The position numbers and the translations under genes were made by a program. DNA of 64,000 nt. It comes from Terriglobia bacterium. GTDB lineage: Bacteria; Acidobacteriota; Terriglobia; Bryobacterales; Bryobacteraceae. The notes under the pieces were generated by a model. The model did no database searches. It saw only the letters and a program-made list of their open reading frames with translations, and was not told where the DNA came from. This document shows, piece by piece, positions 1 through 64,000 of this stretch. The stretch spans positions 1 through 64,000 of the forward strand of contig JAIQFE010000001.1 of NCBI GenBank assembly GCA_020073445.1, in the 5' to 3' direction. Each line of letters opens with the position of its first letter. Position 1 is the stretch's first letter.

Positions 1-947
1 TGGCCGTCGCCGGCAGCCTCCATCACGCGCTTCGCCGTGAGCTGGCGCATTCCGCCGATTTCGTAGCGATCCTCGGACGTTCCGCCGCGCAGACGGGCGT
101 ATTCGGCAGCCAGTTCCTTCCAGCGGACAGAACCACTCTTGCCTGCCGAGACGTGATAGCGCTGGTGCTTCAGGCGGGGCGCGAAGAGCAGATGCCGCAA
201 GGCCGAAGCGGCCCAGTCGACGGGAACCACGTCGATGCGGTTCTCCAGATCCCAGGTGATGAAACGCAGCGCTTCCACCGCGCGCAAAACCCAGAAGATG
301 CTGCCGGAGGGCTTGCAGCCCAGCTCAGTATGGCCGACCACGATCGACGGCCGCGCGATCACCAGCGGCAGATCTGCGAATTGCTCCGCCAGCTGCCGTT
401 CCGCTTCCGCTTTGCTGCGGGTATAGGCGACCAGATGCGAGGCCTGCTCGTCGGGATAGTCGTCTTCGTGAACCACTGGTTTCGGCGAAGCGCCGCAGAT
501 GGCGGCAGTGCCCGTGTATACAAACCGTTCGAGTTTGCGCCCGCGCATCGCCTGGGCGACCGAGAGAGCGCCTCCGACGTTGGTGGTGCGAATCCCACGG
601 CCGGTGCCGAAGGACGTGCTGGCCGCCAGATGAAGGACGTGCGTGACGCCATCCAGCTGTGGCGAGTCATGCCAATCCTGAGAAAGAAGATCGCCGCGCA
701 GTACCTTGACGTTCGTAGGAAGTTTGTAGGAGGTCGCGAACCGGGCTGTTGTGAACCGCGATAATGAGCGGCGAACCCGCTCCTCGGCGGTGTCGTCGTC
801 ATCGGCCCTAACCAGACAAACCACATCTCCGTCGAACGAGGACTGGAGCAGATCGGATAAGAAGGCGCCGCCAAGAAAACCGGTTACTCCCGTGAGGAAG
901 ACCGTCGGCGCGCTCCTCGAGCGTTTACGTAAAAATCCATTTACCAA
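1..947 (-). CDS. Extended SDR: NAD(P)-dependent epimerase/reductase, C-terminus cut by window edge
   Basis: The reverse strand is open from about 947 to the left edge. The protein starts with a Rossmann loop of TGxxGxxG type (LTGVTGFLGG) near residue 20, then an LVRA strand end, an HLAAST block, and a YxxxK catalytic pair (YTRSK) at about two thirds of the visible part. This is the layout of extended short-chain dehydrogenases/epimerases, including the NAD-binding-4 reductases that act on acyl or sugar substrates; the substrate cannot be read. No ATG precedes the glycine loop, so a TTG at 945-947 is the most plausible start. The C-terminus lies outside the window. Family call is firm, function is not. 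Confidence 0.75.
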   Translation of the reverse strand, partial: MVNGFLRKRSRSAPTVFLTGVTGFLGGAFLSDLLQSSFDGDVVCLVRADDDDTAEERVRRSLSRFTTARFATSYKLPTNVKVLRGDLLSQDWHDSPQLDGVTHVLHLAASTSFGTGRGIRTTNVGGALSVAQAMRGRKLERFVYTGTAAICGASPKPVVHEDDYPDEQASHLVAYTRSKAEAERQLAEQFADLPLVIARPSIVVGHTELGCKPSGSIFWVLRAVEALRFITWDLENRIDVVPVDWAASALRHLLFAPRLKHQRYHVSAGKSGSVRWKELAAEYARLRGGTSEDRYEIGGMRQLTAKRVMEAAGDG

Positions 948-1082
948 GCGGGTACACCCTGTGACTATATTTTGCCATTGCCCCTGTGGATTTCGAGCGT
1001 GGAGGGCCGTTAAAATCCCGTAATGAGACGGTTCGAAATTCGGGGCAAGTGATGGGCGTGTTTGATCTTCGCTACGAGAACC

Positions 1083-3434
1083 CTAAGAACATAAAAGTTC
1101 CTTAAGGATGCGTCCGGCGACCTCTTTGCCCCGCTCGCCTACTTCGCCGATGGGCCCGACGCAACTTGGGCAGCCCGCCTCGCAAGGGCACGCGGCGAGA
1201 AGCTTCGCGGCGCCGTCGAGAAGCCGGGGGGCCAGCTTGTAGAGCGCCGCGCTCTGCCCGATGCCGCCGGGATAGTTGTCGTAGAGGTACAGATTCGGCT
1301 CGAAGGCGGTGAGGCTGCCGGCGATGTCTTCGGTACCCTCTGTAATAGCTTCGGTAATCGATACGCCCAGGTCGCGCGGATCGCACATCACGCAGAGAGC
1401 TCCTACTGTGCGCAGGAGCGCAGCAAGGGCAGTGAGTCCGCCTTGGCGATCAGTGGGCGAGAGATCGGGGAAGCGCGCCAGGAATTCCGCAGGGAAATGC
1501 AGCCAGAACGCGGTGGTGTGCATCTCCTGTTCGGGCATGGAGAGATTCCCCGCGCCGACGTTCTCCATGGTGTAGAACTTGATCTTTTTGAAGCCCACAA
1601 TCTGCCGGTTCAAACGCACGTCCCCGTGGGCCACTTTGAGGCCGCCAGCCGGCGACGACTCGACCTCTTCCAGTTCCTTTACCTGCGTGTAGTCGATGGC
1701 GTCGGTGAAATAGTCGGAGTCGACGCGTCGGACGTAGGCTTTGCGGCCCTCGTAATCGAAGCGCTCTACCTGGTACTGACGGGCATCGTGCAGATAGATG
1801 GCTTTCTCATACAGCGTCGTCAAAGCCGCGGTGAACGATACTTCGGCGATCACCTGATGATCGCCGGTTATGTCCACCACCACGAAGTTGTCGCTCGAAA
1901 CCGAGCGCAGGCTGACGGCGTCGGCGGGGTAGGTGTCGGAGGTCCAATGCCACGCTCCCTTCGAAGGTGGCCCCGAGTGGTGAAGAAGCTTGAGATCGCT
2001 CAGAAAGCGACACAAGTCGCCAGTATCGTGCTGGCCGAATCGCTCGCCGTCGCGGATGGGCAGCTCGAACGCCGCGCACTTGAGGTGGCTGAGCAGGATT
2101 TCGAGGTTGTCGGGGTTAATGTAGGCGTGTTCCGGGGGGCGATCGAAGAAGTACTCAGGATGCTCGATGATGTACTGATCGAGCGGCGCGCTGGAGGCGA
2201 CCAGAACAGCCAGCGAGGCAGTTTGGCGGCGTCCCGCCCGGCCCGCGCGCTGCCAGGTGGATGCAATGGTCCCCGGGTATCCGGCCATCACCACGGCGTC
2301 AAGCGAGCCGATGTCGATGCCCAGCTCCAGCGCGTTCGTAGCGACCACAGCGCGAATATCGCCATCGCGCAGCTGGCTTTCGATTTCGCGCCGTTCCTTG
2401 GGAAGATATCCACCTCGATAGCCCCGGACACCGGAATAGTCGTCCTTCAGATACGTGAGCAGAATTTCCGTGGCGAGACGGCTATTCGCGAACACCAGCG
2501 TCTGCTGGCCGCGGTCGAGAAGTTCCTTGGCCATGCGCCGAGTCTCGTTCAGATAGCTTCTACGGATCCCCAGCGCCCGATTCACCACCGGCGGGTTGTA
2601 GAACACGACGTACTTGTCGCCGGAAGGAGCCCCGTTGCGCTCCACCAGCTCGAACGGGAGGCCGGTGAGCGCTTCGGCCAGTTCCTTCGGATTCGCGATA
2701 GTCGCCGAGCAACAGATGAATTGCGGCGACGATCCATAGAACTCGCAGACGCGCTTCAGGCGGCGCAAGAGGTTCGCCAGGTGGCTGCCGTAGACGCCGC
2801 GGTAGTAGTGCAGCTCGTCAATCACCACGTAGCGCAGGTTTTCGAACGCCTTGGCCCACTTGGTGTGGTGCGGGAGGACGCCCGAGTGGAGCATGTCCGG
2901 ATTGGTGAAGACGACGTTAGCGCGCTCGCGGATCGCGCGGCGGGCGTCCTGCGGCGTGTCTCCATCGTACGTAAAGGCGCGGAGATCGGAGCCCATCGCG
3001 TCCACGGCCTTCTGAAACTCGACCAGCTGGTCCCCGGCGAGGGCTTTGGTGGGGAACAGATACATCGCGCGGGCGTTGGGATCGGCCAGAAGCCCATTCA
3101 GCACCGGCAGGTTGTAGCACAGGGTCTTGCCGCTGGCGGTGGGCGTCACGATTACGGTGTTGTGACCGCCAGCCGCGTGCGAGAAAGCTTCGGCCTGATG
3201 GGTGTAAAGGCGGTCTATTCCACGTGAGACCAGGGCTTTTTGCAGAGAAGGCGCCAGCGTTTCCGGAAAATCCGCGAATTCGCCCGGTTTGGCAGGCTGA
3301 CGGCGGACAGCGCGAACCGGAGAATTCGGGTCCGCCATCCATTGCTCGAAGCGTTCGATGGCGCCGGAGAGGCCGCTCTGCCTGGTTAAAATTCGTTCAC
3401 GAGCCGGCTCGGGGAAACTGAGGCTGAGATTCAT
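1083..3434 (-). CDS. DEAD/DEAH-box helicase of the MrfA/YprA family with C-terminal four-Cys cluster
   Basis: A 783-residue superfamily 2 helicase. Visible in order: a Q-like motif (YTHQAEAF, about 77-84), Walker A TPTASGKT (97-104), DELH Walker B (206-209), SAT motif III (243-245), the RecA2 signature TNALELGIDIG and the arginine-finger motif QRAGRAGRR. A DUF1998-type region follows, with a C-terminal cysteine group (CPCEAGCPSC) that in MrfA binds a metal. MrfA-type helicases unwind DNA 3'-5' and act in repair, for example of mitomycin lesions. The length fits the family. The gene stands alone; uvrA is 0.5 kb away on the other strand, which agrees with a repair role but does not prove a link. 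Confidence 0.9.
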   Translation of the reverse strand: MNLSLSFPEPARERILTRQSGLSGAIERFEQWMADPNSPVRAVRRQPAKPGEFADFPETLAPSLQKALVSRGIDRLYTHQAEAFSHAAGGHNTVIVTPTASGKTLCYNLPVLNGLLADPNARAMYLFPTKALAGDQLVEFQKAVDAMGSDLRAFTYDGDTPQDARRAIRERANVVFTNPDMLHSGVLPHHTKWAKAFENLRYVVIDELHYYRGVYGSHLANLLRRLKRVCEFYGSSPQFICCSATIANPKELAEALTGLPFELVERNGAPSGDKYVVFYNPPVVNRALGIRRSYLNETRRMAKELLDRGQQTLVFANSRLATEILLTYLKDDYSGVRGYRGGYLPKERREIESQLRDGDIRAVVATNALELGIDIGSLDAVVMAGYPGTIASTWQRAGRAGRRQTASLAVLVASSAPLDQYIIEHPEYFFDRPPEHAYINPDNLEILLSHLKCAAFELPIRDGERFGQHDTGDLCRFLSDLKLLHHSGPPSKGAWHWTSDTYPADAVSLRSVSSDNFVVVDITGDHQVIAEVSFTAALTTLYEKAIYLHDARQYQVERFDYEGRKAYVRRVDSDYFTDAIDYTQVKELEEVESSPAGGLKVAHGDVRLNRQIVGFKKIKFYTMENVGAGNLSMPEQEMHTTAFWLHFPAEFLARFPDLSPTDRQGGLTALAALLRTVGALCVMCDPRDLGVSITEAITEGTEDIAGSLTAFEPNLYLYDNYPGGIGQSAALYKLAPRLLDGAAKLLAACPCEAGCPSCVGPIGEVGERGKEVAGRILKELLCS

Positions 3435-3507
3435 GCTTCGCCCTTTCTTCGCTAGTCTAGCGCAGGGCGAAAAGAAAAACTAGTTGTGGGATTTCGGACG
3501 GCGGGAC

Positions 3508-3825
3508 TTAAAGCGCCACTTCGGAGGCGCTATCGCGCAGAAACTCGTAGCGTTCCAGGGTGGCCGCGAAGGCCGAGTCGGCATCCTCGCGCAGAATCTT
3601 ACCGACACAGCGCAGACGAACATCTTTGCGCGCACCCGGCGTGCGCGGCAAGGTGATCAGGTATTCGATCGATTCGCCCAATGGAAGCAGGCCTTCCGCC
3701 GTGAAAAGTACGCCTGCGGAACTCACGTTCTTGGTCTCTCCGCGCACGTTCAACGGGGAGCCGTTGCGGATCACTTCGAACGGCAGCCGGAGTTCGAAGC
3801 GCTGGTGCTTTCTCTGTTCGTTCAT
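3508..3825 (-). CDS. PilZ-domain protein
   Basis: A 105-residue single-domain protein. It shows the two PilZ signatures: an N-terminal RxxxR-type arginine stretch (RKHQR, residues 5-9) and the NxSxxG element (NVSSAG, about 33-38). These residues bind cyclic di-GMP in PilZ effectors. No other domain is present, so it probably acts as a small cytoplasmic c-di-GMP adaptor whose partner is unknown. It reads towards the helicase gene, with about 73 bases between them, and is divergent from uvrA. Confidence 0.85.
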   Translation of the reverse strand: MNEQRKHQRFELRLPFEVIRNGSPLNVRGETKNVSSAGVLFTAEGLLPLGESIEYLITLPRTPGARKDVRLRCVGKILREDADSAFAATLERYEFLRDSASEVAL

Positions 3826-3873
3826 TGTCTTTTATCGACTGTAAGCCTTAGTCTCTCTAAGGTCAATAGGTTA

Positions 3874-3903
3874 TTGACTCAGGTAAAGGCCCTAATGTAT
3901 TAG
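3874..3903 (+). promoter_or_regulatory. Candidate sigma-70-type promoter upstream of uvrA
   Basis: TTGACT at 3874-3879 and TATTAG at 3898-3903 are separated by 18 bases, about 55-80 bases ahead of the uvrA start. A short hairpin (CCTTAG, five-base loop, CTAAGG, 3846-3862) lies just upstream, in the gap shared with the divergent PilZ gene. The match is moderate and unsupported by other data. Confidence 0.3.
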
Positions 3904-3955
3904 TACTGCCACGTGCCAGGTCCTAGCGAAATCGCAATCCGCTGCGGAAAAGGGA

Positions 3956-6744
<2,789 letters not shown>

Positions 6745-6745
<1 letters not shown>

Positions 6746-7701
6746 TGAGTAAGTATTCTCAAACGCCGCTCTCGTTCGAGGGATTGAAGACCGTCCCGAT
6801 CGCGGAACGCGGCGGCAAGGTCGGCGTGGACCAGTTCGCACGCCCGTTCCCGAAGGGTGCCGGCGTCACGCAACTCATCGAAACCTTCCCCGAGATTCTG
6901 GCGGGGCAAGCGTTTCGCGGCGTGCTGGACGCGCTGAAAAGAGCTCGCGCGGAATCGCGCACGATCCTGTGGGGCATGGGCGGCCACGTCATAAAGTGCG
7001 GACTGGGCGACGTGCTGCTGGACCTGATGCGGCGCCGCTGGGTGACCGGTTTTGTGATGAACGGCGCGGCGTCGATTCACGATTTCGAGATCGCCATTGC
7101 GGGGCAAACCAGCGAAGACGTCGAGGCCGTTCTGCCGGATGGACGCTTTGGAGCGTCTGAAGAGACGGGTCGCGAGATGAATCTGGCGATCACCGAGGGG
7201 ACTCGTGAAGCATTAGGAATGGGCGAAGCACTGGGCAAACGTCTCGATACCCTGGCGAAGCCGGAGTTCGCGCCGCATAGCGTGCTGGTCGGCGCTTACC
7301 AGGCGGCCCTACCAGTGACCGTCCACGTCGCCGTGGGCACGGACACGCCGCACACACATCCGCTGGCCGACCCGGCAGCGATCGGGGAGACAACTCATCG
7401 CGATTTCCGCCTGCTGTGCTCGCTGGTGCGTGGGCTGGACAATGGCGGCGTTTACCTTAACCTTGGATCGGCAGTGGTGCTGCCCGAGGTGTTCCTGAAA
7501 GCAATTTCGGTAGTGCGCAACCTGGGACACCCGCTGGCCGATTTTACGACCGTGAATTTCGATTTTCTGCAGCATTACCGTCCGAAGATGAACGTCGTGG
7601 AGCGGCCGCACGCCCGTTCAGGCGGACACGGCTTCGCTATTACGGGCCACCATGAGATCATGATCCCGCTGCTGGCAGCCGCGTTAGTAGAATTAAGCTG
7701 A
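6745..7701 (+). CDS. Deoxyhypusine-synthase-like (DHS-fold) protein
   Basis: A 318-residue protein, overlapping uvrA by one base. Its block order follows the deoxyhypusine synthase fold. A glycine-rich strand (WGMGGHVIKCGLGD) is followed by NGAASIHDFEIA, where DHS has a conserved TAGG-type loop and an acidic pair. Then come a Pro-Val strand, NLGSAVVLPEV at the position of the DHS GGGVVKHH loop, and a closing helix MIPLLAAALVE resembling the DHS C-terminus. The SWGK segment carrying the DHS catalytic lysine is not seen; the matching area reads HYRPKMNVVERPHARSGGHGF. Bacteria lack eIF5A, and characterised bacterial DHS homologues act in polyamine chemistry. I infer an NAD-dependent aminobutyl-type or related enzyme; the substrate is unknown. 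Confidence 0.55.
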
Positions 7702-7725
7702 ACACGTCCAGCAAATCTCAATGAG

Positions 7726-8430
7726 ATGACACCCTCCCGCGACACGCGCGCTTTCTGGGGCTTCGAGGATCTGGCGCTGTTCTTGAGTGCCATTCTTCCG
7801 TCCTGGCTGGTGGGGATGCTGCTGGTTCGATTTGGGCGAACCCTGGCGCCGTCCGCGTTTTCGAACAATGCGGTTCGGGCGCTGGCGTTCCAAAGCGCGA
7901 TTTACGCGCTTCTGGTAGGCGCGCTGTATCTAGTGATAGTCTCCCGGTACCGGCGGCCGTTTTGGCAGTCGATGGGTTGGGTGGCGCCGGAACGAGGCAA
8001 GTGGTGGTGCATTTTCGGCGGACCGGCGCTGGCGATTGGACTCTCCATATTAGGCGTGGTCCTGCACACACCCGCAATTCCCACGCCTGTAGAAAGCCTG
8101 ATTTCCGGGCGCGGCTCGCTGTTACTGGTAGCGCTCTTCGCTGTGGTGCTTGGTCCCGTATTCGAGGAATTGCTGTTTCGCGGGTTTCTGCAGCCGCTGC
8201 TGCAGCGCGCGCTGGGCGCGTGGCCCGCTATTCTGCTGGCCGCGACCGGATTTGCACTTTTGCACGGTCAGGAATACCAGTGGTACTGGCAGCAGCTGCT
8301 GGTGGTCGGATTAGCGGGCGTGGCTTTCGGATACGCGCGTTACAAGAGCGGATCCACCGCGGCAGCGGCGCTGCTGCATGGCGGCTACAACCTCACGTTC
8401 TTCGTGGGATACCTGATTCAGACGCGGTAA
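7726..8430 (+). CDS. CPBP-family intramembrane metalloprotease
   Basis: A 234-residue membrane protein with several hydrophobic segments. It carries the CPBP (Abi) motifs in order: EELLFRG (motif 1, Glu-Glu-x3-Arg), a mid-protein FALLHG, and a later HGGYN. These supply the glutamate and histidine residues of the membrane-embedded metal site in the Rce1/CPBP family. Such proteins cleave within or near membranes; in bacteria, roles range from peptide maturation to self-immunity. It starts 24 bases after the DHS-like gene. Its last 38 bases overlap the convergent ChbG-type gene, so the two C-termini are encoded on opposite strands of the same DNA. Confidence 0.88.
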   Translation: MTPSRDTRAFWGFEDLALFLSAILPSWLVGMLLVRFGRTLAPSAFSNNAVRALAFQSAIYALLVGALYLVIVSRYRRPFWQSMGWVAPERGKWWCIFGGPALAIGLSILGVVLHTPAIPTPVESLISGRGSLLLVALFAVVLGPVFEELLFRGFLQPLLQRALGAWPAILLAATGFALLHGQEYQWYWQQLLVVGLAGVAFGYARYKSGSTAAAALLHGGYNLTFFVGYLIQTR

Positions 8431-9205
8431 GCTCGCGATAGCTGACCAGTTTCACGCCCGCCTCCGCCAACGCCGCGCGAACTTCAGGTGCGGTGAGCGC
8501 ACGCAGCTCTTCTTCCCGGCTTTCCTTCAGGCGAGTCCGCGCCGCACGAAGATCGTCGCCGCAGCGGCCGGGATGGCACATGAACTCGGTCACGCCTTCC
8601 GGCAGCGCGCGGATCACGTTGATCAGATCTTCGCTGCCGTAATTGCCCGTGAATTTGAAACCCGCGAACCAATCGGTCGAGCGGCAATGATGACGCGCCA
8701 GCGCGGAGCGGAACCGCCCGTTCGTCAACCGCATCAGCTTGTTCTTCCATCCGACGCCGCCGGGCTGCAGGGGAAAATCGAACGGCCGCCGCACCCAGGG
8801 GATCCGAAACTCCTCGGAAATGCGTGCGACCGCTTCGAGTACCGGAGGAAGCAGATGCGTGTGCTTATGGGTATCCAGGTGTGTCGGGCTCAGTCCGGCG
8901 TCGACAATGCGGCGGACTTGTTTCGACAGTTCTTCATAGATGGGAATGCGCCCGAGCGCTACGGCACGGACTAACTGTGGAATGGTGGCCGGGAATCCGG
9001 GCGCCCCGACCAGCACCAGGTGGCAGCCGATATCGAGCGATGGCGTTTCCTTGGCGAGCCGTACGGCGTCGTCAAAGGCGTCGCCGTTAGCCATCAACGT
9101 AGTCGCGGTCAGGATGCCGTCGCGATGCGCCTCGACGATTCCGGCGTTGACATCGCGCGTGAAGCCGAAGTCATCGGCATTCACAATCAGCTGCTTGGTT
9201 ACCAC
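8393..9205 (-). CDS. ChbG/HpnK (YdjC)-family carbohydrate deacetylase
   Basis: A 270-residue YdjC-family hydrolase. The metal-binding motifs are clear: NADDFG at about residues 9-14, THLDTHKHTHL near 107-117 and CHPG near 210. ChbG removes acetyl groups from chito-oligosaccharides. The HpnK branch is associated with hopanoid gene clusters. The start overlaps the end of mlaD by 7 bases, so it is the last cistron of the mlaE-mlaF-mlaD operon. That context favours a lipid or glycolipid substrate over chitin, but this is inference. Confidence 0.85.
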   Translation of the reverse strand: MVTKQLIVNADDFGFTRDVNAGIVEAHRDGILTATTLMANGDAFDDAVRLAKETPSLDIGCHLVLVGAPGFPATIPQLVRAVALGRIPIYEELSKQVRRIVDAGLSPTHLDTHKHTHLLPPVLEAVARISEEFRIPWVRRPFDFPLQPGGVGWKNKLMRLTNGRFRSALARHHCRSTDWFAGFKFTGNYGSEDLINVIRALPEGVTEFMCHPGRCGDDLRAARTRLKESREEELRALTAPEVRAALAEAGVKLVSYRELTASESGIPRRT

Positions 9206-10275
9206 AGCTTGAGCTGGATGGTGAGGAACTTCTTAGGATTCTTCCGGAAGTCCTTGAGCAGACCTTGGACCTCACGCGACGTCCCGTCGATACTCTCAAA
9301 CAGGCTCGGATCGTTCATCAGCCGTCCGATCGTCCCGTCGCCGTTGTTCACCTTGTCTAGAACGCTATCCAGCTTGCCCATGGAGGTGACCAGCTGGTCG
9401 TGCAATTCACTGCTGTTGAGCAGCTTGCTGACCGTGCCGTCGCCTTTGTTGACCTTCGCGATGGTCTCGCGCACGTCGCTGATGGTAGCGTGCAGTTCGT
9501 TGTACAGGGCGTCGTCCTTGAGGAGCTTCCCGGCGGTTCCCTGACCTGCGTTGAGGTTGTCCACCAGAGTGTTGATCCGCGCCACGGTTCCGCGGACGTC
9601 CTGATATATTGTGTCTTCGTGGATCAGACGCCCTATGGTGCTGTCAGGCGCGTTCAGGGCCGTGGTCAGCTTCTTTACGTCGTCCACGACCTCAAGGGCA
9701 CGATTGTAGAGAGTACGGTCCGTCAAGAAAGCTCCCAGCGTGCCCTTGCCGCTTTGGATGTCGGTGACGATACTGTTGATCTGGTCAATAGTTTTCTGCA
9801 AGGCGGCCAACGTGGAGGAACCCTGCTGGAACAGGTCCTGGATCTCGGGAGTGTCGGCGCTAGCGATTTCCGCGCCTGCCTGGATGGTCTGAGAGCTCTT
9901 TCCCTTCTTGATATTGACGTAGCGGCTCCCGAGCAGATTCTGCTGCGCGAGCTTGGCCTGCGAATCCACGGGCACCAGGGGCAAGGAATCGTCATAAATA
10001 CTGAGCGTGAGCTTCACGATCCGGGCCGGATCGGACAAACCGGAAAGCTCGATCTTCTTCACCTTGCCGATCAGGATGCCGTTCAGCCGGACCGGCGTCG
10101 CACCCTCGGTCATGGCGACCGAATCACCCAGATAGGTAAATACCTCCGTGGTTCTGCGGAACAACGGGTTGACGCCCGACATAAGGATGATCAGGAAGGC
10201 CAGGAGGAGCAGGGCGAACATGGCCAGGAGGCCGACTTTAAGCTGGGCCCACTTGGATTTGCTGGTTGTAGGCAT
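9199..10275 (-). CDS. mlaD: MlaD-type MCE-domain lipid-binding protein with tandem C-terminal repeats
   Basis: Periplasmic substrate-binding subunit of an Mla-type phospholipid ABC transporter. An N-terminal transmembrane anchor (LLAMFALLLLAFLIIL) is followed by one MCE domain (strand VFTYLGDSVAM, then VRLNGILIGKV and the LLGSRYVNI end). After it comes a long helical region with about four repeats built on GxGTxGxLLxDxxLY. ATG at 10275 is chosen because GGGAGG lies 11 bases upstream and it follows the mlaF stop by four bases. An ATG at 10314 (AGGA five bases upstream) would add 13 residues and overlap mlaF. The repeat tail is longer than in E. coli MlaD and may form the tunnel or bridge towards the outer membrane. 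Confidence 0.9.
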   Translation of the reverse strand: MPTTSKSKWAQLKVGLLAMFALLLLAFLIILMSGVNPLFRRTTEVFTYLGDSVAMTEGATPVRLNGILIGKVKKIELSGLSDPARIVKLTLSIYDDSLPLVPVDSQAKLAQQNLLGSRYVNIKKGKSSQTIQAGAEIASADTPEIQDLFQQGSSTLAALQKTIDQINSIVTDIQSGKGTLGAFLTDRTLYNRALEVVDDVKKLTTALNAPDSTIGRLIHEDTIYQDVRGTVARINTLVDNLNAGQGTAGKLLKDDALYNELHATISDVRETIAKVNKGDGTVSKLLNSSELHDQLVTSMGKLDSVLDKVNNGDGTIGRLMNDPSLFESIDGTSREVQGLLKDFRKNPKKFLTIQLKLW

Positions 10276-10279
10276 GCGC

Positions 10280-11140
10280 TCAGGCGCCTCCCGCCCGGAG
10301 GAACTTGCGGACATACTCGTCCTGGTTGGCTTGCAGCTCAGGTTCCGTTCCTTCGAAAACCAAGCGTCCGCCGTTCATGACCAGGAATTTAGTGCTCACC
10401 TGGCCGACGTCCCTTCCCCCGCCTGCCCGCTCAATCTGCCCACTGTTGGGATTGTAGCGAAAGTTCGCCATGAGATGCCCGTCCTGATAACGATGCGTGA
10501 CCATGATGGTGGCGGTGTTGCGCAGGTCGCGCTCCTTTAGGATCAGGGCGACGATGGTGTTGGCCGTGATGGGGTCCAGGCCGGCCGTGGGCGAATCGTA
10601 GAGCAGCAGAGCGGGTTCGGAGACCACGGCGCGGGCGATCCCGACGCGGCGCCGCATTCCTCCCGACAGCTCGGCCGGGAACTTGTCCAAAGTTTCCTCC
10701 AATTCGACGAAACGCAAGGATTCGCGCACGCGATCCTCAACCGTGCGGGCAGCGCCGTTGCCATTTGAGCTGCGTTCGGTAATCGCGTGCCGCAGGACTC
10801 GTTGGTTGGTCAGCGGGTATGCGACATTTTCGGCAACGGTCAGCGAATCGAACAAACCGCCCTCCTGAAACAGGATTCCAACGCGGGCGCGCATATCGAA
10901 CAGGTCCTGCTCGCGGAGGTGGGTGATCTCCTCCCCGAATAGCCATACCCTGCCCGAATTGGGTCGCACCAGACCTACGGCCACTTTGAGCAACATCGTC
11001 TTTCCGCTGCCTGCGGCTCCAAAGACCACGTAGGTTTGACCGGGGTGCATTTCGAAAGACACGCGATCGAGCGCCACCGTGGTGTCGAAATGCAGGCTGA
11101 CATCTTCGAAACGCAGGATAGTGGAATCGCCAGGTGTCAC
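10280..11140 (-). CDS. mlaF: MlaF-type ABC transporter ATP-binding protein
   Basis: The 286-residue ATPase of the Mla-type phospholipid transporter. Walker A is GAAGSGKT, the ABC signature is LSGGMRRRVGIARA and Walker B is LLLYDSPTAGLDP, where the D-S replaces the usual D-E so the Walker B glutamate is Ser. MlaF-like ATPases normally read DEP here, so this is worth noting. The H-loop is VTHRYQDG. The C-terminal 50 residues after the H-loop are a little longer than usual. It is 13 bases downstream of mlaE and directly upstream of mlaD in one operon. Confidence 0.93.
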   Translation of the reverse strand: MTPGDSTILRFEDVSLHFDTTVALDRVSFEMHPGQTYVVFGAAGSGKTMLLKVAVGLVRPNSGRVWLFGEEITHLREQDLFDMRARVGILFQEGGLFDSLTVAENVAYPLTNQRVLRHAITERSSNGNGAARTVEDRVRESLRFVELEETLDKFPAELSGGMRRRVGIARAVVSEPALLLYDSPTAGLDPITANTIVALILKERDLRNTATIMVTHRYQDGHLMANFRYNPNSGQIERAGGGRDVGQVSTKFLVMNGGRLVFEGTEPELQANQDEYVRKFLRAGGA

Positions 11141-11153
11141 TTTTTTGTGTTGC

Positions 11154-11918
11154 TTATTGAGCGAAAGCTCGGTTCCAAACGTAGGTGATGAACGCCGTCA
11201 GCACAAAGATCCAGACCGAGGAACTGACCACGGCGCTGGTAGTGGACCGACCCACGCCTTGGGTGCCGCCGGTGGTCTTCATCCCATAGAAGCATCCCAC
11301 CAGAGCAATGATCACGGCGAAAACCAAGGGCTTGAGCAACCCCTGGGCTATATCGTTGTATTCCAGAACCTGCCAGGCGGAGGTCCAGTATTCGGAAAAA
11401 GTCAGGCCCAGCATAGTGCTGGCGATGAAATAGCCGCCCGTTAAACCTATGAAATCCGAAATGATGGTCAGCAACGGCAGCACCGCAGCGAGGGCGATCA
11501 ACCGCGGCGTCACCAGTTTCTGGATGGGATCGGTGCCCAAGGCGCGCATGGCGTCGATCTGCTCAGTGACTTTCATGGAGCCGAGCTCGCTGGCGATACC
11601 GCTGGCGTTGCGGCCGGCCACCAGCACGGCCGTCAGCACGGGGCCTAGTTCCCGGACCAGGGTGATGGAGACGATCTGGCCGACCTGGCCTTGCGCGCCG
11701 TACTGGGTCAGGGCTCGCGCCATCTGCAAGGCCATGACGATGCCGCTGAACAGCCCGATCAGGGACACGATGAACAGCGATCCGACTCCGATCACGTCCA
11801 TCTGGATAAAGATGTCGTCAGCGTAGTGGGGGCTCCGGAAGATATTCCGGAACGCCCGGATACTCAGCAACACAAATTCCTGAAACGCCTCAATGGGCGG
11901 TTTTAGGAGGTTGAGCAA
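11154..11918 (-). CDS. mlaE: MlaE-type ABC transporter permease
   Basis: The 254-residue inner-membrane permease of the Mla-type lipid transporter, first gene of the operon. Recognisable MlaE features are the long amphipathic N-terminus, GLFSGIVMALQMA, the conserved ELGPVLTAVLVAGRNASGIASELGSM region, EQIDAMRALGTDPIQKLVTPR (coupling to the ATPase) and a final helix pair ending GRSTTSAVVSSSVWIFV. It is divergent from the P1 peptidase gene, with fewer than 50 bases between the two starts. Confidence 0.93.
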   Translation of the reverse strand: MLNLLKPPIEAFQEFVLLSIRAFRNIFRSPHYADDIFIQMDVIGVGSLFIVSLIGLFSGIVMALQMARALTQYGAQGQVGQIVSITLVRELGPVLTAVLVAGRNASGIASELGSMKVTEQIDAMRALGTDPIQKLVTPRLIALAAVLPLLTIISDFIGLTGGYFIASTMLGLTFSEYWTSAWQVLEYNDIAQGLLKPLVFAVIIALVGCFYGMKTTGGTQGVGRSTTSAVVSSSVWIFVLTAFITYVWNRAFAQ

Positions 11919-11962
11919 TCCCGATCCCCCGATAAACTAGATGCTAACATTAGGTGCTTGCG

Positions 11963-12922
11963 ATGAAGGGTTTGACCGACATTCCCGGCATCCTGGTCGG
12001 CCACGCTTCCGATTATGACGGATTGACGGGCTGCACGGCCATTCTGTGTGAAGCCGGCGCCGCGGCCGGGGGAGACATCCGAGGCTCGGCTACGGGTACG
12101 GAAGAGTGGGACCTGCTCCATCCGCACCATGTTACCGAGCGGATTCACGCGGTGGTGCTGGCGGGCGGGAGCGCCTTTGGCCTGGAATCCGCGAGCGGCG
12201 TCCGCCGCTACCTGGAGCATAAGGGAGTGGGTTTCGAAACCGGCGCGGCGCGCGTTCCGCTGGTTCCCTGCGCGATTCTGTACGACCTCAATGTGGGAAA
12301 GGCCAGCGCTCGGCCAACGCGCGAAATGGGCGAGGCTGCGGCCTCGGCGGCTACGGACGACGCGGTGGTCGAAGGCGCAGTGGGGGCTGGAACGGGTGCG
12401 ACCATCGGAAAGCTGTTTGGCCTGGAACGCGCGATGAAATCGGGCGTCGGCTCGTGGACGGTGGAGCTCGGCGGGGCTTATGCGGGCGTGAAAGTGGCCG
12501 CTCTGGCGGCTGTGAACGCGGTGGGCGATGTGCGCGATCCGGCCACGCGAACGATTGTCGCGGGAGCGCGTATCGCTCGCAACTCGATGGAGTTCGCCGA
12601 TAGCGCGCGGGCGATGAAGAACGGACTGCAATCGGGATTTTCGCGGGCGAACACAACACTGGTCGTCGTGGCGACCAACGCTCGCTTGAACAAAGTGGAA
12701 GCGACGAAGCTATCGCAACTCGCCCAGTTGGGTGTCGCGCGGGCGATCGACCCGGTGAACACGATGTCGGACGGCGACGTTACGATCGCGCTTTCGATCG
12801 GCAACATGGGTGCACCGGTGGATGCGCTGGGAGTGGCGGCTGCGGAAGCGACAGCGGAAGCGATTCTTCGCGCGGTACGCGAAGCGCGGACGCTGGGGGG
12901 CGTTCCGGGTTTGAAGAACTAG
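11963..12922 (+). CDS. P1-family (S58, NylC/DmpA-like) self-processing peptidase
   Basis: A 319-residue member of the P1/S58 N-terminal nucleophile hydrolases. It has the family blocks DIPGILVGHA, AVVLAGGSAFGLESASGV, GAGTGATIGK and AAVNAVGDV. Asn230-Thr231 (in RANTTLVVVATN) matches the autocleavage point of NylC-like enzymes, giving large and small chains with Thr231 as new N-terminal nucleophile. The family includes D-aminopeptidases, beta-peptidyl aminopeptidases and nylon-oligomer hydrolases; the substrate is not readable. ATG at 11963 is preferred because AGGTG lies about seven bases upstream; GTG at 11954 would add three residues. No signal peptide is seen, so it is probably cytoplasmic. 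Confidence 0.88.
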   Translation: MKGLTDIPGILVGHASDYDGLTGCTAILCEAGAAAGGDIRGSATGTEEWDLLHPHHVTERIHAVVLAGGSAFGLESASGVRRYLEHKGVGFETGAARVPLVPCAILYDLNVGKASARPTREMGEAAASAATDDAVVEGAVGAGTGATIGKLFGLERAMKSGVGSWTVELGGAYAGVKVAALAAVNAVGDVRDPATRTIVAGARIARNSMEFADSARAMKNGLQSGFSRANTTLVVVATNARLNKVEATKLSQLAQLGVARAIDPVNTMSDGDVTIALSIGNMGAPVDALGVAAAEATAEAILRAVREARTLGGVPGLKN

Positions 12923-13155
12923 CCCACCAAGGCCGCGGTTCGCTGGGCGAGAGGGATGCCGTATCGGCCTAACGCGGCTTCCACGTCCTTCTTCATCAGC
13001 CGCGAGGCGTCGTAATCCACGGTGATCTTATCGAGCGACGGGGCCAACTGGACGCGCACCATTCCATACACGCTATGAATCGCCGCGATGCGGGTGTAGT
13101 CTTCTTCCTCGGTGAGCTTGCGCTCGAGATCGTAGTGGAGTGTGACCTTGGTCAT
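12919..13155 (-). CDS. Small HMA-like ferredoxin-fold protein lacking the metal-binding CxxC
   Basis: A 78-residue protein starting at ATG 13155. It reads as a beta-alpha-beta-beta-alpha-beta unit: KVTLHYDLE, a helix around DYTRIAAIHSVYG, MVRVQLAP, KITVDYDA, a helix KDVEAALGRYG. This is the shape of heavy-metal-associated domains, but the usual CxxC loop is missing and there is no cysteine at all, so copper binding is unlikely. It lies just downstream of trmJ on the same strand and overlaps the end of the P1 peptidase gene by four bases. A longer in-frame start at 13215 would overlap trmJ and looks less natural. No clear ribosome site was seen. Confidence 0.55.
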   Translation of the reverse strand: MTKVTLHYDLERKLTEEEDYTRIAAIHSVYGMVRVQLAPSLDKITVDYDASRLMKKDVEAALGRYGIPLAQRTAALVG

Positions 13156-13169
13156 GTTCGTGAAGAATT

Positions 13170-13889
13170 TTAGGATAACAGCTTCCAGCGAATCTGCCGC
13201 AGGATTCCCAGCCACACTTCGGCATCGTGCGCGTTCAGTTTCATACGGCGAATCAAGCGGCGGAGCTTGAGTTCCGTCGATCCTTCCACGCGTTCGTGTA
13301 CGTAGCCGGATTGTTCCAGAATTTCCTCCAGCATTTCCGTGACTCTCTCCAGATCCCCTGCGCGTGCCTCGCGGCGTGTCTCGGGCACGGCCTTCGCCGC
13401 GGCGGGGCTGCGGACGATCTCATAAAGACACACAGCCACGGCTTGGCCCAGATTCATCGAACCGTGCTCTTCACGCGTGGGGATGCGCATCAGCCAGTGG
13501 CAGTGGCTCATGTCGGCATTCGATAGCCCGAATTTTTCGGATCCAAAGAGCAGCGCCACGGGAGCAGTCGCAAGCTTCCGCGCAATGAGCTTGCCGCCCA
13601 GCTCCAGGCGCTTCGGGGGATGTTCCAGTGCACGATGGCCGATGGACGTCGTTCCCACCACCAGCCCGCAGTCGGCCACGGCTTCGCCCAGCGTCGGATA
13701 TTCCTTCGCCTTCTCGAGAACCTTCTGGGCCTTGACCGCCGAGCGGGCTTCCCGGAACGCGACCTCGTAGGGATTCACCAGCCGCAGCTCTGTGACGCCG
13801 AAGTTGCTCATGGCCCGCGCGGCCGCCCCGATGTTCAAAGGATTACGCGGTGAAACCAAAACCACGCGTAAGGGATTGTTATGCTCCAT
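13170..13889 (-). CDS. trmJ: TrmJ-type SPOUT tRNA/rRNA 2'-O-methyltransferase
   Basis: A 239-residue SpoU-family RNA 2'-O-methyltransferase. The knotted SPOUT motifs are present: NPLNIGAAARAMSNFG at the N-terminus, LLFGSEKFGL in the middle and PTREEHGSMNLGQAVAVCLYE, which forms the SAM-binding knot. The extra helical C-terminal part fits TrmJ, which methylates position 32 of tRNAs. The start is ATG 13889, overlapping the last 11 bases of nusB. A longer reading frame reaches 13973, but its extra residues lie inside nusB and look unnatural. It is the third gene of a ribH-nusB-trmJ operon. Confidence 0.85.
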   Translation of the reverse strand: MEHNNPLRVVLVSPRNPLNIGAAARAMSNFGVTELRLVNPYEVAFREARSAVKAQKVLEKAKEYPTLGEAVADCGLVVGTTSIGHRALEHPPKRLELGGKLIARKLATAPVALLFGSEKFGLSNADMSHCHWLMRIPTREEHGSMNLGQAVAVCLYEIVRSPAAAKAVPETRREARAGDLERVTEMLEEILEQSGYVHERVEGSTELKLRRLIRRMKLNAHDAEVWLGILRQIRWKLLS

Positions 13890-14298
13890 CGCGGCGAACG
13901 GCGTCGAGGACTCCGTTGATGAACGCGACCGATTCGTCGGTGGAAAATTGCCGCGCGAGCTCCAGCGCTTCATCGATCACCACGGGAGCGGGCGTACCCA
14001 CGTCCGTCATCTCGTACACGGCCAAGCGCAGAATATTACGGTCGACGGCAGCCATGCGATCCAAGCGCCAGTTATCGGACTTCGCGGCGATGCGCTGATC
14101 GATCGCGACGGCCTGTTCGGTGGCGCCGCGGACCAGGGCTTCCATAAATTCGTCCGGCGGCCCCGGATTGGGATCCTCGTCTTCCGAGTCCAATGTCTTG
14201 TAGAACGCGGCGATCGCTTCGTCCACGGGTTGCTTGCGGAGGTCGCAGGAAAACAGCACCTGTAAAGCGCGTTGGCGGGAACGGTGGCGGGCGGGCAT
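13879..14298 (-). CDS. nusB: Transcription antitermination factor NusB
   Basis: A 139-residue all-helical protein with an arginine-rich N-terminus (RHRSRQRALQVLFSCD) that binds boxA RNA, and a C-terminal DRNILRLAVYEM/VVIDEALELARQFS/AFINGVLDAV series typical of NusB. With NusE/S10 it supports antitermination in rRNA operons. It follows ribH by two bases, the classic ribH-nusB pairing, and its end overlaps trmJ. Confidence 0.95.
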   Translation of the reverse strand: MPARHRSRQRALQVLFSCDLRKQPVDEAIAAFYKTLDSEDEDPNPGPPDEFMEALVRGATEQAVAIDQRIAAKSDNWRLDRMAAVDRNILRLAVYEMTDVGTPAPVVIDEALELARQFSTDESVAFINGVLDAVRRDGA

Positions 14299-14300
14299 GA

Positions 14301-14789
14301 CTATTTTTCGGACGCCTTGCCGAATCGGGACATCTCGATCGCGGTCATCGCGGCGTCATAACCTTTGTTGCCGTGCTTGCCGCCGGCGCGTGCCTCGGCT
14401 TGTTCCAGCGTATCGGTGGTCAGAACGCCAAAGGCCACCGGAATGTTGCACTCGAGCGCGACCTGCTGCAGCCCGCGTGCGGCCTCGCCGGCGACGAAAT
14501 CGAAGTGGGGCGTCTCGCCGCGGATCACCGCGCCCAGGGCAATAATGCCGCTGAAACCGCCGTGTGCCAGCCATTTTGCGGCTAACGGCAGCTCAAACGC
14601 GCCCGGAACGTGGAAAACCTCGATCCCATCCGCACCGGCTTTGGTGAGCGCTTCCCTCGCTCCTTCCAGCAGTTTTTCGGTGATCGCGGAGTTGAAGCGT
14701 GCCACTACGATGGCGAACTTCAGCCCTTTGGCGTCATTTCTTCCAGACGCTTTCGCGTCGACACTCCAATCAGGGGTTTCACGGGACAT
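14301..14789 (-). CDS. ribH: 6,7-dimethyl-8-ribityllumazine synthase
   Basis: A 162-residue lumazine synthase, the penultimate step of riboflavin synthesis. It condenses 5-amino-6-ribitylaminouracil with dihydroxybutanone phosphate. Signature blocks are IVVARFN (substrate loop), VPGAFELP, and [15 protein letters not shown] with the catalytic histidine. The N-terminal 20 residues are a variable extension. It is the first gene of ribH-nusB-trmJ and is divergent from lepA with about 65 bases between starts. No FMN riboswitch is visible in that short gap. Confidence 0.96.
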
Positions 14790-14854
14790 CGTGGGATAAT
14801 AGAAAAAACCGGTTCGGCTTCAATCATACCGCGCTCATACAACAGTAAGTAAGC

Positions 14855-16669
<1,815 letters not shown>

Positions 16670-16885
16670 TATCCGAGCGATTTGGCCGCTCCATGACTGT
16701 CGCGGTTCGGTGAACAAATTTTCCGATTCCTTTCGCCATCTCGTCAAGACTCGGCAGGATCTTGATCCTTTCCTCTCAGTAATCCTGGATTGTTTCGGAG
16801 TGCGTCGGGGCCGCAAGACGCACAAGGCGCCACCGCGTTTTTGCCCTGGGCGCAGTATCCTACTACGAGGAGTGCCCATTTCAGA

Positions 16886-18448
16886 ATGAAACGATTTCCA
16901 GTGTTGGCCTGCGCATCGCTGTTCTGGTTCGCAAATGTTGTGACTGCGCAAACCAACCCGTGCCCGGCTAACGCCCGCTTCGGCGATCCGGCAGTAAGCG
17001 CGCCCTGGAATGGATGGGGCGCGGGTGGAGCCAACACACGATTTCAAGATCAGAAGAACGCCGGGATCGCGGCCTCCGACGTGCCGAAGCTCAAGCTCAA
17101 ATGGGCGTTCGGATTTCCGGGAGTAAAGTCGGTGTTCGGCCAGCCGTCCATCGTCGCCGGGCGGGTATTTGTCGGCGTCGATACGGGCGCAGTCTATTCG
17201 CTCGATGCTGGAACGGGCTGCATGTACTGGATGTTCCAGGCGGATTCGGGCGTGCGCACCGCGGTCAGCATCGAACGCTTGGGCAGCGGGCAGTCAGCAC
17301 GATACGCAGCTTTCTTCGGCGACGGCAAAGCCAACGCCTACGCCGTGGATGCGGCCACCGGCCGGCAGATCTGGAAGGTTCACGTTGAGGATCACGCATC
17401 GGCGAAGATCACAGGCGCGACCAAGGTCTTCGAAGGCCGCGTGTATGTGCCGGTCTCGTCGGGTGAGGAAGGCGCGGGTCCCAACAGGAACTATCCGTGC
17501 TGCACATTTCGCGGCAGCGTGGTCGCGCTGGATGCAGCGACGGGCAAGCAGGTGTGGAAGACCTACACCATCGCCGACGAACCCAAGCTGGCTGGAAAAA
17601 ACTCCAACGGCGTGCAGCGGTTCGGTCCCGCGGGTGGCGGTGTTTGGAACTCGCCCACCATCGATCCGGCGCGCCACGCGCTTTACATCGGCACGGGCGA
17701 CGCATACACGGATCCAGTAGCCGACACTACGGACGCGATCCTGGCCATGGACCTGAACACCGGCAAGATCCTTTGGTCGGTGCAGGACACTCCGAAGGAT
17801 ATTTGGCTGGCGGGCTGCAACGGTGCCACACCGCCTGAGAACTGTCCGAAGGAGTTGGGTCCAGATCACGATTTCGGATCGCCTCCGATTTTGAAGACGC
17901 TACCAAATGGCAAGACGATCCTGGTGGCCGGGCAGAAGAGCGGCAATGTCTGGGCGCACGATCCCGACAATAAAGGCGCCGTGATCTGGAAAACAGCGCT
18001 GGTGAGCAACACCAGCGAGTTCGGTGGAAAGATCGTGTGGGGTGGCGCGGCCGACGACCAGAATGCCTACTTCGGTCTGGGTCCTGGGGGAATCGCGGCG
18101 GTGCAGCTTCGCGACGGCGAGCGGAAATGGTTCACCAAGCCGGAGCTTGCCCCAGCGATGGCGCAACATCCCGGCCATGAGGGCCCACTGACGGCGATTC
18201 CGGGAGTGGTGTTTTCGGGCGCTTGGGATGGGATCTTGCGTGCGCTCTCCACCGCCGACGGCAAGGTCATCTGGCAGTACAACACCATTCAGGATTTCAC
18301 TACCGTGAATGGAGTCGCTGCAAAGGGTGGATCCATGGGCGCCGCAGGTCCCGTGGTCGCGGGTGGCGTGTTGTTCGTTCCATCGGGCTACGTCGGGGTC
18401 CGGCAGGGAATCCCCGGCAACGTGTTACTCGCTCTCACTGTCCAGTAG
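16886..18448 (+). CDS. Exported PQQ-type beta-propeller dehydrogenase, polyvinyl-alcohol-dehydrogenase-like
   Basis: A 520-residue protein with an N-terminal signal peptide (about residues 1-21, ending NVVTAQ). The start is ATG 16886; an upstream in-frame start at 16790 would put 32 non-coding-like residues before the signal. Repeats with the propeller signature (VYSLDAGTGC, YAVDAATGRQIWK, VVALDAATGKQVWK, ILAMDLNTGKILW) are spread along the chain. The opening WNGWGAGGANTRFQ and SVFGQPSIVAGRVFVG match the PVA-dehydrogenase branch of quinoproteins, but the N-terminal haem-c module of those enzymes is absent. It probably oxidises alcohols or sugars in the periplasm; the substrate and whether PQQ is really bound are open. 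Confidence 0.8.
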   Translation: MKRFPVLACASLFWFANVVTAQTNPCPANARFGDPAVSAPWNGWGAGGANTRFQDQKNAGIAASDVPKLKLKWAFGFPGVKSVFGQPSIVAGRVFVGVDTGAVYSLDAGTGCMYWMFQADSGVRTAVSIERLGSGQSARYAAFFGDGKANAYAVDAATGRQIWKVHVEDHASAKITGATKVFEGRVYVPVSSGEEGAGPNRNYPCCTFRGSVVALDAATGKQVWKTYTIADEPKLAGKNSNGVQRFGPAGGGVWNSPTIDPARHALYIGTGDAYTDPVADTTDAILAMDLNTGKILWSVQDTPKDIWLAGCNGATPPENCPKELGPDHDFGSPPILKTLPNGKTILVAGQKSGNVWAHDPDNKGAVIWKTALVSNTSEFGGKIVWGGAADDQNAYFGLGPGGIAAVQLRDGERKWFTKPELAPAMAQHPGHEGPLTAIPGVVFSGAWDGILRALSTADGKVIWQYNTIQDFTTVNGVAAKGGSMGAAGPVVAGGVLFVPSGYVGVRQGIPGNVLLALTVQ

Positions 18449-18451
18449 CGA

Positions 18452-18482
18452 CCGCTCCGGAGGGGAGCGGAATGCAATTTTT
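18452..18482 (+). terminator. Candidate rho-independent terminator after the PVA-dehydrogenase-like gene
   Basis: CCGCTCC (18452-18458), loop GGAGG and GGAGCGG (18464-18470) form a perfect 7-bp stem starting four bases after the stop codon. A T-run (18478-18482) follows after seven bases. The gap between stem and T-run is longer than ideal. The T-run sits inside a second small palindrome (ATGCAA/TTGCAT). Confidence 0.45.
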
Positions 18483-18627
18483 GCATAACTCCCACAGATT
18501 GCGTTAATTATCCGCCTAACTTAGGTCTTTCGACGATACACTCTACCACTAATGTCTCCGAACCCTTACTCCGATCATTACTCCTGGGCCAACTGGAGTC
18601 TCTCCCAGGTCCCTTCGGAGCGATTTG

Positions 18628-20040
18628 ATGAGTTCTTCCGCCTCCCTGCGAACCCAACGAGCGAAAGTATACGACCTTGTGGTGGTCGACGATGATCCGG
18701 CGCAGATTCAACTGGTCACGGATATTCTGGACGGGCAGGCGTTTAAGATTCACGGCGCGAATGACCCCCAAGCTGGCTTGGATCTGGTGGCCAAAGTGCG
18801 GCCGGCAATCGTTCTTCTGGATTTGGTTCTGCCCGGTATCAGCGGAATGGAACTGCTGGAACGAATCCTCGAAATCGATCCGGCGATCGACGTCATCCTC
18901 GTCACCGGAAGCTATTCCACAGAGTCGGCTGTCGAAGCCATTCAGAAGGGTGCCTACGACTACCTGACCAAACCCCTGCCTCTGGAACGTTTTCATCAGA
19001 AGCTGGATAAATGGCTGGCCGATGCGCAAGCGAAGGAGCGAAGCCAGGCGCTCGAGAGCGAATTGTTGGGGGCATTTCAGCTGGAAGGAATCGTCGGGCG
19101 CGGCCCGGCCATGCTGGAGGTGTTTTCAAAGATCCGGCGCGTTGCTCCGCACTTCCACACGGCGCTGGTGACCGGCGAATCGGGAACAGGCAAAGAGTCT
19201 GCCGCCAAGGCTCTTCACCAACTGAGTCCGAATCCATCCGGCCCCTTCGTAGTGTGCAACTGCGCCGCTATTCCCGAGAATCTCTTTGAAAGCGAACTCT
19301 TCGGGCATGTCCGCGGAGCCTTCACGGGAGCTTTACAGGACAAGCGCGGCTACGTGGAAGCGGCCAGCGGCGGCACGCTGTTTCTCGACGAAATTACGGA
19401 GGTTCCGCTCACCGTCCAGGCCAAGTTATTGCGCCTTCTGCAGAACCGCGAAATCCAACGCGTGGGGAGTTCCCGGACCGCTCAGATCGACCTGCGCATT
19501 GTTGCAGCCACGAATCGGGATCTGCGGGGACTGGTTGCCGACGGGAAATTGCGTGACGACCTGTATTACAGGCTTTCGATGATCGAGGTAAGACTTCCTC
19601 GTCTGGCCGACCGCCGCGAGGACCTGCCATTGCTCGAACGCCACTTCCTGGATCGTTTCGCGGCGCGGTACAAGAAACCCACGCTGACGCTCTCGCGCCG
19701 GGCACAGGCGATGATTTCAAGCTATGCCTGGCCGGGAAACATCCGAGAGTTGGAGAACGTAATCGGGTACGCCTGCATGATGACGGAATCGGACACCATC
19801 GACCTTCGGGATCTGCCGGATTACTTGCATGCAAACGTGTCGCCTGGCCCCACCGAAGAAGAAGTCCTGGTGTCGATGCGGAATATGGAGCTTCGGCATT
19901 TGCATCGCGTGCTTGAACATGTGGGAGGCAATCGCGGCAAGGCTGCCGAGATCCTCGAAATCAGCCGGACGACGCTTTATCGGCTTTTGGAAGAAGAGAA
20001 ACGAAATGCTAAAAGCAGCCCGCCCAGTGTCCAGGTTTGA
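18628..20040 (+). CDS. NtrC-family sigma-54-dependent response regulator
   Basis: A 470-residue three-domain regulator. The receiver domain (about 15-130) has the acidic pocket VVVDDD and a phosphorylatable Asp65 in LLDLVLPG. The AAA+ domain has Walker A GESGTGKE and the sigma-54 contact loop GAFTGA intact, with SELFGH and RIVAATNRDL blocks. The C-terminus is a Fis-type helix-turn-helix (NRGKAAEILEISRTTLYRLLEE). It should activate sigma-54 promoters when phosphorylated. ATG 18628 follows a GGAG site. Just downstream are a sigma-54-like promoter and the yfiR/TonB/hybrid-kinase operon, so that operon is the natural target and its kinase the natural partner. This is inference. Confidence 0.93.
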   Translation: MSSSASLRTQRAKVYDLVVVDDDPAQIQLVTDILDGQAFKIHGANDPQAGLDLVAKVRPAIVLLDLVLPGISGMELLERILEIDPAIDVILVTGSYSTESAVEAIQKGAYDYLTKPLPLERFHQKLDKWLADAQAKERSQALESELLGAFQLEGIVGRGPAMLEVFSKIRRVAPHFHTALVTGESGTGKESAAKALHQLSPNPSGPFVVCNCAAIPENLFESELFGHVRGAFTGALQDKRGYVEAASGGTLFLDEITEVPLTVQAKLLRLLQNREIQRVGSSRTAQIDLRIVAATNRDLRGLVADGKLRDDLYYRLSMIEVRLPRLADRREDLPLLERHFLDRFAARYKKPTLTLSRRAQAMISSYAWPGNIRELENVIGYACMMTESDTIDLRDLPDYLHANVSPGPTEEEVLVSMRNMELRHLHRVLEHVGGNRGKAAEILEISRTTLYRLLEEEKRNAKSSPPSVQV

Positions 20041-20074
20041 AACAGAGCGCCCTGAACTGAAACCCTCATCTGCG

Positions 20075-20086
20075 CGACAACTGTCG
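20075..20086. promoter_or_regulatory. Candidate activator-binding palindrome upstream of the yfiR operon
   Basis: CGACA-AC-TGTCG is a 12-bp inverted repeat lying 33 bases before the -24 element of the sigma-54-like promoter and 34 bases after the regulator stop codon. It could be the upstream activating site of the adjacent NtrC-type protein. No second copy was found in the regulator's own upstream region, so support is weak. Confidence 0.3.
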
Positions 20087-20118
20087 AGTAAGCCCTTGCT
20101 AATCAGCCAGATCCATAG

Positions 20119-20133
20119 TGGCCTACCTTTTGC
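20119..20133 (+). promoter_or_regulatory. Candidate sigma-54 (-24/-12) promoter of the yfiR-TonB-kinase operon
   Basis: TGGC at 20119-20122 and TTGC at 20130-20133 are arranged as GG-N10-GC, the spacing required by sigma-54. Both conserved blocks match (TGGC and TTGC), although the A/C after TGGC do not. Transcription would start near 20145, leaving a leader of about 120 bases. Its position directly behind a sigma-54 activator gene strengthens the call. Confidence 0.5.
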
Positions 20134-20162
20134 CCTGATTCTTGCCGATCCATAGCGTAAGG

Positions 20163-20199
20163 CTCCTACAGGCCCCTATGTATGCAGGGGCACAAGGAG
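20163..20199 (+). other. Structured leader with nested hairpin ahead of yfiR
   Basis: GCCCCT (20172-20177) pairs with AGGGGC (20186-20191) over an 8-base loop. Outside it, CTCCT (about 20163-20167) can pair with AGGAG (about 20195-20199), which would sequester a strong Shine-Dalgarno-like AAGGAGG. No start codon follows that motif at the right distance. The stretch resembles no riboswitch I know. Confidence 0.25.
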
Positions 20200-20263
20200 G
20201 TTCTACGTCGAACGAGGGCAGAGTGCAGGAACGAAGTAAAAGACGGCACGAGCAGATCGCCGC

Positions 20264-20830
20264 ATGGGCAGGATGATGCTGGGCCAAGCCGCCGTTCGAA
20301 AAGGCATGACTTCCAGGATCGTCTGGCTGGCACTCGCGGCCACCGTCGGTTCGGTGCGCGCTCAAGCCCCGGTTGCCGACGAATATCCGGTGAAAGCGGC
20401 TTTCTTATTTAACTTCGCCAAGTTCGTGGAATGGCCGGCGGTTGCATTCAAAAGTCCTGAAGATCCCATCGCGATTTGCGTGCTGGGTCAAGATCCGTTC
20501 GGCACTGCGCTGGAGGAAGTTGTCCGTAACAAGACCGTGGCGAATCGGCCATTCGTAGTTCGTGAGGTTTTGAATGCGCAGCAGGCGATTACCTGTCAGA
20601 TCGTATTCGTGAGCGCTTCGGAGCGAAAACGGTTTCGCCCTCTCCTGGACGGGCTCAAGGGACGCAGCATTCTGACGGTCGGAGAAGCAGACGATTTCAC
20701 GGCGAGCGGCGGAATCATCAACTTCAAGTTGAAAGACGCGCGGGTGCGTATCGAAATCGATGCGGGGGCCGCGGATCGGGCCGGTTTGCGGATCAGTTCC
20801 AAGCTCTTGAGTCTCGCGGACAGGAAATAG
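20264..20830 (+). CDS. YfiR-family periplasmic regulatory protein (DUF4154)
   Basis: A 188-residue exported protein of the YfiR type. The signature opening EYPVKAAFLFNFAKFVEWP is clear, followed by ICVLGQDPFG, a FVSASERKRF strand, LTVGEADDFTASGGIINF and the closing ISSKLLSLA. In Pseudomonas, YfiR is a periplasmic repressor that holds the sensor domain of the diguanylate cyclase YfiN. Two cysteines (in IAICVLG and ITCQIVF) may form a disulfide as in YfiR. The signal peptide is TSRIVWLALAATVGSVRA-Q. The start could be 20264, 20273/20276 or 20306; all place the signal at the N-terminus. It is first in the operon with the TonB receptor and CHASE8 kinase. Confidence 0.85.
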   Translation: MGRMMLGQAAVRKGMTSRIVWLALAATVGSVRAQAPVADEYPVKAAFLFNFAKFVEWPAVAFKSPEDPIAICVLGQDPFGTALEEVVRNKTVANRPFVVREVLNAQQAITCQIVFVSASERKRFRPLLDGLKGRSILTVGEADDFTASGGIINFKLKDARVRIEIDAGAADRAGLRISSKLLSLADRK

Positions 20831-20864
20831 GGGAACCAGCATGTTTGACCTGGGGGAGAATCAC

Positions 20865-22868
20865 ATGAAGTCCATACGACGATCGCTTTGGCCGGTGCTG
20901 CTATCCGCGCTGTGCGTGCTTGGGCCGGCAGCTGCGCAAGTATCATTGCCCGCCGCGCCATCGAGCGGAAGAAGCGATCTGGGCGCGCTGGATCTGGAGT
21001 CGCTCCTCCACACCAAGGTCATAACCGCCTCCAAGTTTTCCGAAAACCTGGCGGATGCGCCCGGCGTGATTTCTGTGATCAGCCAGGACGAACTGCGCAG
21101 GTTCGGCGGAACCACGCTTCAGGAAGTCCTGGAACGGGTGCCTGGATTGAGCATCGCCAGCGCCTACTTCACGGATCGCAGCCTGGTGGCGGCACGCGGC
21201 GATCAGACGAAAATCAACGGCGGCCACATTCTGTTCCTCATCAACGGACGGCCCACCCGCGAAGTGCTGGAAGGCGGGCTGATCACCGATCTGCTGGAAG
21301 CCTTCCCCGTCAATGCGCTGGAGAAGATCGAGATCGTCAAGGGACCAGGTTCCGTCCTGTATGGATCCAATGCGTTTTCCGCCGTCGTTAATCTGATCAC
21401 GAAGAAGGCCGAAGGCAACGGCATCACGGTCAGCGGATTTGGCGGACCCCAAGGTATGGCGGGCAATTCCGGGCAGGTGATGGTCAAACACGGAGACTTC
21501 AGCCTGTTTGGGGCGGGCCAGTTCCACCAAATGCCCACCTGGAACACGAACTATGTGCTCCCAACTTCGCTCATCGGGGATCCAGTGGCTCCGGTCGTTC
21601 CCCTGGTCCAGAACCTGACGCTAGACGACCGCGGAGACGGCGCCTATCTGGGGGCGAGCTACAAGAATCTCACCTTCATGTCCTCCTTCACGGAGTCGCA
21701 CGCCCCGTCGTTTGTGCGGGGAAGTATCGCGTCGAATAAATGGAGGCGAGGATTTGCGGACCTCGGGTACACGGTCAAAGCAACGAACGCTTGGGACATG
21801 AGCTTCAACGCAACGTATACTCGAAACACCTTCGACAACTTTGGATATCCCGATATCGGCCGGGACTCGCAGGAGCTGGTGCTGGAGTGGACCAACTCCA
21901 TCACGTTTAGCAACTGGGACCGGTTGACTGTTGGAGCGCTGCTCAATCACGTCGAAGGGCAGGAGACCTACTTCGGGATCGATCCGCCGATCCAGATTTC
22001 CGACGGTTCGCGTCCAGGCGGGGCCTTCTACGCCCAGTGGGACCATCAACTGACCGACACCGTGAAGCTGGTGGGCGGCTTCCAAGTGAATAAGGTCGAA
22101 GGCACGGGCGTGAACGCGGTACCCAGAGCGGGCGTCGTCTGGAACCCCTCGGCCCATGTTGGCGTGAAGGCGCTATACAGCGGAGCATTTCGCGCACCCA
22201 GCATCAACGAGACCTTGCTGAATCATCCCGGGCTGCAGGGAAATCCCGACCTGAAGCCGGAAAAGGTGGGGACCCTGGACCTGAGCGTGAGCTATCAGGC
22301 GAATCGTTTTCAAGGCGCGCTGACCTACTTCCATAGCCGCCAAACGGACAGCATCGTCGTGGATACGACGCCGGTTCGCTGGAAGTATGAAAATCTCGGC
22401 GAAGCCACCTTTCAAGGATTCGAACTGGAAGGAAACTATTACCTGCGGAAAAGCCTCTTTGTGACCGGATCCGTAACCTATCAACGCAACCGGGACGAAG
22501 ATGGAGACACCAACATTACGCCGGTTCCCAACGTAGGCGTGAAGGGTGGTGTGAGTTACCGCGCCGAAAACGGGCTCACGTTGAGTATGTTCGACAACTA
22601 TCAGGGCGGCCTGCGGGGGTTCACCGAACCGACCATGAATCCGGGTCCCACTGCGTATCACATGCTTAGCTCGAATGTTCGCTACGACCTATCGCGCTAC
22701 ATGGGATCCAGGGACAAGGGCGGTGTCGCCTTGTTCGCCCATGCGGAGAACCTGGCGAACTATCAGGTCTGGCTGCCGGATTGGGGAAACAACTCCGGAG
22801 ATACCATGCCCGTCAACCGCGGCCGGACAGTCTATTTCGGCGTCGAATTCTCACTGGGGCGGGAGTGA
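20865..22868 (+). CDS. TonB-dependent outer-membrane receptor
   Basis: A 667-residue TonB receptor with signal peptide (MKSIRRSLWPVLLSALCVLGPAAAQ cut near residue 25). The plug domain shows SKFSENLADAPGVISVIS, ELRRFGGTTLQEVLERVPGLSI, INGRP and the plug end EKIEIVKGPGSVLYGSNAFSAVVNLITKK. The barrel shows NPDLKPEKVGTLDLSVSY and a final-strand aromatic region (TVYFGVEFSLGRE). No carboxypeptidase-like N-terminal extension is present. ATG 20865 follows GGGGGAG at good spacing. It lies between yfiR and the hybrid kinase, suggesting that ligand uptake and signalling are coupled. Confidence 0.92.
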   Translation: MKSIRRSLWPVLLSALCVLGPAAAQVSLPAAPSSGRSDLGALDLESLLHTKVITASKFSENLADAPGVISVISQDELRRFGGTTLQEVLERVPGLSIASAYFTDRSLVAARGDQTKINGGHILFLINGRPTREVLEGGLITDLLEAFPVNALEKIEIVKGPGSVLYGSNAFSAVVNLITKKAEGNGITVSGFGGPQGMAGNSGQVMVKHGDFSLFGAGQFHQMPTWNTNYVLPTSLIGDPVAPVVPLVQNLTLDDRGDGAYLGASYKNLTFMSSFTESHAPSFVRGSIASNKWRRGFADLGYTVKATNAWDMSFNATYTRNTFDNFGYPDIGRDSQELVLEWTNSITFSNWDRLTVGALLNHVEGQETYFGIDPPIQISDGSRPGGAFYAQWDHQLTDTVKLVGGFQVNKVEGTGVNAVPRAGVVWNPSAHVGVKALYSGAFRAPSINETLLNHPGLQGNPDLKPEKVGTLDLSVSYQANRFQGALTYFHSRQTDSIVVDTTPVRWKYENLGEATFQGFELEGNYYLRKSLFVTGSVTYQRNRDEDGDTNITPVPNVGVKGGVSYRAENGLTLSMFDNYQGGLRGFTEPTMNPGPTAYHMLSSNVRYDLSRYMGSRDKGGVALFAHAENLANYQVWLPDWGNNSGDTMPVNRGRTVYFGVEFSLGRE

Positions 22869-22882
22869 TCTAAGAAGTTCCC

Positions 22883-25300
22883 ATGAGCATTGCCGTCCGT
22901 TACCGCAATCTACCCATCAAGCACAAGCTGCGCCTGGTCATCATGGCGACGGTCAGCTGCGCCCTGATGCTGGCGTGCGCCGCGGTTGTGGTCTATGACC
23001 AGATTGCGGCCCGGGAATCGATGCGGAACGACCTAGATGTTCTGGCCGAGATCTTCAGCGCGAATAGCACCGCCGCCCTGAGCTTCAACGACCGTCCGGC
23101 GGCCGAGGAACTTCTCTCGACGCTCCAGGCCAAGGAACACATCACCTCCGCGTTCCTTTACGGTCCCGATGGCACTGTCTTCGCGAGATACCGCAGGGAG
23201 GGAGCGGCCGGACGCGTGGTGAGTCCGCAGCCCGTCGATCGTACCTGGTTTGAGGGCGACCGGTTGATCGTGTTTAAGAGCGTAAAGCTGAATGGCCAGA
23301 AAATCGGCGCGGTGTGTCTCAAATCGGATCTGGAAGAGCTCCATGCCAGGCTCCGCCGCTTCGCTGGAATCGTTCTAGCAATTCTGACAGGCACGGCACT
23401 GCTTGCTTTCCTTCTCTCTTCGCGGCTGCAACGCATCATCCTGCGGCCCATCGTTCATCTCGCCGAAGTAGCTCGGACGGTCTCGTCGGAGAAGACCTAT
23501 GCGTTGCGCGCGGTGAAGCACGCGGATGACGACCTCGGCCAGCTTACCGATAATTTCAATCACATGCTGGCGGAAATCGAGCGCCGCGATGAGGAACTTA
23601 CCAGGCACCGCGACCAGCTGGAGCACGAAGTCGCCGTGCGCACCGAGGATCTGGTGGTGGCCAAGGAAAAAGCCGAAGCCGCCAGCCGCGCAAAGAGCGA
23701 GTTCCTGGCAAACATGAGCCACGAAATCCGGACTCCCATGAACGGCGTTATGGGGATGACCGACCTGGTTCTCGATACGGAGCTCACCCCGGAACAGCGC
23801 GACTGCCTGAATACGGTGAAGTTCTCCGCCGACTCGATGCTGACCGTGATCAATGACATTCTGGACTTCTCCAAAATCGAGGCCGGCCGCCTGGAGCTGG
23901 ATCCGGTACCGTTCAACTTACGCGACCACGTCGAGGAAAGCGCGCGCGTCCTCGCGGTGAGTGCCCATGAAAAGGGCTTGGAGTTGATCTGCAACGTCCA
24001 GCCCGACGTGCCGGAGTACGTGGTTGGGGATGTGACCCGCCTGCGCCAGATCCTGGTAAACCTGCTGGGCAATGCCGTTAAGTTCACTGAGCACGGCGAG
24101 GTGGCTCTGGATGTGAAGCTGGCGTCGCGAGAACACGGCAAGCTCGGTTTTCATTTTTCTGTTCGCGACACCGGCGTCGGAATTCCTAAAGAAAAGCAGC
24201 AGCTTATCTTTGAGGCGTTCACGCAAGTGGATGGCTCCACGACGCGCAGATTCGGAGGAACAGGGCTTGGCTTGACGATCTCCGCCCGATTAGTGAAGGC
24301 GATGAACGGACAGATGTGGGTGGAAAGTGAACCCGGCAAGGGCAGCGTCTTCCACTTCACCGCCACGCTAGGCGAGGCACCGGAATCTCTTCGGGCGCGA
24401 TCGAAGGATGAAGCGGCACTCCAAGGAATTCGTGCTCTGGTGGTGGATGATAATCGGACCAATCGGCGTATTTTGGCGGAGACGCTGCGGGGCTGGGGCA
24501 TGGAGGCCACTGCGGCCGAAAGCGCCCAGGAGGCCTTGGAGCACATGCGCCGCGGCACCGAGCTTGGTCAGCCCTTCCAGTTGGTTCTAACCGACGTTCA
24601 CATGCCCGAGATGGACGGCTTCGAACTGGTGGAGTGCATCCAAGGTACACCCAACTTAACGAAAGCTTTCATTCTGATGTTGACGTCCGGAGAGCACATG
24701 GGGGACTTGGCGCGTTGCCGGGAACTGGGTGTTTCGGCATTCCTCACCAAACCCATCCGGCGCGGAGAGCTGTGGGCGGCGATCGTAGCCGCGGTTGCGG
24801 ATCGGGGCCGGGACAGCCAGACTGCCGCTGATCTGGGTGTGCTGGCGCGTGGAACCGCTGAGCCAACATCGGCGAAGTCCGGCGCACACATCCTTCTAGC
24901 GGAGGATAACGTCGTCAACCAGCGCGTGGCGCGCGCGATTCTCGAAAAGGCAGGGCATACCGTGGTGCTGGCCCAAACCGGTGAGGACGCCGTGAAGACG
25001 TGGGAGAAGGAACCATTCGACTTGGTTCTGATGGACGTACAGATGCCGGACATCGACGGCTTCGAGGCGACGGCATTAATTCGCAAAAAGGAAAGAGAGT
25101 CCGGTGCGCGCACGCCCATCATCGCGATGACGGCGCATGCCATGAGCGGCGACCGCGAACGTTGTCTGGACGCTGGAATGGACGACTACATCTCCAAACC
25201 GATTCGTGGCCCGGTTCTTCTCGACCTGGTGGCGAAATACTCCTCCAAATCGCGCGCCGGGTTATTGCAAGGGCTTCCCGTCCAGAACGAACGTCATTAG
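22883..25300 (+). CDS. CHASE8-like hybrid sensor histidine kinase with two receiver domains
   Basis: An 805-residue membrane kinase. Order: TM1 (about 17-38), periplasmic sensor (39-158), TM2 (161-180), HAMP (181-235), coiled coil, HisKA with His280 in [12 protein letters not shown], HATPase (N box [14 protein letters not shown] boxes DTGVGIP and GGTGLGL), REC1 with Asp571 (LTDVHMP) and REC2 with Asp718 (LMDVQMP). No HPt domain is attached, so a separate HPt is expected. The sensor reads [17 protein letters not shown] ... SAFLYGPDG, the CHASE8 pattern known from YfiN, the partner of YfiR. With yfiR two genes upstream, this looks like a YfiR-controlled phosphorelay. Its last 39 bases overlap the convergent dehydrogenase gene. 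Confidence 0.92.
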
Positions 25301-27046
25301 CTTGGGGAACACCGTCTGGGCCGTCGTAGGCGGCGGCGGAGCGCCCGGTTCGGCGCTGCGAGCCACCACGATCCCTTGGCCGCCCATTAACGCGACGTAC
25401 TGTTTGCCATCCAACTGATACGTAATCGGAGGACCCATGCCATTGCGCAGTCCAGTCTGGATGTCGAGGAGCTTTTCGCCTTTGTCCGCGCTATAAGCGA
25501 CCAGGCGTCCATCCGGGATCACCTGGAACACCAGATTGCCCGCCGTGGTCACCGTTCCGCCGCCGATCGATCCACCGCCCTGCGTCCGCCAGCGTTCCTT
25601 CTGCGCCACCGGGTCCCATGCAACCAGCACATTCGTTTGCCCCGCGGGAGGAGCTTCGGGACCGATTGCGGGCGGAGCCGAAAGTGTCGGAGGAGGCGGC
25701 GGCGCAACGCCCTGGCCGTTGGCTGGAGGCGCACCACGCTTCACACCTATATTGCTTCGGCCGGGCTTATATTCGAAATCAGGATCGACGGCAAAGTTGG
25801 AACTGCTCACCATGGAAGTGGGAACATAAACGAGTCCCGTGGTGGGATTGAACGACATGGGCGACCAGTTGTGCGCGCCGCCGGGGCCGGGCGAAATCTG
25901 GATGGTCTCGTTGCCGTAGTGCGCTTCGGGATTAATGAAGGGGCGGCCGGTACGCTCGTCGAGTCCCTTGGCCCAGGTGACTTTGGCGAAAGGTTGGCCG
26001 GAAATGAACTGGCCGGAGACGCGATCGATCACGTAATAGAATCCGTCCTTGTTCGCCTGCATCAGGACCTTGCGTTGCTGGCCGCGGATGGTCACATCGG
26101 CGAGCAGCAATTGCTGGACGCTGTCGTAATCCCAGGAATCGCCCGGCACCACTTGGAAATACCATTTGAGTTCGCCGGTGTCGGGCTTCACTGCGAGGAT
26201 CGAAGCGAGGTAGAGATTCTCCTTGCCCTTGGACTTGCGCAGTTCTTCGGGCCACGGTCCGCCATTCCCGGTGCCGACATAAAGGAGGTCCGCATCGGGA
26301 TCGTAGGCCATGCCGTCCCAGACGGATCCGCCGCCGCCGAGCTTCCAATAATCGCCCGCCCAGGTTTCGGCGGCTTTCTTCAGCGCGGGATTTTCGAAGG
26401 GCTTCGAAGGATCGCCGGGAACGGTATAGAACTTCCAGGCGAGTTTTCCAGTGGCGGCGTCGAAGGCAGAGAAGAATCCGCGAATCGGCAGCTCGGCTCC
26501 CGCGACGCCAATAATCACTTTCCCTTTGGCGATGCGCGGCGCCATGGTGACTGTGTAGCCTTCGTTCGAATAAGACACGCGGGATTCCCAGACAGGCTTG
26601 CCGGTTTCCGCATTGAGCGCGATCAGGCGGCCGTCGATAATGGGCGCGATGATCAGGTTCTGGTACATCGCGAGCCCGCGATTCACAACACCGCAGCAGA
26701 TCTGGGGACGGGTCTTGTCCTGATTGACTTCGGGATCCCAGCGCCATTTCTCCTTGCCGGTGCGCGCGTCGACGGCGAATACGATGCTCCAGTTGGTAAT
26801 GCTATAGAGCGTGCCGTTCGAGAATAGAGGCGTGGCTTCCTGGCCACCGCCGCCTTTGCCGACCTCGTAGGTCCACGCGTGGCCCAAGCGGCTGACATTC
26901 GTGGTGTTGATCTGGTTCAGCGGACTGTAACGAGTCTCGCCGGGAGTAAGACCATAGCTGGTCCACTCTTCGGGGTTTGCCGGACGGCCAGTCTGGGCGT
27001 GGGCCAACGGGAGAGCGATCAAAATGGCAAACAGGATCTTTCGCAC
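25262..27046 (-). CDS. Exported PQQ-dependent alcohol dehydrogenase, soluble, with Asp-x-Asp metal-site signature
   Basis: A 594-residue quinoprotein with signal peptide (residues 1-17, ending AHA-Q). Vicinal cysteines 117-118 (QICCG) give the disulfide ring over PQQ. Probable metal ligands are Glu185 (GAELP) and Asn261 (TGNGG), with catalytic Asp306 in GDSWDYDS. Asp308, two residues on, is the extra acid seen in lanthanide-using enzymes such as XoxF and PedH; calcium types usually have Ala, Thr or Ser there. The C-terminus lacks the CxxCH haem domain of quinohaemoproteins, so electrons must go to a separate cytochrome. A proline stretch ([13 protein letters not shown]) is inserted before the last blade. 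It reads convergently into the hybrid kinase. Confidence 0.88.
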
Positions 27047-27060
27047 AATTCAGCTCCTTC

Positions 27061-27564
27061 TTAGCCTTGCATCGGACCGTCGACGCCGCCCCAGAGATTC
27101 ATGGTGTTCAGCTCGTCGCGGCCGCACGCTTTCAAGTACAGGAACAACTGCGTGCGATAGGCCGCGAAGCCGCAGAGCACCAGAAACACGATGTGCGCAC
27201 CGCGGCTGGTTTTCCGGCCGAACATATCGATCTCGCCACGGAAATCGGCGTCCGACCAACCACCGAGCTGTTGGGCATAATCACCGCTCTGTTTTTCGAT
27301 CGCGGCGACGACTTGATCGAAGTTCATGGCGTTCGCCGCGGCGTGGGAGGCGCCAAATGCCGCGCCATCGAACGTCCCCGTCTTGATCGCCGGGATCAGG
27401 TTGGGTCCCATGATGGTCAGATACCGAAGCAGTTCAATGGTACTGCGCTGCTTCGGCGTCGGGCGATAGTCAAGCTGGTTGCGATCTACTTTGCTCGCCA
27501 AGTGAACGAGGATTCGAACTTCGTTCTGCAGCGAGCTGATGAGTTCTTCTTTTGTCAGGACCAT
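27061..27564 (-). CDS. DinB-like four-helix-bundle protein
   Basis: A 167-residue helical protein. The opening LTKEELISSLQNEVRILVHLASKVDRNQLDYRP and the ELLRYLTIMG and AHIVFLVLCGFAAYRTQLFLYLKACG helices follow the DinB/DUF1569 pattern, whose members often bind a divalent metal through three histidines. Here only one of the usual histidines is obvious (RGAHIVFL), so the metal site may be incomplete. It lies between two PQQ dehydrogenase genes on the same strand, 14 bases before one and 8 bases after the other, so cotranscription is likely. Its function in that setting is unknown. Confidence 0.65.
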   Translation of the reverse strand: MVLTKEELISSLQNEVRILVHLASKVDRNQLDYRPTPKQRSTIELLRYLTIMGPNLIPAIKTGTFDGAAFGASHAAANAMNFDQVVAAIEKQSGDYAQQLGGWSDADFRGEIDMFGRKTSRGAHIVFLVLCGFAAYRTQLFLYLKACGRDELNTMNLWGGVDGPMQG

Positions 27565-27572
27565 TTTTGTAT

Positions 27573-29597
27573 TTAGTTTTCTGGATTCGCCGCTGCGCCG
27601 CGGCCGCCTGCCGGGGCTCCACCACGTCCACCGCGACCGCCACGACCACCGGCACCCGCTGGTGGCCCGACCGCGAGCCCGACCAGTTCGGCTCCGCCGC
27701 CCTGCGTGCCGTTCACCACGGCTACCAGGAACTGCCGCCCGTTGACCAGATATGTCATCGTGGGGCCGACTGCGGCTCCCAGCGGCATCTCATAGATGAT
27801 AGCCCCGGTCTTTTTATCGATGAAGCGTAGATCGTTGCTGCCCTCCACCAGCATCGTCTTGGTGACGAGGATCGGCGAGCGCTGCCCGCCACCCCAGTTG
27901 CTGGCGTCGATGCCCGCCGCTTTGAGCGCCGGGTTATTCGCGATGTTGTCGGCAGGCTTGCCATTCGGAATCATCCAGGCCTGGTCGCCGGTATTGAGAT
28001 TGAACGCCGTGATGCGGCCGTAGGGACCTTTGATCAGCGGGAGCGTGCCCGCCACGTTGGTGTTCCCGCCTCCGCCGCCCGCGATGTAAGGCATCTCCGA
28101 ACGTTCCCCGCCGGGAACCAGCGTTGAAATGTAAGGAGAGGTGGTCGAAGGGATGTACAGCATCCCGGTTTCCGCATCCACCGCGCCGCCCATCCAGTTG
28201 GCTCCGCCGCCCGCGCCTGGAAGCTGGATCGTCCCCAGCTTGCCGCCCGTGTCCTTGACGATCGGCGGCGTGTAAATCGGGCCCAGAACATAATTCGAGG
28301 CGACCTTCAACGCTTCAGCCTTGATCTCGGGCGTGTAATCGGCCAGGTCGGCCTCGGTGACTCCCTGACGATCGAACGCGGCAGGCTTGGTGGGGAAAGG
28401 CTGCGTGGGCGAATACCATTCTCCAGGCGCGCTGCCCTTCGGAACGGGGCGCTCTTCGATCGGCCACACGGGCTGGCCATTGGTACGATCGAACACGAAC
28501 GTAAACGCCGACTTGTTCACTTGCGCCAGAGCCTTGATCTTTTTGCCGTTGACGGTGATATCGAGCAAGATGGGCGCGGCGGGAATATCGTAATCCCACA
28601 TCTCGTGGTGGATCAGCTGGTAATGCCACACGCGCTTGCCAGTCTTCGCGTCGAGACACACGACGCTGTCCGAAAACAGGTTCGCGCCCGGACGCTGGCC
28701 GCCGTAGGTATCGCCGCTAGGCGCCTCGACCGGAATATAAACGTAGCCGAGCTCTTCATCACCGGTCAGCGGTCCCCATGCGCCGGTGTTGCCGGTGAAC
28801 GTGTTGGAATCCTTGCCGCGGTCGTCTTTGCCCCAGGTGTCGGCCCCGAATTCTCCGGGTTGCGGAACGGTATGGAACGTCCACAGCAGCTTGCCGGTGC
28901 GGACGTCATAGCCACGAATGTATCCCGGCGTGTTCAGCCGCGTAGGCAGCGCGACGCCGACTTTGAGAGAAGCCCCGACCACCGCAACGTCGCGAATGAT
29001 GATGGGAGGCGATGTGGCGCCGATGGTCCCGTTCTGGACAACGGGCCGGTCGAGGCCGAGCCACAGGTCGACATGGCTGTCTTTTCCGAAACTCGCGATC
29101 GGCGCGCCAGTCTTGGCGTTCAGCGCAACGAGTTGATAGCCGGGCGTGATAAAGATGATCCGATCGTCGCCCTTGCCATCGCTCCAGTAGCTGACGCCGC
29201 GATTATTCGCGCGTACGGCGCCGCGCTCGGCGGTATCGTCGCCACGGTAGGTCCATAGAGTTTCGCCGGTGGCGGCATCGGCGGCGACCACGGTGCGTCC
29301 GGTGCCAGCCGTGAAAAACAGCTTGCCGCCCGCCATCAGCGGAGTCACTTCCCAGGCGGCCTGCGGCGTGGGTCCCATGTTCTGAGCTTTCCAGCGCCAG
29401 ACCACTTGCAGATTCTTGACGTTGCTCGCGTCGATCTTGTCGATCGGCGAGTACCGGGTGCTGCCGGTGTCGCCTCCGTTGACGCGCCACTCGCCCGAGG
29501 CAGGGGTTCCCTGTTGACCGCGTGCAGGCGTCAGATTCCAAAGGGCGAACGCGGCCACGCCTAGTGCCAGCGCCACCGGGGATTTTATGCGCTTCAT
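27573..29597 (-). CDS. Exported PQQ-dependent dehydrogenase, glucose-dehydrogenase-like, with RG-rich tail
   Basis: A 674-residue quinoprotein with an N-terminal signal (about 1-28). WRVNGGDTGSTRYSPIDKI and the QLIHHEMWDYDIPAAP core (Asp335, Asp337) match the membrane glucose dehydrogenase branch, although the five N-terminal membrane helices of Gcd are missing, so it should be soluble in the periplasm. Propeller repeats (VVAADAATGETLW, LVALNAKTG, VVCLDAKTGKRVWHY) are clear. The chain ends in a low-complexity Gly/Arg/Ala tail (GRGGRGGRGGAPAGGRG). It is the upstream gene of a unit with the DinB-like and alcohol dehydrogenase genes. A close paralogue lies at 30447-32474. Electron acceptor and substrate are unknown. 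Confidence 0.87.
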   Translation of the reverse strand: MKRIKSPVALALGVAAFALWNLTPARGQQGTPASGEWRVNGGDTGSTRYSPIDKIDASNVKNLQVVWRWKAQNMGPTPQAAWEVTPLMAGGKLFFTAGTGRTVVAADAATGETLWTYRGDDTAERGAVRANNRGVSYWSDGKGDDRIIFITPGYQLVALNAKTGAPIASFGKDSHVDLWLGLDRPVVQNGTIGATSPPIIIRDVAVVGASLKVGVALPTRLNTPGYIRGYDVRTGKLLWTFHTVPQPGEFGADTWGKDDRGKDSNTFTGNTGAWGPLTGDEELGYVYIPVEAPSGDTYGGQRPGANLFSDSVVCLDAKTGKRVWHYQLIHHEMWDYDIPAAPILLDITVNGKKIKALAQVNKSAFTFVFDRTNGQPVWPIEERPVPKGSAPGEWYSPTQPFPTKPAAFDRQGVTEADLADYTPEIKAEALKVASNYVLGPIYTPPIVKDTGGKLGTIQLPGAGGGANWMGGAVDAETGMLYIPSTTSPYISTLVPGGERSEMPYIAGGGGGNTNVAGTLPLIKGPYGRITAFNLNTGDQAWMIPNGKPADNIANNPALKAAGIDASNWGGGQRSPILVTKTMLVEGSNDLRFIDKKTGAIIYEMPLGAAVGPTMTYLVNGRQFLVAVVNGTQGGGAELVGLAVGPPAGAGGRGGRGGRGGAPAGGRGAAANPEN

Positions 29598-29635
29598 ATC
29601 ACAAGGTAGTGTATAACAAACCCTGGCTCATGTAA

Positions 29636-29653
29636 GCCGGCGTGCAAGCCGGC
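29636..29653. repeat. Small GCCGGC hairpin in a divergent promoter region
   Basis: GCCGGC, loop GTGCAA, GCCGGC form a 6-bp stem in the 85-base gap between two divergent exported-protein genes. It resembles the CGCCGGCT/AGCCGGCG hairpin in the REP-like element at 30337-30443 and may be a single unit of the same repeat family. Confidence 0.35.
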
Positions 29654-29682
29654 CTGATATACTCGCCATTAGGATCTCCGTT

Positions 29683-30330
29683 ATGATCAATCCATTTAAA
29701 CCTCGTACGCTCGTTCTCACGCTCGCTTTGACAGCCAGTTTCGTGGCGTTTGCCCAAGAGGGCGGAAAGGGTGATCCGGACCGCGCTGTAACTGGCGGAC
29801 AATTCCCCGCTGGTTGGGATGCACGTCCCGATCGCGGCGCCAATACCGGCATCAAGTTCTCCCAAGCCGGCGATGTCTACCACTTCCAGATGGGCACCAC
29901 GGGAACCATGTGGCGCAACGACTGGACCAAGTCGGGCAACTACACCTATTCGGCTCGGCTGACTCAGGTGAAGAAAGCTTCGCATCCGGTGTCTTATGGC
30001 CTGGTGATCGGTGGCAGCAAGATGGGCCCCTCGCCGACATATACATACTTCCTGGTTCGCCAGTCAGGCGAGTTTTACATTGCCAACTGGGAAGGCGCGG
30101 CACCAACGGCGGTTGTGCCGTGGACCGCAAATGCCGCGATCGTCAAGGAAGGCGCGGACGGGAAGCAGGTGAATACACTGGGCGTCCAGGTTCAAGGCGA
30201 CAACGTGATCTTCAGCGTGAACGGCACGGAAGTATCGCGCCAGCCGAAGAGCAAGGTCCACGCGGATGGAGTGCTCGGGTTCCGCATCGGCCACACGTTG
30301 GATGTGGACGTCGATCAAGTGAAGAAGTAG
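29683..30330 (+). CDS. Exported protein with a concanavalin/DUF1080-like jelly-roll domain
   Basis: A 215-residue protein with a clear signal peptide (residues 1-24, ending VAFA-Q). The rest is beta-rich: DVYHFQMGTTGTMWRNDWTKSGNYTYSARLTQ, YGLVIGGSKM, YFLVRQSGEFYIANW, NTLGVQVQGDNVIFSVNGTEVSR and a closing GVLGFRIGHTLDVDVDQVK. The order of these strands and the VNG ... GFRIG end are typical of the DUF1080/laminin-G-like sandwich that binds or cleaves carbohydrates. No catalytic residues can be assigned. It is divergent from the glucose-dehydrogenase-like gene, whose products meet it in the periplasm. Confidence 0.6.
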   Translation: MINPFKPRTLVLTLALTASFVAFAQEGGKGDPDRAVTGGQFPAGWDARPDRGANTGIKFSQAGDVYHFQMGTTGTMWRNDWTKSGNYTYSARLTQVKKASHPVSYGLVIGGSKMGPSPTYTYFLVRQSGEFYIANWEGAAPTAVVPWTANAAIVKEGADGKQVNTLGVQVQGDNVIFSVNGTEVSRQPKSKVHADGVLGFRIGHTLDVDVDQVKK

Positions 30331-30336
30331 TTAATC

Positions 30337-30443
30337 GTGGGGTCAGCCTTTCAAGGCTGCAGCCGGGCTTCCGCCCGGCGTCTTCGCTGTTTTGTAAAGC
30401 GCCGGCTGGAAAGCCGGCGGCAGGCTAGAAAGCCTGACCCCAC
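30337..30443. repeat. REP/REPIN-like element with four nested hairpins between convergent genes
   Basis: A 24-base left arm (30337-30360) and right arm (30420-30443) are inverted copies with 21 of 24 matches. Each arm holds its own small hairpin (AGCCTT/AAGGCT on the left, AGGCT/AGCCT on the right). Inside lie CCGGGC/GCCCGG (30363-30378) and CGCCGGCT/AGCCGGCG with a GGAA loop (30400-30419). Two of the three arm mismatches compensate each other within the small hairpins. It fills the gap between two convergent genes and could act as a bidirectional terminator. Confidence 0.75.
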
Positions 30444-30446
30444 TAT

Positions 30447-32474
30447 TTAGTTGGGCAGCCGGAAGGCCATAAACTCGGCCTCATACCCGGTACCGCCTAT
30501 GGCCACCACGATGTACTGTTTCCCGCCCAACATATATGTCATTGGCGTGCCGGTTTGCCCCGCAGGCATGTAGACGGCGCCCGCATCTTTGCCGGACGCC
30601 TTATCGTAGGCCCGCAACATCGCTCCCTGTTTGCCCGAAGGTAGCGTGAACGTGTCCCTTTCGCCGGCGATCACCAGAGTCTTGGTGACCAGCGTTCCGA
30701 TCACCCCCGCGCGGCCCGTCCGAGGAATCGTAAGCCCTTTCAACGCTGGATGATTGCGGATGTTATCAGGAGTTTCGCCGTGTGCCACCTGCCACAGGAT
30801 CTCGCCGCGATTCAGATCGATCGCGTTGATGCTTGCATACGGCGGCTTCACCAGCGGCAACCCCTGGACGGTCAACCCACCGGCCTCGGCGGCCACATCA
30901 TTCGCCGATTTCGTGCCTGCCGCGGCGTCCGCACCAGAACCGCCTACGGTCCTGGCACCGGTCTTTGCCGTCCCCTGGATGTAGGCTTCGTCGGTCACTC
31001 TCGGGTCGCTGGGAACCAGCCCTAGGATACTCATGGACCGCTGTGAAAACACGTACGCAATGTGCGTCTCGGGATCGTAGGAGCCGCCGGGCCAGTTGGT
31101 TCCGCCGCCCGACGTGGCCAGGGCCAGCGTCGCCAGAGGACCCTCGGCCTTGCTCGCTACCGGCGGCGTGAAGATCGGCCCGAGCTTGTATTGCGACACG
31201 GCCTTCACGGCCTCCGCGCGAAGCGCGGGCGTAAAATCGATCAGGTCTTTGAGCTGAAATCCCTGAAGATCGTAGGCAGGAGGCTTGGACGGGAACGGCT
31301 GCGTCGGCGAATACCACTCACCTGGCACGCTGCCCTTCTCCACTGGCTTTTCGTCGATCGGCCAGATAGGCTGCCCCGTCACGCGATTGAACACATACAG
31401 GAACGCCTGCTTGGTAGGCTGTGCGACCGCCTTGACCACCTGACCATTAACGGTAATATCCACTAAGATCGGAGCGCACGGAATATCCATGTCCCAGATT
31501 CCGTGGTGCACCAACTGGTAGTGCCATTTTCGCTGGCCGGTTTTCAGATCCACCGCGACCAGGCTCTCGCCAAATAATCCGTTGCCGGGACGATGGCCGC
31601 CGTAATAATCTCCGGTCGGGAGTTCCACCGGAAGATACACCATCCCCAGCTCTTCATCCATGCTGATCTGGCCCCACACGCCCGTATTTCCCGTGTAATC
31701 GGCGGAATCCTTCTCCCAGGTGTCATAGCCGAACTCACCGGGGCGTGGAATGGTGTGGAAGATCCACAGGCGCTTGCCGGTCTTGACGTCGAAGCCGCGG
31801 ACGTAGCCTTTCACGTTGGTCTTGCTGCGCGGAACTCCGCCGGAACGGTGCGCGGCGCCGACGATCACGGTGTCGCCCGCGACCACGGGTGTTGCATGCA
31901 GCCCGACTTCGCCAGTGACCAGATCGATCTGCTGGTCGTCATCCAGCTTCAGGTCGACGACTCCGGCTTGTCCGAACCCTGGAACAGGGATGCCGGTTTT
32001 GGCATTCAGCGCGACCAGGCGGTAGCCGGGCGTGACATATAGGATTCGCTCTTCGCGGCCGTCGGTCCAGTAGGCCAAGCCGCGGCCGGATAGTTGACGG
32101 GGAGCCGCACTGCCTCGCGGGCCTTCCTTCTCGCTATGCACCCATAGAAGCTCGCCCGTGGCAGGATCGAGCGCGACCACAGACCGGCGCGTTCCCGCCG
32201 CGGCGTAGAGGACGCCGTTGGCCATCAGGGGCGTCGATTCGAGGTTAAACTCCGGGCGCGGCCCCAGGTTCGAGGTCTTGAATCGCCAGGCCACTTCGAG
32301 CTTGTCGAAATTGGCGGGGCTGATCTGGTCGAGCGGGGAGTAGTGCGTATTTCCGAGGTCGCCGCCATAGGTCCGCCACTCGCCGTTCTTGGCGCCTTGC
32401 TGGGCAGCGATTGGGACCGCCGCCATCCCCAACACACAGACAACACTCAAGATTCCTTTAGCCGAGGTTTCCAT
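30447..32474 (-). CDS. Exported PQQ-dependent dehydrogenase, glucose-dehydrogenase-like (second paralogue)
   Basis: A 675-residue quinoprotein starting at ATG 32474, preceded by a strong AGGAGGGG site. Signal peptide about 1-24 (ending PIAA-Q). It shares with the 27573-29597 protein the WRTYGGDLGNTHYSPLDQI opening, VTPGYRLVALNAKTG, GYVRGFDVKTGKRLW, HHGIWDMDIPCAP and GEWYSPTQPFPSKP. The HHxxWDMD block is the glucose dehydrogenase active-site signature. No membrane helices and no haem motif are present. It lacks the RG-rich tail of its paralogue but has a glycine/alanine-rich insert near residue 510. It is divergent from the RND pump. An upstream in-frame start at 32546 is rejected because it lengthens the signal unnaturally. 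Confidence 0.87.
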   Translation of the reverse strand: METSAKGILSVVCVLGMAAVPIAAQQGAKNGEWRTYGGDLGNTHYSPLDQISPANFDKLEVAWRFKTSNLGPRPEFNLESTPLMANGVLYAAAGTRRSVVALDPATGELLWVHSEKEGPRGSAAPRQLSGRGLAYWTDGREERILYVTPGYRLVALNAKTGIPVPGFGQAGVVDLKLDDDQQIDLVTGEVGLHATPVVAGDTVIVGAAHRSGGVPRSKTNVKGYVRGFDVKTGKRLWIFHTIPRPGEFGYDTWEKDSADYTGNTGVWGQISMDEELGMVYLPVELPTGDYYGGHRPGNGLFGESLVAVDLKTGQRKWHYQLVHHGIWDMDIPCAPILVDITVNGQVVKAVAQPTKQAFLYVFNRVTGQPIWPIDEKPVEKGSVPGEWYSPTQPFPSKPPAYDLQGFQLKDLIDFTPALRAEAVKAVSQYKLGPIFTPPVASKAEGPLATLALATSGGGTNWPGGSYDPETHIAYVFSQRSMSILGLVPSDPRVTDEAYIQGTAKTGARTVGGSGADAAAGTKSANDVAAEAGGLTVQGLPLVKPPYASINAIDLNRGEILWQVAHGETPDNIRNHPALKGLTIPRTGRAGVIGTLVTKTLVIAGERDTFTLPSGKQGAMLRAYDKASGKDAGAVYMPAGQTGTPMTYMLGGKQYIVVAIGGTGYEAEFMAFRLPN

Positions 32475-32607
32475 CACCCCTCCTTCTGCCATTAGCCACT
32501 GTATCCAAAACCGAGACCGCCGGCGCGACCGGTACCTTTCTGCCATCCAGCATATGTGTTGCCCGGGGACCGGACGTTATTCTAAAAGAGGAGATTTTCC
32601 AGTTTAA

Positions 32608-35600
32608 GTGTGGATTGTTAAAGTAGCCCTGGATCGGCCCTACACGTTCATTGTTCTGGCCCTGCTGATCCTGATTGTGAGTCCGCTGGTGATTCTGCGG
32701 ACGCCCACCGACGTTTTCCCCAACGTCAATATTCCGGTAATTGCCGCCCTGTGGAACTACAACGGGCTGCCCGCCGAGGACATGGAAGAACGAATCGGGA
32801 CCCAATACGAGCGTTCGTTGACCACCACCGTCAACGACATCGAACACATGGAATCCCAGACCACGAACGGGCGCAGCATCACCAAAGTGTTCTTCCACCC
32901 CGGTGCCCGCGTGGAAATGGCGATGGCCGAATTGACGGCAGTGGCCCAAAGTACCACTCGCCAGATGCCGCCGGGAACGGTTCCGGCGTTCATGATCGTG
33001 TACAGCGCTTCCAGCGTTCCTATTCTGCAACTGGGACTTTCCGGGGCGGGATTATCCGAACAACAACTTTTCGATTACGCAGCGACGTCCATCCGCACAC
33101 AGCTCGCGACAGTTCCGGGCGCCGGAGTGCCAAATCCCTATGGCGGCAAACAACGCCAAATCATGGTGGACCTGGATCCATCTCTTCTTCAGGCAAAAGG
33201 ACTGTCGCCGGCCGATATCGTCACGGCCATCGGCAACCAGAACCTGATTCTGCCCACCGGGACTTCTAAAATCGGCCAGTTCGAGTATGAGGTTCAGCTG
33301 AACGCGAGCCCAGAAACGATTCAGGAACTCAACGGTATTCCGGTGAGCACCACGGGCACCAGTACCGTTTACGTCCGGGACGTGGCGAATGTACGGGATG
33401 GATTTTCGCCGCAGACCAACATAGTCCGGCGGGATGGCCAACGCGGCGCGCTGGTCACGGTGATGAAGACCGGATCGGCCTCGACGCTCGATATCGTACG
33501 CCAGGTTAAGGACCTGATCCCGCGGATCGCGTCTACTCTTCCCCCGGCGCTCAAGATCGATATCGTGCAGGATCAGTCGCTCTTTGTTCGCGCCGCCGTG
33601 AATGGAGTGGTGCGCGAAGCGATTATCGCCGCCTGCCTCACCGCGGCCATGATCCTTCTGTTTCTGGGGAGCTGGCGCAGCACCCTGATCATCGCGATCT
33701 CCATACCGTTATCGATTCTGACGTCGATCTGCGTACTCAGTGGGCTTGGCGAGAGTATCAACATCATGACGCTGGGCGGACTGGCGCTGGCGGTCGGCAT
33801 CCTGGTCGACGACGCCACGGTGACCATCGAGAACATCGACCGGAATCTGGATCAAGGGAAAACTCTCCGATCGGGCATTATGGACGGAGCGGCTCAGATC
33901 GCGATGCCGGCGTTTGTCTCGACGCTATGTATCTGCATCGTGTTTATCCCGATGTTCTTCCTTACGGGCGTCGCGCGCTACCTCTTTGTTCCGCTGGCCG
34001 AAGCCGTGGTCTTCGCCATGCTGGCGTCGTACATCCTTTCGCGAACCTTGGTTCCGACGCTATGCATGTATCTGCTTAAGCCCGGCACACATCACGCCCA
34101 CAAGCCGGCTGCCTGGAATATCCTCGCCAGGATGCAATGGTCGTTCGAAAAAGGATTCGATTCGCTGCGCGGCGGGTATCAAAACACCCTGGCCCGATGC
34201 GTGCGCCACCGGAATTTGTTTCTTCCTTCGTTTCTGGCCCTGTGTTGCCTGGCGTTTCTGCTGGTTCCGTGGCTGGGGCAGGATTTCTTCCCGTCCACCG
34301 ATGGCGGCCAGTTCAATCTTCATTTCCGAGCCAAGACCGGAACCCGCATCGAGGAAACAGCGCGGCTCGCGGATCTGATCGAAACGTCTATAAGGAAAAC
34401 AATTCCTGCGGACGAGCTGGCGGGGATCACCGATAACATCGGAGTTCCTTACAGCGCCATCAATACTGCCTACAGCACGTCTGCGCCCATTGGAACCATG
34501 GATGCCGACGTCATGGTCACCCTGAAACCCGGTCATCGTCCAACCGACGAATACGTACACGCATTGCGGCAAAGGCTGCCGAGCGAATTTTCGGGCGTGT
34601 TGTTTTATTTCCTGCCGGCCGACATCATCAGCCAGATTCTGAACTTCGGATTGCCCGCGCCCATCGATATCCAGGTTTCGGGCCCTAATCTCGAAGCCAA
34701 CCACACCTTCGCGTCGAACCTTCTACGCCAGGTGAGAAAGGTCCCCGGCGTTGTCGACTTGCGGATTCACCAGGTATTCGACGAGCCGAGGATCAAGATC
34801 GATGTGGACCGCACCAAGGCTTTGGAAAGCGGTTTCACGCAGTACAACATCGCCAGCAACGTGCTGGTCTCCTTGAGCGGAAGCTTCCAGACCACTCCTT
34901 CGTTCTGGCTGGATCCGCGCAATGGGGTGAGCTACAGCGTCGTGACGCAAACACCTCAGCGCGAGATCTCGTCGTTCAATGATCTGCACAACATCGCACT
35001 CACGTCTCCCGAAGCAAAGCGTCCCGAAATTCTCGGGGATCTGGCGAGTACCAGCCGCTCCAGCGGAATGGCCGTGCTCTCCCACTACAACATTCAGCGC
35101 ACCATCGATATCTTCGGCTCGGTGCAGGATCGCGACCTGGGCGGCGTGGCTACCGACCTGAACCGCATTGTCGATGCCAATCGCAAGGATCTTCCGCGCG
35201 GATCGCAACTGATCGTCCGCGGGCAGATTGAGACGATGCAGTCTTCTTTCCAAGGGCTGCTCGGCGGATTGGTTCTGGCCGTGGTGCTGGTTTACATGCT
35301 GATTGTGGTGAACTTCCAGTCCTGGCTGGATCCCTTCATCATCATCACCGCGCTGCCGGCGGCTCTGGCGGGAATCGTGCTCTTCCTCTTCGTCACTCAC
35401 ACCACGATGAGCGTGCCCGCACTGATGGGAGCCATCATGAGCGTTGGCGTCGCAACAGCCAACAGCATTCTGGTAGTCAGTTTCGCGAAAGAACGCCTAG
35501 CCGACCACGGCGACGCTGCGCTGGCGGCTCTCGAAGCCGGGGGCACCCGTTTCCGGCCGGTCCTGATGACGGCGCTGGCCATGATCATCGGCATGGTGCC

Positions 35601-35763
35601 GATGGCATTGGGCTTGGGCGAAGGCGGCGAGCAAAACGCGCCTCTGGGGCGCACGGTTATCGGGGGCTTGATCTTCGCCACCATCGCGACACTGTTTTTC
35701 GTGCCGGCGGTATTCAGCTTCCTCCACCGGAATCGCCCGCTGCCGATGAGAGTTGAAGAATGA
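32608..35763 (+). CDS. RND-family multidrug/solute efflux pump, inner-membrane subunit
   Basis: A 1051-residue RND transporter with the full 12-helix, two-large-loop layout. TM1 is followed by the usual TDVFPNVNIPVI block. TM4 has GGLALAVGILVDDATVTIENIDR with the paired aspartates of the proton relay. GxxxGxxxP-like blocks recur near TM10-TM12 (MTALAMIIGMVPMALGLGEGGEQNAPLGR). It fits the hydrophobe/amphiphile type rather than the metal type. The start is GTG 32608; AGGAG lies further upstream than usual. The stop overlaps the next start, so pump and adaptor are translationally coupled. No outer-membrane factor gene is adjacent, so a shared TolC-like channel is needed. Confidence 0.94.
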   Translation: MWIVKVALDRPYTFIVLALLILIVSPLVILRTPTDVFPNVNIPVIAALWNYNGLPAEDMEERIGTQYERSLTTTVNDIEHMESQTTNGRSITKVFFHPGARVEMAMAELTAVAQSTTRQMPPGTVPAFMIVYSASSVPILQLGLSGAGLSEQQLFDYAATSIRTQLATVPGAGVPNPYGGKQRQIMVDLDPSLLQAKGLSPADIVTAIGNQNLILPTGTSKIGQFEYEVQLNASPETIQELNGIPVSTTGTSTVYVRDVANVRDGFSPQTNIVRRDGQRGALVTVMKTGSASTLDIVRQVKDLIPRIASTLPPALKIDIVQDQSLFVRAAVNGVVREAIIAACLTAAMILLFLGSWRSTLIIAISIPLSILTSICVLSGLGESINIMTLGGLALAVGILVDDATVTIENIDRNLDQGKTLRSGIMDGAAQIAMPAFVSTLCICIVFIPMFFLTGVARYLFVPLAEAVVFAMLASYILSRTLVPTLCMYLLKPGTHHAHKPAAWNILARMQWSFEKGFDSLRGGYQNTLARCVRHRNLFLPSFLALCCLAFLLVPWLGQDFFPSTDGGQFNLHFRAKTGTRIEETARLADLIETSIRKTIPADELAGITDNIGVPYSAINTAYSTSAPIGTMDADVMVTLKPGHRPTDEYVHALRQRLPSEFSGVLFYFLPADIISQILNFGLPAPIDIQVSGPNLEANHTFASNLLRQVRKVPGVVDLRIHQVFDEPRIKIDVDRTKALESGFTQYNIASNVLVSLSGSFQTTPSFWLDPRNGVSYSVVTQTPQREISSFNDLHNIALTSPEAKRPEILGDLASTSRSSGMAVLSHYNIQRTIDIFGSVQDRDLGGVATDLNRIVDANRKDLPRGSQLIVRGQIETMQSSFQGLLGGLVLAVVLVYMLIVVNFQSWLDPFIIITALPAALAGIVLFLFVTHTTMSVPALMGAIMSVGVATANSILVVSFAKERLADHGDAALAALEAGGTRFRPVLMTALAMIIGMVPMALGLGEGGEQNAPLGRTVIGGLIFATIATLFFVPAVFSFLHRNRPLPMRVEE

Positions 35764-37028
35764 TGCAGACAGAAAAAGAACGAGTAAATTCGTCGGCAGG
35801 CAGCCGCTTACTCAAGTGGATCTTCGTCCTGGTGCTGGTCGTATTGCTGGCCACCGTGGTCAACCGCGGCATCAACTCGCGTATCAAAGCCGCCTCGATT
35901 GTGAAACAGGAAACGGCGGATCTGGCGATCCCCACGGTTTCCGTGATCCATCCGCGGCTGGGCGAGTCGAAGCAGGAACTGGTGCTGCCGGGGAATTTAC
36001 AGGCATTTACCTTCGCCCCGATCTACGCGCGCACCAGCGGTTATCTGAAGAAATGGTATTTCGATATCGGCGCTCGGGTGAAGGCCGGGCAAGTGCTGGC
36101 AGAAATCGAGGCTCCGGAGCTGGACCAGCAACTGCGTCAGGCCAAAGCCAATCTACAGCAGGCTCAGGCGTCGCTGGAACAAGCGCTTGCCAATCGCCAG
36201 CAGAGCAAGGCCAACGAGGAATATGCCAAGCTAAGTGCCGACCGCTGGAAAGAGCTGGCTAAGCAAGGCGTGTTCTCCAGCCAGGATAACGACCAGAAGC
36301 AGTCACAATACCAGGCTTTGGTCGCTAACACCGAGGCGCTCGATAAAGCCATCGCCGCGGCGCGCAGCAACGTCGCCGCGCAGGAAGCGAACATCGGCCT
36401 GCTGGAACAATTGCAGGATTACCGGATCGTGAAGGCGCCCTTCGACGGAGTGATCACGGCACGCAATACCGATATCGGTGCACTGATCAACGCAGGAAAT
36501 GGCGGCACGGCCCAGGAATTGTTCCGCATGACGGCTTCGGAACGGCTGCGCCTTTTCGTGAACGTTCCCGAAGTATCCTCGCGCGCCGCCGTTCCGGGAG
36601 TGGCCGCCGACTTGGTTCTGTCCGAATACCCCGGCCGCAAGTTCCACGGCAAATTAGTGCGCACCGCGGATGCGATGGACGCCACAACCCGCACCCTGTT
36701 GACGGAAATCGACGTGGACAACTCGTCGGGCGAGCTTCGGCCCGGATCTTACGCCGAAGTCCACATGGCTCTCCCGGGTGGACGCGCGCTGATTGTTCCT
36801 GTTAGCTCGGTGTTGTTCCGCAGCGAGGGCCTGCGTGTGGGCGTGGTGCGCGCGGGAAAGAGCGGGGACAGCACGGTGGAGATGGTGCCCGTCACGGTCG
36901 GCAAGGATTTCGGCAATGAAGTCGAGATTACCTCCGGGATCACAGAAAGCGACCAGGTCATCGAGAGCCCGTCGGATTCTCTCACCTCCGGCACCGTCGT
37001 GCGCGTCATCGACGGCAACAAACCCTAA
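35760..37028 (+). CDS. RND efflux periplasmic adaptor (membrane fusion protein)
   Basis: A 422-residue adaptor partner of the RND pump upstream. One N-terminal membrane helix (LLKWIFVLVLVVLLATVV) is followed by a first lipoyl half (APIYARTSGYLKKWYFDIGARVKAGQVLAEIEAPELDQQLRQA). A coiled-coil hairpin rich in Ala/Gln (about 120-210) comes next, then the second lipoyl half (YRIVKAPFDGVITARNTDIGALI), a beta-barrel and a membrane-proximal domain. It lacks the lipobox of AcrA and is anchored by the helix. The start overlaps the pump stop codon; the end overlaps convergent otsB by four bases. Confidence 0.93.
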   Translation: MMQTEKERVNSSAGSRLLKWIFVLVLVVLLATVVNRGINSRIKAASIVKQETADLAIPTVSVIHPRLGESKQELVLPGNLQAFTFAPIYARTSGYLKKWYFDIGARVKAGQVLAEIEAPELDQQLRQAKANLQQAQASLEQALANRQQSKANEEYAKLSADRWKELAKQGVFSSQDNDQKQSQYQALVANTEALDKAIAAARSNVAAQEANIGLLEQLQDYRIVKAPFDGVITARNTDIGALINAGNGGTAQELFRMTASERLRLFVNVPEVSSRAAVPGVAADLVLSEYPGRKFHGKLVRTADAMDATTRTLLTEIDVDNSSGELRPGSYAEVHMALPGGRALIVPVSSVLFRSEGLRVGVVRAGKSGDSTVEMVPVTVGKDFGNEVEITSGITESDQVIESPSDSLTSGTVVRVIDGNKP

Positions 37029-37798
37029 CTCCCGACCTCGCGGTTCAGCCGCTCCAGGAACATCCGGACCTGCTTTACGCCGGCAAGCCGGAAGCGGGCA
37101 TGCGTGAAGCTTGGGCGACCGACGCGAATGGTGATCCCGTTGGTCAGGGCCGCGAAGGCAGGCTCGTCGACGGCATCATCGCCGACAAATACGGGCAATG
37201 CCGCACGACTGGCGATGGCCAACTCGTGGCGTACGGCGGTTCCTTTGTCCCCAAGCTCCGATGGCATGATCTCGAAACTGCGTTCTCCCGCGATCCCCCG
37301 AAAACGCCCGTTCAGCGGCTGCAGCGCACAGGTCATCTCTTGTCGAAGGTGCGTCACGTCGGCCACAGAGGCCTTGGCATGATGTATCGTCGCGACGACG
37401 CCTTTATCCTCTAACCAGGTCGTCGAGTTGCGTTGTACGATCTGCCGAGCGCGGGCCTTCAGGCTATCGAGAAGACGGCGGGTTTCCTCCTCAATTGAAA
37501 GCTCCTGCCGTCCTTCCCATCCATGCAAGCCCAGGTACTGTACGCCGCCGATGCGGCTCCGGTCACGCACGTCTGCTCTCCGGCGTCCGCTGATCACCCA
37601 GACGCGAATCCTCGATTTCCGCGCGAGGGTTGCCACGACGTTCCTCGTCGCGCCGCTCAAATGAACGTCTTCCGGCCGGGGGCAAAGCGGACTGAGCGTG
37701 CCGTCGAAATCCAGAAACAGCGCGATCGCGGAAGCGCGCCGGATTCGCTGCGCCACTTCGTTCCAGCAGGAAAACAAGTGGCGTGTGGCGACGGGCAT
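37025..37798 (-). CDS. otsB: Trehalose-6-phosphate phosphatase
   Basis: A 257-residue HAD phosphatase converting trehalose-6-phosphate to trehalose. The nucleophile motif LFLDFDGTLSP, VISGRRRADV (motif II Ser), GDKGTAVRHEL (motif III Lys) and VGDDAVDEPAF (motif IV) are present. The usual GDDxTDED is altered to GDDAVDEP, so one Thr and one Asp of the last motif are changed, while the metal-binding DD is kept. Its ATG follows the otsA stop directly (TGA-ATG), so translation is coupled and the pathway synthase-then-phosphatase is encoded in one unit. Confidence 0.9.
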   Translation of the reverse strand: MPVATRHLFSCWNEVAQRIRRASAIALFLDFDGTLSPLCPRPEDVHLSGATRNVVATLARKSRIRVWVISGRRRADVRDRSRIGGVQYLGLHGWEGRQELSIEEETRRLLDSLKARARQIVQRNSTTWLEDKGVVATIHHAKASVADVTHLRQEMTCALQPLNGRFRGIAGERSFEIMPSELGDKGTAVRHELAIASRAALPVFVGDDAVDEPAFAALTNGITIRVGRPSFTHARFRLAGVKQVRMFLERLNREVGS

Positions 37799-40084
37799 TC
37801 AGCTCTTCAACACCGTGTCCGCCGCATCCTGTTCGGCCGGAGTCGCCGAGGTGCGGATTTCGCACAGCTCCGCGATCAGATTGCCGGCCCAGCGGTAGAT
37901 GTTGTGCTCCTTGACCACCGCGCGCATCCGGCTCATTCGGAGGCGGGATTTTTCTGGAGGCATCTCCAAAGCGCGATGGATCGCCGTGGCGACCTCTTCC
38001 GTGTCATACGGATTCACGACCAGCGCATCGACCAGTTCATGAGACGCGCCGGTAAAGCGGCTCAGGATCAGGACGCCATGCCCGTCGCTCCGGGTCGCGA
38101 CGTACTCTTTGGCCACCAGGTTCATGCCATCGTGCAGCGACGTGACCATGCACAGATCGGCGGTGCGATAGTAGGGCAGAATCTCTTCACGAGTGTGGTG
38201 CCGAGTCAAGAGAATGATCGGCTTCCACTCGCTGGTCTGGAAGCGGGCATTGATCCGCTCGGCTTCCTGTTCCACTTCCAACATGAAATCGTGGTAGCGG
38301 CGGATCTCCGAACGGCTTGGTGCGCCGATTTGCACGAACGTGAACTCTCCGCGATACGCGGGATATTTTTCGAAAAATCGCTCCAGCCCGCGGAACCGTT
38401 CTAGAATCCCCTTGGTGTAATCGACGCGATCGACGCCGATGCCCATGAAGGCCGCGCGCACGCCGTGCTTGGCCAACAGCTCGGCTCGCTCAAGGTACTG
38501 CAGCTCGGAAGAAGCGCTGCTGCCGTTCTGCTCCGGGTCCATTGCGACGCTGATCGGGAACCTGCGAACCGCGGTCAGATGTCCATGGCGCATGACCGCA
38601 TTGCGGTCCCATTCGATGCGCGATTCCAGCACGCGATCCACGGTCTCGAGAAAGTTGTTGCAATGCGCCTGGATGTGAAAGCCCACCAGGTCGGCCCCCA
38701 GCAGACCTTCCAGCAGCTCGCGCTGCCACGGGCAGATGCCGAACGCTTCCGGATTCGGCCAGGGAATGTGCCAGAAGATCGCAACGCGCGCATCGGGCCG
38801 CGCTTTCTTGATGAGCTTGGGCATCAGGGCGAAATGGTAGTCCTGGACCAGCACCACCGGATCCTGCTCGCCACGAATCTCGCGCAAGACCGCGGCGGCG
38901 AACTTACGGTTGACTGCTTCGTATTGTTTCCAGTCCTCGGCGCGAAACGTGGGACGCGTGTGCGCGATGTGACACAGCGGCCACAGCCCTTCGTTGGCAA
39001 ACCCCAGATAGAAACCCTTGACCTCTTCCTCGGTGAGCCAGACTCGCCGCAAGGTGTATTGGGGATGGTCGGGTGGCACACGCAGGCATCCACGCTCGTC
39101 GCTGGTTTCGCGATCGGCGTCACCGGTAGCCTGTGCGATCCAGGTGCCGGCGCAAGCCCGCAGGATCGGCTCCTGCGCGGTGACCAGCCCGCTGGCCGGA
39201 ACGGACCATTCGATGCCCGAGGCGCGGTGAAAATGCTCGTACGGTTCCCGATTGGAGACCACGACCAGACGGCTGTCTCCCAGACGGCCTTGCACGAAAA
39301 TCCGCAGGCGGTCCTTGGTCCATTGCGATTCCGCGGACTCGCGCAAGCGAGCTTCTTCTTCCGCGGCGGCGCGCGCGGCCGTAAAGCTGGTCGCCAGATG
39401 CGAGACTTCGCGCGTGAAAGACTCGAATTCACCGCTTCCCGGCAGTTCCGGAGCGGGAGCTTCCGAAGATGTACGCAAGTCGCGCATCCACCGCGCCATT
39501 TGCTGCATCGGCTTCCCCAGGCCCCATCGCACGGTGAGCAGAGTGACGGCCGCGATCAATAGAGTCTGGAACGCTACGCTCGCCAGTGTCCGGCGCCAGG
39601 CATCTCCGACCCGCGTATCGATATACGCCGCATCGTGAAAAACTGCCAGAGTTCCGATAGTCGTCTCGCCGGCCCGCACCGGCGCAATAGCGGCGTGCAT
39701 CCGGACGCCGCCGAGCTGAATGAATTCTCCACGCGCCTCTTCCGCCCCGTCGACCTGGAGGATGGCCGGAGGTTTCCCGTTGAGGCGAGCTACCAGATCC
39801 GACGTGATCGCCACCGGCTGTCCGGCAGTGTCGGACACCATCATGCCCGCCAGACGCTCTCGCCCGGCGGAGCGGTCGACAAACGCCTGGAGACTCTTAT
39901 ACGAATGCGCAGCCAACAGCGGTTCCACCGCCTTAGCTTGGCTTTCCGCCAGATCCAGCGCCTGGCGCTGGAGATCCCGCTCCAAGCCGCGCCGTTCGGA
40001 TCGCACCTGATAATAAGCGAATCCCATGGCCACCGCGGCAACGCCGGCGATGAGCAGCAGATTTAACCTGAGAGCAAGGCGCAT
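37799..40084 (-). CDS. otsA: Membrane sensor-HAMP fused to trehalose-6-phosphate synthase
   Basis: A 761-residue fusion. Residues 1-260 look like the input half of a sensor kinase: TM1 (6-25), a periplasmic stretch (26-165), TM2 (166-187), then a HAMP-like linker and coiled coil (187-260). Residues from about 265 are a complete GT20 synthase: VVSNREPYEHF, VLVQDYHFALMP, FWHIPWPNPEAF, GLLGADLVGFH, GVDRVDYTKGI (phosphate-binding Arg/Lys) and SLHDGMNLVAKEYV with the UDP-sugar acidic site. It should make trehalose-6-phosphate from UDP-glucose and glucose-6-phosphate at the inner face of the membrane. Ordinary OtsA is cytosolic and about 480 residues. No domain stop or frameshift lies between halves. 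It is translated just before otsB. Confidence 0.93.
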   Translation of the reverse strand: MRLALRLNLLLIAGVAAVAMGFAYYQVRSERRGLERDLQRQALDLAESQAKAVEPLLAAHSYKSLQAFVDRSAGRERLAGMMVSDTAGQPVAITSDLVARLNGKPPAILQVDGAEEARGEFIQLGGVRMHAAIAPVRAGETTIGTLAVFHDAAYIDTRVGDAWRRTLASVAFQTLLIAAVTLLTVRWGLGKPMQQMARWMRDLRTSSEAPAPELPGSGEFESFTREVSHLATSFTAARAAAEEEARLRESAESQWTKDRLRIFVQGRLGDSRLVVVSNREPYEHFHRASGIEWSVPASGLVTAQEPILRACAGTWIAQATGDADRETSDERGCLRVPPDHPQYTLRRVWLTEEEVKGFYLGFANEGLWPLCHIAHTRPTFRAEDWKQYEAVNRKFAAAVLREIRGEQDPVVLVQDYHFALMPKLIKKARPDARVAIFWHIPWPNPEAFGICPWQRELLEGLLGADLVGFHIQAHCNNFLETVDRVLESRIEWDRNAVMRHGHLTAVRRFPISVAMDPEQNGSSASSELQYLERAELLAKHGVRAAFMGIGVDRVDYTKGILERFRGLERFFEKYPAYRGEFTFVQIGAPSRSEIRRYHDFMLEVEQEAERINARFQTSEWKPIILLTRHHTREEILPYYRTADLCMVTSLHDGMNLVAKEYVATRSDGHGVLILSRFTGASHELVDALVVNPYDTEEVATAIHRALEMPPEKSRLRMSRMRAVVKEHNIYRWAGNLIAELCEIRTSATPAEQDAADTVLKS

Positions 40085-40177
40085 AAGAATAGCGGCCTCG
40101 GCACTAGCCGCCAGTTCGGAGATGCTTTCAGGGGCGCTTTTATTACATCGCTGAAAACAATAGGAATTGAGGACCTG

Positions 40178-41194
40178 TCACGGTGTCATCCGGGCCGCCA
40201 AGGAAACGTCGTCCGGGTGAGCGAAAAAGCGCCAGACTTCCTCGGGAGCATCGACGTGGTCGCTGGTCGGGCCCAGGATTCTCGGCTGGCGAACCCGAGA
40301 CTGCGAAATCGTGTGTCCGCCTCCGTGAATCGCAAGCAACTCGATATTCGCTCTGCCACTGGACCAGGTGCGGCGCTCCGCCCAAGTCGCCGGATTGCCT
40401 TCGCGATCCGGAAGCCGTTCGATGCGGGGCTGGCTCGCGTTACCGGCCAATTCGGCGAAATAACGCGCGCTCTGCTCGGCCGACTGGACGTGGCCCAGGC
40501 TCGTCGTCCAGAGACTGTTCACGCTTCCTCCGCTGAAGGGATTGATCTGGTCCGCGGTTCCGTTCAGGATCGCGATTGAGACGGGCGTTCGCGAAGGAAC
40601 ACAGTCCGAATCCCCATCGGTTGGCAGATTCGCGGAAATCGCTGCCGCTGCCGTAAATGTTTCCGGCGCCTCGACTGCGAGCCGGTAGACCATGAGCCCG
40701 CCCGTCGAGTATCCAAGAACGTACACCGGACCGCCGGCACCATAACGGGTTCGCAAGTTTGCGACTACTTCTTTCACGAAACTCACGTCGTCGATTCCCT
40801 GGCGCCGTGCGGGGTTATGCGAAGCAACCCGGCAGTCATTCCAGCTTCCAGAAAACGAATCGGGATACGCCACTACGAAGCCGTACTTGTCAGCGAGGAC
40901 ATCGAACTCGTATCCGGTGAACGCACGCAGGTTCTGGCCGCTACTATTCGCTCCGTGCAGCGCGACCACCAGCGGCGCGTTCCCGGCCACCCGTGCGGGC
41001 ACGTAAAACGCGAACGAGCGCTCACGCCCATCGACTTTCAAAGACGCCGTTTGAAGAGTTCCCGACAAGGCCGGCGGCTGAGGTGCCGAAAACTCGAAAT
41101 AGTAGCGCCACCACATCCCGGCCATCGCCGGCAAGAACACGCAAACCGTCAATACCGGAATGAGCAGGTCGCGGAACGCAGAGTTGTTCTTCAC
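40178..41194 (-). CDS. Membrane-anchored or exported PHB-depolymerase/feruloyl-esterase-like hydrolase
   Basis: A 338-residue alpha/beta hydrolase with one N-terminal hydrophobic helix (LLIPVLTVCVFLPAMAGMWW) acting as anchor or signal. The LpqC/PHB-depolymerase pattern is clear: APLVVALHGANSSGQN (oxyanion), FVVAYPDSFSGSWNDCR, nucleophile Ser in GYSTGG, Asp in NGTADQINPF and His in GGGHT. The nucleophile elbow reads G-Y-S-T-G. It overlaps the STAS gene start-to-stop (ATGA-type overlap at 41191-41194) and so belongs to the same sigma-54-controlled unit. The ester substrate is not readable. Confidence 0.85.
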   Translation of the reverse strand: MKNNSAFRDLLIPVLTVCVFLPAMAGMWWRYYFEFSAPQPPALSGTLQTASLKVDGRERSFAFYVPARVAGNAPLVVALHGANSSGQNLRAFTGYEFDVLADKYGFVVAYPDSFSGSWNDCRVASHNPARRQGIDDVSFVKEVVANLRTRYGAGGPVYVLGYSTGGLMVYRLAVEAPETFTAAAAISANLPTDGDSDCVPSRTPVSIAILNGTADQINPFSGGSVNSLWTTSLGHVQSAEQSARYFAELAGNASQPRIERLPDREGNPATWAERRTWSSGRANIELLAIHGGGHTISQSRVRQPRILGPTSDHVDAPEEVWRFFAHPDDVSLAARMTP

Positions 41195-41541
41195 ACCGCA
41201 CCTCCGATGGAGTCATTCCATGGTTTGAGGAAGCAAGGATTCTGCCCGGTCGACGGCTCAAGCACTTGCTCGCGCAGCCCTGCGGAATCCGCCATGTTCT
41301 TGATTCCGGTGGGACAGTTGAGCAGCAGCACATGTTTCGGAAGCGTCCGGACCAGCAGTTCGGCCGGCTTCCGGTCCACACGCGAGACGTCACAGAAATC
41401 GAGCACGATGAAATGCCCGGTTTCGCCCTCCAGTTCCTTCAAGAAGTCGGACCAGCCGTTCACATCGAAGTCTGTGACTTGGCCGGCAAGCTTGAGGATG
41501 GCAACGCAAGACGTCTGGAAGATTCTGCTGATTCTATACAT
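41191..41541 (-). CDS. STAS-domain protein
   Basis: A 116-residue protein. It has the STAS/anti-sigma antagonist layout: a beta strand VAILKLAGQVT, a helix NGWSDFLKELEG, the central strand HFIVLDFCDVSRVD followed by a helix RKPAELLVRTLP, and HVLLLNCP. The site where SpoIIAA-like proteins carry the phosphorylated Ser/Thr is occupied by Arg/Asp residues (SRVDRKP), so classical kinase switching is doubtful. It may act as a partner-binding module. It is the first gene of a unit with the exported esterase, downstream of a sigma-54 promoter whose predicted start site is only about four bases before the ATG. Confidence 0.7.
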   Translation of the reverse strand: MYRISRIFQTSCVAILKLAGQVTDFDVNGWSDFLKELEGETGHFIVLDFCDVSRVDRKPAELLVRTLPKHVLLLNCPTGIKNMADSAGLREQVLEPSTGQNPCFLKPWNDSIGGAV

Positions 41542-41553
41542 GGCAATGGTGTA

Positions 41554-41571
41554 GGAGCACCCGGCATGCCA
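41554..41571 (-). promoter_or_regulatory. Sigma-54 (-24/-12) promoter of the STAS-esterase unit
   Basis: On the reverse strand, TGGCATG-CCGG-GTGCTCC reads as TGGCA at -24 and TGCT at -12 with GG-N10-GC spacing. Seven of eight core sigma-54 positions match. The predicted start site is near 41545, four bases before the ATG at 41541, with no Shine-Dalgarno sequence between. The twin promoter at 45202 has the same TGGCAT-N6-TGCT form. Confidence 0.7.
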
Positions 41572-41575
41572 TGTG

Positions 41576-41588
41576 TAATCTTCTGATT
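41576..41588 (-). promoter_or_regulatory. IHF-like site between enhancer and sigma-54 promoter
   Basis: Reverse-strand AATCAGAAGATTA matches the IHF consensus WATCAANNNNTTR at eight of nine defined positions. It lies between the upstream palindrome and the -24 element, in an AT-rich stretch, where IHF would bend the DNA for activator contact. Confidence 0.4.
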
Positions 41589-41623
41589 ATATTGGTTTTA
41601 TATCCAGAGTCGACCGAGATTGT

Positions 41624-41637
41624 GCTGAGATATCAGC
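41624..41637. promoter_or_regulatory. Proximal activator site (UAS) for the STAS-esterase promoter
   Basis: GCTGAGATATCAGC, a 14-bp near-palindrome (six of seven base pairs symmetric; the flanking T/A extend it to 16), lies at about -79 to -92 of the predicted start. The same motif with one base changed occurs at 45112-45125 ahead of the other target gene. Confidence 0.65.
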
Positions 41638-41642
41638 AGGGT

Positions 41643-41656
41643 GCGGAAATCTGAAC
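41643..41656. promoter_or_regulatory. Distal weaker copy of the activator site
   Basis: GCGGAAATCTGAAC matches the GCTGARATATCAGC motif at 10 of 14 positions and starts exactly 19 bp beyond the proximal copy, on the side away from the promoter. The same 19-bp offset is seen at the 45.1-kb locus. Confidence 0.4.
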
Positions 41657-41660
41657 AATA

Positions 41661-44600
41661 CTATTCGGCTTGTGCTCGCGCGTTCTGGTTCTTGGGGAGG
41701 TCGATTCCTAACTTCCTCATTCGCGACCACAAAGTGGATCGATTGAGCCCCAGGATCTGGGCAGCGCCGTTGGGTCCAGCCAAGGTCCCACCGGTTTGCT
41801 CCAGGGCGCGCAGGATGAGGCGACGTTCGGCTTCCTCGAGCGTCGGAAGACCTTCGGCGGGGCCTGCCGCTCCCGGCGCGCCGGGCTTCACACGACTCAT
41901 GGAGAGATGCTTCAGCTCGAGGATATCGGACTGGCACAGAATCACCGCACGTTCCAAAAGGTTCGCGAGTTCACGAACGTTGCCGGGCCAGTCATATTGA
42001 TGAAGCTGCTCATACACGGCGCGATTGATGCCCTGTATCCGTTTGCCCATACGCTGCGAGAAGCGGCGCACGAAATGGCCCGCCAATAAAGGAACGTCGT
42101 CCTTGCGTTCGCGCAGCGGCGGTACTTCAATGGGGAAGACATTCAAGCGATAGAAGAGATCGGCCCGGAACGCACCTCGCCGGACTTCCTGTTCCAGATC
42201 GCGATTCGTGGCCGCGATGACGCGCACATCGACTTTATGCGTTTGCGAACCACCGACCCGTTCGAATTCCTGTTCCTGCAATACGCGCAGGAGCTTCGAC
42301 TGGGTTTCGAGCGGCAGCTCACCCACTTCATCCAGAAAAATCGTGCCGCGGTGGGCCAGCTCAAAACGGCCCTTTTTCTGCCCAACCGCTCCGGTGAAGG
42401 CCCCTTTTTCGTGGCCGAACAGCTCGCTTTCCACCAGACTGGCGGGCAGCGCGCCACAGTTCACTTTGACCATGACGCTTTGCCGCCGCTGGCTTCGAAC
42501 GTGAAGCGCGCGGGCGATCAGCTCTTTCCCGGTACCCGTTTCTCCGAGCAGCAAAACGGTAGAGTCGGTCTGCGCCACCATCTCGATGCTGGTGAATACC
42601 TTCTGAATCGCGGGCGAAGCTCCGACGATCTCTTCAAAATTGAGCTCGCTCTGTAACTCCTCCTGAAGGTAGACATTCTCACGCTGCAACTGGTCCAGCA
42701 TTTCCTCCGATTGCTTCAGCTGGCCGACGTCGCGGAGGATGAGGGTAAATAACCGGCCGGTGGAAACATCGGTCCGGGAAACCGTGGCTTCGATCGGGAA
42801 CGGCTCCCCGTTTTTGCGGATCGCTCGCATCCCTTCGGGAATCCAGCCCTGCGCGGCATCCGAACCGGCCGAAGCGATATATCCAGTCAGGAACTGCTCC
42901 AGTGGCTCGGAGAGAAACCTATCGATTCTCTTGCCGATGACCTCCGGCGAGTCGCACTGGAACATGGTCTTCGCCGCTTCATTAAAGATCACGATTCTTC
43001 TTTCGGAATCGACGACGAGGATCGCGTCCATCGCCGAGCGGAAAATCCCGGCCAGCCGTTCCTCGGTTTCCTTGCGCGCGCGCTCGGCACGCTTCCGCTC
43101 GGTGATGTCCAGCAGGAACGTCTGGCTGAACAGGAACTTGCCGCTCGCATCTTTCTTCACGACCGAAGAAATCTGCAGATCCACCCGTTCGCCGTTCTTC
43201 TTGGCGGCCTGGACTTCCGCCTCGGTGATAAACCCGTCGCGTTCCAGCTTTGGCATCAGTTCATCGCGAACGTAAGTTTGATATTCGGGCGGCGCAAAAT
43301 TCACTACCGGCCGGCCAATCACTTCGCTGCGCTCGTATCCGAGCGTCTGCAGCCAGAAGTCATTCACGTCCAGGATGCAGCCGTTGCTGTCAATCGAATG
43401 CATCATGATGGGCGTGCTGTTATAGAGCGTCCGAACCCGATCCTCGCTTTCCCGAAGCCGGGAATTTGTTTCCGACAGCTCTTGAGTCCGCTCGGTAACG
43501 CGCCGCTCCAGGTCGGCCGCGTGATGCGCTACCTGCTGATTCAAGTGGGCATGCCGGATGGCCACCGCGAGACTATCGGCGACGTCCTGCGCGATTTCCA
43601 CATGCTCGGCCGTGAAAGCCGCGACCTCATTCGATCCAAGATTCAGGGTACCTATCAATTCGCCATTCGCCAGCAGCGGGACCGCGACAATCGACCGGAT
43701 TCCGTCTTCTTCGAGCGCGATGCGCGCAGGCGCCATCGGAATATGGGCGAGGTTGGGCACAACGTACGGCCTGCCCTGGCGAAGATCATCCGGATCGCCG
43801 AAAAGATTCAGAGGCACCCATGACCCAACCCGTAGCGTTCCGACCCCAAGAGGCGTTCCCTCCGAGGTCAGGACGCCGACCAAACGCGCGGCGGCGGCTC
43901 CCGGTTCAATCACGGATACACTGGCGCGCTGGCATGGGACCAGCTCACGAAAACGCGCCAGTACGGCATCCGCGATTTCATGGACAGAACGGGCCGACAG
44001 AATCGCGCGATCGGTCTGCCGCAACAATTTCAGACGCTGGCTGTAACGCCGGAGAGCGTGCTCGGCCTGCTTGCGAGCCGTGATGTCGCGCTGGACGCTG
44101 AAGCTGCCGGTAAAGCGCCCTTCCTGATCGTAGATGCAGATGTAGTCGCCATCCAGCCACATCGGAGTTCCGTCGAAACGGCGCTCCTCGCTCTCGCCAT
44201 GCCGATGTCCCGCATCCAGCATTTCCCGGCAAAACTGTCGCCCCTGCGCCGGATCGTGGGCGAATACGTCCTTGGTTCGCCGACCGAGAAATTGCTCGGC
44301 GGTCGCCCCGTAGAGGCGAAGCATGGCATCGTTGACCTTGGTGGTCCGCTGATGCTCAAAGATGTAATCCAGGACCTTTTCTTTATCGACGCTGTCATCC
44401 CAACGAACCGGCTCGTCCAACATCATGAAACAGAAACCGTCGAGCGACTGCGAAAAGAACAGCTCCAATTGGTCGAAGGATTTCCGGAGTTCGCGCTCTA
44501 CCTGGCGGCGGCGATCCGTCTCGAACACCAGCGCAGTCAGATCGGCCAGCGAAGCCGCGAAATTCTGTTCTTCAAAACGCCAAGTCCGCAGCGAGCCGGT

Positions 44601-45038
44601 GTGCTCATTGCACAGGACTCCAGCTACGCGCCCTTCCCGGCGAATGGGCACGTCCAGCATGGAGTAGATATTCAGAACATCCAGATACCCAACCGCGAAC
44701 TCGGCGGTGCAAGGGTGAGTACGCGCGTCCTCCGCTGGAATGGTCCGGCTCTCTTCGAGCGCCTGGAAGTATAAAGGATACTTCCCGACCTCCAGAATCG
44801 CTCCGCTTTCGTGGACATTGCGCTCGCGATCGTACAGATGCACGCAGCGAAGCTCGGTGTGGTCGTCGTTGAACAGCCAGAAACTGACGCGAGCCACCTC
44901 GAGCGCATCGGCAGCGAGAGCCGAAATCCGGGTCAGCGCTTCACTCAAGTCAGCCGAACCGGCGCGAGAGATCTCGACCAGGGCCGCCTGGAATTGCAGC
45001 GTTTGAAAATCGGTTCCCAAGGTAGAGGCTTCTGACAT
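41661..45038 (-). CDS. GAF/PAS multi-sensor sigma-54-dependent transcriptional activator
   Basis: A 1125-residue activator with a long sensory half. Order by eye: GAF (about 10-165), PAS (about 185-320), GAF (about 345-500), coiled coil, PAS (about 520-640), PAS (about 655-775), then the AAA+ core with GETGTGKE, intact GAFTGA and RVIAATNRDLEQEV, and a Fis-type HTH at the end (GGTLAGPNGAAQILGLNRSTLWSRMRKL). There is no receiver domain, so activity should depend on ligand or redox input to the GAF/PAS modules, as in NorR/FhlA-type activators. No membrane segment is seen. A TACAAT -10 box lies at 45066-45071 on its strand. The two flanking units carry matching enhancer sites and sigma-54 promoters. 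Confidence 0.93.
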   Translation of the reverse strand: MSEASTLGTDFQTLQFQAALVEISRAGSADLSEALTRISALAADALEVARVSFWLFNDDHTELRCVHLYDRERNVHESGAILEVGKYPLYFQALEESRTIPAEDARTHPCTAEFAVGYLDVLNIYSMLDVPIRREGRVAGVLCNEHTGSLRTWRFEEQNFAASLADLTALVFETDRRRQVERELRKSFDQLELFFSQSLDGFCFMMLDEPVRWDDSVDKEKVLDYIFEHQRTTKVNDAMLRLYGATAEQFLGRRTKDVFAHDPAQGRQFCREMLDAGHRHGESEERRFDGTPMWLDGDYICIYDQEGRFTGSFSVQRDITARKQAEHALRRYSQRLKLLRQTDRAILSARSVHEIADAVLARFRELVPCQRASVSVIEPGAAAARLVGVLTSEGTPLGVGTLRVGSWVPLNLFGDPDDLRQGRPYVVPNLAHIPMAPARIALEEDGIRSIVAVPLLANGELIGTLNLGSNEVAAFTAEHVEIAQDVADSLAVAIRHAHLNQQVAHHAADLERRVTERTQELSETNSRLRESEDRVRTLYNSTPIMMHSIDSNGCILDVNDFWLQTLGYERSEVIGRPVVNFAPPEYQTYVRDELMPKLERDGFITEAEVQAAKKNGERVDLQISSVVKKDASGKFLFSQTFLLDITERKRAERARKETEERLAGIFRSAMDAILVVDSERRIVIFNEAAKTMFQCDSPEVIGKRIDRFLSEPLEQFLTGYIASAGSDAAQGWIPEGMRAIRKNGEPFPIEATVSRTDVSTGRLFTLILRDVGQLKQSEEMLDQLQRENVYLQEELQSELNFEEIVGASPAIQKVFTSIEMVAQTDSTVLLLGETGTGKELIARALHVRSQRRQSVMVKVNCGALPASLVESELFGHEKGAFTGAVGQKKGRFELAHRGTIFLDEVGELPLETQSKLLRVLQEQEFERVGGSQTHKVDVRVIAATNRDLEQEVRRGAFRADLFYRLNVFPIEVPPLRERKDDVPLLAGHFVRRFSQRMGKRIQGINRAVYEQLHQYDWPGNVRELANLLERAVILCQSDILELKHLSMSRVKPGAPGAAGPAEGLPTLEEAERRLILRALEQTGGTLAGPNGAAQILGLNRSTLWSRMRKLGIDLPKNQNARAQAE

Positions 45039-45092
45039 GTCTTCTTGGACCCGCCAACAACGGACATTGTAACGCCCCGGGGGCCGGCTCTT

Positions 45093-45106
45093 GTTGAGAT
45101 TTCGGC
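45093..45106. promoter_or_regulatory. Distal weaker activator site upstream of the ankyrin-toroid gene
   Basis: GTTGAGATTTCGGC matches GCTGARATATCAGC at 11 of 14 positions and starts 19 bp before the strong copy at 45112, away from the promoter. Confidence 0.45.
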
Positions 45107-45111
45107 GTAAC

Positions 45112-45125
45112 GCTGAAATATCAGC
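45112..45125. promoter_or_regulatory. Proximal activator site (UAS) for the ankyrin-toroid promoter
   Basis: GCTGAAATATCAGC, differing from the 41624 site by one base. It lies about -103 to -116 from the predicted sigma-54 start site and also about 75-85 bases upstream of the activator gene, so it could serve autoregulation. Confidence 0.65.
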
Positions 45126-45175
45126 ATATCGTCGCCCAATGATCCGGGGGGATATCGATATAAGTTACTGAAAAT

Positions 45176-45188
45176 TAACACCTTGATA
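45176..45188 (-). promoter_or_regulatory. IHF site between enhancer and sigma-54 promoter
   Basis: Reverse-strand TATCAAGGTGTTA matches the IHF consensus WATCAANNNNTTR at every defined position. It lies 14 bp upstream of the -24 box and 51 bp downstream of the strong enhancer copy, the classical place for DNA bending in sigma-54 control. Confidence 0.6.
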
Positions 45189-45201
45189 ACATTCAAAGCA
45201 T

Positions 45202-45218
45202 TGGCATCCGTCATGCTT
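45202..45218 (+). promoter_or_regulatory. Sigma-54 (-24/-12) promoter of the ankyrin-toroid unit
   Basis: TGGCATC-CGTC-ATGCTTT has TGGCA at -24 and TGCTT at -12 with GG-N10-GC spacing. The predicted start is near 45228, two bases before the ATG at 45230, again with no room for a Shine-Dalgarno sequence. Confidence 0.72.
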
Positions 45219-45229
45219 TTAGAGCAACC

Positions 45230-46642
45230 ATGAAAAGCGCATTGATTCTGGCCATCGAGTTCGCCGCCGTGCTGGGGGCACAGGTACCGGACTTCACTCC
45301 GCCGACGCCCTTGATCGCCGCAGTGATGCACAACAACACGGAAGAAGCGAAACGGCTGCTGGCTGCTGGCGCGGATCCGAATGAAGCCCGGCTGGTCGGG
45401 TTCCCGGCGGTGTTCTTTCCGGTGGCGTTCCGGAATGCCGAGCTTTTTCACGCGATGGTGGCGAAAGGGGCGGATGTCCAGGCGCGTGATGCCTCCGGGT
45501 CGACGGCTCTGATGTGGGCGGCGTTCAACGAGGCTGGCGACCCGGCGTTGGCGGAGGAACTCCTGCAACTGGGGGTGGATCCCAACGCCAAAAATCAGGT
45601 GGGGGAAACCGCATTGATCTGGGCTTCGCGGCGGGGAAACACGAAGGTAGTGGCAGCGCTCGAACGGGCGGGCGCGTCGAACCCGGATGGCGTTAGGGAC
45701 TCGGTGCAGCGGGCGATTGCACTGTTGCAGAAGACCAGCCCGCAGTTCATCCGGGTTTCGGGTTGCGTCTCCTGCCACAACCAGTCGCTGCCGCAGATGG
45801 CTGCGGCGGCCGCGCGCGCCCATGGCATTGTGGTGGATGAGAAATCTTCACGGCTCGCGACCGAAAGCACCATCGCGGTGGTCAAGCCACTCATGGAAGA
45901 CGCTGAAAAGTCGGCCGACCGGGTTCCCGATCCTTCGGTCTCGGTAAGTTATCTCCTGCTCGGATTAGCTGCGGACAACTATCCGGCGGATGCCTACACC
46001 AAGGCGATGGCTCGCCTGGTGGCGCGCTGGCAGATGGAAGATGGCGGCTTCCGTGTTCTTCCCTTGAGGCCACCGATCGAATCGAGCCACTTCACGGCAA
46101 CCGCATTGAGCCTGCGCGCGTTGCAGCTTTACGGCGAGCATCCGCAGGACCAGGTGGCGCGCGCCCGGGCTTGGCTGCTCAGCGCGAAGCCCGAGACGAC
46201 GGAAGATCGCGCGATGCAGGTGCTCGGCTTGGCCTGGTCGAATGCCGAACCGAAGGAGATCCGCGAACGGGCGCAGGCTCTGCTGGCGGAACAACGCGAG
46301 GATGGTGGCTGGTCCCAATTGCCGGCGCTGGGAACGGATGCCTATGCGACCGGCCAGGCGCTGGTAGCGCTACAGCGCGGAGCGAAGCTGCCGGCATCCG
46401 ATCCGGCGATCCAGCGCGGAATCGCGTTCCTGCTGCGGACGCAGTTCGCCGATGGCTCCTGGCTGGTCCGGACCAGGTCATTCCCGTTCCAGCCGTACAA
46501 AGAGAGCGGATTCCCGTATGGCAAAGACCAGTGGATTTCCGCGGCGGGGACAAGCTGGGCCGCGATGGCGCTCTCGCTGGCGCTTCCCGTGCAGCAGGAA
46601 GAACCGCGAGTTCTATACGCGGTGCGATCGAGCGGAGAGTAG
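45230..46642 (+). CDS. Exported ankyrin repeat / CxxCH / terpenoid-cyclase-like toroid protein
   Basis: A 470-residue protein with a signal peptide (MKSALILAIEFAAVLGA-Q). Residues 25-150 are about four ankyrin repeats (TPLIAAVMHNNTEEAKRLL, STALMWAAFNEAG, ETALIWASRRGNTKVV). A single haem-c-type CVSCH lies at 179-183. From about 190 the chain is an alpha/alpha toroid with squalene-cyclase-like repeats (ARWQMEDGGFRV, EQREDGGWSQLP, TQFADGSWLVRTRSFPFQPYKE). Such a toroid alone is not proof of terpene chemistry; the DxDD acid of true cyclases is absent. It could be a periplasmic redox-linked scaffold. It is preceded by a sigma-54 promoter and a perfect IHF site. The degenerate sigma-like gene follows 82 bases later. 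Confidence 0.82.
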   Translation: MKSALILAIEFAAVLGAQVPDFTPPTPLIAAVMHNNTEEAKRLLAAGADPNEARLVGFPAVFFPVAFRNAELFHAMVAKGADVQARDASGSTALMWAAFNEAGDPALAEELLQLGVDPNAKNQVGETALIWASRRGNTKVVAALERAGASNPDGVRDSVQRAIALLQKTSPQFIRVSGCVSCHNQSLPQMAAAAARAHGIVVDEKSSRLATESTIAVVKPLMEDAEKSADRVPDPSVSVSYLLLGLAADNYPADAYTKAMARLVARWQMEDGGFRVLPLRPPIESSHFTATALSLRALQLYGEHPQDQVARARAWLLSAKPETTEDRAMQVLGLAWSNAEPKEIRERAQALLAEQREDGGWSQLPALGTDAYATGQALVALQRGAKLPASDPAIQRGIAFLLRTQFADGSWLVRTRSFPFQPYKESGFPYGKDQWISAAGTSWAAMALSLALPVQQEEPRVLYAVRSSGE

Positions 46643-46724
46643 TTTCAAGAGTTTTTAGCGAACCAAGCAATGGGCAAGAGACCCAACTGGACAAGAACTT
46701 GGTGAGCAATAGAAGAGGAAGAAA

Positions 46725-47261
46725 ATGGACCGAATCTTTAAAGACCACATGTCGGAATTGTATTGGCTGGCCTTCCTCCTGACGGGGGACCGGGAGCGGA
46801 GCGTTCAGGCTTACACCGGCGCTCTCAACAGCGAAGCTCCCGCGCCAGGGCTCCAGAAGTTCATGCTTACCTGGGCCCGAAGGCTGGTGATTGTCGCGGC
46901 GCTTAGCACTATCCGCCGCCAACTGCGCGAATCCGAGCTGCGAACCCGCCCGGCGACCAAGCGCGAACTGGACGGGTTGGCCCGGGCGGCTTCGGTCGAT
47001 CGGGCGGGCTTCACCAAGCAAGAGCTCGAAGACGCTCTGCTGGCGATGGACGTGTTCGTAAGGTGCGCCGTGATTCTGACCGTTTTCGAGGGGCTGCGGG
47101 TGGAGGAAGCGGCTGGGCTCTTGGGCACCGACGAGAACACGGTGAAGTCCGCCCAGGCTCGAGGGGCGACCGAAATGATCTGGAGGCTGGCGGGCGGGGT
47201 CCGGCCGGAGTCGCCGCGTTTTTTTAGCGTAGGCCAGAAGGCGATGGCTGCTTGCGGATGA
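46725..47261 (+). CDS. Sigma-70/ECF-like protein with degenerate region 2
   Basis: A 178-residue protein. The C-terminal half is a recognisable sigma region 4 (ALLAMDVFVRCAVILTVFEGLRVEEAAGLLGTDENTVKSAQARG), an HTH that in ECF factors binds the -35 box. The N-terminal half resembles region 2.1 (LYWLAFLLTGDRERSVQ), but the conserved DLVQ/F-L-R core that binds RNA polymerase and melts DNA is missing. It could be a weak sigma factor, an anti-activator or a paralogue used for protein contact. AGAGGAAG precedes the ATG. It is probably cotranscribed with the ankyrin-toroid gene. Confidence 0.65.
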   Translation: MDRIFKDHMSELYWLAFLLTGDRERSVQAYTGALNSEAPAPGLQKFMLTWARRLVIVAALSTIRRQLRESELRTRPATKRELDGLARAASVDRAGFTKQELEDALLAMDVFVRCAVILTVFEGLRVEEAAGLLGTDENTVKSAQARGATEMIWRLAGGVRPESPRFFSVGQKAMAACG

Positions 47262-47336
47262 AGCATCGGCGCGTTACGCTTTCTGGCCGGCTGTGATGGA
47301 GCGGGCGTTCGCACATTCGGGCATGATAGAACCAGC

Positions 47337-48308
47337 ATGGATAACGATCTTGTCGTTCTCTTTGAGCATCCCGAATGGCAGAAGCCGCTGTTCTCCGCGC
47401 TGGAACGCCGTGGTGTCCGCTACGGAACGTTCGACCTGAAACGCGGAGCGTTCGATCCGGATCGCGTCCCGGATTCCCCGCTCTATTTCAACCAGGCCAG
47501 CCCGAGTGCATACGTCCGCGGAAACACGCGCGCTGTCCCGCTGGCCCTTTCTCTGATTCGCTCACTTGAACTCGGCGGAGCTAGAGTACTCAATGGTTCG
47601 CAAGCGTTTTCGCTGGAACTGAGCAAGTCCACGCAAGCTGCCCTGATGCGGCGCCTGAACATCGCGCACCCGCGAACACTCGCGTTTAACGATGTGGATT
47701 CGGCGCTCGCACAGTGGGGAGATCGCTGGCCCGCTCTGCTGAAACCGGAACAGGGCGGGAGCGGCGCGCGGATGTACCTGCTCAACTCATCCGACGAGCT
47801 CGTGCGCCTGCTGCGCGACCGGCCCGATGTTTGGCTTCCCGATCATCTGCTCACGCTTCAGGAGTATTTCCAGGTTGCTCCCTCGCAGGGCATCGTCCGG
47901 ATGGAGTTTCTGGGCGGCGAGTTGCTCTACGCCATGCGCGTCATTTCTCACGGCTCGTTCAACCTGTGCCCGTCGGAGGTATGCAATCCCTTAACCGGCG
48001 ATTCGCACTGCGAGATTCCGGAAACCAAACCTGCGCGTCCGGTCGAGTTTCACCCGTATCCGGAAGTTCCCGCGTCAGCCGTGGATGCGGGCAAGAGATT
48101 GATGGCGGCCGGCCACCTGGACGTCGGCGGTATCGAGTATTTGGAGGCCTCCGATGGCCGGCTGGTGTTCTACGACGTCAACGCGAACTCCAACCTTCGC
48201 GCGCCGATCGGAGAAGCTTTCGGTTTCGATCCATTCGAACGAGTGGTCGATTTCCTGATCGCACAAGCGGGGCAGGCAATAGGAAGTCCGGCGAAAGTTT
48301 TATCCTGA
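47337..48308 (+). CDS. RimK-type ATP-grasp ligase
   Basis: A 323-residue ATP-grasp enzyme. Blocks include SKSTQAALMRRLNIAHPRT (substrate side), the ATP lysine and glycine loop PALLKPEQGGSGARM, an LLTLQEYF lid and the metal-binding end DVGGIEYLEASDGRLVFYDVNANSNLRAP with Glu/Asp/Asn ligands. The family joins a carboxylate to an amine through an acyl phosphate. The next gene, an arylamine N-acetyltransferase homologue, starts four bases after its stop, so the pair may modify one small molecule. No signal peptide is present. Confidence 0.82.
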   Translation: MDNDLVVLFEHPEWQKPLFSALERRGVRYGTFDLKRGAFDPDRVPDSPLYFNQASPSAYVRGNTRAVPLALSLIRSLELGGARVLNGSQAFSLELSKSTQAALMRRLNIAHPRTLAFNDVDSALAQWGDRWPALLKPEQGGSGARMYLLNSSDELVRLLRDRPDVWLPDHLLTLQEYFQVAPSQGIVRMEFLGGELLYAMRVISHGSFNLCPSEVCNPLTGDSHCEIPETKPARPVEFHPYPEVPASAVDAGKRLMAAGHLDVGGIEYLEASDGRLVFYDVNANSNLRAPIGEAFGFDPFERVVDFLIAQAGQAIGSPAKVLS

Positions 48309-48312
48309 ATCC

Positions 48313-49158
48313 GTGCTCTCCGAGTTTGATCTAGACGCATACCTTGCACGCATCGGCTATACCGGGCCACGCACGGCCACCATCGAAACACTGGAAGCCG
48401 TGCACGCCCTCCATCCCGCGGCCATTCCCTTCGAGAATCTGAATCCACTACTGGGCTGGCCCGTATCGCTCGATCTGGATTCTCTGCAAAAGAAACTTGT
48501 CGCCGGGGGCCGCGGCGGGTGGTGCTTTGAGCACAATACTCTGTTCCGTCATGCGCTCGAAGCGTTGGGATTTTCGGTCACGAATCTGGCGGCTCGCGTC
48601 TTGTGGAATGCCCCGCCCGGCAACCCGATCGGACCGCGCAGTCACATGCTCCTGCTGGTGGATTTGGGTAGTTCGCAGTACATCACCGACGTGGGATTCG
48701 GTGGAAACGTTCTGACTTCTCCCCTTCGCCTGCAACCGCACACCGTGCAGGCCACGCCGCATGAACCGCACCGACTGTCGCCGATCGAAAAGGGCTTCGT
48801 GCTGGAACTTTCGTTGGATGAAGGATGGAAACCTCTCTATCGCTTCACGATGGAGCCGCAATTCCCATCGGACTACGAAGTCTCCAATTGGTACCTGTGT
48901 CACCATCCAAGCTCCTTCTTTCGCCAGATGTTGATCGCCGCACGAGCGACTAAAGACGGGCGCTATGCGCTGCGCAACAACGCGCTTACCATCCATCGGA
49001 AGGACAAAACGGAAAAGAGGACGCTAACCGACGCTGCAGCGCTGCGTTCCTCGTTGGAAATCGACTTCGGCCTTCGGTTGCCGGAGTCACAGGAGTTGTC
49101 CGCCATGTTGAAGCGCATCAGCCAGATGCCGGCTGAGCCCGGTTCCCAGGAACAATGA
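48313..49158 (+). CDS. Arylamine N-acetyltransferase-family enzyme
   Basis: A 281-residue NAT-fold protein. The catalytic triad is intact: Cys71 (GGWCFEHN), His111 (RSHMLLLV) and Asp126 (TDVGFGG). N-terminal IPFENLNP is also family-typical. NATs move acetyl groups from acetyl-CoA to arylamines or hydrazines; the amide-synthase branch, such as RifF, forms macrolactams. The tight pairing with an ATP-grasp ligase is unusual for a detoxification NAT and suggests a small-molecule biosynthesis role, which is inference. GTG 48313 is the start. Confidence 0.9.
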   Translation: MLSEFDLDAYLARIGYTGPRTATIETLEAVHALHPAAIPFENLNPLLGWPVSLDLDSLQKKLVAGGRGGWCFEHNTLFRHALEALGFSVTNLAARVLWNAPPGNPIGPRSHMLLLVDLGSSQYITDVGFGGNVLTSPLRLQPHTVQATPHEPHRLSPIEKGFVLELSLDEGWKPLYRFTMEPQFPSDYEVSNWYLCHHPSSFFRQMLIAARATKDGRYALRNNALTIHRKDKTEKRTLTDAAALRSSLEIDFGLRLPESQELSAMLKRISQMPAEPGSQEQ

Positions 49159-49230
49159 GCGACTGACATCCGCTCTGCTTTCTGAAATCGCGGTTCGGAG
49201 CACGCTAAGATTGGTCCATCGTCATCCAGC

Positions 49231-51474
49231 GTGATGATCAGCATGGTGCCGGTTCGATTACCGTCTAAAACAATTCCGGAGTTGGTGCTCCCGCATGTGA
49301 AGGGGCTGGGAAGGGCGCTCTCCTTCCCGGTGGCGACCATTCTCCTGATCTCCCTCATCGAGATTATCGTCGGACCCTCATGGGTGTTCACGCCGGAAGG
49401 CTTCGATCAGTGGTTCTATCACGGATATTTCATTAACCTGAAGCATCATGTGGCGGCGTTTGATGGCTATTACTACGGAACACGCCTTGCATGGATCTTA
49501 CCGGGTGCTCTTGCTCACTCTCTGTTTAGTCCACTGGTGGCCAATGCTGTTCTGCGCTTGTTCGTATGCTGGATCGCGGCGCTCTCGGCCTATTTTCTAA
49601 TACGGCGCGAATACGGTACTCGTTGCGCGCTGGTGACGGCTCTTCTGCTCTGCTCCTATCCAGACTTTTTGTCAGCCGCGGGGTGGGACTACGTGGATGG
49701 AGCAGGCATCGCGTATATGCTGCTTTGCCTTGAGGAACTGGGAGCGGCGGCATTCAGCTTCCGTGACGCAAGAGGTTCATCCATTCGTCGTGCCGTTTTC
49801 GGTGGGATCGCGTTCGCTGCGGCGGTCCACTGCAATATCTTCGTGCTGAGTTTGGCACCCGTAGTGGCATTTCTGTTTTTAGTGCGGACTGGAATAAAGG
49901 GCATTTCCATGGCTGTTCCGGTGGTGATTGGATTTGGTGCTATGACGGCGGGTCTGGGCCTGATCAGCCTCGGCCTAGGAGGACATTTCCTGTTCTTTGC
50001 TCCCTCCATATCCAGCGCCGTAACTCTGGCAAGAGCCCCCAATCCGTATTACGCGAGCCCCTCAATTTGGATCGGGCATGCTTGGTGGCTCGTCATTCCC
50101 TGCGCAATAGGGCTCATCAGTATTGCTTTCATCCTCAGGTTGCTTTCGAATCCTCGTTCCGGAGGATGGCAGAAAGAAGCGGCGATTCGGTTGGCAGACA
50201 TTGGGGCAGTGCCGCTGGTCCTCGCCGTCTTCGCCCTGTTGCATGCAAGCGGGATACTAGTGCTGCAAGCCTTCTACTACGCGAGTTATTTGACCATCTT
50301 CGTCCCCGTCACTGCTGGGGCTTTCATTGGACGAAGATTGGATTCGTGGCGGACATCCGGCTTTCTCGTTTTGGCGACGATGTGCGGATTATTGGCCCTT
50401 CTAGTGGGAACAGAGGTATCCCGGCTATTGCCCACTTCGATTGCTGTTACTTACGCTGCTGTTCGTGCAAAGCCGGACGCCAGCGCGACTTCACTGGCTT
50501 TGGCCTTGGCCGCCGCAATTCTCGTTGCGGAATTCATCAGACAACGGACAGCTTCCTTACTCATCGTTGGCGCGTCTGTCGGCTTCGTGCTGATTCATCT
50601 CGGGAGCTTGCAATTGAGGGAGTCTACCGGCGCGGCGGCAAGCCGCGAACTCTATTTGGCCGTAGACCGCATGTCGCGCGAGCTTGCACAACTGAGCAAG
50701 GACAGACCGCTTTGGTTCTGGTACTCCTACAGTACGGGCAATGAATACTACACGTCCGTGGCCTCTACTTATATGTGGGCGACTCGCCTGCTGAACAGGA
50801 CTTTACCGGATACAGCCGGACTGCGGTACGAGGCCCTGGCGCGCGGCAACTATGTGGCGATCATGGACAACCGTCAAGCGGTCCACGATCAAGCTATCGC
50901 GACGTTACAACGGAGTGGCGTCACTGTTGTACCGGTCAAGCGCGTGGTTGCGACGATCGGAAGCACTCCATCGCTCGTCACACTGGTCCAGGTCACGCGT
51001 CGGGAACTCCCGCCCAAGGTCTACACGGAATCGCCCGCCAGGGAATCGCTGATTCCCAGCTCCCAACTGATGGACTTGGATGCGGAAGGCTTGATCACTC
51101 ATACATCTCGCGCCCTTCACGGTCCGCGACGGCCAGCAGAATCGCTTCCCCCCTGGGCGATACGAATCACAGACACCAGAGATCACGCCGCAACGAACTT
51201 CCAGCCTATTGGCGAAGCAGATCAAATAGCCGCGATCGAGGTGAATATCGTTGACGAAAGACCGGAAGGTCCTTATGGGCCTGTGAACATGATTCTGCAA
51301 GACCAAGACTACCGTACGCTTTATGAGACCGGCACACTACGGGAAGGCACGCGCTCAACGCTCGTAGCTCTGCCCGGAACCGCTCGGGCAATCCGTATTG
51401 TCTTCCTGGCGAACGATGACGGTTACATTCGAATCGCCGAGCACGTGACATTGAACGGGTTCAAACGAAAGTGA
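49231..51474 (+). CDS. GT-C-type membrane glycosyltransferase-like protein with C-terminal beta domain
   Basis: A 747-residue membrane protein with about ten to twelve hydrophobic helices in the first 450 residues. The first loop has PEGFDQWFYHGYF (an acidic residue where GT-C enzymes bind lipid-linked sugar) and YYYGTRLAWILPGA, as in PMT/ArnT-type mannosyl or aminoarabinosyl transferases. The C-terminal 250 residues are soluble and end in beta-strand-rich sequence (AAIEVNIVDERPEGPYGPVNMILQD). The catalytic acids cannot be fixed. It ends 11 bases from the convergent glycosyltransferase at 51486. Confidence 0.65.
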   Translation: MMISMVPVRLPSKTIPELVLPHVKGLGRALSFPVATILLISLIEIIVGPSWVFTPEGFDQWFYHGYFINLKHHVAAFDGYYYGTRLAWILPGALAHSLFSPLVANAVLRLFVCWIAALSAYFLIRREYGTRCALVTALLLCSYPDFLSAAGWDYVDGAGIAYMLLCLEELGAAAFSFRDARGSSIRRAVFGGIAFAAAVHCNIFVLSLAPVVAFLFLVRTGIKGISMAVPVVIGFGAMTAGLGLISLGLGGHFLFFAPSISSAVTLARAPNPYYASPSIWIGHAWWLVIPCAIGLISIAFILRLLSNPRSGGWQKEAAIRLADIGAVPLVLAVFALLHASGILVLQAFYYASYLTIFVPVTAGAFIGRRLDSWRTSGFLVLATMCGLLALLVGTEVSRLLPTSIAVTYAAVRAKPDASATSLALALAAAILVAEFIRQRTASLLIVGASVGFVLIHLGSLQLRESTGAAASRELYLAVDRMSRELAQLSKDRPLWFWYSYSTGNEYYTSVASTYMWATRLLNRTLPDTAGLRYEALARGNYVAIMDNRQAVHDQAIATLQRSGVTVVPVKRVVATIGSTPSLVTLVQVTRRELPPKVYTESPARESLIPSSQLMDLDAEGLITHTSRALHGPRRPAESLPPWAIRITDTRDHAATNFQPIGEADQIAAIEVNIVDERPEGPYGPVNMILQDQDYRTLYETGTLREGTRSTLVALPGTARAIRIVFLANDDGYIRIAEHVTLNGFKRK

Positions 51475-51485
51475 CCCGTCTGGAA

Positions 51486-53684
51486 TCATTCCGGTCCAGC
51501 AAACATTCGCACCGACACCAAATCCACGCGGGATTCCCCAGGCACGTCCCAGTTTTGGATCACGAACCGCCCCAGAGCTTTAAGATCCCGCACGCGTATT
51601 TGTACTGATTGGAGGTGGCCATTGGCGCTGAACTTCTTGCGGAACAGAAAATCGTCGCCGGCCACATTAAGGATACCGATTCCGATCACGCCTCTTGTAA
51701 CCGTGAACTCCGCCACCACGGCATATTCCACGGCGGATCTTGAAGGCCGCTTCAAAACCAGTTCCGCGCCGTACGCCCAGGGTTCGATGGGGGGGCAAAT
51801 GGCGGCAGATCCTGTTTTCGGGTTCACAAAGCTTGATCCACGGCATACGTAGCTCTGTTTCTGTTCGAACCCGGAAGCGACGGTTTCCCAGTTGTGCGGG
51901 AGAACCTCGTAATCGACGCTGACGTGCAGAGGCCGCTTCGCCCAGAAATCAGCCAAACCCTTCCAGACATCGACGGGCGGGAGGCAGCGCGGGCGGCGGC
52001 GCCCGAGTAGCCGTAGCATAAGGGTAAGCTCATCATCGCGACGCCGGGGATGCTCCGCAAAGTTAGATTGTCCCGGTAAGGACCGGTCGAAGACACTCGT
52101 AGCGGCGTACGAGAACACCGGGTCGGCTTCCGCCAGCAGCGACAAAATCAGATAGCTGTCTTCAGCCGAATCCATTCCTGGATCCATCAGCACGTCCGAG
52201 GTCAGCAAGCTGGCCGACGCCACAAAACAATTCGATGCGAACGCAGATGCAACCGTATGCAAGGAACCGAACGACTCGATTCCGAAAGTGTACAGTGCTC
52301 TCAGATCCTCTCCGCCACCGTCAATAGCTTGAGGTTTGCCGCGGACGACGATGCTGCCCGAATACGCAAATAAACGGTCAACAGGAGCGTTGGAATAGGG
52401 CACCAGCAAGCGCTCTAGGTGATCGGAAAACCACCAGTCGTCTTCGTCCAGTAGCGCCCACAACTGGCCCTGCACGCACTTCAGGCCTGCCCAAAGGCTG
52501 GCGCTCCGATTTCCACCAGGGCTGTCTACGAGTCGTATCGAGCGGATACGCGGCCACTGCCGGCCCAGGACAGGAGAGACGTCGAGTTCCTTGTGCCGAA
52601 CGAGAATCACTTCGTACTCGCCGAAGGTTTGGCGGGCTACCGATTGAACCGCCCGCTGCAGGTATTCAATCGCGTGCGATCCACAGCGGATTACAACAGA
52701 AATCAACGGTGAGGACGCCTGCTCCGCCTTCTTTACCGTAACGGCACGATCGGCGATCGAGGCCTGATGGTACTGAACCGCATTCTCCACCATGATCTCG
52801 GCAGCAAAGGTTGTTTCAAAAATTTCGCGCGCTCGTCTTGCCTTCTGGATGGCAGCAGCCGGGTCAGCATAGATGGTTTCCCGGATTTTCATGATCGCGT
52901 CCCGAAGCGCATGGTCGTTCAGGGTTTGATCGAAATAGTAAACGCTGTCCCCAAAATACCTGCGAATCCAAGGCAGGTCGCAACACACTGCAATCGCGCC
53001 AACGGATGCGATCTCAAAAATGCGATTGGAGATAATGTTGTCCGCCAGGTGCTGATCGGACAGCATACAGAGGCCGATTCCATTGGCAACATATTTTGCT
53101 TGTACGCTGTCCCCGTCAAAATCTACCGGACCACCGTACGCGCTGCGGCGAATATGGATCCACGATTTCTCCGGGCCGAAGATCTGCACCTTATCCGAGT
53201 CACCCAGTATCTGAAAGAATCTCTGGCGGCGCTTGTCCCAGTTCGTCCCGAAGTATGTAATCTTCAGTGCGCGAGCCCCCAACAGAGCGGCAAGGTCTGT
53301 TGCCCTTTCCTGACGTTGGCAGGTGTTGTAGCAGAACCCGATCCGAGGAGTTCGACCCGCCCCGTAATTGACATCGCGGAGAAAGCGCTCCAAGGTATCC
53401 GAGATTGTCAGATAGCCGTCATAAGACAACAAATTATTGAAGTAGGCGCGGTTGGAAAGAAACCTGTCCCGCGGCTCGTGAATGACGCCGTAGTGCGGGT
53501 AGTCGTTGAGTTTCGCCTGGGTTGAGGCCGAGACCAGAACAAAGTCGGGCGAGCAGTGGTCGACTTCCGTGCTATTCGTGCAGTGAATCATTTCGTGGTT
53601 CACACGGTTTGCCGCGATGCGCAAGGAGGCAAAAGCTTGGTTTTCAGCAGCATTTCGCCAGGGGTTCAGAAAGGCGATTTTCAT
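51486..53684 (-). CDS. Two-domain glycosyltransferase: CgeB/DUF3880-like plus GT2, with C-terminal beta domain
   Basis: A 732-residue cytoplasmic protein. Residues 1-310 resemble CgeB/DUF3880-type GT-B enzymes (MKIAFLNPW, LLSYDGYLTISD, SNRIFEIASVGAIAVC). From about 325 a GT2 domain begins (PLISVVIRCGSHAIEYLQRAVQSVARQTFGEYEVILV) with the DxD-like LLDEDDWW near 415. The last 120 residues are beta-rich (GAELVLKRPSRSAVEYAVVAEFTV) and may be a carbohydrate-binding sandwich. It should build a polysaccharide or glycan with the convergent GT-C protein. The unit lies between the NAT gene and tRNA-Arg, which may mark an acquired block. Confidence 0.8.
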   Translation of the reverse strand: MKIAFLNPWRNAAENQAFASLRIAANRVNHEMIHCTNSTEVDHCSPDFVLVSASTQAKLNDYPHYGVIHEPRDRFLSNRAYFNNLLSYDGYLTISDTLERFLRDVNYGAGRTPRIGFCYNTCQRQERATDLAALLGARALKITYFGTNWDKRRQRFFQILGDSDKVQIFGPEKSWIHIRRSAYGGPVDFDGDSVQAKYVANGIGLCMLSDQHLADNIISNRIFEIASVGAIAVCCDLPWIRRYFGDSVYYFDQTLNDHALRDAIMKIRETIYADPAAAIQKARRAREIFETTFAAEIMVENAVQYHQASIADRAVTVKKAEQASSPLISVVIRCGSHAIEYLQRAVQSVARQTFGEYEVILVRHKELDVSPVLGRQWPRIRSIRLVDSPGGNRSASLWAGLKCVQGQLWALLDEDDWWFSDHLERLLVPYSNAPVDRLFAYSGSIVVRGKPQAIDGGGEDLRALYTFGIESFGSLHTVASAFASNCFVASASLLTSDVLMDPGMDSAEDSYLILSLLAEADPVFSYAATSVFDRSLPGQSNFAEHPRRRDDELTLMLRLLGRRRPRCLPPVDVWKGLADFWAKRPLHVSVDYEVLPHNWETVASGFEQKQSYVCRGSSFVNPKTGSAAICPPIEPWAYGAELVLKRPSRSAVEYAVVAEFTVTRGVIGIGILNVAGDDFLFRKKFSANGHLQSVQIRVRDLKALGRFVIQNWDVPGESRVDLVSVRMFAGPE

Positions 53685-54100
53685 GGGTTGTATGCTTCGA
53701 CAACACGGCTTACGATCGTGTTGAACTGCTATTGTAGTCTAGGCGATTGGTCAGCGTGATAGGCGAAGAGAAGACGGAGTCGGAGTATTGGAGCTCGCGA
53801 GGCAGTTGTCGTTCGTGAGACCCTTGGGCCCCCGGGAGGCGGCCTTCGTCGGGCCATGGCACCGCGGCTTCAAGCTTTGTTGAATCTCGGCAACGAGCTT
53901 AGCTATTCCGTCTTATCGAGACGATTCAGTCCTGTCGGTATAACGTCTACGGCTTCGACCCGGAGACCGGGCTTCCGACCGCTGAACTCGCAGACAGCAA
54001 CCTGAATCTAGTTGCGGTGCCTCAGGAACAAAAGGCACTGGCAACAGTGAGTGCCTGAGTCGCGGCTCCCGTAAGTGCCTACTAAATTAAGAGTTGTTGG
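53685..54100. other. About 415-base gap holding a decayed coding remnant
   Basis: No intact gene is seen between the glycosyltransferase start and the tRNA. The only coding-like signal is the frameshifted stretch at 53856-54058. The rest shows no repeat or RNA feature I can name. Confidence 0.6.
53856..54058 (+). pseudogene. Possible frameshifted gene remnant beside tRNA-Arg
   Basis: One frame from ATG 53856 gives MAPRLQALLNLGNELSYSVLS before becoming non-coding-like. Another frame continues with ETIQSCRYNVYGFDPETG, then LPTAELADSNLNLVAVP, and stops at 54056. Joined by one frameshift they would form a plausible protein piece. I do not recognise the family, and the call rests on composition only. 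Confidence 0.2.
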
Positions 54101-54174
54101 TGCGCCCGGCATGACTCGAACATGCGACCTTCTGGTTCGTAGCCAGACGCTCTATCCAACTGAGCTACGGGCGC
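54101..54174 (-). tRNA. tRNA-Arg (anticodon ACG)
   Basis: A 74-base cloverleaf on the reverse strand. Acceptor stem GCGCCCG/CGGGCGC is perfect; D-arm GCTC/GAGC; anticodon stem TCTGG/CCAGA with loop CTACGAA, so the anticodon is ACG (reading CGU/CGC after inosine editing); T-arm GCATG/CATGC with loop TTCGAGT; discriminator A. CCA is not encoded. Confidence 0.98.
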
Positions 54175-54240
54175 GCGCGATGGGACTCTTTGAACTTACC
54201 ACAGCTTCCGCCTGCTCACCAATCGCCCGCTAATTAATGA

Positions 54241-55143
54241 TCACCAATATGGAAGAGGCTCAGATAGCTTCGCTCCGCAGGAACATGTTCCGGTACCTCG
54301 CTCGTGATCCGTCATGCGATGGCAAGAACTGCAGCGCACCCAGCGCGTGTTGATCCGGTCCGGCACCCACACACTGGTGAATCCTCCCGCGGCGAGCTCC
54401 GTTCCGAAAAACGCCTTCATGGCATCCGCATGCCGGCCGCCGGCGAGCAGTTGCCGCGGGTCTTTGGCGCTCTCCCAGGCGGTAATCGTCATCATCCGGT
54501 TTCCCACCGTGGCGCCGACAAATCCCAGGAAGCCGTTCATCGCCAGCATCTCCTCGACCACGCCTTGTGACTGCCGCTGCACTTCCTGAATTTCCTCAGG
54601 CGACCGAGCCTCCAGGACGGTAACACTGAACGCACCCGGTTTGACGTTCTTACCAGCCCAACCTCTGGTCGCATTGCCGAACGCGAATGGACCAATCTCC
54701 TTCGGCTGTACCAGGACCTGCAAACCGAGCTGTTCCGGCACGGCCCGCGAATCGAAATAGCCATCCACGGTTTGAATCTTGCCGCCGACCACCCTTATGA
54801 AATCGGCGCCCGAAACCGTGACCGATTTCCCCGTTGGCGGCAGCCCCATCATGGATCCAGTGTTCGTACCGCGCATGATCCACTGAGCGGCGACTAAATT
54901 CTCCCCCGCCAGTCCCTTGCTCGCGATCTCAAACGAAAGGTCGGGAAACGCCGCCCATAGACCCACCATGTATCCTTTTAAGGCTTCGCCGCGCAGACGG
55001 CCGCCGCTGGCCGGATCGCAGTAGGTTCCCTCCGCGGCGAACGTCGCGAGGACAGCATCGGCGTCGCGATGGTTCCAGGCATCGAAATACTGCTGGACAC
55101 ATGCATTAAGAGCTTCGAGTTCGAGAGCATCCATTTCGCCCAT
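54241..55143 (-). CDS. SnoaL/NTF2-like domain fused to an ABM domain and a C-terminal zinc ribbon
   Basis: A 300-residue protein starting at ATG 55143. Residues 5-130 form a SnoaL/NTF2-like cone ([50 protein letters not shown]), a fold of polyketide cyclases and limonene-epoxide-hydrolase-like proteins. Residues about 165-255 are an antibiotic-biosynthesis-monooxygenase-like ferredoxin fold ([39 protein letters not shown]). The end has CSSC and CSC pairs typical of a zinc ribbon. The reading frame continues upstream through purQ on the opposite strand, but that part is a shadow. It starts 27 bases from the divergent purQ start. Confidence 0.78.
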
Positions 55144-55170
55144 GTTACACTGAAGTTTCCCCCACTTCTT

Positions 55171-55845
55171 ATGCGATTTGGCGTCGTCGTGTTTCCGGGA
55201 AGCAATTGCGACCACGACGCGTGGTACGCGGTCTCGCACAACCTGGGCCACCAAGCTGAATTTGTCTGGCACGATTCCACTTCGCTCGGTAACGCCGACG
55301 CGGTGATTCTGCCGGGAGGCTTTTCCTACGGCGATTACCTGCGCTGCGGCGCCATCGCGAAATTTTCGCCGGTCATGGCCGCGGTGAAGAAATTCGCGCA
55401 GGAAGGCGGACTCGTGCTGGGCATCTGCAACGGATTCCAGATTCTGGTGGAAAGCGGCCTGCTTCCCGGCGCGCTTTTGCGCAATCGGAATCTCCGCTTT
55501 GTGTGCCGTCCCGTCACCGTTCGTATCGAAACTACCAACAGTCCGTTCACATGCGCCGCGACAAAAGGACAACTGATGAAAGTACCGGTCGCCCACGGCG
55601 AGGGTTGTTACTTCGCGGACCAACGCACGCTCGACGCGCTCGAAGCCGAGGACCGCGTGGTGATGCGCTATATCGATAACCCCAACGGCTCGCTGCGCGA
55701 TATCGCCGGCATCTGCAGTGAGCGCCGCAACGTGATGGGCATGATGCCGCATCCGGAACGCGCCGCCGACCCGTTACTGGGATCTACTGATGGAAGAATC
55801 GTTCTCGAATCGATGGTCCGGTCGATGGTGTCAGCACACGCATGA
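55171..55845 (+). CDS. purQ: Phosphoribosylformylglycinamidine synthase subunit PurQ (glutaminase)
   Basis: A 224-residue class I glutamine amidotransferase supplying ammonia for FGAM synthesis, step 4 of purine synthesis. [20 protein letters not shown] opens the fold; the nucleophile Cys is in LGICNGFQ; the His/Glu pair is in [10 protein letters not shown] 55171 is chosen because it begins the conserved strand; an in-frame GTG at 55069 lies inside the divergent gene. The stop overlaps purL. Confidence 0.96.
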
Positions 55846-58049
55846 GCGACCTGGCGCCTTCCGAGCTAGAGAAAGTCCGCAAGATCCTCGGCCGCGAGCC
55901 GAATCAAACCGAAACCGGCATCTTCACCGTCATGTGGAGCGAGCATTGCTCCTATAAGAGCTCGCGCCTGCACTTGAAGAAATTGCCCACGCGCAGCGAT
56001 CGCGTCCTGGTGGGCCCCGGAGAGAACGCCGGGATTATCGATATCGGGCAAGGCTACGCGATTGCCTTCAAGATCGAATCGCACAACCACCCCAGCTTCA
56101 TCGAACCGTTCCAAGGTGCGGCCACCGGCGTCGGCGGAATTCTGCGCGACATCTTTACCATGGGTGCGCGGCCCATCGCCGTGCTGGACGCGATAAGATT
56201 CGGCCCTCTCGACGATCCCGAGTGCGGCGATCGCAACCGCCGGATTCTGGAAGGCGTGGTGGCTGGCATCTCGCATTACGGCAATTGTTTCGGTGTGCCG
56301 ACTGTCGGCGGCGAAACCGCCTTCGAGCGCTGCTACAACGGCAACCCATTGGTGAACGTGTTCGCGCTAGGCGTGTTTCGTCACGACGAAATATTCTTCG
56401 GCCGCGCTTCGGGTATCGGCAACCCAGTCATTTATGTGGGCGCAAAAACTGGGCGCGACGGAATACACGGCGCGTCCATGGCCTCGGCCGAGTTCACCGA
56501 GGAATCGAAACAGAAGCGTCCCAATGTGCAGGTGGGCGATCCGTTCATGGAAAAGCTCCTGCTCGAGGCCTGCATCGAGGCGATGCACACGGGCGCGGTG
56601 GTCGGCATTCAGGATATGGGCGCCGCGGGACTGACGTGCTCCACCTGCGAAATGGGGAGCCGCGCGGAAACCGGGGTCGAGATCGATCTGGCGCGCGTGC
56701 CACAGCGTGAATCCGGCATGACGCCGTACGAGATCATGCTGTCCGAATCCCAGGAACGCATGCTGCTCGTCGCCGAAAAAGGTCGCGAGGAAGAAGTCTT
56801 CGCCGTCTTCCGCAAATGGGGTTTGGACGCGGTGACCATCGGCGAAGTGACCGGCGACGGGAAGCTGCGCGTGAAGGATCACGGCGTGGTGGTCGCGGAG
56901 ATCCCCAACCGCGAGCTGGCCGACGAAGCGCCTCTATATGAACGGCCACATAGCGTTGCACCCTATCGGCCAGCGCCGATGGAAGCTCCGGACATTCCGC
57001 GCAGCCGCGATTTGAATGCCGATCTTCTCGAGTTGCTGGCATCGGGCGATCTTTGCTCCAAGCGCTGGATCTGGCAGCAGTACGACACGTCCGTTCGCAC
57101 CAACACGCTTCAGGGACCGGGCGGCGACGCGGCGATCGTGCGGATCAAGGAAACCGGAACCAGCGTCGCCATGTCCGTGGATGGAAACGGACGCTACTGC
57201 GCGCTATCGCCGCGCGAAGGCGCGCGCTTGCTGGTCGCCGAATGCTGCCGGAACTTGTCCGCAGTGGGCGCGACACCGGTAGCGGCGACTAACAATCTCA
57301 ACTTCGGCAATCCGGAGCGGCCGGAGATCATGGCGCAGCTGGTGGACGCGATCGAGGGAATCTCCGAGGCTTGCAAACACTTCGAGACGCCTATTACGGG
57401 CGGCAATGTGAGCCTGTACAACGAGACTCTCGGCGAAGCCATCTGGCCGACACCAGTCATGGGCATCGTGGGCCTTATGAAGACCGCGCCGCCGGTGACC
57501 ATTTCTTTTAAAGAGGAAGGCCGAACCGTGATGCTGCTCGGCGGGCTCGGCACGGTAGATCCCACGCGTTTCGGCGGCACGCAATACGCGAAAGTGGTCC
57601 TAAACAAGATGTGGGGACTGCCGCCGGCGCTCGATATGGACTACGAAAAGCGTGTGCACTCCGCGATTCGGGAGGCGATCGCGCTGGGGCTGGCGGAATC
57701 GTCGCACGACGTAGGCGACGGCGGACTGGCGGTCGCTCTAGCCGAATCTTGCGCGGAAGGCATTGGTGCGTCGCTTTCGCTCGATAGCGCCCTGCGGCCG
57801 GAGTTCGCGTTGTTCCATGAAGGTCCATCCAGAATCCTGGTATCCACTAGCGCGCCCGAAGCCATCGAAAAGATTGCGCGCGAAAACAATGTCGAGTGTC
57901 TCCGTTTGGGCGTTACAATGAAAGAGCGGTTACAAATCGGTAACGGTTCGGCGACACATGAGACATGGATCGATTGCCGCGTCGATCGCCTTCGCGAAGT
58001 TTGGGAAAACGCTCTGGAGAATCTGCTGAGTCCGATTCCAGTCGGGTAA
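55842..58049 (+). CDS. purL: Phosphoribosylformylglycinamidine synthase subunit PurL (small form)
   Basis: A 735-residue FGAM synthase of the small type, which needs PurQ and PurS. The opening [26 protein letters not shown] contains the catalytic His; [19 protein letters not shown] and GGNVSLYNE are ATP/metal-binding blocks. It overlaps purQ by four bases and precedes purF by seven, in one operon. PurS is not encoded next to it. Confidence 0.97.
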
Positions 58050-58056
58050 GGAGATC

Positions 58057-59472
58057 ATGTTCGACGAACTCCATGAAGAGTGCGGCGTCTTCGCAATCTA
58101 CGGGCATCCCGAGGCTGCGAACTTGGCCTACCTGGGGCTCTACGCGCTGCAACACCGCGGACAGGAAAGCGCCGGGATCGCCTCCAGCGACGGCCGGCTG
58201 ATCCACACGCATCGCGGCATCGGACAGGTCGCGGACCTATTCACTCCTGAAGTGTTAGGCCGGCTGCCTGGCGAAATGGCCATCGGGCACACGCGCTATG
58301 CCACCGCGGGCGATAGCGGAGTGCTCAACGCGCAGCCCTTCACCGTCAACTGCAACAAGGGACGCATCGCTGTCGCTCACAACGGCAACATCACCAATGC
58401 TGTTGAATTGCGCCGGGAGCTGGAACGCGAAGGATCGATCTTTCAAGCCAACAGCGATACCGAAGTAATCCTGCACCTGGTGGCGCGATCGCGGGAAAAA
58501 ACACTGCCCGCCGCTCTACGCGAAGCCCTGCTGCAACTGGAAGGGGCTTTTTCACTGGTGTTTCTCGCAGAGGATCGCATCCTGGTCGCGCGCGATCCGC
58601 ACGGTTTCCGGCCGCTGGCGATCGGCCAGATGGAAATGTCCGGCGGCCGAACCTGCAACGTCTTCGCATCCGAAACCTGCGCGTTCGACCTGATCAACGC
58701 GGTTTACTTGAACGACGTCGAACCCGGCGAGATGGTCATCGTCGGACCCGAGGGTCTGACGCGCGAGCGTTATGCTCCTGTGCGCGACCACGCGCATTGC
58801 GTTTTCGAGCATGTGTATTTTTCGCGGCCGGATTCGATCGTCTTCGGTCGTCCCGTGCAGCAATCTCGCGAAATGCTGGGACGCTTGCTCGCGCGCGAAC
58901 ATGCAGTGGATGCGGATGTTGTGGTTCCGGTTCCCGATTCAGGCGTCACCGCCGCGATCGGATATGCCTCTGAGTCCGGCATACCGTTCCGGCATGGACT
59001 GATCCGCAATCATTATGTGGGCCGGACCTTCATTGAGCCTTCACAGGCCATCCGCGATTTCGGAGTCAAGCTAAAACTCAACCCGGTGCGGCACCTGCTC
59101 GAAGGTAAGCGAGTGATCCTGGTGGATGATTCTCTGGTCCGCGGGACCACGTCGCGCAAAATCGTCCGCATGGTGCGCGGAGCCGGCGCCCGCGAAGTTC
59201 ACATGCGCATCTCCTGCCCGCCGACGGTTTCGCCATGCTTCTATGGAGTCGACACCCCCAGCTTGGGCGAACTGATCGCGGCGAATCACTCCGTCGAGGA
59301 GATCCGTCGCTTCGTCGAAGCCGACTCGCTGGGTTACCTTTCGCTCGGATCTTTGCGCAACGCCGTGCAAGACAATAATCAGGATTATTGCTACGCCTGC
59401 TACACCGGCAACTATCCCACCGAGCTGATCAATATCGAAGAGCTCATGACGTCCCGCGACCGCCGCAACTAG
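58057..59472 (+). CDS. purF: Amidophosphoribosyltransferase
   Basis: A 471-residue committed-step enzyme of purine synthesis, converting PRPP and glutamine to phosphoribosylamine. After an eight-residue propeptide, Cys9 (HEECGVFAIYG) becomes the Ntn nucleophile. The PRPP loop is VILVDDSLVRGTTS. Cysteines in SETCAFD, RISCPP and YCYAC fit the Bacillus-type 4Fe-4S form that is oxygen sensitive. It ends two bases before the convergent DoxX-like gene, with no terminator between. Confidence 0.97.
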   Translation: MFDELHEECGVFAIYGHPEAANLAYLGLYALQHRGQESAGIASSDGRLIHTHRGIGQVADLFTPEVLGRLPGEMAIGHTRYATAGDSGVLNAQPFTVNCNKGRIAVAHNGNITNAVELRRELEREGSIFQANSDTEVILHLVARSREKTLPAALREALLQLEGAFSLVFLAEDRILVARDPHGFRPLAIGQMEMSGGRTCNVFASETCAFDLINAVYLNDVEPGEMVIVGPEGLTRERYAPVRDHAHCVFEHVYFSRPDSIVFGRPVQQSREMLGRLLAREHAVDADVVVPVPDSGVTAAIGYASESGIPFRHGLIRNHYVGRTFIEPSQAIRDFGVKLKLNPVRHLLEGKRVILVDDSLVRGTTSRKIVRMVRGAGAREVHMRISCPPTVSPCFYGVDTPSLGELIAANHSVEEIRRFVEADSLGYLSLGSLRNAVQDNNQDYCYACYTGNYPTELINIEELMTSRDRRN

Positions 59473-59474
59473 CG

Positions 59475-60806
59475 CTACAGGTTGAACGGCAGCTCGTTGA
59501 TCCAATGAAATCCGCGATTGACTAGCAAGAACTCGGAGGGATCCTTCCTGCGCAAGTTGACCACCAGTGGAACACCTCCCATGGTGCCACTCATCGTCAG
59601 GTGCTCTGCGTCGGGCCGCGAGTAGGTGAACACGGCTTTGTCGCCGCCCGTGAGGACAACCGTATTTTCCGCGGGCCGGTACACGGATGCGAACGCTCGC
59701 GCCGAATCGTCCATCATTCTAATCTGGAGGAGAGTTGGGTTTTGAGCCAGCACCATCTTCCATCTGCCCATGTCGGTGAGTAGCGGAGGAACTTCTTTGC
59801 CATTTTCCGTGAAACGCTCCACCTGGTAGAGGCCATAGAGTGGCGGCCTGACAGGACTTAGCACAGCTTCCCGATAGCTCCAGTAGATCCGCAGCGCGTT
59901 TTGCATCGGGAAGAATCCGATGAAGAGAACCTGGATGAACACGGCACTAATTCTCATCCAGCGCGTCTCAAACACAGGCCCGGACGTCGTCATGGGCGCG
60001 GCGGGCCGATTCAGCACCAGCAAACCTGTCAGCTTGCCGAGGTCGGGTGCCATCAAAAACACAGCCATGAGGAGCAGGTTCAAAGAGTAGAGCTTGACCG
60101 GCACGTCGTAGCAGAAATTGAGGACTACCACATTGAGCAACACTCCGGCAGATACTAGCGCTCCCAGCGTAGTCGTACGGCGGAACAAAAGCAGAACTGC
60201 GCCGGCCGTCTCCATCGCTCCGGCAAAGATCGTGTAGGCAGGGGACGATCCCATGAACTGCCACAACACGCCCATGGGTGAGAAATCGCCAAAAGGCTCG
60301 ATCATCCGGCTCAGTCCGGGGAACGGGAACTGCATCGGGAAGACTTTAGAGAAGCCGTACGAGAACAGCGTGATGGAAAGCGTGTAGCGCACCAGCAATC
60401 TCAACCACGCGTGTAGCGTCTCATAATCCTTCCGGCCTCTGTCGAATAAGGACCAGACGAGTGCGGCGGCAAACGCCAAGACCAGGAAGCACAGGTTTTG
60501 AACGTAATCGAGAGTTGTGTCTCCGCTGCCGGTAAACCGGTACACGGTGACTGGGCCGCTCAAATGAAAGGCGTGGATCGCAACCCACTGCACGACGGCC
60601 TGCCAGACGTTTTTGTAAGCCTGCGCGCCGGGGATGACGCCGAAAAATGATATGCGCCCCGTGGAAGGAAGGCTATAGAGAAGCCAGTATACGCATGCGA
60701 ATCGGAGGAAGGTCCGAGTCGCCACCCTCCATTCCGCCTGAGGTCCCGAAAGCGGCTTGCTCGCCGGCGCTATTTCTGCCAGAGACGCACTTGCGGACTC
60801 ATTCAT
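59475..60806 (-). CDS. DoxX-like multi-pass membrane protein
   Basis: A 443-residue protein with about seven hydrophobic helices. YTLSITLFSYGFSKVFPMQFP and GAMETAGAVLLLFRRTTTLGALVSAGVLLNVVVLNF follow the DoxX/DoxD pattern, although it is much longer than ordinary DoxX. The C-terminal 130 residues are soluble and beta-rich (YQVERFTENGKEVPPLL, AFASVYRPAENTVVL). DoxX proteins support redox or quinone-linked membrane processes. It is convergent with purF and divergent from the HpcH-type gene. Confidence 0.7.
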   Translation of the reverse strand: MNESASASLAEIAPASKPLSGPQAEWRVATRTFLRFACVYWLLYSLPSTGRISFFGVIPGAQAYKNVWQAVVQWVAIHAFHLSGPVTVYRFTGSGDTTLDYVQNLCFLVLAFAAALVWSLFDRGRKDYETLHAWLRLLVRYTLSITLFSYGFSKVFPMQFPFPGLSRMIEPFGDFSPMGVLWQFMGSSPAYTIFAGAMETAGAVLLLFRRTTTLGALVSAGVLLNVVVLNFCYDVPVKLYSLNLLLMAVFLMAPDLGKLTGLLVLNRPAAPMTTSGPVFETRWMRISAVFIQVLFIGFFPMQNALRIYWSYREAVLSPVRPPLYGLYQVERFTENGKEVPPLLTDMGRWKMVLAQNPTLLQIRMMDDSARAFASVYRPAENTVVLTGGDKAVFTYSRPDAEHLTMSGTMGGVPLVVNLRRKDPSEFLLVNRGFHWINELPFNL

Positions 60807-60899
60807 AACAGGTGACCGGAATTATATCGCAGCCGCGCGTGCAGGCTGCATACAAATGCGGTAACCTACCTCCACGAAGAGTTCCTCGAGGAGACATCC

Positions 60900-61811
60900 A
60901 TGAAACGATTCGCCATACTACTGCTGGCCCTCACTGCACTTTGCCTGAGCGCAATCCTCTGGGCGCAAGCACCTGCTCCTGGACAGGGCAAGGGCAAGCA
61001 AGGCGGGGCTCCGAAGTTATACAACACCGCGAAACAGAAACTCCTGGAAGGCAAGCAGCTTGTCGGCGTCACGATCTTCTCGCCGGATCCCAACATCTAT
61101 TGCGCGGCCGCGAACTCCGGTTACGACTTCACCTGGATCGAGATGCAGCATAGCCCCCTGACGTACGGGGACGTCGCGAAAATGATTTACGCCTGCCGCG
61201 GCGCGTCGGCCATGCCGTTCATCCGGGTGCCGGACGCAACGGAGAGCGATATTCAGAAGGCCACCGACATCGGCGCTCTGGGGATCATCGTTCCCACCGT
61301 GGACACGGTGGAGAAGGCTGAAGCAGCGGTCCGCTGGTCGCGGTATCCTCCGCAAGGGCGCCGGAGTCAGGGGAACGGCCAATACGGCGCGCTGTGGGGA
61401 AACGATTACCGGCAGACCGCGAACGACAACATGGTGGTGGTCGTGATGATCGAGACGCCCATCGGCGTGGCGAATGCGGAAAAGATCGCCTCGGTCCCTG
61501 GAATCGACGTGATCTTCGCGGCCAGCACGGATCTTGGGAACTTCTCCGGGACCCGGCAGGGCCAGCCCGAATACGAATCCATGGTCACCAAGATTCACGA
61601 CGTCGTGCTCGCCCACCACATCGCCCTGGGCGGACCGCAGGCGTGGAAGGATCGGCCGGAGCGTCCGGGCTTCACGTTCTTCCAGGGGCCGGGCGAGACG
61701 AACCTGATTCAGCAGGGCGCGCGAGTGAATTTGGGGACTGCACCGGCAGCAGGACGCGGCCCAGCGGGGCGCGGAAACGGTGTGGCGCCGGTCGAGGGCC
61801 AAGAACGCTAG
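60900..61811 (+). CDS. Exported HpcH/HpaI-family aldolase-like protein
   Basis: A 303-residue protein. A clean signal peptide (FAILLLALTALCLSAILWA-Q) is followed by an HpcH/HpaI TIM barrel: GVTIFSPDPNIYCAAANSGYDFTWIEMQH, FIRVPDA, GALGIIVPTVDTVEKAEAAV, YPPQGRRS, and the metal site VMIETPIGVAN (Glu) with AASTDLGNFSG (Asp). Cytoplasmic relatives cleave or form 2-keto-3-deoxy acids using a divalent metal and pyruvate. Export is unusual. The C-terminus is Gly/Arg-rich (GRGPAGRGNG). GAGGAG precedes the ATG. Confidence 0.85.
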   Translation: MKRFAILLLALTALCLSAILWAQAPAPGQGKGKQGGAPKLYNTAKQKLLEGKQLVGVTIFSPDPNIYCAAANSGYDFTWIEMQHSPLTYGDVAKMIYACRGASAMPFIRVPDATESDIQKATDIGALGIIVPTVDTVEKAEAAVRWSRYPPQGRRSQGNGQYGALWGNDYRQTANDNMVVVVMIETPIGVANAEKIASVPGIDVIFAASTDLGNFSGTRQGQPEYESMVTKIHDVVLAHHIALGGPQAWKDRPERPGFTFFQGPGETNLIQQGARVNLGTAPAAGRGPAGRGNGVAPVEGQER

Positions 61812-61815
61812 TTAC

Positions 61816-62853
61816 CTACCGCTGACTCTTCCAGAGGCTCTTTTCAGCGCCATCGGCGTCGATCACAGAGGCCTCCTCGCTGTTTCTGTGCCGGATGTGC
61901 AGAACGGCGCCGTGGCTGTCGCCAACGCCTTCGGACATTCCAACATCAATAAGAAACAGCAAGCCGCGCCACTGGAACATCTGACCGGTGTTGCGCTGTT
62001 GCCCGTCCTCGAAGACGATCTTTTGATGCTGGTGGCCCTGCACCAGGTGTTTGACGCCCAGCGCGGCGACGTAGCTGCTTAAGAGCTGCTCTGCGCTTCG
62101 TTGAGGAGCCTCGATCTCGAACTTCCCTGGGTCAAACCATGCTTTGCCGCCGGGGCCTTCGTCGCCTATGCGAGCCTCGAGCATCGAGTTCGCGTCGATG
62201 AGCTGCGGGCTGCCGAATCCATCCTTGCCGATGCCGTTCTGGAAATCAGTGGTGAGCTGTGCGATGGTCCGGCCGCTGGTGTTGCCGCCGTGCGAGAAGA
62301 ACCAATCGTCCACGCGAGCACCGAACGGCAGTGAGCAAAGGAATTGCCCTACGTCTCCACGGCACGCGGCGACCTCCTTGGTTACGAGCCCGGCGTCGCG
62401 AATGTCCTGAGCGAAATCCTTCACCTTCTTCTCGGTGGGATCCGCGAGGAACTCCGCTTCATGATTGCCCATCAGCGTGATCACTTGACCGCCGCTCCCG
62501 GCCGCTGCTTTGCGCAAAGCGGCTGTCAGTTGGACAACCTTGAGCGAGTGCGACCCTTTGTCGACGAGATCGCCGGTGAACACGAGTACGGCTTTGCCGG
62601 CGATCCATCTCACCGCATCCGGATCCGCCGCCTCCGCGTTGGCGGGGCGTTCGATGATCTTCGCCGCAGCGAGCAGCTTCACCAAGCGGGCGTAGTCGCC
62701 GTGCACGTCGCCGATGGCGAAAATATCTTCTCCGGTGTCGATCTGCACGATGGCCGGGTGTTTCGCCCAGTCGCGCGCGACTTTGCTCTCGGCGGACGCA
62801 CTCCAGGTCCCGATGCAAAGCAGCAGAACCAGTCCCGTGCAGCGAAATCGCAC
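61816..62853 (-). CDS. Exported calcineurin-like (PPP-type) metallophosphatase
   Basis: A 345-residue protein with signal peptide (about 1-21, ending SASA-E). The dimetal motifs are all present: GDVHGD, GDLVDKG, GNHE and later GHQHQK. PPP-type phosphoesterases with export signals resemble the Shewanella-like group and can dephosphorylate proteins or small phosphoesters in the periplasm. A QWRGLLFLIDVGMSEGVGD segment matches the C-terminal strand of that group. It is convergent with the HpcH-type gene (four bases apart) and sits three bases after the TonB receptor on the same strand. Confidence 0.87.
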   Translation of the reverse strand: MRFRCTGLVLLLCIGTWSASAESKVARDWAKHPAIVQIDTGEDIFAIGDVHGDYARLVKLLAAAKIIERPANAEAADPDAVRWIAGKAVLVFTGDLVDKGSHSLKVVQLTAALRKAAAGSGGQVITLMGNHEAEFLADPTEKKVKDFAQDIRDAGLVTKEVAACRGDVGQFLCSLPFGARVDDWFFSHGGNTSGRTIAQLTTDFQNGIGKDGFGSPQLIDANSMLEARIGDEGPGGKAWFDPGKFEIEAPQRSAEQLLSSYVAALGVKHLVQGHQHQKIVFEDGQQRNTGQMFQWRGLLFLIDVGMSEGVGDSHGAVLHIRHRNSEEASVIDADGAEKSLWKSQR

Positions 62854-62856
62854 TGC

Positions 62857-64000
62857 TTAGCGTCTGGGAGCGAAGCCCACCGTCAACGTGGCCATGATGC
62901 TGCGTCCTGGCAGCAGAGTCAGAAGATCGCCACCGTTGGGCGTGAAAGGCGCGGCCGAGGTTGGCTTAAGGGCCGGGGCGATACCCGTAATGCTATGGTC
63001 GTCGAACAGATTGTTGACGGCCAGCCCCAATCTGCTTCCCCTCAGGAACGACGAATTCTTCACGGTGTAATTGAGAAACAGGTTGGAGACGCTCCAGGGA
63101 GCGATCGGGATCGCCTGATTCACGCTCCCGTTATCGTTGTACATCTTGCCGATCCGTTTACTCAGCAACCCTACATCCCAGTTCTTCTCCTGCCAGGTCA
63201 GGCCCGCCGTCTCCGTATAGCCCGGCGCATTGGCCACCCATAAACCGGTATCGGAGTACCTCGCGGAGCCCAGCGTTCCGTTGAGGTACAGGCTGAGTCC
63301 GCGACGAATGAAGATCGTGCTCTCCGCTTCGATTCCCTTCGTGTTCGAAGGACCGGTGAGCACATATATCAATTCTGTTTGGCTGGTCGGATCGTTAATC
63401 GCCGAGTAGGGATTGTCGAAATGAATGAAGTACCCGTCCACATCCAGAGTCCACCGGTTGAACTTAATGACCGAACCAATCTGGTAGGTCTTCGCCACGG
63501 TCTGATTCGGCGGCGTTTTTACCGTGCCAGCGGGCACATCGAATACGTTGGTCGGCGGGATCTGGCTGCCCTCGCCGAACTGGGCATAGGCAGACCAGTT
63601 ACTTCGCAGCCGGTAGCGCGCAGCGACGGACGGCAGCCATTTATCGTATTGGACGCTGTGCGGATAGAATTGCACGCCGCCGATGCAGGTCTTGCTCTTA
63701 TCGAGGACGCCGCCCAGGCAACCGGCCTTACTGTTGTCCTGGTATTGCTCGAAGTGTTGGTCGTAGCGAGCGTCCTTGATACCGCCTGTGACAATCAGCC
63801 TCGATGTCGCTCTCCATTCGTATTCGGCGTACGGCTGATAGGTTTGCGTGATGAAGTGTTCGTGGAAGTTGGGCGTGGTAGCATTCGCCCAGTTAAACGG
63901 AGAGGACGCGTACTGATAGCGGTCGGTATAGGCCCAGTCGTACCAGATGCCCGTCCGGAAGGTCCCCCACCGTGACTCGTGACTCAACGTGACAATGTCA
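62857..64000 (-). CDS. TonB-dependent outer-membrane receptor, C-terminal part only
   Basis: The reverse strand is open from the right edge down to 62857, giving about 380 residues of barrel. Alternating aromatic/polar strands are obvious: YEWRATSRLIVTGGIKDARY, VAARYRLRSNWSAYAQFGEGSQIPP, GSVIKFNRWTLDVDGYFIHF, GIEAESTIFIRRGLSLYLNGTLG, FLNYTVKNSSFLRGSRLGLAVNNLFD, and the terminal Phe-ending strand ATLTVGFAPRR. The plug, TonB box and signal are outside the window. The ligand is unknown. It ends just before the exported phosphatase and may share its transcript. Confidence 0.88.
   Translation of the reverse strand, partial: DIVTLSHESRWGTFRTGIWYDWAYTDRYQYASSPFNWANATTPNFHEHFITQTYQPYAEYEWRATSRLIVTGGIKDARYDQHFEQYQDNSKAGCLGGVLDKSKTCIGGVQFYPHSVQYDKWLPSVAARYRLRSNWSAYAQFGEGSQIPPTNVFDVPAGTVKTPPNQTVAKTYQIGSVIKFNRWTLDVDGYFIHFDNPYSAINDPTSQTELIYVLTGPSNTKGIEAESTIFIRRGLSLYLNGTLGSARYSDTGLWVANAPGYTETAGLTWQEKNWDVGLLSKRIGKMYNDNGSVNQAIPIAPWSVSNLFLNYTVKNSSFLRGSRLGLAVNNLFDDHSITGIAPALKPTSAAPFTPNGGDLLTLLPGRSIMATLTVGFAPRR

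Follow-up and report, generated by a model that had tools for sequence, protein, structure and literature searches.

What could a 14-bp palindrome be doing on both sides of one sigma-54 activator gene, each time with a weaker copy beside it? The gene (41661..45038, minus strand) lies in the window, by which we mean the whole stretch of 64,000 nucleotides that was analyzed. It encodes a one-component enhancer-binding protein of 1125 residues with GAF and PAS domains, an AAA+ domain (Sigma54_activat, PF00158, E 2.7e-73) and a Fis-type HTH (HTH_8, E 6.7e-9; 41709..41843, minus strand) with the recognition helix NRSTLWSRMRKLGI. The GAFTGA loop and the Walker motifs, recognized by their usual patterns, together with the DNA-binding HTH, identify the protein as a sigma-54 enhancer-binding protein, and a sigma-54 gene (PF04552) was found in 5/5 genomes checked, as fits such an activator.

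The strong predicted operators are GCTGAGATATCAGC (41624..41637), to the left on the stop-codon side of the gene, and GCTGAAATATCAGC (45112..45125), to the right on its start-codon side. A second predicted copy begins exactly 19 bp from each, GCGGAAATCTGAAC on the left (41643..41656, 10/14, degenerate) and GTTGAGATTTCGGC on the right (45093..45106, 11/14). Our recount agrees with the preliminary description, which had given these sequences, positions and match counts and had placed both weak copies away from the target promoter; both are on the opposite side from the -24/-12-like element.

Sigma-54 promoters have the consensus TGGCAC-N5-TTGCW (-24/-12) and are preceded, at a distance of some tens of bp up to roughly 200 bp, by a conserved palindrome, the upstream activating sequence (UAS). 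Predicted elements of this kind lie on both sides, TGGCATGCCGGGTGCT (41556..41571, minus strand) 52 bp away from the strong operator on the left and TGGCATCCGTCATGCT (45202..45217, plus strand) 76 bp away from that on the right. Both agree with the consensus in a correctly spaced GG and GC plus 6/7 further positions; their -12 parts read ATGC and GTGC, not TTGC, and TTGC was found at -12 in none of the elements of the window, G014, G019 and G029. Matches of at least 5/7 number 38 on both strands of the window. Transcription is predicted to start 2 nt before the ATG on the right and 4 nt before it on the left. In G000, G014 and G019, a -24/-12-like element separates the operator from the neighboring gene on either side, and one is present in this position in G029 as well; the G019 right and G029 elements score only 4/7, a level whose frequency is about 0.14 per 100 bp of strand. 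The operator-to-promoter distance in these four genomes, taken from the promoter-nearer copy, is 52-88 bp, a spacing that fits a UAS.

The left target (41191..41541, minus strand) is a protein of 116 residues that we call STAS-like only, because its Pfam STAS score (14.5 bits) is below the gathering cut-off (22.6), although the fold agrees. Foldseek matched its AlphaFold model to anti-sigma antagonists (RsbV, E 2e-4), and the predicted fold resembles that of the STAS proteins RsbV and SpoIIAA; unlike for these, no kinase or anti-sigma partner was recognized among the scanned neighbors. The gene overlaps by 4 bases with that of a PHB depolymerase-like esterase (40178..41194, minus strand) and is probably in the same operon. 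The right target (45230..46642, plus strand) is a protein of 470 residues with ankyrin repeats and squalene/hopene-cyclase-like repeats; a signal-peptide-like N-terminus and a CVSCH motif were both noted by eye. A gene for a sigma-70 region-4-like protein (46725..47261, plus strand) follows 82 bases downstream and possibly shares its operon.

We consider it highly probable that the palindrome pairs are the UASs of the activator that they enclose and drive both neighbors, forming a local regulon of two promoters. At the level of sequence, this reading is based on the motif, its geometry, its conservation, the -24/-12 matches, the link with the regulator and the recurrence at some paralogues. 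The C-terminal Fis-type HTH dimer would bind GCTGANATNTCAGC. The 18-19 bp tandem would allow two dimers to load side by side, which is the usual reading of such tandem pairs, and to seed the AAA+ ring. The latter would contact sigma-54 polymerase on the promoters 52 and 76 bp away, switching on the STAS-like/esterase operon leftwards and the ankyrin-repeat gene rightwards. Binding, activation, dimer loading, the extent of the operons and a GAF/PAS signal are what we infer here.

One could also assume that the sites serve the activator gene itself, as operators through which it is repressed or autoregulated, the neighbors being bystanders. The right pair indeed begins about 55 bp before the regulator start codon, and in G008, where the regulator is in pieces on two contigs, it is preceded by a degenerate pair (18/24, 18 bp spacing) but by no divergent gene. 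However, the -24/-12 elements of the window (at least 5/7, within 200 bp) face the neighbors and none faces the regulator, and the left site lies behind the regulator stop codon, which makes this explanation improbable. In G008, another offset (-48) outscores the pair offset for one copy, the -24/-12-like element beside the pair would put the transcription start inside the ATG, there is no room for a stop-codon-side pair and the sole exact site falls in a coding region. Autoregulation could coexist with activation of the targets.

A somewhat smaller chance goes to another DNA-binding protein that would own the sites and happen to control both neighbors of the activator. Binding by the regulator is what we infer, and the genome contains 23 HTH_8 matches, the activator counted. 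Against this, the pair was found in 4/237 family genomes, exactly the four in which the regulator is present at E <= 1e-140; since these four loci had also served to define the pair pattern, the informative part is the 0/233 of the remaining genomes. The site was absent at 28/28 loci of right-target homologues (39-56% identical) from regulator-free genomes, and the other 22 HTH_8 loci (2-3 kb each) reached at best 10/12 for a single site and 15/24 for a pair. Among the aligned loci, the helix NRSTLWSRM occurs only in regulators with a GCTGANATNTCAGC-type operator. These comparisons support a motif that tracks the regulator rather than the target gene.

The preliminary description had raised the possibility of a palindrome spread randomly over the genome. 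It is not scattered: in 6.58 Mb of genome, exact GCTGANATNTCAGC was found twice, each time adjoining the activator gene, and the reversed-pattern control not at all. In G000, G014, G019 and G029, which have an unbroken orthologue, 6/6 exact places adjoin the regulator (control 0). With up to 3 mismatches, 13 matches were found in the window against a mean of 7.9 in shuffles, and 13 was reached by 5/100 shuffles, so that a weak copy alone means little.

The alignment of orthologous intergenic regions, also proposed there, was run, and the operators are kept in flanks that have drifted. On the right side, three species agree in 26/28 operator columns and in 45/147 of the others (p = 5e-10), and the left strong site keeps 11/14 columns against 24/75 others (p = 0.0015); fourfold-degenerate codon positions are identical in all three species at 96/281. 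The predicted promoter columns (9/16 identical per side) are below the operators. The 18-19 bp pairing is itself kept at orthologues whose remaining intergenic bases drifted. The flank pairs of the window score 22/24 and 21/24, the latter on the stop-codon side with its degenerate second copy, and each was equalled in 0/2000 first-order Markov resamplings; the same holds for the best pair at 8/9 testable regulator flanks from five genomes. With the left strong site fixed, +19 ranks first among 94 offsets (sum over three orthologues, 23 against 16 for the runner-up), and the column identity of the left weak copy (7/14, p = 0.16) is not significant. On the left, a single strong site is accompanied by a degenerate copy. 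Of the earlier geometry, the exact 19-bp spacing stands; the "about two helical turns" do not quite, 18-19 bp being 1.7-1.8 turns at 10.5 bp per turn. In G029, a pair lies behind the regulator stop codon with a gene other than the STAS-like one there, and no pair was found on the start-codon side (1938/2000 resamplings as good).

Transcription terminators or RNA hairpins, suggested by inverted repeats near gene ends, can practically be set aside: neither region contains a terminator-like site, a loop would hardly fit into a palindrome of 14 bp and the right pair precedes both genes. Chance is just as implausible: single GCTGARATNTCAGC sites do occur at 40 other places in the 237 family genomes, but conservation and resampling contradict it, and no related activator was found at the 38 of these places examined (1.6-7 kb each). 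Six of the 38 have a nearby -24/-12-like match of 5/7 and two a partner of at least 10/14 at 18-19 bp. Longer stretches at two single-site places revealed one activator fragment, in G085, which alone has both promoter match and partner (L072, L180). There, a STAS-like gene is preceded at about 100 bp by a perfect GCTGAAATTTCAGC, the -24/-12 match being on the opposite side of this site, and the fragment, 7 kb away, bears a different helix. The G067 site with a weak partner (L068, L179) was put down to chance, no related activator being present in 11 kb. The ten one-mismatch sites of the genome (L003-L012) were rejected as further regulon members, all lying under reading frames of 278-733 codons, with the caveat that the two sites of the window likewise lie under spurious frames of 116 and 292 codons; L005 has a -24/-12-like match of 5/7 within 200 bp and the other nine have none.

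Returning to the UAS reading, the stop codon of some other activators of the class is followed by palindromes in tandem (GCCGNNATNNCGGC, 18 bp spacing) and then by a STAS-like gene. The pattern for the class-wide search derives from L037, L041 and L027. Of its two-strand hits, 8/9 are just before a STAS-like gene and 5/9 just behind an activator; 0/9 one-strand hits have either neighbor, this split having been made after the hits were seen. Since L190 is the L041 locus itself, with its STAS-like protein inside the HMM used, eight two-strand hits are independent, seven preceding a STAS-like gene and four following an activator. Three of the eight STAS-linked hits (L193, L196, L197) have no activator in 16, 16 and 6.5 kb, and L192 (G242) has neither gene beside it. 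The HMM, built from five STAS-like proteins, missed that of L027, later found by eye. Three STAS-like genes of the set are fused to an efflux domain.

Over 57 activator loci, a strict tandem scan retrieved 3 (controls 0-1) and missed the pair of the window. A looser scan gave scores of at least 22 at 8 loci (controls 0-1), of which L036 and L043 depart from the described layout and L049 duplicates L025, and of at least 20 at 12 loci (controls 1-6). Tandems are therefore not general, being absent at this last score from 45/57 loci. L048 has a STAS-like gene behind the activator with one imperfect palindrome only and no -24/-12-like match, and L034 has neither a palindrome nor this gene order. 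With its pair 18-19 bp apart behind the stop codon, a -24/-12 element and a STAS-like gene, the window locus belongs, as judged from the letters, to this wider set of activator, predicted tandem operator, -24/-12-like element and STAS-like gene.

A more ambitious hypothesis would see here a regulatory cassette distributed over this Acidobacteriota-type class, and as a whole it is doubtful. The activator would usually bear a tandem operator past its stop codon and switch on the STAS-like protein, whose gene in some genomes would head an operon for efflux with an outer-membrane efflux protein, HlyD and MFS. The letters at operator position 3/12 (C:G or T:A) would covary with the helix, K/R-R-[TS]-TLQ against NRSTLW, so that the code of DNA recognition could be read off. 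The STAS-like product would act back on the GAF/PAS activator as a partner, and the promoters of the window branch would make leaderless mRNAs.

How does the locus compare with known systems? The activator is one-component and contains GAF, like FhlA and HyfR. Its HTH and the GAAAT half-site resemble what we take to be those of FhlA, whose UAS letters, as we assume them, differ from the TGT/ACA description for Clostridiales. In the accessible part of that description, the Clostridiales FhlA UAS consists of TGT/ACA repeats separated by 10-12 bp, and the operator of the window is unlike it (PMC6615313). Tandem palindromic UASs are described as very frequent and are thought to aid oligomerization, NorR dimers occupying three adjacent sites; the window has two copies, 18-19 bp apart, with other letters (PMC6296734, in its accessible part). 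Most sigma-54 activators of Desulfovibrio vulgaris control one to four operons with a regulator-specific motif upstream, and one has a sigma-54 promoter downstream of its own gene (PMC4641369). As in these local regulons, the activator gene of the window adjoins its predicted sigma-54 promoters with its own motif upstream; phylum, motif and targets differ, and the accessible part of that account describes no pair with 18-19 bp spacing that recurs from paralogue to paralogue (PMC4641369). A literature search for sigma-54 with UAS or enhancer-binding in Acidobacteria returned no paper.

The palindromes on both sides of the gene are very probably docking sites for activation of the two neighboring genes. 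The palindrome had been put forward as the predicted binding motif of the 1125-residue regulator, and uniqueness, conservation, regulator linkage and recurrence at paralogues argue for it. The activator hence gains a concrete predicted motif, two predicted promoters and a target set. The recurrent link with STAS-like genes, three of them efflux-fused, suggests a shared function, of which we found no description in the literature. The paired geometry at paralogues offers a route to assign operators to other activators, and its letters, which at some of them differ alongside the recognition helix, make a specificity code testable.

The palindromes flanking the sigma-54 activator gene (41661-45038, - strand) were recovered with the sequences and positions of the preliminary description, a strong and a weak copy lying on the start-codon side (45112-45125 and 45093-45106) and on the stop-codon side (41624-41637 and 41643-41656). 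A search of the genome (6.58 Mb) located GCTGARATATCAGC at two places, both at this locus, and control patterns gave 0 matches, so that the palindrome, already put forward as the binding motif of this regulator, is not scattered. The weak copies alone are unremarkable for a window of such size and it is their pairing that is unusual; at the other 22 HTH_8 loci of the genome, the top pair score was 15/24.

According to its domain matches, the activator is a one-component protein of 1125 residues with GAF and PAS, AAA+ and Fis-type HTH domains, and a sigma-54 gene was found in all 5 genomes examined. To its right lies the gene of a 470-residue ankyrin-repeat protein (45230-46642, +). Directly to its left, a 116-residue protein (41191-41541, -) is encoded, followed by an esterase gene overlapping it by 4 bases. 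This small protein is STAS-like by its predicted fold: the model (mean pLDDT 76, two-sequence alignment) gave RsbV and SpoIIAA as top Foldseek matches, and the score against Pfam STAS was under the cut-off. Elsewhere in the window, a second HTH_8 match (19876-19986, +) falls inside a 495-codon open frame that is probably another sigma-54 activator, and a trehalose-6-phosphate synthase-like protein whose N-terminus carries a long extension (37025-40084, -) is followed by a trehalose-phosphatase-like protein. The nearest named relative is the Terriglobia MAG contig JAIQFI010000025.1.

Genomes G014 (90%) and G019 (86%) have full orthologues of the regulator. That of G029 is more distant (64%, C-terminal part), and that of G008 is broken into pieces, of which the AAA+/HTH ones match at 78-79%; at E <= 1e-140, the regulator is detected in 4 of the 237 family genomes. 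Alignment of the orthologous intergenic regions of the three close species (the window's own G000, G014 and G019) bore out the conservation of both right-side copies, with 26/28 columns identical versus 45/147 in the rest of the region (p = 5e-10). On the left side, the strong site was likewise conserved (11/14 versus 24/75, p = 0.0015); for the weak copy, the excess was not significant (7/14, p = 0.16). The intergenic flanks appear near-neutral, since their agreement resembles that of fourfold-degenerate codon positions (96/281 identical). The right-side copies are 19 bp apart in G000, 18 bp in G014 and 19 bp in G019, and the spacing is 19 bp in G029 (stop-codon side) and 18 bp in G008. Of 94 offsets tried with the strong left site fixed, +19 has the highest score when the three orthologues are added up, and the weak left copy is thus probably a decayed real operator. 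G029 has two good copies at the stop-codon-side position; there, the pair behind the activator faces a 543-codon gene (L104:6824-8455), TPR-like by eye, in place of the STAS-like gene.

Among the 30 best loci with a right-target homologue, the operator was found at only two, both with the regulator (the window's own and that of G019), and was absent at 28/28 homologue loci (39-56% identical) without it. With any base allowed at positions 6 and 9, all six exact operator places in G000, G014, G019 and G029 adjoin the regulator, and the single one in G008 falls in a coding region. The pair pattern occurs in 4/237 family genomes, the same four as the regulator; because it was derived from those four loci, the informative part is its absence in the other 233. 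Single GCTGARATNTCAGC sites are found at 45 places in 40/237 family genomes, five of them at regulator loci. At 38 of the other 40 places, no related activator was found within the 1.6-7 kb stretches searched; longer stretches searched for two of these 38 revealed an activator fragment 7 kb off in one of them (G085). In this genome, the perfect palindrome GCTGAAATTTCAGC (L180:7793) lies about 100 bp upstream of a STAS-like gene and has efflux-like genes on its other side; the recognition helix of the fragment differs.

Putative promoters were scanned with GG and GC fixed at sigma-54 spacing and seven further consensus positions scored. In the window, a -24/-12-like element (6/7) is found on each side, 76 bp from the strong right site and 52 bp from the strong left one; in the same order, the distances are 77 bp (5/7) and 53 bp (6/7) in G014, and 88 bp (4/7) and 63 bp (6/7) in G019, a shift of 10-12 bp on either side that corresponds to about one helical turn. 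In G029, an element of 4/7 lies 85 bp from the nearer operator copy. In the three close species, 9/16 promoter columns are identical on either side. At six of the seven target promoters (both in G000 and G014, the left one in G019, and that of G029), the predicted start is 2-5 nt ahead of the ATG, and these promoters (45202-45230, +, and 41541-41571, -, in the window; loci L023, L024 and L104) are thus predicted to give leaderless mRNAs; the G019 right promoter has a predicted 34-nt leader with GAAAGGA. In passages of PMC3160421, leaderless genes make up 13.3% on average across three Acidobacteria genomes. In G014, the right target has shrunk to a 49-codon frame (L102:13025-13174), apparently by internal deletion, and the operator pair and promoter are retained, possibly because they still serve the gene that follows.

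An HMM built from five STAS-like proteins and run over 57 activator loci revealed, besides the orthologues, STAS-like frames at L042 (seed), L036, L048, L037, L041, L034 and, weakly, L039. The gap between activator and STAS-like gene contains GCCGATATTTCGGC/GCCGATATACCGGC, 18 bp apart, with a 5/7 promoter match in L037, and GCCGGTATTTCGGC/GCCGCTATTTCGGC, also 18 bp apart, with a 4/7 match in L041; L027 has a similar pair at 18 bp, then a STAS-like gene. The corresponding gap of L042 (G009:C521) displays a -24/-12-like element and a different palindrome, the 22-bp inverted repeat CATTTCGGGAATTTCCGAAATG, imperfect at one base pair, whose half-sites we take to resemble the E. coli FhlA site. L048 has one imperfect palindrome and no -24/-12-like match was found there; no palindrome was found in the L034 region examined. 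Pair scores of at least 22 were reached at 8/57 activator loci (one duplicating another, two off-layout) versus 0-1 per resampled set, and of at least 20 at 12/57 versus 1-6.

The regulators of G000, G014, G019, G029 and G008, which go with GCTGANATNTCAGC or a degenerate form, share the recognition helix [LI]NRSTLWSRM[RK]KLGI, and those with GCCG pairs (L027, L037, L184, L185, L188, L190 and L198) have KRTTLQSRM, KRSTLQSRM, KRTTLQSKM or RRTTLQSRI. Helix and operator letters agree in all 12 regulators compared, an agreement that could reflect a single event, since the five regulators named first may belong to one branch.

Class-wide, the GCCG pair pattern matched 18/399 genomes, versus five for the reversed control. 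Nine matches were two-stranded, the control matching both strands in 0 genomes. Eight of these nine are closely followed by a STAS-like frame (E <= 3e-15), and five come directly behind an activator (7/8 and 4/8 without the design locus); none of the nine one-strand matches adjoins either. The activator is not always adjacent to the pair, as none was found within 16, 16 and 6.5 kb in L203, L204 and L205, respectively. All nine of the longer loci that contain a STAS-like gene (eight pattern matches and L027) have a -24/-12-like element of at least 4/7 within 200 bp (background 0.25 each, p = 4e-6), and five reach at least 5/7 (background 0.064, p = 1e-4). The element of L207 (the L027 locus) is not credible, as it overlaps the STAS-like ATG, and 8/9 is therefore the fair count at the lower threshold. 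In three genomes, STAS-like and outer-membrane efflux (OEP/TolC) domains share one open frame (L203:7397-9055, L206:6466-8166, L207:9099-10745), either an odd topology or a coupled start within the frame. An MFS gene lies further on in all three, and in L206 and L207, the two loci whose intervening stretch was examined, an HlyD gene lies between.

In the open literature searched, no paper was found on sigma-54 in Acidobacteria with UAS or enhancer-binding terms, the operator letters returned unrelated papers only, and the phrase STAS domain was absent among the matches listed for combinations of STAS domain, sigma54, enhancer binding protein and efflux. The main text of a cross-phylum sigma-54 study (PMC12316311) has no word starting with "acidobacter". 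Tandem palindromes are described in passages of PMC6296734 as frequent at sigma-54 activator sites and as an aid to oligomerisation, and excerpts of PMC4641369 state that activators often adjoin the sigma-54 promoters they control, mostly one to four operons. Most likely, each pair would be bound by two dimers, which would help the AAA+ ring to assemble, and the ring would then open sigma-54 polymerase at the neighbouring promoters.
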